Shown one piece after another: positions 1 to 33,020 of a stretch of 33,020 bases of DNA; the first letter of the stretch is position 1, and every line of letters starts with the position of its first letter. Origin of the DNA: Clostridiales bacterium (lineage in GTDB: Bacteria > Bacillota > Clostridia > Oscillospirales > Oscillospiraceae). The notes below the pieces were generated by a model. It searched no databases. It saw nothing but the letters and a program-made list of their open reading frames with translations, and was not told where the DNA came from. A program made the translations under genes and the position numbers. The DNA is taken from NCBI GenBank assembly GCA_021201635.1, contig JAJQEM010000102.1, forward strand, positions 1 to 33,020, written 5' to 3'.

Positions 1-134
1 ATTCAATCGCTATGGATTTTTTAGGTGTTCAACTTCATTTTACAATCGACCACTATGATTGGCTCAGATGAATCGTGGCCATGGTTCAAAAGCACCACAA
101 ACAAGCGTCGAAAATAGCAGGAGGATAGAATAAT

Positions 135-3100
135 ATGATACAGCTTCTCATTGACCTGTTGACCCCCATCTTCACCAGTATGGGCGTCAGTGCAACCGAT
201 GTGGCTTCCTATGCGGAATCCCTCAGCGGTTACATCTACGCCATCGTGGGCCTGCTGGCCGTGGCCATCATCGTCATGATCGCCGCCCACTGGTTCGCTA
301 AAAAGGGGACCCGCCATGTGTTCCGCTGGTCTGCGGCAATGGCCTGGGTCCTGTGCGTGACCATCATCGCCAACGTGGTCTGCTTCGGCCCCATGTACAA
401 CAACATCGCCCCCATCCTGAACGGCTCCGCCTCCGTCTCTGAGGAATCGGTGGCCGCCTCCAAGGAGATCATCCAGGAGACCGGCGAGGAGGGTATGGTG
501 CTGGTCAAGAACACCGGCATCCTGCCCCTGGCTGCCAACTCCAACCTGAACGTGTTCGGCTGGGCCTCCACCAACCCCATCTACGGCGGCACCGGCTCCG
601 GCTCCTCGGACAGCTCTGACGCCATCGACATCCTGACCTCCCTGGCGGACGCCGGATTCACGGTGAACCAGAGCTTGGTGGAAATGTACACCGAGTACAG
701 CCCCACCCGGAATCTGGGCGGCAACGTGGCCAGCGTGACCTACACCGACTGGTCCCTGCCGGAACCCACCCTTGACTATTACACTGACGAGCTGATGGAC
801 GAGGCCAAGGAGTTCTCCGACACCGCCCTGATCGTCATCTCCCGCTCCGGCGGCGAGGGTCAGGACGTACCCCGGGACATGAATGCCGTCATCAACGGCA
901 CCTATAACATCGCCGACACCGTAGCCAACGGCAACAGCAATTACGCCTACTTCGCCTGCAACTACACCAACAACGGGGACTACGACGACTTCGACGAGGG
1001 CGAGCATTATCTCCAGCTGTCCAATACCGAGGAGGACATGATCGACCTGGTCTGCTCTGAGTTTGACAACGTCATCGTGGTCATCAACGCCAACAACACC
1101 ATGGAGCTGGGCTGGGTGGACGAGTATGACTCCATCGGTGCGGTCATCCTGGCCCCCGGCACCGGCGCCACCGGCATGGAGGCCCTGGGCGAGATCCTGA
1201 ACGGTACCGTCAACCCCTCCGGCAAAACCGCCGATACCTTCGTCTATGACCTGACCGACACCCCCACCTACAACAACTCCGGCAGCTTCACCTATTCCAA
1301 CGTGGAGGACCTCCAGGCGGCCTTCACCGAGGCGGACGACGCCTACCAGGGAGTCATCGCCTTCGTGGACTATGTGGAAAACATCTATGTGGGCTACAAG
1401 TTCTACGAGACCGCCGCAGAGGAGGGCCTGATCGATTACGACGAGAAGGTGCAGCACCCCTTCGGCTACGGCCTGAGCTACACCACCTTTGAGCAGACCA
1501 TGGAGAACTTCACCGACAACGGGGATACCGTCTCCTTTGACGTGACCGTGACCAATACCGGCACTGTGGCCGGCAAGGACGTGGTAGAGGTCTATTACAC
1601 GCCTCCCTACACCAACGGCGGCATCGAAAAGGCCTCCGTCAACCTGATCTCCTTTGAAAAGACGGACACCCTGGAGCCGGGCACTTCCCAGACCTTCTCC
1701 TTTGAGATTGCCAAGGAGGACATGGCCTCCTACGACTCCAATTGCCTGAAGACCGAGAACGGCGGTTATGTGCTGGAGGCCGGGGAGTACGTGATTTCCA
1801 TCCGCTCCGACTCCCACACCGTTCTGGATGAGGCCAGCTTCACCGTGGACGCCGACATCGACTACAGCGTTACCGGCCGCTCCTCCGACGACACTGCCGC
1901 CGTCAACCAGTTCCAGGACTACTCCACCGGAAATGTGACCTACCTCTCCCGGGCCGACGGCTTTGCCAACTATGACGAGGCCACTGCAGCCCCCGACGAG
2001 TCCGAGTACCTGATGGACGACGAGACCCGTGAAGAAGTTTCCGCTCATTCCGTGGCCTATTACGACTCCACCCTGTACGACGACGACAGCGACGAGATGC
2101 CCACCACCGGGGCGGACAACGGGCTGACCCTGGCGGACATGATGGGCCTGGACTATGACGACCCCCAGTGGGACGACCTGCTGGATCAGCTCACCGTGGA
2201 CGACATGATCAACATGGTGAACCTGGGCGGCTTCCAGACAGTGGCGGCAGACTCCATCGGCAAGGTGGCTACTCTGGACTCTGACGGCACCTCCGGCCTG
2301 AACGACTGGTACATCGGCGTATACGGCACCGCCTACTCCACCGAGCTGCTCATCGCCCAGACATGGAACAAGGATCTGGCCTATCGCATCGGCGTGGCCG
2401 AGGGCGCAGAGTATGCCGACTGCGGCATCTATGGCACCTATTCCCCCGCCATGAACACCCACCGCTCTGCCTTCTGCGGCCGGAACTTCGAGTACTACTC
2501 CGAGGACGGCACCCTGGCCGGGTATATGGCCGCCAATACGGTCAACGGCCTGGCCTCTCAGGGGGTGTACGCCTACATCAAGCACTTCGTCATGAACGAC
2601 CAGGAGACCAACCGCTGCTCCATGCTGCTGACCTACTCCGACGAGCAGGCCATCCGGGAGATCTACATGAAGCCCTTTGAGATCTGCGTGAAGAACTGCG
2701 AGACGGGTACCTTCGCCGTCATGTCCTCCTTCAACTTCATCGGCTACAAGTGGTGCGGTGCCAACAGCGACCTGCTCAACGACGTTCTCCGGGACGAGTG
2801 GGGCTTCCGGGGCATGGTGCTGACTGACTGGAACGGCTCCTACGGCTACCAGAACACCGACGACGCCGTCCGCAACGGCAACGACGCCATGCTGGGCTTC
2901 TTCTCCTATGAGTCCAACCAGATCACCAACACCTCCGCCACTCTGGTCACGGCCATGCGGCAGGCGTGTAAGAACATCTGCTATACCGTGGTCAACAGCG
3001 GCAACTACACCCTGGCAGAGGAGACCTCCGGTCTGGACAACATGACCTCCCTGTTCCTGACCATCGACATCGCCGTTGCTGTGGCGCTGGTCCTGGTAGA

Positions 3101-3149
3101 GGGCATCGTCCTCATCCGCTGGCGCAAAAAGAGCAAGGCGGCCGACTAA
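135..3149 (+). CDS. Membrane-anchored glycoside hydrolase family 3 (beta-glucosidase-like) protein with C-domain/FnIII-like preceding the catalytic barrel domain
   Basis: 1004-aa ORF. Two N-terminal hydrophobic segments, then a GH3_C-like region (EEGMVLVKNTGILPL, GYGLSYTTFE) and FnIII-like region (VTVTNTGTVAGKDVVEVYY), then GH3 barrel motifs (DSDGTSGLND, GRNFEYYSEDGTLAG, IKHFVMNDQETNR, GFRGMVLTDW with likely nucleophile Asp), and a C-terminal TM followed by RWRKKSK. Confidence 0.9.
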   Translation: MIQLLIDLLTPIFTSMGVSATDVASYAESLSGYIYAIVGLLAVAIIVMIAAHWFAKKGTRHVFRWSAAMAWVLCVTIIANVVCFGPMYNNIAPILNGSASVSEESVAASKEIIQETGEEGMVLVKNTGILPLAANSNLNVFGWASTNPIYGGTGSGSSDSSDAIDILTSLADAGFTVNQSLVEMYTEYSPTRNLGGNVASVTYTDWSLPEPTLDYYTDELMDEAKEFSDTALIVISRSGGEGQDVPRDMNAVINGTYNIADTVANGNSNYAYFACNYTNNGDYDDFDEGEHYLQLSNTEEDMIDLVCSEFDNVIVVINANNTMELGWVDEYDSIGAVILAPGTGATGMEALGEILNGTVNPSGKTADTFVYDLTDTPTYNNSGSFTYSNVEDLQAAFTEADDAYQGVIAFVDYVENIYVGYKFYETAAEEGLIDYDEKVQHPFGYGLSYTTFEQTMENFTDNGDTVSFDVTVTNTGTVAGKDVVEVYYTPPYTNGGIEKASVNLISFEKTDTLEPGTSQTFSFEIAKEDMASYDSNCLKTENGGYVLEAGEYVISIRSDSHTVLDEASFTVDADIDYSVTGRSSDDTAAVNQFQDYSTGNVTYLSRADGFANYDEATAAPDESEYLMDDETREEVSAHSVAYYDSTLYDDDSDEMPTTGADNGLTLADMMGLDYDDPQWDDLLDQLTVDDMINMVNLGGFQTVAADSIGKVATLDSDGTSGLNDWYIGVYGTAYSTELLIAQTWNKDLAYRIGVAEGAEYADCGIYGTYSPAMNTHRSAFCGRNFEYYSEDGTLAGYMAANTVNGLASQGVYAYIKHFVMNDQETNRCSMLLTYSDEQAIREIYMKPFEICVKNCETGTFAVMSSFNFIGYKWCGANSDLLNDVLRDEWGFRGMVLTDWNGSYGYQNTDDAVRNGNDAMLGFFSYESNQITNTSATLVTAMRQACKNICYTVVNSGNYTLAEETSGLDNMTSLFLTIDIAVAVALVLVEGIVLIRWRKKSKAAD

Positions 3150-3252
3150 ACCCTCCCCTTACCGGTCCTTTCCCCTGAGAGCCGGTAGATAACACTCCAT
3201 CGTCTCTTTCAAAGCTGCTTCCCTGAGCGAGAATGAGCGCTGGACAGAAAAC

Positions 3253-3290
3253 GAGCCTGGAGACAGTGGTGGTGCGCTGTCTCCAGGCTC
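3253..3290 (-). terminator. Intrinsic terminator for the 2-hydroxyacid dehydrogenase gene (minus strand)
   Basis: Perfect 14-bp inverted repeat GAGCCTGGAGACAG/CTGTCTCCAGGCTC with a 10-nt loop; on the minus strand it is followed by GTTTTCTG. Confidence 0.6.
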
Positions 3291-3417
3291 AACTCATTGC
3301 GACAAAGCGTGAAATGCCCCGGCCGGGATCCGTTCCCGATGTAATTGCAGCTGCAGTTGTAGACGGCAATCAGCTTGAACTCATCCATGGGCAAGGTATA
3401 GGGGAACAACCAGGCCG

Positions 3418-4428
3418 TCAGACCGCTGTTTTGGGGTTCGATACACCGTTGACCACACAGGTTGGCCGCTCTCCCCTCTCGACGGCGGCGACGTTGTCCC
3501 ACATCCGGCTGTGCATCCGGCGGAAGCAGCCGGTGGTGACCCCGCCAATGTGGGGGGAGAACAGGATACGGCACGGGTGCTCTGCGGCGAAGCGGACCAG
3601 GGGGTTGTCCCGGGTGACCGGCTCCGGGGTCAGGGTATCCAGCCCTGCTCCCTCCAGATGGCCGGAGGCCAGGGCCTGGACCAGGGCCTCTTGGTCCACC
3701 AGGTCGCCCCGGGCGGTGTTGACGAGGAAGGCTCCGGGCTTCATCCGCCCCAGGGTCTCCCGGTTCATCATCCCCACTGTCTCCGGCGTGACCGCAGAGT
3801 GGAGGCTGACGATGTCGCTCTGGGCCAGCAGGTCGTCCAGGGAGCGGTATTCCACGCAGTACCGGGCCTCCGTCTCCCCGTCCTTCCGGTGGGGGCTATA
3901 GTACAGGCAGTTTGCCCCGAAGGCGTGGAGGAGCAGCGCCGTCTGCCGTGCGATGTTGCCGAAGCCCACAAGGCCCACGGTGCAGTCCCGCAACTCGGTG
4001 ATGCCGCTGACCATCTTCTCCTCCTTTATATTGATCTGTCTGCCGTCCAGGACCGCCCGGTGGCCCCCCTCCACAAAGCGGAGCAGCCCCAGCATGAGCA
4101 GGATGGCCTGCTCCGCCACTGCCTGGGCATTGGCCCCCTGGTTGTTGCAGACGTAGACGCCCCGCTCCCGGGCCGCCGCCCCGTCGATGCGGTCATAGGC
4201 GGCTCCCTCGGAGTGAATGAGCCGGAGGTTGGGCATCTGGGCGATCAGGTCAGCGTCCACAGTGGCGATGGCGTCGGCCAGGATGACCTCTGCGTCTCCG
4301 GCGGCCTCCAGCAGCGCCCCGTTGAGGGTGCCCACAGGGCGATAGACCAGCTCGCACCGGCGGGCGATCCCGTCCTCCGGCATAAATTTCTCATAGCGGG
4401 ACTGGCTGGCGATAATCAGGATTTTCAT
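3418..4428 (-). CDS. D-isomer-specific 2-hydroxyacid dehydrogenase family protein (NAD-binding)
   Basis: 336-aa ORF with the Rossmann motif VGLVGFGNIARQTA, the catalytic-region motif NTARGDLVDQEAL, GAGLDTLTPEP and FSPHIGG. Confidence 0.93.
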   Translation of the reverse strand: MKILIIASQSRYEKFMPEDGIARRCELVYRPVGTLNGALLEAAGDAEVILADAIATVDADLIAQMPNLRLIHSEGAAYDRIDGAAARERGVYVCNNQGANAQAVAEQAILLMLGLLRFVEGGHRAVLDGRQINIKEEKMVSGITELRDCTVGLVGFGNIARQTALLLHAFGANCLYYSPHRKDGETEARYCVEYRSLDDLLAQSDIVSLHSAVTPETVGMMNRETLGRMKPGAFLVNTARGDLVDQEALVQALASGHLEGAGLDTLTPEPVTRDNPLVRFAAEHPCRILFSPHIGGVTTGCFRRMHSRMWDNVAAVERGERPTCVVNGVSNPKTAV

Positions 4429-4683
4429 GGCGTACGGCTCCTTTGGCGGTTTTCTGTGTGTTCTGTCCTCTATTATACGGCAGGATGGGCCAATTTTCTA
4501 CCCCTCCTTCCCGGAAAAGGGCTTTAGAACGGCTATTTTTGAAAAAAGGCATTCTCTTTTTTCATTTCCATGTTATAATGAGATTGACATTTTTTCCCAA
4601 GCTGGCCGTCAGGGGGCGCAGCGGCGGGAAAAACAGCGGGAGAGAGCTGTGTTCAGAAAAGGTGAGAAAAGGAGAGGGAGCAA

Positions 4684-5859
4684 ATGTTCAGCAGTATGTA
4701 TTTTTACCTGATGGTCGTGGTGGTCGTGTTCGCCTTGGGCGATCTGGTCGCTCACTTTACGAAGGGCCGTCTGTCCGGCATGATGATCGTCATGCTGATT
4801 TTTCTGGTGGGATTTCTGGCGGGGGTGTTCCCGGCGGACATCATCGATCAGGCGGGGCTGACCGAACTGTCCAGCCTTGCTATCGCCATGGTGCTCTTTA
4901 ATATGGGGACGACCATCAATGTCCGGCAGCTGATTCAGGAGTGGAAAACGGTCCTGATGGCGGCCCTCTGTATGGTGACCTCCTGTCTCCTGCTGCTGGT
5001 GGCGGCGCCCATCATCGGGCTGGACACCGTCCTGGTGGGGATGCCGGTCATCAACGGCGGGGCTATGGCTACCTCGCTGATGACGGCGGCGGCCACGGAA
5101 AAGGGCCTGACCACCGCCGCCGCTCTCTGTGCGGTGATTTATTCGGTGCAGAAGCTGGTGGGTGCGCCCATCGCCTCCGCCATGGGTCTGAAATACGCCC
5201 GGAAGCTGGTGGCCGAGTTCCGCACCGACCCGGAGGGAAAGATGGCGGCGATGAAGGCAAAGCAGAGCAGCGTCTCGTCGGAAAAGGTCCCCTTTTACGA
5301 AAAGCACAAGGCGCTGTATACGGCGAACCTGGACATTGCCATCGTCTGCGTAGGCGGGTGGCTGGCCAGAAGTCTCGGCGGTGTGACGCCCATCAACTAC
5401 GCAGTGTGGGCGCTGGTCCTGGGGTCTCTGTCCGGGATCGGCGGCTTCATCCCGCCCAAGCCCCTGCAGCGGGGCTCCTCCTACGGGATTTTAATGATCG
5501 CCATTTACGGGTCCATCATCCCCTCCCTGGCGACGGTCTCTCTGTCCGACCTGGGCTCTATGGCATTTCAGACCGTCCTGCTGGCAATCATCGGCGTGGT
5601 GCTGGTGAGCTATGTGCTGCCCATCGGCAAACTGCTGGTGGGGGACAAGGATCTGGCCATGGGCATCGGCGTGGAGCAGTTCCTGGGCTTCCCCAGCAAT
5701 GTAGTCATCTGCCGTGAGGTGGCGGAGGCCGTGGGCGAGACGCCGGAGGAAAAGACGTACATCGAGGACACGCTGAACGTGCCCTATGTGGTGGGCGGCA
5801 TTACGGTGGTGACCATCCTGTCCGTCCTGATGGCGGGCTTCGTGATCGGGCTGCTGTGA
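4684..5859 (+). CDS. Predicted multi-TM transporter-like membrane protein
   Basis: 391-aa strongly hydrophobic ORF with about 10 TM-like segments and a conserved-looking GMPVINGGAMATSLMTAAATEKGL motif; AGGGAG RBS before the ATG. Family not firmly recognised. Confidence 0.75.
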   Translation: MFSSMYFYLMVVVVVFALGDLVAHFTKGRLSGMMIVMLIFLVGFLAGVFPADIIDQAGLTELSSLAIAMVLFNMGTTINVRQLIQEWKTVLMAALCMVTSCLLLLVAAPIIGLDTVLVGMPVINGGAMATSLMTAAATEKGLTTAAALCAVIYSVQKLVGAPIASAMGLKYARKLVAEFRTDPEGKMAAMKAKQSSVSSEKVPFYEKHKALYTANLDIAIVCVGGWLARSLGGVTPINYAVWALVLGSLSGIGGFIPPKPLQRGSSYGILMIAIYGSIIPSLATVSLSDLGSMAFQTVLLAIIGVVLVSYVLPIGKLLVGDKDLAMGIGVEQFLGFPSNVVICREVAEAVGETPEEKTYIEDTLNVPYVVGGITVVTILSVLMAGFVIGLL

Positions 5860-5881
5860 GCAGCGGCAAGGGGGATTTCTC

Positions 5882-7060
5882 ATGCAGGAGCAGCAATTTG
5901 ACATTCAGGCGATCTGTGATTACATCGACTCCAGAGAGCAGTCCATGACCCAGCTTTGGGAGCAGATGGTGCGCATCGAAAGCCCGTCCTCTGACCGGGC
6001 GGAGGTCAACCGCCTGGCAGCGCACCTGGACACCTATCTGGACGCCATGGGCCTGTGGCGGAAAAAGGTAGCCTTTGAGCAGGCGGGCTCCAGCCTGGTG
6101 GCGCAGACGGAGGCGGGAGAGCTCCCCGCCGTGGCCTTGATGGCGCACATGGACACGGTGCATCCGGTGGGCCGGTTCGGGGAGGACACCTTCCGCCGGG
6201 ACGGGGACAAAATTTACGGCCCCGGTGTGTACGACTGCAAGGGCGGCATTGCGGTGGCCATCCTGGTGATCGCCACGTTACGGCGCTTTGGTTATCGCAA
6301 GCGGCAGCTTCGGCTGATTTTGGGCGGCGACGAGGAGGTGGCCCACGCCCTCTCCCAGGGAGGCGGCTGCCAAGTCTACGCCGACGCTGCCGCCGGGTGC
6401 GGGGCGGCCTTCAACTGCGAGAGCGGTCTGCTCAACGGAGATGTGATTTACCGCCGCAAGGGAGGCGGTATCGTGACGGTCACGGTCCACGGCGTCTCCG
6501 CCCATGCGGGCAAGGAGCCGGAGAAGGGGGCCAGTGCCATCCGGGCGGCGGCCCGCAAGATTTTGAACATCGAGGAGCTGTCCGGCCCAAACCGGGTGCT
6601 GTACAACTGCGGTATTGTCAAGGGCGGCACCACCAGCAACGCCATCCCTGACCGGTGTGAATTTACCGTAGGGCTTCGCTTCCCCACCAATCAGGACCTG
6701 GAGGATGCATTGAAGGCATTACAGGCCATCTGTGACGACGACCCGGACCCCCGGATTCACGCAGAGATGGAGATGCGGACCGTCTTTAAGGCCATGGAGC
6801 CGGTGCCGGGCACAGAGCGGCTGTTGCAGCTATATCAGGACGCCTGCGCACAGCTGGGCTTTTCCCGGCCACAGCCGGTGTATTCCGGCGGCTGCTCTGA
6901 CGCCGCCTATATCAGCATGCTGGGCATCCCGGTCCTCTGCGGCGTAGGGGTGCGGGGCGACGCCAGCCACACCGCCAACGAGTACGCCGTGGCCTCATCC
7001 CTGACGGAGCAGGCGAAAAAAATCGTGCTGACCATTCTGAGTATGCCGGACGATTTCTGA
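5882..7060 (+). CDS. M20 family metallopeptidase (CPG2/ArgE/DapE-like)
   Basis: Motifs ALMAHMDTVHPVG, GPGVYDCKGGIA, GGDEEV, VHGVSAHAGKEPEKG and SGGCSDAAYI; AAGGGGG RBS; starts about 20 nt after the transporter. Confidence 0.9.
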   Translation: MQEQQFDIQAICDYIDSREQSMTQLWEQMVRIESPSSDRAEVNRLAAHLDTYLDAMGLWRKKVAFEQAGSSLVAQTEAGELPAVALMAHMDTVHPVGRFGEDTFRRDGDKIYGPGVYDCKGGIAVAILVIATLRRFGYRKRQLRLILGGDEEVAHALSQGGGCQVYADAAAGCGAAFNCESGLLNGDVIYRRKGGGIVTVTVHGVSAHAGKEPEKGASAIRAAARKILNIEELSGPNRVLYNCGIVKGGTTSNAIPDRCEFTVGLRFPTNQDLEDALKALQAICDDDPDPRIHAEMEMRTVFKAMEPVPGTERLLQLYQDACAQLGFSRPQPVYSGGCSDAAYISMLGIPVLCGVGVRGDASHTANEYAVASSLTEQAKKIVLTILSMPDDF

Positions 7061-7097
7061 TCGTCTGGTTTGCACAGATACAGGCAGTCAAAAATGA

Positions 7098-7158
7098 TAC
7101 ACCCGCCTCCAGTTTCCTTTTTGCACAGGAAACGGGGCGGATGTATTGTTTTTGGTAG
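7098..7158. terminator. Bidirectional terminator-like hairpin between the convergent M20 and glnN genes
   Basis: Long imperfect inverted repeat ATACAcCCGCCtC..GTTTCCT / AGGAAAC..GGGCGGaTGTAT followed by TGTTTTTGG. Confidence 0.6.
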
Positions 7159-7166
7159 AATCAACT

Positions 7167-7200
7167 GGAGCGCTACAGAACAAATTCCGCAGCGCTCCAA
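7167..7200. repeat. Inverted repeat immediately downstream of glnN
   Basis: 9-bp perfect arms TGGAGCGCT ... AGCGCTCCA. Confidence 0.6.
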
Positions 7201-7215
7201 TGGTTTGCAGGGACA

Positions 7216-9309
7216 TTACACCTCGAACAGCAGGTCGCCGTAGCTGTACATGGGCCACACGTCCTGATCAACCAGCAGCTCCAGCTCGTCGATGGGCGCC
7301 CGGAGTGCGGCCATGCAGGGGACGATGGTGTCGTGGAAGGCGTGGGCCATAGCGCCCATGGAGTCCATGGAGTTGACCTGGGGCAGCTTGCACTCCAGAT
7401 CGGCCAGGGCGGAGGCAGCCTGCTTGAGCAGGACGTTCACCTGGTTGAGGAGATCCTTCTGGACGGAGGCGTCGGCGTCCACCGCCTCCAGAGCGGCCAC
7501 CGTGTTGGCCAGATCGCCGGAATAGGCCACAACGGCGGGGATGTATGCCTTGGACGCCATATGGATCATGGCGTTCGCCTCGATATTGATGGTCTTGGCG
7601 TAGGTCTCATACTGGACCTCCACACGGGAGGCCAGCTCAGCCCGAGTGAAGATGTTGAACTTCTCGTACATATCCACCACGTCGTCCTGCACCAGAACGG
7701 GGATGGCGTCCACCATGCTCTTGATGTTGGGCAGACCACGACGGGCAGCCTCCTCCACCCAGGCGTCGGAGTAGCCGTCGCCGTTGAAGATGATGCGCTT
7801 GTGCTTGGAGATGGACTCCTTGATGTAGGCCTTGCAGGCGGTCTCGAAGTCCTCAGCCCCCTCCAGTGCGTCGGCGGCGTTGCAGAATGCCTCGGCCAGG
7901 ACAGCATTCAGGGCGGTGTTGGGAGAGGCGATGGAATCGCGAGAGCCCACCATACGGAACTCGAACTTGTTGCCAGTAAAGGCGAAGGGAGAGGTGCGGT
8001 TCCGGTCAGTGGCGTCCTTCCTGAGGACGGGCACGGTGGACACGCCGGTATCCAGGGCGGCATCGGCGGCGGTGGCGTCCTCGGAGCCCTTCAAGATCTG
8101 GTTCACCACCTCGTCCAGCTGGTCGCCCAGGAAGATGGAGATGATGGCGGGAGGCGCCTCCTGAGCGCCCAGACGGTGATCGTTGCCCACGTCGGCGGCG
8201 GACTCCCGGAGCAGGTCGGCGTGGTCGTCCACAGCAGCCAGGACGCAGGAGAGCACCAGCAGGAACTGGAGGTTGTGGATGGGCTCATCACCCGGCTCGA
8301 AGAGGTTCTCTCCCTCGTCGGTGCCGATGGACCAGTTGTTGTGCTTGCCGGAGCCGTTGATGCCCGCATAGGGCTTCTCGTTGAGCAGGCAGACCAGGCC
8401 GTGGCGGGTGGCCACCCGCTTCATGGTCTCCATGGTCAGCTGGTTCTGGTCCACGGCCACGTTAGCGGTGGAGTAAATCGGGGCCAGCTCATGCTGAGCG
8501 GGGGCCACCTCGTTGTGCTGAGTGGTGGCGGTGATGCCCAGCTTCCACAGCTCCACGTCCAAATCCTTCATGTAAGCGCCGATGCGCTCCCGGATCTGAC
8601 CAAAGTAGTGGTCGTCCAGCTCCTGGCCCTTGGGGGCGGGCGCGCCGAACAGGGTGCGTCCGGCATAGACCAGGTCCTTCCGCTTCAGGTACTTCTCCCG
8701 GTCCACCAGGAAATACTCCTGCTCCGGGCCGACGAAGGCGGTGACCTTCTTGGCGGTGGTGTTGCCGAACAGCCGGACGATACGAATAGCCTGGGTGGAC
8801 AAAGCCTCCATGGAGCGGAGTAGAGGTGTCTTCTTGTCCAGAGCCTCTCCGGTGTAGGAGATGAACACGGTGGGGATGCAAAGAATCACACCGCAGCCGG
8901 ACTCCTTGACAAAGGCGGGAGAGGTGATGTCCCAGGCAGTGTAGCCCCGGGCATAGGAGGTGGCACGCAGGCCGCCGGAGGGGAAGGAGGACGCATCCGG
9001 CTCGCCCATGATGAGCTGCTTGCCGGAGAGCTGGAGGAGGGTCTTGCCGTCCTTGGGATAGGTGATAAAAGAATCGTGCTTCTCAGCGGTGGAGCCGGTC
9101 AGCGGCTGGAACCAGTGAGTGTAGTGGGTGGCGCCCTTCTCCACAGCCCAGTCCTTCATGGCGTTGGCCACCACATCGGCGGTCGCCATGGAGATCTGTC
9201 CGCCGTTTTCCATCACGTCGGTGACCTCGGCGAACACCTTCTTGGGCAGACGCTCCTTCATAACGGATACGCTGAACACATTTACTCCAAAAATCTCGCT
9301 GATATTCAT
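7216..9309 (-). CDS. glnN: Glutamine synthetase type III
   Basis: About 697 aa from [29 protein letters not shown] (internal start of the 735-aa ORF). GSIII features include [62 protein letters not shown] and [21 protein letters not shown]-like AAAGGG upstream of the ATG at 9309. Confidence 0.95.
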
Positions 9310-9370
9310 ACTTCTCAACCCTTTCGATGTTTGCGATATTTGGCATACAGTTCGGACGGAAGACCCGTAC

Positions 9371-9424
9371 AAACAAAGAAGGCGACAACGATTCCCTGCT
9401 CTCTCAGGGGACGCCATTGTCACC
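9371..9424 (-). promoter_or_regulatory. Putative ANTAR-binding tandem hairpin overlapping an intrinsic terminator in the glnN leader
   Basis: Minus-strand RNA: P1 GAC-AAUGGC-GUC, then P2 CCCUG-AGAGAG-CAGGG (both hexaloops have A1 and G4). Alternative stem GGUGACAAUGG/UCGUUGUCGCC (11 pairs, 3 GU) followed by UUCUUUGUUU. Confidence 0.6.
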
Positions 9425-9481
9425 TTTACTCTCGTGTCTGTTCGGTTATGAGGCCCCGGAGAGCCTCCGCTTCACAACACA

Positions 9482-9510
9482 AAGGATACACTATCCGGCG
9501 GGAATATGCA
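9482..9510 (-). promoter_or_regulatory. Sigma70-type promoter for glnN
   Basis: Minus strand TTGCAT-N17-TATCCT, located upstream of the hairpin leader. Confidence 0.5.
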
Positions 9511-9622
9511 AGTGTTTTTTTGATTTCATTCAAATTGACCGCAAAACCTCTCCCATCCCCCCCTTATTTTATGAAATATGAACGGAAGATGCATGAAGAA
9601 ATTCAAAAGTTGTCAGAATGTC

Positions 9623-9654
9623 TTGACATTCCCGCCCGAACTGGTTAGTATAAT
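9623..9654 (+). promoter_or_regulatory. Promoter for glnA
   Basis: TTGACA at 9623-9628; TATAAT at 9649-9654 (20-bp spacer) or TAGTAT at 9646-9651 (17-bp spacer). Confidence 0.5.
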
Positions 9655-9831
9655 ACTATCCGCAGGCATTTTCTGCGTATCTCCCGCCTGTCTCTCCGGC
9701 CGCCGGGAGCCGCTTGGAAATGTCCGCCCCTGATGTTCAAAAATGCAGGATGGGGCCGGTCTCCCTGCGTCATTTGCCCGCCTCGCCCCATTTTCCCGTG
9801 AGGCAGAGCCGGAAGGAGCAGCGATCACATC

Positions 9832-11160
9832 ATGAGTCACACAAAAGAGGATATTCTCCGCATCGTCCGGGAGGAGGATGTGAAATTTGTCCGGATGCAG
9901 TTCGTAGACGTATTCGGCGAGCTGAAAAACGTGGCGGTCATGGCCTCCCAGTTGGAGGACGCCCTGGACAATGGCGTGATGATCGACGGCTCCTCTATTG
10001 AGGGCTTTGTCCGGGTCAACGAGTCCGACCAGTTTCTCCGCCCCGACCTGGACACCTTCGCCATCTATCCCTGGCGGCCCAGCCGGGGCCGGGTGGGCCG
10101 TCTGCTGTGCGACGTGTACAGCGCCGACGGCACCCCGTTTGTCGGCGATCCCAGAGGGGTGCTTCGCCGGGCGGTGAGCCGGGCGGCGGAGCTAGGCTAC
10201 ACCCTGAACATCGGCCCGGAGTGCGAGTTCTTCCTGTTCCAGACAGACGACCGGGGCCGCCCCACCACCGAGACCATCGACCATGTGGGCTATTTCGACC
10301 TGGGTCCTCTGGATCAGGGGGAGGCCACCCGCCGGGAGATCTGTCTGAGCCTGGAGGAACTGGGCTTCACCGTGGAGGCCAGCCATCACGAGATGGCCCC
10401 CGGTCAGCATGAGGTGGATTTCCGCTATGAGGAGGCCCTCCACGCAGCGGACAATCTCACCACCTTCAAGCTGGCGGTCAAGACCATCGCCCAGCGCAAC
10501 GGCCTTCACGCCACCTTTATGCCCAAGCCCCTGAGCGACGCCCCCGGCTCCGGCTTGCACATCAATCTCTCCCTCCACCGGGACGGGAAAAACCTGTTCT
10601 GCGACCCGGCAGGGGTACACGGGCTGTCCAAAGAGGCCTATTCCTTTATTGCGGGCATGATGGCCCACATCGACGCCATCACCGCCATTGCCAATCCCCT
10701 GGTCAACAGCTACAAGCGGCTGACTCCGGGCTATTCCGCCCCCTGCTATGTGTGCTGGTCAGAGTCCAACCGCTCCGCCCTCATCCGTATCCCCGCTGCC
10801 CGGGGAGAGCACACCCGGCTGGAGTTCCGCAGTCCCGACCCCGCCTGCAATCCCTACCTGACCTTTGCGGTCTGTCTGGCCGCCGGTCTGGACGGCGTTG
10901 AACGGGGCCTGACCCCTCCGGCGGAGAATACGGAAAACGTCTACCGCCTCTCTGACCACCGGCGCTCGGCTCTGGGCATTGCCAGTCTCCCCGCCAATCT
11001 GAAGGAGGCCATCGACGCCCTCCGGGCAGACCAGTTCATCCTGGACGTGCTGGGGCCTCACGTCTCCGCCGCCTATCTGGAGGGCAAGACCGCCGAGTGG
11101 GACAGCTATCGGCGGCAGGTCTCCCAGTGGGAACATGACCAGTACCTGATTCGTTATTAA
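9832..11160 (+). CDS. glnA: Glutamine synthetase type I
   Basis: 442 aa with MIDGSSIEGFVRVNESDQFLRPD, GPECEFFLF, EASHHEMAPGQHEVDFRY, MPKPLSDAPGSGLHINLSL, NSYKRLTPGYSAPCYVCWSESNRSALIRIP and TRLEFRSPDPACNPYL. Confidence 0.97.
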   Translation: MSHTKEDILRIVREEDVKFVRMQFVDVFGELKNVAVMASQLEDALDNGVMIDGSSIEGFVRVNESDQFLRPDLDTFAIYPWRPSRGRVGRLLCDVYSADGTPFVGDPRGVLRRAVSRAAELGYTLNIGPECEFFLFQTDDRGRPTTETIDHVGYFDLGPLDQGEATRREICLSLEELGFTVEASHHEMAPGQHEVDFRYEEALHAADNLTTFKLAVKTIAQRNGLHATFMPKPLSDAPGSGLHINLSLHRDGKNLFCDPAGVHGLSKEAYSFIAGMMAHIDAITAIANPLVNSYKRLTPGYSAPCYVCWSESNRSALIRIPAARGEHTRLEFRSPDPACNPYLTFAVCLAAGLDGVERGLTPPAENTENVYRLSDHRRSALGIASLPANLKEAIDALRADQFILDVLGPHVSAAYLEGKTAEWDSYRRQVSQWEHDQYLIRY

Positions 11161-11172
11161 GAAACGAATCAG
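11146..11172 (+). repeat. 10-bp perfect hairpin overlapping the glnA stop codon
   Basis: CTGATTCGTT-ATTAAGA-AACGAATCAG; the TAA stop (11158-11160) lies in the loop. Confidence 0.75.
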
Positions 11173-11194
11173 CTGAGACTGGGAGTTGTTTTAT

Positions 11195-11725
11195 GTGGAG
11201 AGAGTGATCGTCGTCTTTGACAGCGACAAGAGCGCCCGGCGCATCTGCGAGATGATCGAGTCCGCCGGGGCCGCAGAGTGTCAGCTCTGCCGCTCGGGCG
11301 GAGAGGCCCGCCGGGCCGTCGCAAAGTATGATATTGATTTGGTGATCTGCGGCTTCCGCCTGCCGGACGGCACGGGGGAAAGCCTGTTTGAAGACCTGCC
11401 GGAGGGCGCCTCCATGCTGATGATCGCCCCCCAGCACCAGCTGGATCTGGTGAGCGACGACATCTTCCGTCTCCCCGCTCCCATCTCCAGAAGCGATCTG
11501 GTGGCCTCGGTGCGGATGGTGCTCCAGATGAGCCACCGCCTCAGCCGGCTGGTAAAGCCCCGGAGAAGCAGCGAGGATCAGGTCTTGATCCGCCGTGCCA
11601 AGGAGCTGCTGATGGAGCGCAACGGCCTCACGGAGGAGCAGGCCCACCGTATGTTACAGAAAAAGAGCATGGACTCCGGGGTCAACCTGGTACAGACCGC
11701 CCGGCTGGTGCTGGGCGACCTGTGA
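11195..11725 (+). CDS. ANTAR-domain RNA-binding antitermination regulator with degenerate receiver domain (NitR-like)
   Basis: C-terminal ANTAR signature [40 protein letters not shown]. Receiver-like N-terminus [44 protein letters not shown] start at 11195 with GGGAG upstream. Confidence 0.88.
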
Positions 11726-11757
11726 CCGCCCCGGAAGATACAGGAGGGAGAGTTCCT

Positions 11758-12984
11758 ATGGTCAAAGTGAATCAGAATTTCACCAAGCTCCCCGGAGGCT
11801 ATCTGTTTCCGGAGATCGGGCGGCGGGTGCGTGCCTTCTCCGCCCAGAACCCGCCCAAGCCGCTCATCCGTCTGGGCATCGGCGACGTGACCCAGCCCCT
11901 GGCCCCCGCCGTCATTCAGGCGATGGAGCAGGCCACTGCAGAGATGGGCAAAAAGGAGACCTTCCGGGGCTACTGCGAGGAGACCAACGCCGCTTATGAC
12001 TTCCTCCGCTACGCCATCCGGGATGATTACAAGCGCCGGGGGGTGGACATCGAAGATGACGAGATCTTCGTCTCCGACGGAGCCAAGAGCGACTGCGGCA
12101 ACATCGGGGACATCTTCTCGGTGGACAACGTGGTGGCCGTCTGCGACCCGGTCTACCCCGTCTATGTGGACACCAACGCCATGGCCGGACGGGCCGGGGA
12201 CTACGACGGGGAGAAGTGGACCGACCTGGTCTACCTCCCCTGCACCGCCGACAACGGCTTCTTCCCCGACCTCCCTGCCGGGGACCGGGTCCCGGACATG
12301 ATTTACCTCTGCTCCCCCAACAACCCCACCGGGGCCGCCGCCACACGGGAGCAGCTTCAGACCTGGGTGGATTACGCCAACGAGCACGGCTCGGTCATCC
12401 TCTTTGACTCCGCCTATGAGGCGTTCATCTCCGAGCCGGGTATCCCCCACTCCATCTTTGAGATTCCCGGGGCCAAGACCTGCGCCATCGAGTTCCGCTC
12501 CTTCTCCAAGACGGCAGGCTTCACCGGCAACCGGTGCGCCTACACCGTCATCTCCAAGGAGCTGGTGCGGGAGGGGGTCAGCCTAAACCGGCTATGGAAC
12601 CGCCGCCAGGGCACCAAGTTCAACGGCGTGCCCTACGTCATCCAGCGGGCTGCCGAGGCCACCTTCACCCAGGAGGGCCAGTCCCAGATCAAGGAGACCA
12701 TCCAGTATTACCTGGACAACGCCAGGGTCATTCGGGAGGGCCTGACCGCCGCCGGGCTCACCGTCTACGGCGGAGTGAACGCCCCCTATATCTGGTTCCG
12801 CACCCCGGAGGGGTACGGCTCCTGGGAGTTCTTCGACAAGCTGCTCCATGAGGCCTGCGTGGTCACCACTCCCGGCGCCGGGTTCGGCCCCAGCGGAGAG
12901 GGATATATCCGGCTCACCGCCTTTGGCGACGCCGACGACACCCGGGAGGCGGTCCGCCGCATCCAGGAGCTGCTGAGCAAGTAA
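11758..12984 (+). CDS. dapL: LL-diaminopimelate aminotransferase
   Basis: [74 protein letters not shown] and [26 protein letters not shown]. Confidence 0.95.
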
Positions 12985-13013
12985 GATACAAAAGATACAA
13001 CTGCAACGACGTC

Positions 13014-13089
13014 AGAAAAGTGCCTCAATGGGGAGGCCGCAAAGAGGAGATTTTGCACCCTTTTTCGGCTGCCTGAGGCACTTTTTTCT
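13014..13089 (+). promoter_or_regulatory. Putative ANTAR-binding tandem hairpin overlapping an intrinsic terminator in the dapL-gltB intergenic leader
   Basis: P1 GCCTC-AATGGG-GAGGC (13022-13037); P2 GCAAAG-AGGAGA-TTTTGC (13039-13056). Competing stem AAAAGTGCCTCA (13016-13027)/TGAGGCACTTTT (13074-13085), with U-tract to 13087. Confidence 0.62.
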
Positions 13090-13114
13090 GGAAAGGGAAA
13101 GGGGAACGAGACAG

Positions 13115-16100
13115 ATGGAACAAGTGAGAACGGAGAGCACCATGCCCGCCCAGGGCCTCTATGACCCCCGCTTTGAGCACGACGCCTGCGGCATCGGCTG
13201 CGTGGTGGACATCAAGGGCCGGAAGAGCTACGCAACCGTGGACAACGCCCTGAAGATCGTGGAAAAGCTGGAGCACCGGGCCGGAAAGGACGCCGAGGGC
13301 AAGACCGGCGACGGCGTGGGTATCATGCTCCAGATCGGGCACAAATTCTTCCGGAAGGCCGCCCAGCAGGCGGGCTTTTCCGTGGGGGAGGAGCGGGACT
13401 ACGGCATCGGTATGTTTTTCTTCCCCCAGAACACCCTGGCCCGGAATCAGGCCAAGAAGATGTTCGAAATCATCGTGGAGAAGGAGGGCATGGAGCTGCT
13501 GGGCTGGCGCACCGTGCCCACCCATCCGGAGGTGCTGGGGCAGAAGGCTGTCTCCTGCATGCCCTACATCGAGCAGGCGTTCATCCGCCGCCCGGACGGG
13601 GTGAAGAAGGGCCTGGCCTTCGACCGGAAGCTGTACATCGCCCGCCGGGTGTTCGAGCAGTCCAACGACAATACCTACGTGGTCTCCTGCTCCAGCCGTA
13701 CCATCGTCTACAAGGGCATGTTCCTGGTAGCGGAGCTGCGGCAGTTCTACACCGACCTCCAGGATGAGGACTATGAGTCCGCCATCGCCATGGTCCACTC
13801 CCGGTTCTCCACCAACACCAACCCCTCCTGGGAGCGGGCCCACCCCAACCGGTTCATCCTCCACAACGGCGAGATCAACACCATCCGGGGCAACGTAGAC
13901 CGGATGCTGGCCCGGGAGGAGACCATGAAGTCCAACGTCCTCAGCGAGGACGACCTGGACAAGATCTATCCCGTCATCAACCCGGTGGGCTCCGACTCCG
14001 CCCGGCTGGACAACACCCTGGAGTTTCTGGTGATGAACGGCATCGAGCTGCCCATGGCGGTGATGATGTGCATCCCCGAGCCCTGGGTGAACGACAAGAA
14101 TATGTCCCGGACCAAGCGGGATATGTACCGCTACTACGCCACCATGATGGAGCCCTGGGACGGCCCCGCCTCCATCCTGTTCTCCGACGGCGACTGTGTG
14201 GGAGCCGTGCTGGACCGGAACGGTCTGCGCCCCTCCCGGTACTACATCACCTCCGACGACCAGCTGGTGCTCTCCTCCGAGGTGGGCGTGCTGGAGTTCC
14301 CGGCAGAGAAGGTGGTCAAAAAGTCCCGGCTCCAGCCCGGCAAGATGCTGCTGGTGGACACCGTCCAGGGCCGTCTCATCACCGACGACGAGCTGAAGGA
14401 GGGCTACGCCGTCCGTCAGCCCTACGGCGAGTGGCTGGACATGAATCTGATTCATCTCTCCGACCTGAAGATCCCCAACAAGAAGGTGCCCAGCTACGAC
14501 CAGGAACACCGGGACCGGCTGTACAAGGCCTTTGGCTACACCTATGAGGAGGTCAAAAACTCCATCCTCCTCATGGCCCAGACCGGCGCAGAGCCCACCG
14601 CCGCCATGGGTGTGGACATCCCCCTGGCGGTGCTGTCGGAGAAGCACCAGTCTCTGTTTAACTACTTCAAGCAGCTCTTCGCCCAGGTCACCAACCCCCC
14701 CATCGACGCCATCCGGGAGGAGATTGTCACCGACACCTCTGTCTATCTGGGCCGGGAGGGCAACCTGCTGGAGGAGCAGGCGGAGAACTGCAAGATGCTC
14801 CGCATCCACAACCCCATCCTCACCAGCATCGACCTGATGAAGATCCGCAGTATGAAGGTCCCCGGCTTCAAGGTGGAGACCGTCTCCCTGCTGTACTACA
14901 AGAACACCCCCCTGGAGCGGGCCATTGACCGGATGTTTGTCTCCGTGGACCGGGCCTATCGGAACGGGGCCAACATCATCATCCTCTCCGACCGTGGGGT
15001 GGACGAGAACCATGTGGCTATCCCCTCCCTGCTGGCCGTCTCCGCTCTGGAGCAGTATCAGATCCGCACCCGGAAGCGCACCTCCCTCTCCATCATCCTG
15101 GAGTCTGCCGAGCCCCGGGAGGTCCACCACTTCGCCACCCTTCTGGGCTACGGCGCGGCGGCCATCAACCCTTATCTGGCCCAGGAATGCATCGGCGAGC
15201 TGATCGACAAGAACCTGCTGGACAAGGAGTACTCCGCCGCCGTGGACGACTACAACCAGGCCGTCCTCAACGGCATCGTGAAGATCGCCTCTAAAATGGG
15301 GATCTCCACCCTCCAGTCCTACCAGTCCGCCCAGATCTTCGAGGCGGTGGGCATCAACCAGGAGGTCATCGACAAGTACTTCACCAACACCGTCTCCCGG
15401 GTGGGGGGCATCGGTCTGAAGGAGATCGACGACGTGGTGGAGTGGCGGCACAACCACGCCTTCGACCCTCTGGGCCTGACCACCGACACCACCCTGGACT
15501 CCGTGGGTGCTCACAAGTCCCGGGCGGGCTACGACGCCGAGGACCACCTGTACAACCCTGTCACCATCAGCCTGCTCCAGCAGGCCCTTTGGAACTCGGA
15601 CTACGCCACCTTCAAGAAGTACTCCGCCGCTGTGGACGACGAGAATAAGCCCCACACCCTCCGGGGCCTGATGGCCTTCCGGTTCGATGAAAACGGCGGC
15701 ATCCCCATCGACGAGGTGGAGCCGGTGGAGTCCATTGTAAAGCGGTTCAAGACCGCCGCCATGAGCTACGGCTGCCTCTCCGCCGAGGCTCACGAGTGCA
15801 TGGCCATCGCCATGAACCGGCTGGGCGGCAAGTCCAACACCGGCGAGGGCGGCGAGCCCTCCTACCGGTACGGCACGGAGCGGAACTCCCAGATCAAGCA
15901 GGTGGCCTCCGCCCGGTTCGGCGTCACCAGCGAGTACCTGATGAGCGCCAACGAAATTCAGATCAAGATGGCTCAGGGGGCCAAGCCCGGCGAGGGCGGA
16001 CACCTCCCCGGCAAAAAGGTCTATCCCTGGGTGGCAAAGGCCCGTTACTCCACACCCGGCGTGCCCCTGATCTCTCCCCCGCCCCATCACGACATCTACT

Positions 16101-17668
16101 CCATTGAGGACCTGGCCCAGCTGATCTACGACCTGAAAAACGCCAACCGGAACGCCCGCATTAACGTGAAGCTGGTCTCTGAGGCAGGCGTGGGCACCAT
16201 CGCCGCAGGCGTGGCCAAGGGCGGCGCTCAGGTGGTGCTGATCTCCGGCTATGACGGCGGCTCCGGAGCCGCCCCCAAGAGCTCCATCCACAACGCCGGT
16301 CTCCCCTGGGAGCTGGGCGTGGCGGAGACCCACCAGACACTCATTCAGAATGACCTCCGCTCCCGCATCGTCATCGAGGCAGACTCCAAGCTGATGACTG
16401 GGCGGGACGTGGCTATCGCATGTCTGCTGGGAGCCGAGGAGTTCGGCTTCGGCACCGGCCCCATGGTGGCCATGGGCTGCGTCATGATGCGGGTGTGCAA
16501 CCTGGACACTTGCCCCATGGGCATCGCCACCCAGAACCCGGAGCTGCGCAAGCGGTTCATCGGCAAGCCGGAGTATGTGGAGAACTACATGCGCTACATT
16601 GCCCAGGAGCTGCGGGAGATCATGGCAAAGCTGGGTATCCGCACCGTGGCGGAGATGGTAGGCCGCTCCGACCTGCTCAAGGTCCGGGAGCACATGGTCA
16701 CTGACCGGGCCGCCACCGTAGACCTGTCCCGTATCCTGAACAACCCCTGGATCGACGACCCCCGGCCCCAGCACTTTGTCCCCGAGGATGTGTACGACTT
16801 CCAGCTGGAAAAGACCCTGGACGAGTCGGTGCTGCTCAAGCGGATGGGCAAGAATCTGGCCAAGGGCAAGCCTCAGCGCATTGAGATCGACGTGACCTCC
16901 ACCGACCGGGCCCTGGGCACCATCTTTGGCTCGGAGATTACCCGGCTGTACCGCAACACCCTGCCGGACGACAGCTATGTGGTCAAGTGCAGCGGCGGCG
17001 GCGGACAGTCCTTCGGCGCATTTATTCCCAAGGGCCTGACCCTGGAGCTGGAGGGCGATTCCAACGACTATCTGGGCAAGGGCCTCTCCGGCGGCAAGAT
17101 CATCGTCTACCCGCCCAAGGGCAGCCAGTTCAAGGCGGAGGAGAACATCATCATCGGCAACGTGGCCCTCTACGGCGCCACCGGCGGCGAGGCGTATATC
17201 TCCGGCGTGGCCGGGGAGCGGTTCTGCGTCCGCAACTCCGGCGCTACGGCGGTAGTCGAGGGCGTGGGCGACCACGGCTGCGAGTACATGACCGGTGGCC
17301 GGGCGGTGGTCCTCGGTCCCACGGGCAAGAACTTTGCGGCAGGTATGTCCGGCGGCATCGCCTATGTGCTGGACATGAAGCGGGATCTCTATATGCGGGT
17401 GAACAAGTCCATGGTGACCATGGAGACGGTCACGGAGAAGCACGACATTATGGAGCTGAAATCCCTCATCCAGAAGCACGTCCAGGCAACCGGCTCTGAG
17501 CTGGGCAAGCGCATCCTCTACAACTTTGACGCCTACCTGCCCAACTTCAAGAAGATCATGCCTCAGGACTACAACCGGATGCTCCAGGCCATCGCCCAGC
17601 GGGAGGAGAAGGGCATGACCCGGGAGCAGGCGGAGATCGACGCATTCTATGCGACGGTCAACCAGTAA
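13115..17668 (+). CDS. gltB: Glutamate synthase large subunit
   Basis: About 1517 aa from MEQVRTESTMPAQGLYDPRFEHDACGIGCVVDIKG (GATase type 2 Cys), with GLRPSRYYIT, GEGGEPSYRYGTERNSQIKQVASARFGV, KPGEGGHLPGKKV, SGYDGGSGAAP and LDTCPMGIATQ; AAAGGGG RBS. Confidence 0.97.
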   Translation: MEQVRTESTMPAQGLYDPRFEHDACGIGCVVDIKGRKSYATVDNALKIVEKLEHRAGKDAEGKTGDGVGIMLQIGHKFFRKAAQQAGFSVGEERDYGIGMFFFPQNTLARNQAKKMFEIIVEKEGMELLGWRTVPTHPEVLGQKAVSCMPYIEQAFIRRPDGVKKGLAFDRKLYIARRVFEQSNDNTYVVSCSSRTIVYKGMFLVAELRQFYTDLQDEDYESAIAMVHSRFSTNTNPSWERAHPNRFILHNGEINTIRGNVDRMLAREETMKSNVLSEDDLDKIYPVINPVGSDSARLDNTLEFLVMNGIELPMAVMMCIPEPWVNDKNMSRTKRDMYRYYATMMEPWDGPASILFSDGDCVGAVLDRNGLRPSRYYITSDDQLVLSSEVGVLEFPAEKVVKKSRLQPGKMLLVDTVQGRLITDDELKEGYAVRQPYGEWLDMNLIHLSDLKIPNKKVPSYDQEHRDRLYKAFGYTYEEVKNSILLMAQTGAEPTAAMGVDIPLAVLSEKHQSLFNYFKQLFAQVTNPPIDAIREEIVTDTSVYLGREGNLLEEQAENCKMLRIHNPILTSIDLMKIRSMKVPGFKVETVSLLYYKNTPLERAIDRMFVSVDRAYRNGANIIILSDRGVDENHVAIPSLLAVSALEQYQIRTRKRTSLSIILESAEPREVHHFATLLGYGAAAINPYLAQECIGELIDKNLLDKEYSAAVDDYNQAVLNGIVKIASKMGISTLQSYQSAQIFEAVGINQEVIDKYFTNTVSRVGGIGLKEIDDVVEWRHNHAFDPLGLTTDTTLDSVGAHKSRAGYDAEDHLYNPVTISLLQQALWNSDYATFKKYSAAVDDENKPHTLRGLMAFRFDENGGIPIDEVEPVESIVKRFKTAAMSYGCLSAEAHECMAIAMNRLGGKSNTGEGGEPSYRYGTERNSQIKQVASARFGVTSEYLMSANEIQIKMAQGAKPGEGGHLPGKKVYPWVAKARYSTPGVPLISPPPHHDIYSIEDLAQLIYDLKNANRNARINVKLVSEAGVGTIAAGVAKGGAQVVLISGYDGGSGAAPKSSIHNAGLPWELGVAETHQTLIQNDLRSRIVIEADSKLMTGRDVAIACLLGAEEFGFGTGPMVAMGCVMMRVCNLDTCPMGIATQNPELRKRFIGKPEYVENYMRYIAQELREIMAKLGIRTVAEMVGRSDLLKVREHMVTDRAATVDLSRILNNPWIDDPRPQHFVPEDVYDFQLEKTLDESVLLKRMGKNLAKGKPQRIEIDVTSTDRALGTIFGSEITRLYRNTLPDDSYVVKCSGGGGQSFGAFIPKGLTLELEGDSNDYLGKGLSGGKIIVYPPKGSQFKAEENIIIGNVALYGATGGEAYISGVAGERFCVRNSGATAVVEGVGDHGCEYMTGGRAVVLGPTGKNFAAGMSGGIAYVLDMKRDLYMRVNKSMVTMETVTEKHDIMELKSLIQKHVQATGSELGKRILYNFDAYLPNFKKIMPQDYNRMLQAIAQREEKGMTREQAEIDAFYATVNQ

Positions 17669-17682
17669 AGGAGGCGTCTATC

Positions 17683-19167
<1,485 letters not shown>

Positions 19168-19190
19168 GCCTCCCCATCTGAAATAGTTGA

Positions 19191-19225
19191 ACCCCCTGCC
19201 GGGCAGAAGTCCGGCAGGGGGTTTT
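19191..19225 (+). terminator. Intrinsic terminator of the glnA-gltD cluster
   Basis: CCCCCTGCCGG-(8 nt)-CCGGCAGGGGG followed by TTTT. Confidence 0.85.
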
Positions 19226-19259
19226 CTCTTCCATGACAGCCATTTTCACAAAGCTTCTC

Positions 19260-21179
19260 TCAATCGTCCAACTCAGTCGTCGAGCTCGATGCGTCACCGT
19301 CCGGCTTTGTCTCACCGAACCGGGATAGCACGTCTCCCTCCGGGGCGTGCTCCGCCTCTGGGTGGAACACCCGCTCGAACTCCAGAGCGGACATGGTCTC
19401 GTGCTCCAGCAGGAACTGGGCGGTCTGCTCCAGGGCGTCCCGGTGCTCCTCCAGAATAGTGCGGCACTGTTGCCCCGCCTGGTCCAGGATGTTCCGAACC
19501 TCCTGATCGATGGCAGCGGCGCTCTCCTCGGAGTAGCTCCGCTCCTGGCCCATAGAGCGGCCCAAAAAGACCTCGTTGCTGGCAGAGCCGTAGACTGCAG
19601 CTCCCAGCCGCTGGCTCATGCCGTATTTCGCCACCATGCTGTGGGCGATCTGGGTAGCCCGCTGGAGGTCGCTGGAGGCCCCGGTGGACACGTCTCCCAG
19701 CACCAACTCCTCCGCCGTGCGTCCGCCCAGCAAACCCACGATCTCCTCCTCCAGAGCCCGCTTGCTCTGGTAGGGCCGATCCTCCTGGGGCAGAGAGATG
19801 GTCATGCCACCCGCCCGGCCTCTGGGGACGATGGTGATCTGATGCACCGGGTCCTGGGTGGGGAGGAACCACATAGTCACCGCATGGCCCGCCTCGTGAT
19901 AGGCGGTAAGCCGCCTGGCCTGAGGCGTGACCACATGGCTCTTTTTCTCCGGCCCGGCGATGACCTTAATCATGGCCTCGTGAAGGTCCGCCATGGTGAT
20001 AAAGGGCTTGTCCCGGCGGGCGGCCAGGAGTGCCCCCTCATTCATCAGGTTTTCCAGGTCAGCCCCTGTGAAGCCGCCGGTGGCCCGGGCGATGACGCTG
20101 AGGTCCACGTCCTCCCCCAAGGGCTTTTTCCGGGAGTGCACCTTCAAAATGCTCTCCCGGCCCCGGATGTCCGGATAGCCCACATAAATCTGCCGGTCGA
20201 ACCGGCCGGGGCGCAGCAGAGCCGGGTCCAGGATGTCCTGCCGGTTGGTGGCCGCCATGACGATGACGCCGGAGTTGCCCGCAAAGCCGTCCATCTCCAC
20301 CAGGAGCTGGTTCAGGGTCTGCTCCCGCTCGTCGTGGCCGCCGCCCAGGCCGGTACCTCTCTGACGACCCACGGCGTCGATCTCGTCGATAAAGACGATG
20401 GCCGGGGCAGTCTTTTTCGCCTCACTGAACAGGTCACGGACACGGCTGGCGCCCACGCCTACATACAGCTCCACAAAGTCGGAGCCGGAGATGGACAGGA
20501 AGCGAACCTCCGCCTCCCCTGCCACCGCCTTGGCCAGCAGGGTTTTGCCTGTTCCGGGAGGGCCCACCAGCAGGATGCCCTTGGGGATGCGTGCTCCCAG
20601 ACGGTTGAACTTCTCCGGGTCACGGAGAAACTCCACCACCTCCTGAAGCTCCGCCTTCTCCTCCTCCGCACCGGCCACGTCCTCAAAGGTGACCTTGGGG
20701 GCGTCCGGGTCGTCGTTGCTCACCGTCCGGGCCTTGCCGAACTGGGCGGGTCCTGCCCCCTGTCCCCCCTGCTGACGGGTCATCAGCCAGAACAACAGCA
20801 CGATCGCCCCCACCGTCACCAGGGAGGGCAGTATCGCCACCCACCAGGGGCTGCTGCTGTCTGGATAGTAGTAGTACTGGGTGATGATCCCCTCTGCCGT
20901 CTGCTCCTTCACCAGATCGTTGAGATCCTGGTAAAAGGTGTCGAAGTCGTGGATCTCGCAGGTGACGGTGGTCTCTCCATTCACGGCCTCTTTCAGGGTC
21001 AGCTCCACCTCGTTGTCCCGGACGGAGAACTGCTCCACCTGTTCCTGCTGGAACAGCTGGACCATACGGCTGTAGCTGATTCCCTCCGGCTCCTCCCAGT
21101 CGGACAGCACGCTGACCAGAGAGAAGATAATGCAAAGCAGCACCAGATAGGACAGGGCGGTGCGATAGGGTCTGTTCAT
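19260..21179 (-). CDS. ftsH: ATP-dependent zinc metalloprotease FtsH
   Basis: 639 aa; N-terminal TM, Walker [46 protein letters not shown] and zinc motif HEAGH. Confidence 0.97.
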
Positions 21180-21218
21180 GGGCTCACTTCCTCATGGGGC
21201 AACGGCCCCGCTGCATTT

Positions 21219-21764
21219 TTACTCGTAGATCTCCGGCTTCAGGATACCGATATAGGGCAGATTGCGGTATTTTTCCGCATAATCCAGTCCGTAGCCCACC
21301 ACAAAGGCGTCGGGCACCAGGAAGCCGTAGTAGTCCGCCGTCACCGGCTTGGTGCGCCGCTCCGGCTTGTCCAGCAGGGTGCAGATGCGGATAGAGGCCG
21401 CATTCCGGACGGAGAGCACCTTCTTCAAATAGTCCATGGTGTTGCCGGAGTCCAGAATATCCTCCACCAGAATGACGTGGGCGCCGTTGATGGTGTCGGA
21501 CAGGTCCTTCTTGATCTCGATCTGGCCGCTGGAGCTGGTCCCCTTTCCGTAGGAGGAGACGGACATAAAGTCCATCCGGCAGGGAATGGTGATATACCGG
21601 CTCAGGTCCGCCATAAACACATAGCAGCCCCGGAGGATGCCCACCAGCACCACATCCTCCTTGCCCTCGTAGTCTTTGGAGATCTGTGCGCCCAGCTCCG
21701 CCACCCTGCGCTGGAGCTGCTTTTCGCCGTACAGCACCTCGGCGATGTCCTGATCCACACCCAT
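21219..21764 (-). CDS. hpt: Hypoxanthine phosphoribosyltransferase
   Basis: 181 aa with VLVGILRGCYVFMADL, VILVEDILDSGNTMDYL and DYYGFLVPDAFVVGYGLDYAEKYRNLPYIGIL. Confidence 0.95.
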   Translation of the reverse strand: MGVDQDIAEVLYGEKQLQRRVAELGAQISKDYEGKEDVVLVGILRGCYVFMADLSRYITIPCRMDFMSVSSYGKGTSSSGQIEIKKDLSDTINGAHVILVEDILDSGNTMDYLKKVLSVRNAASIRICTLLDKPERRTKPVTADYYGFLVPDAFVVGYGLDYAEKYRNLPYIGILKPEIYE

Positions 21765-21765
21765 G

Positions 21766-23157
21766 TCAATTTCTTTCCTTTCTGTCTTGATTTTGTATCA
21801 TGATCTGCCAGGCCCCGCTGCCCGGCTGGGAAATCCAATTCGTATCTGTGCCCAGGCCAAGGACGGCAACCACCTGGCCCTCCGCCTCCAGTACCAGGCA
21901 CTGTTCCCGGCGCTCCCGGGGGATTTTCTGCTCAATGAGCAGCTTTTTCAGCCGCTTCCGGCACTGTCCGGGCAGCTGGATCCGGTCTCCCGGCTGCCTT
22001 GGCCGAAGGAGCAGCGCTCCCTCCGGGGGGCGCAGATAAAGGCTCCCGGCCTCCGGCCTCTCCGGGCAGATGCACACTCGGCACGTCACCGATAGGCCCA
22101 AAGAGGAAAGAACTACTGCCTTCTCCGGTGCCAGCTCCACCGGCTCAATTTTACAGTCAGCCGCTTTTTTCTCCGTGACAATCAGCCGTTCATAGACCCG
22201 CAGGCCCCGCAATCCTGCGGTCAGATCACACTGAGCAGAAGGGTCCTCCCCTGCCGCCAGTGTCAGCAGCCGCCGTCGCTGCTCCCAAGGCAGCACCGCT
22301 CCCGGGCGCACCGTCTCCGCCATCTGCTGCACCAGCCGCAGAGCGACGGCCTCTGGCTGGTCCAGGAGGTCGTCAATAGAGACGGACATCCCCTCCGGCT
22401 CCTGCCGGAGCAGCAATGCACCCTGCTCCTGGGCCAGACCGGAGAGACATTCCTCGTCCAGCCGCAGGCTCTCCGCCGTCCGGCCCAGGGCGGAGACAAG
22501 ATTGGGGTTCCGCTCCTGCAATAACGGCATGACCTGGTGCCGGACAAAGTTGCGGGTATAGGCGGTGTCGCAGTTGCTCTCGTCCTCCCGCCAGGAGACA
22601 CCATTGTCCCGGGCGTAGACGGTCAGCTCCTGCCGGGTGACTTCCAGCAGAGGGCGGATGAGCTTTCCCCGTCTGGGCGGGATGCCCCCCAGCCCCCGGA
22701 GGCCGGAGCCCCGGAGCAGATGGAGCAGCACCGTCTCGGCGTTGTCCTCCGCCTGGTGGGCGGTAGCAACCCAGTCCGCCCCCAGCACCTCGGCACAGTC
22801 CTCCAGAAAGGCATAGCGCAGGACTCGGGCGGCCTCCTCGGTGGTCTCCCCCGTCTCCCGTACCCGGGCGGGCACGTCTCCCCGCCCGGTGCGGACGGGG
22901 ATGTCCCGCTCTCTGCACCAGCTACAGACAAAATCGACGTCCTCCGCCGCAGTCTCCCGGAGGCCGTGGTCAAAGGTGGCCGCCGTCAGGGCAAAGTCCT
23001 CCCACTGGCTCCACCGCCACAGCAGATGGAGCAGGGCCATGGAGTCCACGCCCCCGGAGACAGCGCAGAGGACAACGTCTCCCCGCTCCAGAGGAAACCC
23101 CATCCGGTGGCAGTACGCCTCCACACGACGCTCCAGGCTCACTCCTGATGCTTCCAT
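21766..23157 (-). CDS. tilS: tRNA(Ile)-lysidine synthetase
   Basis: PP-loop CAVSGGVDSMALLHLL; FDHGLR; ATAHQAEDNAETVLLHLLRGSG. Likely start at the internal Met (MEASGVSLERR), overlapping dnaB by 19 nt. Confidence 0.93.
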   Translation of the reverse strand: MEASGVSLERRVEAYCHRMGFPLERGDVVLCAVSGGVDSMALLHLLWRWSQWEDFALTAATFDHGLRETAAEDVDFVCSWCRERDIPVRTGRGDVPARVRETGETTEEAARVLRYAFLEDCAEVLGADWVATAHQAEDNAETVLLHLLRGSGLRGLGGIPPRRGKLIRPLLEVTRQELTVYARDNGVSWREDESNCDTAYTRNFVRHQVMPLLQERNPNLVSALGRTAESLRLDEECLSGLAQEQGALLLRQEPEGMSVSIDDLLDQPEAVALRLVQQMAETVRPGAVLPWEQRRRLLTLAAGEDPSAQCDLTAGLRGLRVYERLIVTEKKAADCKIEPVELAPEKAVVLSSLGLSVTCRVCICPERPEAGSLYLRPPEGALLLRPRQPGDRIQLPGQCRKRLKKLLIEQKIPRERREQCLVLEAEGQVVAVLGLGTDTNWISQPGSGAWQIMIQNQDRKERN

Positions 23158-24500
23158 TCCCGGTTGGCGAAGGTGGTAAACTCCGGCAGCCACTGCACCA
23201 TGACCTTGCCCGTCTCTCCGTGACGGTTTTTGGCCACGATGATCTCCGCCTGGTTCTTGTATTCGCTGTTTTCGTTGTAATAGTCGTCCCGGTAGATGAA
23301 CATGACCTCGTCGGCGTCCTGCTCAATGGCGCCGGACTCCCGGAGGTCGGAGAGCATGGGCCGCTTGTCCGCCCGGCCCTCGTTGGCACGGGAGAGCTGG
23401 CTCAGGCAGAGCACCGGCACATTCAGCTCCTTGGCCATGATCTTCAGCGCCCGGGAGATGTCAGAGACCACCTGCTGACGGCTCTCACTGGCGTAATTCT
23501 GCTTGCCCCCGGAGGAGGTCATGAGCTGGAGGTAGTCGATGACCACCAGGCCCAGGTTTTCCACCCGCCGACACTTGGCGTTCATGTCCGCCACAGACAG
23601 CATAGGGTTGTCGTCGATCAAAATAGAGGTGTTATTCAGGCTCCGGCAGGCCAGGGTCAGCTTCTCCCAGTCCTCCTCCTCTAGCTGTCCGGTCATCAGC
23701 TTCTGGCTGGGAATGAAGGACTCGCTGGAGATGAGGCGCATGACCAGCTGCTCCCGGCTCATCTCAAGAGAGAAGAACACCACCGATTTGCCGGAGTGCT
23801 TCCCCGCCTCCAGCAGGATGTTTAACCCCAGAGAGGTCTTGCCCATGCCGGGACGCCCTGCCAGCAGCACCAGGTCGGAGTTGCCCAGGCCGGAGATCAT
23901 CCGGTCCAGGTCGGTCAGGCCGGTGGAGAGACCGGGGACCACGCTGTCCGACTCGGACAGCTCCCCGATGCGGGCATACACGTCCGCCGTCACGGCGGAG
24001 ATGGGGATCAGCCCTTGGGCGGCTCTGCCGTTGCGGATGGCGTAGATCTTCTGCTCCGCCGCCTCCAGCACGTCCGACCCGGTGCCGGTGCCCTCGTTCA
24101 CCAGTCCTGTGATCTCCTCCGCTGTCTCCGCCACCCGGCGGAGCAGGGACTTATCCCGGACAATCTCCACATACTCCATGACGTTGGCGGCGGTGGGGGT
24201 CACCTCCATCAGCTGGAGCAGAAAGGCCCGGGTAGTGCCCTCCACATAGGTCCCGTCCTGGCGCATCTGCTCCTGAACCGTCACCGGGTCGATCTTTTTG
24301 GACAGGGAGAACATGGAGTAGATGGCCTCATAGACCTCTAAATGCTGCTTGACGTAAAAGTCCTCCGGTCTCAGCTTTTCGATGACCTGGGGGATACAGC
24401 GGCTGTCGATGAGCATAGCCCCCAGCACCGCCTGCTCTGCGGCGTCGGAGTGGGGCATCTGTCGGCTCAACAGTTCATCCAGTTCGGGCAATGGTATCAC
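23139..24500 (-). CDS. dnaB: Replicative DNA helicase DnaB
   Basis: MPHSDAAEQAVLGAMLID, Walker A LAGRPGMGKTSLGLNI, VVIDYLQLM and LSQLSRANEGRADKRPMLSDLRESGAIEQDADEV. Start ambiguous: GTG at 24500 abuts AAGGAA, TTG at 24491 has better spacing. Confidence 0.95.
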   Translation of the reverse strand: MIPLPELDELLSRQMPHSDAAEQAVLGAMLIDSRCIPQVIEKLRPEDFYVKQHLEVYEAIYSMFSLSKKIDPVTVQEQMRQDGTYVEGTTRAFLLQLMEVTPTAANVMEYVEIVRDKSLLRRVAETAEEITGLVNEGTGTGSDVLEAAEQKIYAIRNGRAAQGLIPISAVTADVYARIGELSESDSVVPGLSTGLTDLDRMISGLGNSDLVLLAGRPGMGKTSLGLNILLEAGKHSGKSVVFFSLEMSREQLVMRLISSESFIPSQKLMTGQLEEEDWEKLTLACRSLNNTSILIDDNPMLSVADMNAKCRRVENLGLVVIDYLQLMTSSGGKQNYASESRQQVVSDISRALKIMAKELNVPVLCLSQLSRANEGRADKRPMLSDLRESGAIEQDADEVMFIYRDDYYNENSEYKNQAEIIVAKNRHGETGKVMVQWLPEFTTFANREWKHQE

Positions 24501-24534
24501 TTCCTTGAAAACGAAGGCTTTCCCGGCCTCCGGC

Positions 24535-24682
24535 GGGGTACTTTTCCCCCAGGAAAAGTACCCAAAAGCGGCTCAGGGCTTTGCCCCGAGACCCCGCTCT
24601 ATAGCGGGACGGCCCCTGCGGTGGCTCGACGTTGCGTCGGTCAGAGAACCCCCTACAGAAGCCGGGCGGGGCAAAGCCCCGC
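24535..24682. repeat. Multi-hairpin intergenic cassette (five tandem inverted repeats) between rplI and dnaB
   Basis: GGGTACTTTTCC-CCCA-GGAAAAGTACCC; CTCaGGGC-TTT-GCCCcGAG; CCCGCT-CTAT-AGCGGG; CGAC-GTTGC-GTCG; GCGGGGC-AAA-GCCCCGC. Confidence 0.75.
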
Positions 24683-24726
24683 ATTGATTTGCCTATTTCC
24701 GGCTGGTGTGTGGTTGGTAGAACTCC

Positions 24727-25170
24727 TTAAGCCTCCTCCACGAACACATAGACGATGCCGGAGACCTCATACCCCAGCTTGGCCTTCACCTGGTATCCGC
24801 CAAAGGCCTTGATGGGATCGGACTGGAGGCTGGTCTTGGGCACATCCACCCCGTATTGCTCCTTCAGGGCAACGGAGATCTCCTTGGTGGTGACGCTGCC
24901 GAACAGCCGCCCGCCGGAGCCGGCCTTGGCCTTGACGTGAACCGGCATATCCTTCAGCTTCTCCGCCAGTTCCAGAGCGGCGGCCCGCTCCCGGGCCTCC
25001 TTCTCCAGACGGGCCTTTTCCTGCTGCTTCATGGTGTTCACATTGTCCGCCGTGGCGGTCACCGCCAGCTTCCGGGGAATGAGGAAGTTCCGGGCGTATC
25101 CGTCGGAGACCTCCACCATCTGGCCCTTTTTGCCCTGTCCGGCGACGTCCTTTTGCAGTATAACTTTCAT
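24727..25170 (-). CDS. rplI: 50S ribosomal protein L9
   Basis: 147 aa; MKVILQKDVAGQGKKGQMVEVSDGYARNFLIPRKLAV. Confidence 0.97.
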   Translation of the reverse strand: MKVILQKDVAGQGKKGQMVEVSDGYARNFLIPRKLAVTATADNVNTMKQQEKARLEKEARERAAALELAEKLKDMPVHVKAKAGSGGRLFGSVTTKEISVALKEQYGVDVPKTSLQSDPIKAFGGYQVKAKLGYEVSGIVYVFVEEA

Positions 25171-25208
25171 ATTCTGTACGTTCCTTTCTGGTGTCCTGTT
25201 ATGGGAAA

Positions 25209-27188
25209 TCAGCTCTCATAATACTTGTCGATGGCCTGGAGCAGCCGCATGAGCGTATCCTGGAGGGTGCTGTTGTGTACCTGCGCCCCTGCCGCCGCTG
25301 CGTTTCCGCCGCCGCCCAGCATCTCCAGGATGTACTGGACGTTGACCTCCCCCACGCTGCGGCCACTGATGATGACCGTGTCCCCGTCGGGGTAGAGCAC
25401 GAAGGAGGCGTCCGCCCCGGCCACGTTGAGCAGCTCGTCGGCGGCCTGGGCTGCGATGACCCGGCTCACCTGGTTGGGCACCGCCGCCACGGCGATGTCC
25501 CCATGGACCATCTTGGCCATGCGCAGCACATCGTACTTGGCGATGGTGTCATCCAGATTGTTCTGGAACAGCTTTTTGACCTCGGTGGTATCCGCCCCCC
25601 GGCGGCGGAGGAAGGCCGCCGCCTCAAAGGTGCGCCCCCCGGTGCGGAGGGTGAAGTTCTTGGTGTCCAGCACGATGCCCGCCAGCAGGGCCTCCGCCTC
25701 GGCCCGGAGGAGATCGGACGGCTCGATAAGATACTGGATCATCTCGGTCACCAGCTCACAGGCGGAGGAGGCGTAGGGCTCGTGGAAGTTCAGCGCCGCA
25801 TTGGAGATATAGTCCGCCGCCCGCAGATGGTGGTCGATCACCGCAATCTTGGAGGCGGATTCCAGCACGTCTCTGGCGATGACCTGCTCCGGACGGTTAG
25901 TGTCCACCACCACCAGCAGGGATTTGTTGTTCAGCCGCAACATGGCCTCCTGACTGGTGATGAACCTGCCCTCATACTCCGGGAGCTGGGAAATGCGTTT
26001 TTTCATGAGGGAGCCAGGGTAATAGGTGGGCTCCTCGATGATATAGGCCGGGACACCCTTGTGCCGGGCTATGGCGCAGATACCGATGGAGGCGCCTACG
26101 GCGTCCAGGTCGGCAAAGTGATGCCCCATGACGAACACCTCCGAGCTGGTGTGGAGCAGCTCGTTGAGGGCATTGGACATGACCCGGCTCTTGACCTTGG
26201 TGTGTCGCTCCGTCTCCTTGGTCCGACCTCCATAGAACTCGAAGTTGAAGCGGTTTTTGATGACCGTCTGGTCGCCGCCCCGTGAGAGGGCCATCTCAAT
26301 GGCCAGACTGGCAAAGTCCATCATCTCTCCAAAGCTGGCGTCCATGCCGATGCCAATGGAGAGGGTGGCGCTGACTCCGTTGGGGCTGACCACCTTGTGT
26401 ACGGCGTCCAGCACGGAGAATTTTCCCTGCTGAAACTGCTCCAGATACTGCTCCTCAAAGATGCAGAGATACCGATCCCGGTCGTACCGGCACAGCAGCC
26501 CTCCGGAGGGCTGGAGCCAGGCGTTGATCTCGTCCTCCACCGAGGAGCGAAGGGAGCTTCTGGCCTTGTCGTTGGTACTGCGGATCAGGTCCTCATAGTT
26601 GTCGATGAGCAGGATGGAGACCACCGGCTTGGTGGCAAAGAACTGCTCCCGTACCCGGGCCAGAGAGGTAATGTCGATCCAGTAGGTAGTGGCCAGCAGG
26701 GTCTGGTTTCCCTCCCCCGAACGGGAGACGTGGCCGAACACCATGTAGCTCTTTCCGTCGATCTTGTACTCTGTGGGACATTCCGTCTTGCCGTCCAGCA
26801 GCCATTTGGTGGAAAAGCCGGGAACGACGGCGTCAATCTTGGTGTCAAACAGGTGCTCCCGGTCCCCGGTGATCTTCAAAAACCGGTCATTGGACCAGAT
26901 GACATCCCCGGTGTCCGGCTGAAAGATGACCATAGGGAGAGGGGAGTTGACCATGGTGTCCTTGCTGGCGGCGTCGATGTGGTTTGTGACCCGGGCAATG
27001 TACTTGGCCATCTCCTTCCGGCGACGGTTCCGGACGATCAGGTAATAGATAAACAGCAGCAGCACCAGGCCTAGCTCGATCAGGCCCAGCTGGAGCTGAA
27101 AATAACAGGTGATCCCGGCAAATACCGCCAGGAAAAACAGGTAGAGCCTGACCTTTGGCTCCAGGATACGGTTCAGCTTCTGGTTCAC
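25209..27188 (-). CDS. gdpP: GdpP-like cyclic-di-AMP phosphodiesterase (TM - PAS-like - degenerate GGDEF - DHH/DHHA1)
   Basis: Two TMs, DHH motifs VMGHHFADLDAVGASIGI, VVDTNRPEQV, IAVIDHHLRA and SACELVTEMI; upstream of rplI-dnaB as in many Firmicutes. Confidence 0.9.
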   Translation of the reverse strand: MNQKLNRILEPKVRLYLFFLAVFAGITCYFQLQLGLIELGLVLLLFIYYLIVRNRRRKEMAKYIARVTNHIDAASKDTMVNSPLPMVIFQPDTGDVIWSNDRFLKITGDREHLFDTKIDAVVPGFSTKWLLDGKTECPTEYKIDGKSYMVFGHVSRSGEGNQTLLATTYWIDITSLARVREQFFATKPVVSILLIDNYEDLIRSTNDKARSSLRSSVEDEINAWLQPSGGLLCRYDRDRYLCIFEEQYLEQFQQGKFSVLDAVHKVVSPNGVSATLSIGIGMDASFGEMMDFASLAIEMALSRGGDQTVIKNRFNFEFYGGRTKETERHTKVKSRVMSNALNELLHTSSEVFVMGHHFADLDAVGASIGICAIARHKGVPAYIIEEPTYYPGSLMKKRISQLPEYEGRFITSQEAMLRLNNKSLLVVVDTNRPEQVIARDVLESASKIAVIDHHLRAADYISNAALNFHEPYASSACELVTEMIQYLIEPSDLLRAEAEALLAGIVLDTKNFTLRTGGRTFEAAAFLRRRGADTTEVKKLFQNNLDDTIAKYDVLRMAKMVHGDIAVAAVPNQVSRVIAAQAADELLNVAGADASFVLYPDGDTVIISGRSVGEVNVQYILEMLGGGGNAAAAGAQVHNSTLQDTLMRLLQAIDKYYES

Positions 27189-27248
27189 CCGTCTCTCTCC
27201 CTTCCTGCCCGCTCCGTCCGAATGGGCAGCTTCCCATTATATGTCCAA

Positions 27249-27277
27249 ATTATGGCACAACAGAGCAGAAATTGCAA
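27249..27277 (-). promoter_or_regulatory. Promoter for the gdpP-rplI-dnaB block
   Basis: Minus strand TTGCAA-N17-CATAAT upstream of the gdpP start. Confidence 0.5.
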
Positions 27278-27480
27278 GCACAACCGGACAGGATTCCCAA
27301 AATGAGAGGAAGTCCGTGCGTCAAATCCCAGGCTGCCCACCCCGGTTATTCACAAATCGTTCCCAAACTTCTCACAAATTCTTCATGCACTTCCTCGCCC
27401 TCTCTGGTATACTTCTCATTGTCAGGAACGAAGCATTCAACAAACATCCTCCTTTCTTTTCTCTCTCTTTTTTCTCTCAA

Positions 27481-27524
27481 CCCGCAGCCCGACAGGCGAA
27501 AGCCTGCCGGGCTGCGGGCGTTTT
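27481..27524 (+). terminator. Strong GNRA-capped hairpin / terminator in the gdpP-MATE intergenic region
   Basis: CCCGCAGCCCGaCAGGC-GAAA-GCCTGcCGGGCTGCGGG, then CGTTTT; 17 stem positions with one mismatch. Confidence 0.7.
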
Positions 27525-27539
27525 CGGGGCAGGGGGTGA

Positions 27540-27568
27540 TTGACAACTTCATTTCGACCTGCTATGAT
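27540..27568 (+). promoter_or_regulatory. Sigma70-type promoter for the MATE gene
   Basis: TTGACA-N17-TATGAT. Confidence 0.75.
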
Positions 27569-27576
27569 ATGCCATA

Positions 27577-27680
27577 AACCGGCAGGTCGCCATGAGGTCC
27601 TGCCGGTTCCATGACGCAAAATTGATTTTGACCCATGGGAGGGTCACAACAGGGAGAGCGGCTGACAGGCTGTTCTCCCC
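27577..27680 (+). promoter_or_regulatory. Structured 5' UTR of the MATE transporter (three consecutive hairpins)
   Basis: AACCGGCAGG...CCTGCCGGTT (27577-27608); TGACCC-ATGGGA-GGGTCA (27629-27646); GGGAGAGCGGCT-GACA-GGCTGTTCTCCC (12 pairs including GU). Confidence 0.6.
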
Positions 27681-27707
27681 CATCTGAGCGAGAGAGGAGT
27701 TATTTTC

Positions 27708-29090
27708 GTGGCTGCGTCAAAATCATCCGATCTGATGACCTCAGGCCCCATTGGCCGCAAGATCGTCACCTTCGCCTTTCCTATTTTTCTGGGCTATCTG
27801 TTCCAGCAGTTTTACAATGTGGCAGATTCCCTTATCGTGGGTAATCTGCTGGGAAACAGTTCCCTGGCGGCGGTCAGCTCCACCGGGAGCCTGACCTTCC
27901 TGCTGGTGGGCTTCTTTATGGGCCTGGCCAGCGGTGAGGGAGTGGTCATCTCCCACTATTTCGGCGCAGAGGATGAGACGGAGCTACGCCGGGCCGTCCA
28001 CACCGCTCTGGCCTTCGGCATCGCCTCCGGCCTTGCCGTCACCGTGATCGGCGTGCTGCTGGCGCCCCAGATCCTGCTGTGGATGAGCACGCCGGAGGAG
28101 GTGCTGGAGGAGGCCACTGCCTATATTCAGACCTACTTTGCCGGGGCGCTGGGCATGGTATTCTACAACACCTGCACCGGCATCATGCGGGCGGTGGGAG
28201 ACAGCCGCCATCCCCTGCAATACCTCATCATCTCCTCCGGGCTCAACGTGGTGCTGGATCTGGTCATGATCGCCGTGCTTCATCTGGGAGTGGGCGGGGC
28301 CGCTCTGGCCACCATTCTCGCCCAGTTCATCAGCGCATTCCTCTGTCTGTGGCGGCTGGTGCGTGTGAAGGAGGTATATCAGGTCCGGCTCCGGGAGATT
28401 CGGTTCCACTGGGATATGCTGAAACAGATCGTCTCCAACGGCCTCCCCGCCGGGCTGCAAAACTCCATCATCTCCATCGGCAACGTGGTGGTGCAGTCCA
28501 ACATCAACGCCTTCGGCGAGATGGCGGTGGCGGGCTACGGAGCCTACACCCGCATCGACGGCTTCGGCTTTATCCCCATCACCAGCTTTACCATGGCCCT
28601 GACCACCTTTGTCAGCCAGAACCTGGGTGCCGGAGAGTATGAGCGGGCCAAAAAGGGCTCCCGCTTCGGCATCATCTGTTCTGTGGCCCTGGCGGAGGTG
28701 GTGGGCGTCATCATCTACGTGACCATCCCCGTGCTCATTGGGGCCTTTACCCGGGAGGAGGAGGCCATCGCTTATGGCGTCCAGTGGGCCAGGATCTGCA
28801 CTCCCTTCTATTTCCTGCTCTCCTTTAGCCACTGTGTCTCCGCCGTTCTCCGGGGCGCAGGCCGGGCAGTGATCCCCATGTTTACCATGATGGCCTACTG
28901 GTGCTTCGTCCGGGTGGGCTTCCTCACCGTCATGGTGCCTATCACCCAGTCCTTCACCACCGTCAGCTGGGTCTATCCCCTGACCTGGCTGCTCAGCGCC
29001 GTCACCCTGGGCATCTATTACCTCAAGGTGGACTGGCTCCACGGCAGTCACCGGGTCCGTGGGCTGAGTCGGGCCACTGGAACGAACTGA
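27708..29090 (+). CDS. MATE family efflux transporter
   Basis: 460 aa, 12-TM-type; FPIFLGYLFQQFYNVADSLIVGNLLG and MRAVGDSRHPLQYLI; GTG start with GAGGAG upstream. Confidence 0.95.
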   Translation: MAASKSSDLMTSGPIGRKIVTFAFPIFLGYLFQQFYNVADSLIVGNLLGNSSLAAVSSTGSLTFLLVGFFMGLASGEGVVISHYFGAEDETELRRAVHTALAFGIASGLAVTVIGVLLAPQILLWMSTPEEVLEEATAYIQTYFAGALGMVFYNTCTGIMRAVGDSRHPLQYLIISSGLNVVLDLVMIAVLHLGVGGAALATILAQFISAFLCLWRLVRVKEVYQVRLREIRFHWDMLKQIVSNGLPAGLQNSIISIGNVVVQSNINAFGEMAVAGYGAYTRIDGFGFIPITSFTMALTTFVSQNLGAGEYERAKKGSRFGIICSVALAEVVGVIIYVTIPVLIGAFTREEEAIAYGVQWARICTPFYFLLSFSHCVSAVLRGAGRAVIPMFTMMAYWCFVRVGFLTVMVPITQSFTTVSWVYPLTWLLSAVTLGIYYLKVDWLHGSHRVRGLSRATGTN

Positions 29091-29136
29091 AGCCCATCGG
29101 ACAAGCCATCGTAAGCGGCACAAAAGCGAACCATAC

Positions 29137-29176
29137 AAAAGGACCGGAAATCGAAAGCCACGATTTCCGGCCCTTT
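29137..29176. terminator. Bidirectional terminator between convergent MATE and ABC genes
   Basis: AAAGGaCCGGAAATCG-AAAGCCA-CGATTTCCGGcCCTTT. Confidence 0.75.
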
Positions 29177-29203
29177 CATTCGTCATATCCTCCCAGCGAG
29201 CTC

Positions 29204-30814
29204 TTACCCCTGTTCAGCTGTCGCCAGCTCGAACACCCGGTCAAACTGGTTCTTCCGCTCCTGGCTGAGGTGATGGCTGACTAGAATCAGCGTCAGCTCC
29301 CGATTGGCCAGCAAGCTTCTCTCCACCAGGTCGGCATTTGTCTGGTCAAGGGCGCTGGTTCCCTCGTCCACCAGCAGGATGGAGCGGGCGTGGATCAGCG
29401 CCCGGGCGATGGCGACCCGCTGCTTTTGCCCGCCGGAGAGGTTTGCGCCGCTCTCTCCCACAATCGTATCCAGACCGTCCGGCAGCTGGGCGAGGTCGCC
29501 CTCCAGGGCGCTGTTCTGCAATGCCCCATGGAGCTGCGCATTCGAGAACTCTTCTCCCAGCATGATGTTGTCCCGGATAGAGGTATTGAACAAAAAGACA
29601 TCCTGTTCAATGTAGCTCATCTGCCGTTGGAGCTGCTCCGGCGCATACTCCCGGATAGCCCGTCCATCCATGCGGACGGCGCCCTGCTCATCCGGGAGCC
29701 ATCCGAGCAGCAGCTTCAGCAGGGTGGACTTTCCGCAGCCGGACGGACCGGTCACGGCATACTTTCCTCCCTTTTGAAATTCCATGGACAGATTTCTGAG
29801 CACGCAATGGGAGCCATAGGAAAAACTCAAATGCTCCACGGTGATGGAATCCTGCATTTGGGGGATGTCGGGGAGCGATGCAGCCGTCTTACCCTCTGCA
29901 TGGGTGGTGATTTTGTCAAAATAAGGCTTGCTCGCTGCGAAGGAGAGGCGGAGATCGGCGAGACGGCTGAGTCCGTTGCTGACGGTGCTGGCCAGATTTC
30001 CGCCGCCCATCAGTGCGGACTGGATGATGACCCCCTGAATGGAGAGTAGACCGATCAAAAAATCGACTGCGAGCTGGCAGAGGACGCTGACTAGGGAAAC
30101 GCCGTTGCTGATCCACGTCTTTCGGACGGACAGCTGACATTTGGGTGATTCGATCTGATCGCTGGCTTTTTCACTCTCCTCCGTAAACTGCTGACTCTTG
30201 CCAAAAAAGCGCAGCACGTCAAAGCCGGAGAGCAGATCCTTCAATCGGCTGACCGCCGCAGCCTGCTGCTCAGAGCAGACGGACCCGAGCCGCTCCATCT
30301 GCTTTTGGAACAATCTGGGGACAGCCATCATAATCACCGCCGCCGCCAGGGAAGCGACTGCCAGGGACCAGTGCAGGCTGACCAGGGCGATGATGCTGAA
30401 AAGAACATCGAAGGTATACATGATGAAATTGAAAAAGGGCTTCCACGCAAGCTGCTCGATTTGATTCACATCATTGGTCAGCCAGGACAGATATTCCCCG
30501 CTGTCCTGATCGTGATACGCCCCGTAATCCCGGCGCAGCAGAGATTCCGTGATGTCACGCCGCACCTGATTGTTCATCTTTCGGACGGCCTGTGCCTGTA
30601 GCGCATTGCGCAGGCCGTCCAGCAGAAGTAGGCCGGCAAAGAGCAGCAGGTCCGCAGCGATCCAGCGGAGAAACTCGCCCATATCAAGATTAACAATTGC
30701 CTGGAAGATCTGAATCAGGAGCAGATTGCCCAGTGTCTGCATGCCACAGATGCAGATATACAGCAGGGCTACGGCTGTGTTGATGCCCTTAAATTTTCTC
30801 AGATAGTACGCCAT
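29204..30814 (-). CDS. ABC transporter, fused permease/ATP-binding half-exporter
   Basis: 536 aa; N-terminal TMs, Walker A TGPSGCGKSTLL, signature LSGGQKQRVAIARAL, Walker B ILLVDEGTSALD and H-loop SHH. No C39 peptidase domain. Confidence 0.95.
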   Translation of the reverse strand: MAYYLRKFKGINTAVALLYICICGMQTLGNLLLIQIFQAIVNLDMGEFLRWIAADLLLFAGLLLLDGLRNALQAQAVRKMNNQVRRDITESLLRRDYGAYHDQDSGEYLSWLTNDVNQIEQLAWKPFFNFIMYTFDVLFSIIALVSLHWSLAVASLAAAVIMMAVPRLFQKQMERLGSVCSEQQAAAVSRLKDLLSGFDVLRFFGKSQQFTEESEKASDQIESPKCQLSVRKTWISNGVSLVSVLCQLAVDFLIGLLSIQGVIIQSALMGGGNLASTVSNGLSRLADLRLSFAASKPYFDKITTHAEGKTAASLPDIPQMQDSITVEHLSFSYGSHCVLRNLSMEFQKGGKYAVTGPSGCGKSTLLKLLLGWLPDEQGAVRMDGRAIREYAPEQLQRQMSYIEQDVFLFNTSIRDNIMLGEEFSNAQLHGALQNSALEGDLAQLPDGLDTIVGESGANLSGGQKQRVAIARALIHARSILLVDEGTSALDQTNADLVERSLLANRELTLILVSHHLSQERKNQFDRVFELATAEQG

Positions 30815-30955
30815 TGCAAATTCCCCGTTTCATACAGACCATGTCGGTTTTGCCTGTACCATTTATATTAGCAGGAGACAAGGCCAATGAACATATCGTT
30901 CTGTGTAATCGATCAGGATTTCCCGTCGGCGTCGTTTCAGCGGCAAGGGCGTATT

Positions 30956-31885
30956 TTAATGCAATGGCTCTATTCCCAGATACTGCTTCATTTCCCTGCG
31001 GGCCACCGCTATGACATCCGTATCCTCCATGCTTTGCGCCGTGTAGTACGCCTGGAGGTACAGCTTCTCACTGTCTGAATCCCTGCCCACGAAATGGTAG
31101 CACTCTGCCATCACCGACAGGATGGCGGGAAGGCATTGGTATGTCCCATATTGTACACAGGCCTGTCTGCCCAGCTCTGCCAGTTCCAGAGCGGCTTCAT
31201 ATTGTCTGTCCGCATCCAAAACCCTGGCATAGTTATAGGCGACAAAAGGCAACAGCCCGCCGGATTGCAGGATATTCGCATTGTGCCTTCGGATATACCG
31301 GAGCAGCTGGTCATATATTCGGATAGCCCTGTCATGCTGTCCGCAGCCACAAAGGAGCACGGCAATTGCATTGATGACCTTGATCTCATCCAGGCTGTAA
31401 AGATGCCGTTCGATCTCATCCAAAGCAAAGTTAGGCACCGTCAGCTGGATGGCGTCCATCAGCATATCAAGCTGCTCAGTTGGCGTGTACGGACGGACAG
31501 TATCACCGTCTATCCAGCCCAGGCTGGCTCTTACCCGTAACACAAACTGCCGTGTCACATGGTCGTCCGGATCCAGCAGCTCCTCCAGCTCATGGAGCTT
31601 TTTCAGTCCCCGCTTGGTGTCCCGGCGGATGTTGCAGGAGGTGATTTCCTTTTGAAGCTCGTCTATTTTCACCTCGTTTTGACTCAACAGCGCAAAATAA
31701 CGGTCATCAGGAAGCCCGAGCCGCTGCAGCAGGGCATTGATGCGGCTCCTGGAGGGGGTCTGCCTTCCGTTTTCCATCCGGGAAATGGTGACCGGCTCGC
31801 AGATCCCCTCGCATAACTCCTCCTGGGTCAGTCCAAGCTCGATCCTCCTGGCTTTCATGTAATCTCCAAGGAAAATAGTCTGCAT
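30956..31885 (-). CDS. XRE/HTH transcriptional regulator with TPR-like C-terminal helical domain (possible RRNPP-like)
   Basis: N-terminal HTH MKARRIELGLTQEELCEGICEPVTISRMENGRQTPSRSRINALLQRLG followed by helical-repeat region HDRAIRIYDQLLRYI / YEAALELAELGRQA / DSEKLYLQAYYTAQSM. Confidence 0.85.
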   Translation of the reverse strand: MQTIFLGDYMKARRIELGLTQEELCEGICEPVTISRMENGRQTPSRSRINALLQRLGLPDDRYFALLSQNEVKIDELQKEITSCNIRRDTKRGLKKLHELEELLDPDDHVTRQFVLRVRASLGWIDGDTVRPYTPTEQLDMLMDAIQLTVPNFALDEIERHLYSLDEIKVINAIAVLLCGCGQHDRAIRIYDQLLRYIRRHNANILQSGGLLPFVAYNYARVLDADRQYEAALELAELGRQACVQYGTYQCLPAILSVMAECYHFVGRDSDSEKLYLQAYYTAQSMEDTDVIAVARREMKQYLGIEPLH

Positions 31886-31886
31886 A

Positions 31887-32777
31887 TCACGCTTCCTCCT
31901 CTGTCACCAGCTTTATCAGCCGTCCCATGAGATGGGAGACATACTTGTCCCGATGGTAGAGCAGCACCAGCTCCCGGTGGAAATCCATCCCCTGCACCGG
32001 CACCTCCCGGAAGCTGTCCGGGTGAGTCTCCAGCGCCTCCCGGGCCAGCTGATAGGGCAGGACGGTGACCCCCTCCTGTTCCCGGGCAGCCCGGATGAGG
32101 ACGGTGGAGGACACCGACTCCCAGTAGGGCTCGCAGGGACAGCCCGCCTGCTCCATCAGCCGTTGGAACTGCTCCCGCACTCCGGAGCCCCGCTCCCGGA
32201 GAAGCAGCCGGGTCTGGGAAAGCGCCTCCGCCGTGGCGGGGATGTGCTGGAAGATGGGATGCTCCGGGTGAGCGGCGGCCAGGATGCGGTCCTGGGCGAA
32301 GGGGAGCTGGATATAATTGGGCTGTCCGGGAAGGGCCTCCGTCAGTGCTACATCCAGACGATTTCCCTCCAGCCGCTCCAGCAGGTCGGAGGAACGGCTG
32401 ACATAGACCCGCAGCTCCGCCTGGGGATACTCCGCTTCCAGCCGGTTCAGGAAGGAGTGGAGCAGGGCGCACCCCACAGTGAGGTTGGCCCCGATGCGGA
32501 GAACCTGGGGCTGACAGTCCCGGGCGGTCTCCCGCTCCAGCTCGTCGAACTGATCCACCATGGCCCTCGCCCTGGGGTAGAGCCGCTCCCCTGCCGGGGT
32601 GAGGGCCAGCCGGCGGCCCAGCCGCTCAAACAGCAGCGTGCCGTAGTGCTCCTCCAACTCCCGGACAGCCTGGCTCACCGAGGGCTGTGCCATGAACAGG
32701 CTCTGGGCGGCGGCGGACATGCTCCCCCGCTCACAGACGGCGCAGAAGATGCGCAGATGACGCAGCGTCACGGGCAT
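31887..32777 (-). CDS. LysR family transcriptional regulator
   Basis: 296 aa; MPVTLRHLRIFCAVCERGSMSAAAQSLFMAQPSVSQAVRELEEHYGTLLFERLGRRLALTPAGERLY; substrate-binding domain follows. AAGGGGAGA RBS. Confidence 0.95.
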   Translation of the reverse strand: MPVTLRHLRIFCAVCERGSMSAAAQSLFMAQPSVSQAVRELEEHYGTLLFERLGRRLALTPAGERLYPRARAMVDQFDELERETARDCQPQVLRIGANLTVGCALLHSFLNRLEAEYPQAELRVYVSRSSDLLERLEGNRLDVALTEALPGQPNYIQLPFAQDRILAAAHPEHPIFQHIPATAEALSQTRLLLRERGSGVREQFQRLMEQAGCPCEPYWESVSSTVLIRAAREQEGVTVLPYQLAREALETHPDSFREVPVQGMDFHRELVLLYHRDKYVSHLMGRLIKLVTEEEA

Positions 32778-32790
32778 TCTCCCCTTTCAT

Positions 32791-32818
32791 CAATAGGTTT
32801 TACCTATTGAAATTTCAA
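32791..32818. promoter_or_regulatory. Probable LysR operator palindromes
   Basis: CAATAGG-TTTTA-CCTATTG (perfect 7-bp arms) overlapping TTGAAATTTCAA (perfect 12-bp palindrome), between the LysR promoter and start codon. Confidence 0.6.
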
Positions 32819-32828
32819 ACTTACCCCT

Positions 32829-32857
32829 ATAATACAATTGGACAGGGCTTTTGTCAA
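32829..32857 (-). promoter_or_regulatory. Sigma70-type promoter for LysR operon
   Basis: Minus strand TTGACA-N17-TATTAT. Confidence 0.65.
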
Positions 32858-32881
32858 ATGTTAGAATAGGGCAAACGCAGG

Positions 32882-32910
32882 AGGGGCTGCCAACCGGCAG
32901 CCCCTTTTTG
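32882..32910 (+). terminator. Intrinsic terminator (plus orientation) upstream of LysR
   Basis: AGGGGCTGCC-AACC-GGCAGCCCCT followed by TTTT. Confidence 0.8.
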
Positions 32911-33020
32911 CAGGAATCGGGAGTTGTTTTCAAAAAACATTCGCTCTCGATTCAAATCAAAAAAAGGACGAAAATTGCAAGTGCAAGTTGAACACATCCG
33001 CGAAAAATTTTTAATAGAGT

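Follow-up and report, generated by a model that had tools for sequence, protein, structure and literature searches.

What kind of RNA element precedes glnN, and which factor would read it? The DNA analysed here (the window, 33,020 nucleotides; all coordinates are window positions) is a contig from the 1.85 Mb genome of a gut bacterium, Clostridial by its relatives, and carries the glnN leader, GGUGACAAUGGCGUCCCCUGAGAGAGCAGGGAAUCGUUGUCGCCUUCUUUGUUU, on its minus strand. A sequence-only reading had proposed that this leader contains two tandem hairpins, P1 and P2, whose six-base loops have A at position 1 and G at position 4 (A1/G4), that these hairpins are mutually exclusive with a terminator, and that they are the target of an ANTAR protein encoded nearby. 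That ANTAR proteins control nitrogen genes is, as a broad idea, already published. Comparison of the leader with those of other genomes makes it very probable, in our view, that it is a transcription attenuator with a single ANTAR-responsive hexaloop and belongs to a nitrogen-assimilation regulon.

Table 1. Features of the glnN–glnA locus in the window.
Feature	Position	Strand	Basis
glnN, type III glutamine synthetase; regulated gene in the proposed switch	7216..9309	-	Pfam GSIII_N, 256 bits
U-rich tract UUCUUUGUUU, 3' of the terminator stem	9371..9380	-	read directly
Terminator-like stem GGUGACAAUGG...UCGUUGUCGCC, competing structure	9381..9424	-	folding; terminator covariation in relatives
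CCCUG-AGAGAG-CAGGG (P2 of the sequence-only reading), apical stem of the terminator; not conserved as a second hexaloop	9394..9409	-	fold, relatives
ANTAR-type hexaloop hairpin GAC[AAUGGC]GUC (P1), putative antiterminator, conserved	9410..9421	-	sequence, relatives, shuffles
Promoter-like TTGCAT-N17-TATCCT, weak	9483..9511	-	read directly; below promoter-scan cut-off
glnA, type I glutamine synthetase	9832..11160	+	Pfam
Pseudo-receiver and ANTAR protein, probable trans-acting factor	11195..11725	+	Pfam ANTAR, 59.6 bits

The sequence, strand and coordinates put forward for the leader are correct: P1 extends from 9421 to 9410 (A1 of its loop at 9418, G4 at 9415), P2 from 9409 to 9394, and 11 pairs, three of them G-U as claimed, join 9424-9414 (GGUGACAAUGG) with 9391-9381 (UCGUUGUCGCC), after which UUCUUUGUUU follows. 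This stem shares the 5' arm and the loop of the hexaloop hairpin; since GAC[AAUGGC]GUC uses the same 5' bases as the long stem, the two states are mutually exclusive. The minimum-energy fold of the element is a single long stem with CCCUG/CAGGG at its apex and an energy of -23.1 kcal/mol, as against -13.7 kcal/mol for shuffles (z = -3.5), and in the longer leader the minimum-energy fold also pairs the U-tract with upstream sequence. The proposed exclusivity with the terminator therefore stands for P1 and falls for P2, which is nested in the terminator as its apical stem. Only 1 of 2000 dinucleotide shuffles of the window leader had a matching hexaloop that overlapped a U-tailed stem.

A consensus scan for sigma-70 promoters and terminators over 9250-9850 reported neither on the minus strand; the inner stem and mixed U-tract of this terminator lie outside what such a simple scan covers. 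The promoter named by the sequence-only reading is present, though weak, and lies about 60 nt upstream of the element, a distance from the hairpin unlike that in most relatives. With only three contiguous pairs in its hexaloop stem, as had been conceded, and an imperfect U-tract, the window's copy is by its sequence a weak member of its kind, and the case for it rests on its relatives.

These relatives were gathered in two samples, the first consisting of 80 glnN loci from named genomes and the second of 80 glnN leaders from the taxonomic family to which the window belongs. With a detector that calls a C-G-closed hexaloop overlapping a U-tailed stem, and that was tuned on glnN leaders, a recurring element is found in Clostridial glnN leaders; it has the consensus NNNC[RANGGY]GNNN and overlaps a terminator. 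The arms of its hairpin vary while their pairing is kept (GAAC/GUUC, CAGC/GCUG, GAGC/GCUC, AAGC/GCUU, AGAC/GUCU, AGGC/GUCU, CGGC/GCUG, CAAC/GUUG). To keep the test from being circular, elements were located by loop and terminator alone, with no pairing demanded of the 5' arm; a hexaloop stem of at least 4 bp was present in 61% of 80 such elements, as against 15% with shuffled arms (maximum 25% in 2000 trials). Among elements found by loop and terminator and having a stem of at least three pairs, loop position 1 is A in 49 of 56 and G in the other seven, position 4 being itself a search criterion in this count. A stricter definition of the loop still recovers 31 of 48 leaders from ANTAR-positive genomes, where shuffles lead one to expect 0.1.

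Both structures covary. In the alignment designated A1, double-change cells number 79 in the hexaloop stem, where shuffles have 31, and 118 in the terminator stem, where shuffles have 38, and both signals are lost when the partner is shifted by 1-3 columns; the members of this alignment were selected with a pairing criterion, and for the hairpin the loop-plus-terminator arm test is the cleaner of the two. Close to the window, G089 (74% glnN identity) combines GAC[AAUGGU]GUC with the outer-arm terminator seen in the window, while G096, of the same genus, has GGC[AAUGGA]GUC. Conservation in orthologous leaders had been set beforehand as a test on which the proposal could fail; hexaloop and alternative stem are both conserved there. 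Taken together, these comparisons demonstrate hairpin and terminator as two mutually exclusive, covarying predicted structures.

Whether one hairpin or two would be read by the protein is where this element departs from published systems. According to Ramesh et al. 2012, ANTAR targets consist of two hairpins and are found at nitrogen genes, and deletion of P1 abolishes induction (PMC3369931); an actinobacterial survey likewise required two hairpins (PMC8164766). The EutV crystal structure of Walshe et al. 2022 identified one hexaloop as the minimal binding site, while the authors argue that both hexaloops must be contacted to prevent termination and expect lone sites only where the timing of the polymerase is irrelevant (PMC8934654). 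Given that the published motifs are dual (PMC3369931, PMC8164766) and that the AGAGAG loop does have A1 and G4, the leader could be a canonical target of the eut, nasF and amiE kind, the protein binding first one of its two hairpins (P1, CCCUG-AGAGAG-CAGGG) and then the other. This second hairpin is, however, absent from the nearest relatives, G096 and G089, a lack of conservation that largely refutes the tandem motif. The linker between the two hairpins would measure 0 nt here, and EutV-dependent induction fell drastically when the linker was cut to 3 nt (PMC3369931). Second A1/G4 hexaloops of three pairs or more, counted across 77 elements, lie upstream in six (9.0 expected from shuffles) and downstream, before the end of the terminator, in seven (5.7 expected); the AGAGAG hairpin of the window is the kind of match that chance gives. 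Among Lachnospiraceae leaders with longer 5' regions an upstream P1 was seen in 7 of 19, a count reached in 27 of 200 shuffles and thus not significant, and the stretch between promoter and element in the window holds a hairpin, GAGGC...GCCUC, that has no A1/G4 hexaloop. Transcription initiates about 7 nt after the -10 box. A good sigma-70-like promoter precedes 58 elements; in these the median distance from -10 box to hairpin is 11 nt and the distance is 20 nt or less in 51, so that the hairpin stands at the 5' end of the RNA or close to it and leaves no place there for an upstream P1. We therefore regard binding to two hairpins as improbable; the conserved hairpin, which overlaps the terminator, corresponds to the canonical P2 position, and no equivalent of P1 was found. 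In the glnN leaders L182, L191, L199, L203, L207, L067 and L058, two complete elements of hexaloop and terminator lie 70-95 nt apart; each having its own terminator, these are serial attenuators and not a compact dual motif.

The single-hexaloop element tracks the presence of ANTAR genes. In the family sample, which mostly holds one genome per genus and is otherwise uncorrected for relatedness, it occurs at glnN in 38 of 48 ANTAR-positive and 7 of 32 ANTAR-negative genomes (Fisher p = 6e-7), and control loops with T1/C4 or G1/A4 had no association with ANTAR in the same sample. The first sample agrees, with the element in 35 of 46 genomes with ANTAR and in none of the four without (hypergeometric p about 0.006). 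Five of the seven ANTAR-negative exceptions are assemblies that are at most 80% complete; in the other direction, the element is absent at glnN from 10 of the 48 ANTAR-positive genomes, absence calls being blurred by genome incompleteness. Operon structure points the same way: in 64 of 86 cases an ANTAR domain begins 1.2-1.9 kb past the point where a type I glutamine synthetase gene on its strand starts, and most of the separately fetched ANTAR loci are likewise linked to glnA, with some others beside glnN. The comparison of genomes thus establishes both the co-occurrence with ANTAR and the linkage of ANTAR to glnA, and the earlier suggestion that the element is a target of the nearby ANTAR gene product gains from both.

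The element is also found in front of other genes. A covariance model (R1) was used to search 121 genomes; the window sequence is part of the model, so the score of the window itself is no independent evidence. As plain covariance matches, taken with no 5'-arm test, include ordinary bidirectional terminators, matches were re-checked for the hexaloop, and it was present in 37 of 40 fetched regions. These 40 matches away from glnN were hand-picked, all from ANTAR-positive genomes except G133, an incomplete assembly. The genes directly downstream include glnA (10, plus one further), amtB (6), pyrG (4), gdhA, guaA, purF, a gltB-type glutamate synthase and a GOGAT-associated FAD/NAD subunit; further loci with the element concern asnA, urease (ure) and another glutamate-synthase amidotransferase domain. 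The names glnA, urease and some others come from reading translations, and ten representatives were checked against NCBIfam. A scan of the window's own glnA leader found no hexaloop in this genome. The comparison establishes the same type of element as the mark of a predicted nitrogen regulon across Clostridia, and the downstream genes suggest that glutamine-consuming enzymes belong to it. In at least two genomes pyrG, encoding CTP synthase, lies with its element directly 3' of the ANTAR gene; L265, L284 and L297 are among these loci. The top R1 match in the window's genome is a second element that is not in the model, CAAAAC[GAAGGC]GUUUUG (G000:C141:107-151; L316:104-165), located just after TTGACA-N18-TAACAT and before an operon for a circularly permuted ATP-grasp protein, an Alpha-E protein and a transglutaminase-like protein; the same type of ATP-grasp gene, by sequence similarity, carries the element in G133 and G092.

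The dominant predicted fold in the window, one long hairpin, would also suit a simple stem or ordinary intrinsic terminator that takes no input from a protein and has its hexaloop by coincidence. The hexaloop stem, incompatible with that terminator, covaries independently of it, and the element's presence follows that of ANTAR; moreover, 10 of the 13 matches from ANTAR-negative genomes have no hexaloop, these 13 being mostly plain terminators, and no nitrogen gene was recognised behind any of them. A purely passive terminator is to us marginally less probable than the two-hairpin target.

The single-hexaloop attenuator would require an RNA-binding protein, for which the product of 11195-11725, the sole ANTAR gene of the genome, is the candidate. 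Aligned with EutV (6wsh), its ANTAR domain keeps Lys149, Glu160 and Met172, three of the residues by which G4 is held or positioned at the single-hexaloop site, together with an aromatic-type residue at 164 (PMC8934654). The latter, Tyr in EutV, is His in the window protein and in 35 of 38 homologues, and most of the EutV arginines that contact the RNA backbone are absent. In the receiver domain the phospho-acceptor Asp54 of EutV is replaced by Gly, and Asp is missing at this position in most of the 38 aligned homologues and in most of those linked to glnA; a second ANTAR protein of G016 (L086) is a clear exception. A receiver that lacks Asp54 makes phosphorylation unlikely as the signal.

ANTAR proteins can also be controlled by partner proteins, as AmiR is held by AmiC and NasT by NasS. 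Like the window protein, these have ANTAR fused to a receiver-like domain and no partner kinase, and they are the better models; they differ in that no AmiC- or NasS-like sensor adjoins the gene here, the conserved neighbour being type I glutamine synthetase. In Bacillus, glutamine synthetase acts as a nitrogen sensor that binds transcription factors. This role, and the conserved neighbourhood, make glutamine synthetase the leading candidate partner by inference only. We envisage that, when the ANTAR protein is not at hand, the transcript would fold into the terminator stem and end at the U-tract. Once active, presumably when nitrogen is limiting, the ANTAR protein encoded in the neighbouring glnA operon would grip the lone hexaloop GAC[AAUGGC]GUC as it emerges; bound in this way, the hexaloop would tie up the 5' arm of the terminator and let the polymerase read into glnN. 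From the comparative data we infer that the protein binds and that readthrough follows, as well as what the signal is and in which direction it acts. A more elaborate version, possible if rather doubtful, would have the receiver-dead ANTAR protein switched by direct contact with glutamine synthetase, the feedback-inhibited, glutamine-bound enzyme sequestering it, and the freed protein needing only one hexaloop at the 5' end to antiterminate the whole glutamine/ammonium regulon, pyrG, guaA and purF included.

A six-base loop is too small for a typical aptamer. Least probable of all is a hairpin switch read by a non-ANTAR factor, be it a small molecule or another RNA-binding protein: two fairly complete, well-assembled genomes in which no ANTAR gene was detected (G087, G088) do have the element, but the A1/G4 hexaloop is the experimentally defined specificity of ANTAR (PMC3369931, PMC8934654), the element is tied to ANTAR by statistics and by operon linkage, and an Rfam scan of the window at a relaxed threshold yielded nothing between 9370 and 9480 with E as high as 5, the glutamine riboswitch being one example of what was covered.

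With the dual-hexaloop antiterminators (EutV/eut, NasR/nasF, AmiR/amiE; PMC3369931) the preferred single-hexaloop attenuator shares an A1/G4 hexanucleotide loop, a short covarying stem of at least three pairs with a fixed closing pair, overlap with an intrinsic terminator, nitrogen genes and an ANTAR protein in the genome. It differs in having one hexaloop instead of two, second A1/G4 hexaloop hairpins 2-25 nt away being no commoner than chance, in the location of that hairpin close to where the transcript starts, in the overlap of the terminator with the only hairpin, and in a loop that accepts A or G at position 1 and has an additional preference for A2, G5 and Y6. The putative regulator likewise retains three EutV residues that hold or position G4 and lacks the phospho-acceptor Asp. 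In contrast to the expectation of Walshe et al. 2022, lone sites here overlap terminators in many genomes. NitR of solventogenic Clostridium is also an antiterminator-type gene tied to glutamine synthetase; as cited in PMC4676874, it is described together with an antisense RNA for glnA, and the texts consulted describe no hexaloop regulon. Since loop, stem, terminator and ANTAR gene agree with the published motif and the second hairpin does not, the element, which would work like an ANTAR attenuator, is best named a single-hexaloop variant and should not be filed as a dual motif.

We found no description of the single-hairpin architecture, or of a regulon built on glnA-linked ANTAR proteins with pseudo-receivers, in the open literature. 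Current models hold that ANTAR antitermination needs two tandem hexaloops, and published genome searches require both, so that a regulon with single hexaloops would be missed by them. If many Clostridial genomes have a version with one hairpin, the mechanism would need revision, and a tiny switch that is simple to test would become available; such a version could also explain how these Clostridia coordinate their glutamine synthetases, ammonium transport, glutamate synthase and glutamine-using enzymes.

One further candidate in the window's genome was rejected: GGGAC[AAGGGC]GUCCC (G000:C115:6952-7011; L258:1501-1560), a weak covariance match, falls within a different reading frame, and its fold is no better than those of shuffles. 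It precedes a DUF554-like gene and its loop could pair with the ribosome-binding region, and it might represent a translational version of the switch.

Follow-up and report, generated by a model that had tools for sequence, protein, structure and literature searches.

Switches in which an ANTAR protein governs the stopping of transcription were thought to require two hexaloop hairpins, and the locus described here raises the question of whether a single one may be enough. In the 33,020-nucleotide stretch of DNA under study (the window), a complete contig from the 1.85-Mb genome (G000) of a gut bacterium of the Oscillospiraceae, the gap between dapL and gltB holds a leader in which the original prediction recognized two consecutive hairpins, P1 and P2, opposed by a terminator. 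Our analysis suggests that this leader is probably an intra-operonic attenuator of gltBD under the control of NitR, with one hexaloop competing against the terminator. The genes concerned, with the basis of each assignment in brackets, are:

9832 to 11160, + strand: glnA (Pfam)
11186 to 11725, + strand: nitR, encoding a pseudo-receiver and ANTAR protein, the proposed regulator (Pfam PF03861, genome count, alignments)
11722 to 12984, + strand: dapL, with its stop at 12984 (Pfam, class I/II aminotransferase only)
13115 to 17668, + strand: gltB, glutamate synthase large subunit, ATG at 13115, the first gene 3' of the switch (Pfam)
17683 to 19167, + strand: gltD, glutamate synthase small subunit (Pfam)

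The name dapL is taken over from the original prediction, the Pfam match itself going no further than the class I/II aminotransferases. The ANTAR gene is clustered with glnA and the glutamate synthase genes, as in a NitR system, and glnN, which encodes a type III glutamine synthetase, diverges from glnA-nitR-dapL-gltBD. The element does lie where it had been placed, inside the operon between glnA-nitR-dapL and gltBD, and a promoter scan of the dapL-gltB gap returned no sigma-70-like promoter, in keeping with the earlier impression that the gap holds no convincing one. Elsewhere, a second glnA-nitR copy (L092; G053:C38, about 3920 to 4860) is followed by a dapF-like gene, and between nitR and that gene lie GAGAC[GAAGCA]GUCUC and a terminator-like GC hairpin, which suggests that NitR controls diaminopimelate genes there too.

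The leader of gltB comprises the following elements:

13022 to 13037, + strand: antiterminator hexaloop hairpin GCCUC[AAUGGG]GAGGC, the former P1 (sequence, invariance, two-sided changes)
13014 to 13027, + strand: 5' arm of the terminator stem, overlapping the hairpin 5' arm and the first loop base (fold, covariation)
13074 to 13087, + strand: 3' arm of the terminator stem, ending in U6 (13082 to 13087; fold, covariation, shuffles)
13032 to 13073, + strand: inner stem of the terminator, 13032 to 13049 with 13058 to 13073 (minimum free energy structure, AAAGAGG facing CCCUUUUUCGG)
13039 to 13056, + strand: GCAAAG[AGGAGA]UUUUGC, the former P2, not taken into the switch (weak, unconserved)

At the level of individual bases the original prediction was accurate throughout, for P1, the 1-nt linker, P2, the 12-bp stem and the U6 run alike. 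The hairpin at 13022 to 13037 has a perfect 5-bp stem and a hexaloop at 13027 to 13032, in which A1 is 13027 and G4 is 13030; it thus has the form of an ANTAR target (a hairpin of at least 3 bp bearing a hexaloop with A1 and G4), and it is conserved. In the long stem, a 12-bp core formed by AAAAGUGCCUCA (13016 to 13027) and UGAGGCACUUUU (13074 to 13085) is lengthened to 14 bp by two outer pairs. The terminator was said to capture the 5' arm of P1, and it does: 13014 to 13027 contains that arm, and by taking it the terminator excludes the hairpin. Within the inner stem, AAAGAGG facing CCCUUUUUCGG is retained in all seven of the closest leaders. The segment 13010 to 13090 folds as the long stem at -36.6 kcal/mol (z -4.0; 0 of 200 shuffles as low), while the best fold that retains the hairpin reaches -22.7 kcal/mol, leaving the terminator better by 14 kcal/mol. 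When folding was followed co-transcriptionally with a growing 3' end, the hairpin held a probability of about 0.95 until the end reached about 13065, with a dip at 13049 to 13053, and it prevailed in most steps as far as about 13069; the terminator replaced it at about 13077 to 13081 and had a probability of 1.0 from 13081. Transcription is predicted to stop near 13087.

Covariance analysis of related dapL-gltB gaps had been proposed as a check, and it bears out the exclusive pair of structures. Across 25 gltB leaders of the genus in which the hairpin was found, the hairpin is near-invariant and the long stem covaries. The 12-base core of the former, CUCAAUGGGGAG, is identical in 25 of 25, and its outer pairs are mostly kept (96.5% of cells paired). 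In the alignment of the long stem 93% of cells pair, two-sided changes occur at 7 of the 12 pairs, and there are 30 two-sided cells where shuffles give 9.6 (none of 500 reached the observed number); pairing is kept in variants such as GUGCCUCA/UGAGGCAC, AAGCGUCUC/GAGACGCUU, GGUGUCUCA/UGAGGCACC and GGCGUCUC/GGGACGCC. The 3' block was picked by best pairing, a choice that favours a stem, and as a control each downstream sequence was shuffled 300 times and the same pick made; the observed score was never reached in 19 of the 25 leaders, the window included. An antiterminator/terminator switch of the ANTAR type, as originally proposed, is supported.

Two groups of gltB leaders depart from this layout. 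In L011 to L016 and L018 the conserved long stem is followed by a poor U-tract (CUUUCC, CUUGUGCUUAU), so that these species may have no simple intrinsic terminator at this position. In Flavonifractor-type leaders (L183, L198, L201, L213, L217, L219, L220 and L222), GAGAC[RANGNN]GUCUC abuts a strong terminator with no overlap; in several of them the terminator loop contains GGAGAC or GGGGAC, to which the hairpin 3' arm GUCUC could pair instead, and the switch there may have a different geometry.

The gltB element had been regarded as a relative of one before glnN, and a hairpin/terminator pair with an AAUGGC loop is indeed found there:

9410 to 9421, - strand: sister hairpin GAC[AAUGGC]GUC of the glnN leader, within a model match at 9371 to 9430 (sequence, covariance model)
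9381 to 9424, - strand: glnN terminator, arms 9414 to 9424 and 9381 to 9391, U-rich tail 9370 to 9380 (comparison of glnN leaders)

A joint alignment of glnN and gltB leaders (A4) misaligned the hairpins and was replaced by two covariance models, one for each kind of leader, with which 32 genomes of the genus were searched. Strong matches were confined to the leaders of origin, normally one per genome, with weaker reverse-strand echoes besides. The only strong sites in G000 are 9371 to 9430 (- strand) and 13015 to 13090 (+ strand), and the genome encodes one ANTAR protein, NitR, between glnA and dapL. Among glnN leaders, (G)RC[AAUGGM]GUC or a near variant, together with an overlapping terminator, was present in 26 of 30 genomes. 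Three sister genomes (G010, G011 and G012) yielded no ANTAR protein and no match to the glnA or gltB of the window; glnN is kept in all three and its leader has no hairpin, a pattern drawn from few, related species. Genome G028 gave two gltB-model matches because it has two gltB clusters (G028:C98 and G028:C24; L005 and L098), the GltB N-termini of which are 98% and 82% identical to that of the window, reflecting either a paralogue or a mixed bin. In G006, a 93%-complete genome (L059, L099), the glnN leader has the variant hexaloop GGGC[AGUGGA]GUCU and a terminator, and an ANTAR protein was not found.

These distributions bear on a simpler explanation, namely that the element is a constitutive terminator or an mRNA-processing stem between transcription units, its hairpin being bound by some factor other than NitR or by nothing. 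The long stem and U6 suffice for such a function, and the stem persists in some relatives without a good U-tract. A plain terminator would have no need of the invariant AAUGGG loop and its closing pairs, nor of a common core before glnN, and it would not disappear from the glnN leaders of genomes in which no ANTAR protein is detected; we therefore regard this explanation as quite unlikely.

The hexaloop also contains an AUG (13028) which, in the window, is in frame with gltB (ORF 13028 to 17668) and could be read as the start of a leader peptide or as an alternative start of gltB. The distance between the loop AUG and the gltB start is no multiple of three in several relatives, and a Shine-Dalgarno sequence is absent 5' of the AUG; the frame being unconserved among relatives, we take this start codon to be due to chance. 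A metabolite riboswitch, for example one for glutamine, is the other possibility of this kind. Rfam had no match in the window at the gathering score, and between 12950 and 13150 it returned weak matches only (E about 0.5 to 0.8), to unrelated eukaryotic families; known glutamine aptamers are far larger than the conserved core found here. Both readings, riboswitch and start codon, are very improbable.

The part of the original prediction that did not survive is the dual hairpin. P2 is worth -2.3 kcal/mol and, as had been cautioned, position 4 of its loop AGGAGA is A. Among the seven closest leaders the 5' side of P2, GCAAAGAGGAGA, does not vary; on the 3' side two leaders have UUUUGC and the remaining five have UUCUAU, UUUAU or UUUUAU, with loss of the stem. 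The P1-P2 linker is 1 nt (13038), compared with about 5 to 12 nt in eut and 2 to 25 nt in the actinobacterial curation, a shortfall that is moot without a second hexaloop. The pair of A1/G4 hairpins that defines the dual-hexaloop ANTAR target RNA (Ramesh 2012) is thus absent from the gltB leader. P2 corresponds largely to the terminator's inner stem, which takes in most of the P2 5' arm.

A canonical dual-hexaloop motif could nevertheless take either of two forms: P1 (13022 to 13037) and P2 (13039 to 13056) both contacted, or 13022 to 13037 serving as P2 behind a bulged hairpin, CUGC[AACGAC]G(U)CAG (13001 to 13015), as P1. Precedent favours it, every characterised ANTAR attenuator having two hexaloops (PMC3369931), and so do some relatives: in three sister gltB leaders (L008 to L010) the first hexaloop is followed, at a distance of 16 nt, by a true second A1/G4 hexaloop, and CCCUG[AGAGAG or AAAGAG]CAGGG occurs in five glnN leaders, that of the window among them. 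Set against this are the A4 loop, weak energy and frequent loss of P2 described above, and the alteration of the bulged hairpin in near relatives, for which it was rejected as an upstream P1. In related genera, moreover, the predicted glnA transcript start is only a few bases 5' of the hairpin and leaves no space for an upstream P1. Elsewhere in the family second A1/G4 hexaloops are sporadic and inconsistent in position, and L036, also close, has a tetraloop at the place of the second hexaloop. We consider a dual-hexaloop switch unlikely. As judged by sequence conservation, the conserved element is one hexaloop, and an enclosed second hairpin appears to be optional.

Other candidates for additional hairpins were set aside. 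In glnA leaders, the downstream second hexaloops (15 compared with 3.5 expected) proved for the most part to be stems within the terminator 3' strand that were wobble-paired or overlapping, and alternative hairpins at -10 in some gltB leaders, GAGA[ACGGCG]UCUC and AGA[AAGGUG]UCU, are clade-specific and share bases with the main hairpin.

Within gltB leaders the hairpin varies too little for covariation to show. When gltB, glnN and glnA leaders from several genera are taken together (16 sequences), 94% of its cells are paired compared with 67% in shuffles, with 17 two-sided changes (0 of 500 shuffles), and the closing C-G pair and loop G4 are invariant. Leaders near NitR genes in named Oscillospiraceae contain an R-A-N-G-N-N hexaloop closed by C-G in 43 of 71 cases for glnA, 23 of 23 for glnN and 48 of 61 for gltB, where shuffles lead one to expect 4.3, 1.7 and 7.0, respectively; the glnA leader of the window itself has none. 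The rule in the glnA, glnN and gltB leaders of Oscillospiraceae is one R-A-N-G-N-N hexaloop per terminator. Outside the family, ANTAR-adjacent glnA and glnN leaders examined by eye also place a single hexaloop over a terminator, as in L256, L261, L267, L271 and L273. The glnN leader L274 has two hexaloops with a linker of zero, and its sister L275 retains the second hairpin, the loop of which differs. In G024, the ANTAR proteins of which belong to another subfamily, the glnA and glnN leaders contain GAAC[AAAGAG]GUUC and GAGAC[ACCGAG]GUCUC, each a hexaloop with a terminator.

Sequence and fold searches with NitR returned Rv1626, EutV, NasR (ANTAR part) and AmiR (1qo0), and the AlphaFold model has a mean pLDDT of 86. 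At the position aligned to the phospho-acceptor Asp of EutV, NitR has Gly, as do 15 of 16 orthologues (the other has Tyr), and in the NitR of the window the receiver Lys is lost too. The protein is consequently not a response regulator of the EutV kind and, by its alignment, is best described as a pseudo-receiver. Without the phospho-acceptor Asp, switching by phosphorylation is unlikely and the signal is probably no phosphoryl group; control through a partner protein, as for AmiR, is the most probable alternative. The orthologues (alignment A7) share an invariant Cys beside the lost phospho-Asp (V-x-C-G), possibly a sensing or structural residue.

In the mechanism that we propose, the nascent leader would by default zip 13014 to 13027 onto 13074 to 13087 and, with U6, end transcription near 13087, so that glnA-nitR-dapL would be made without gltBD. 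Active NitR, presumably under nitrogen limitation, would bind the lone hairpin at 13022 to 13037 through A1 and G4, and the 5' arm GCCUC, so held, would block the terminator and let polymerase enter gltBD. A protein gripping the hairpin during the folding interval, which lasts until about 13077 to 13081, would prevent termination, and NitR would act alike on the divergent glnN leader. This NitR attenuator is supported by the two exclusive structures, leader conservation with covariation, the two-site specificity of the models, the presence of just one ANTAR gene and the disappearance of the hairpin from G010 to G012, where no ANTAR protein was found; NitR binding to the hairpin, the direction of the switch and the nitrogen signal are inferences. 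Counting against it are the poor U-tracts of L011 to L016 and L018, the hairpin of G006 without an ANTAR protein and the non-overlapping Flavonifractor-type geometry.

The single-hexaloop reading is opposed by experiments on EutV, in which two hexaloops were necessary for antitermination (PMC3369931, PMC8934654). In the EutV-RNA crystal structure an ANTAR dimer sits on a single hexaloop, with G4 as the sole base-specific contact; the same paper argues that two loops are needed in eut to beat the moving polymerase and leaves single-hexaloop sites as an open question (PMC8934654). NasR also binds one hairpin, more weakly, at about 12 uM (PMC7496416). If true, our reading would contradict the recruit-then-transfer model built on the two hexaloops of EutV. 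With dozens of leaders that oppose one hexaloop to a terminator, small regulons and a single ANTAR gene, that open question becomes testable in vitro. The chances seem to us about even that the GS/GOGAT leaders of Oscillospiraceae, and apparently of other Clostridia, constitute an undescribed class of ANTAR attenuator, in which one hexaloop suffices during active transcription and a pseudo-receiver NitR reads nitrogen free of phosphorylation. The system outlines a possible control of ammonium assimilation in gut bacteria, apparently with a non-phosphorylated sensor.

Akin to the EutV-dependent eut attenuators of Enterococcus faecalis (PMC3369931, PMC8934654), the gltB leader would set an A1/G4 hexaloop, exclusive with an intrinsic terminator, under antitermination by an ANTAR protein. 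It differs in having one conserved hexaloop where EutV has two with a 5 to 12 nt linker, in a terminator that takes the hairpin 5' arm and encloses the rest, and in a NitR that lacks the phospho-Asp. AmiR of the AmiR-AmiC pair of Pseudomonas aeruginosa is likewise a pseudo-receiver ANTAR protein, whereas no amiC-like partner adjoins nitR. In Desulfotomaculum reducens, a member of another family, glutamate synthase genes likewise have ANTAR-type elements associated with them (PMC3369931); those were found with a dual-hairpin model, a definition outside which the gltB-leader element would fall. In reported gene set and behaviour the locus also resembles the NitR cluster of Clostridium saccharobutylicum NCP262 (PMC6316151, citing Stutz et al. 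2007), which has a similar set of glnA, nitR and glutamate synthase genes; here dapL stands between nitR and gltB, and the divergent glnN would also be a target. NitR of C. saccharobutylicum reportedly antiterminates and induces the GS/GOGAT genes on nitrogen limitation (PMC6316151), and by analogy the NitR of the window would activate gltBD and glnN under that condition. Parts of the gltB-leader architecture may already have been seen in the original NitR work. Antitermination of GS/GOGAT genes by NitR/ANTAR proteins is in principle known, and what is new is the single-hexaloop architecture.
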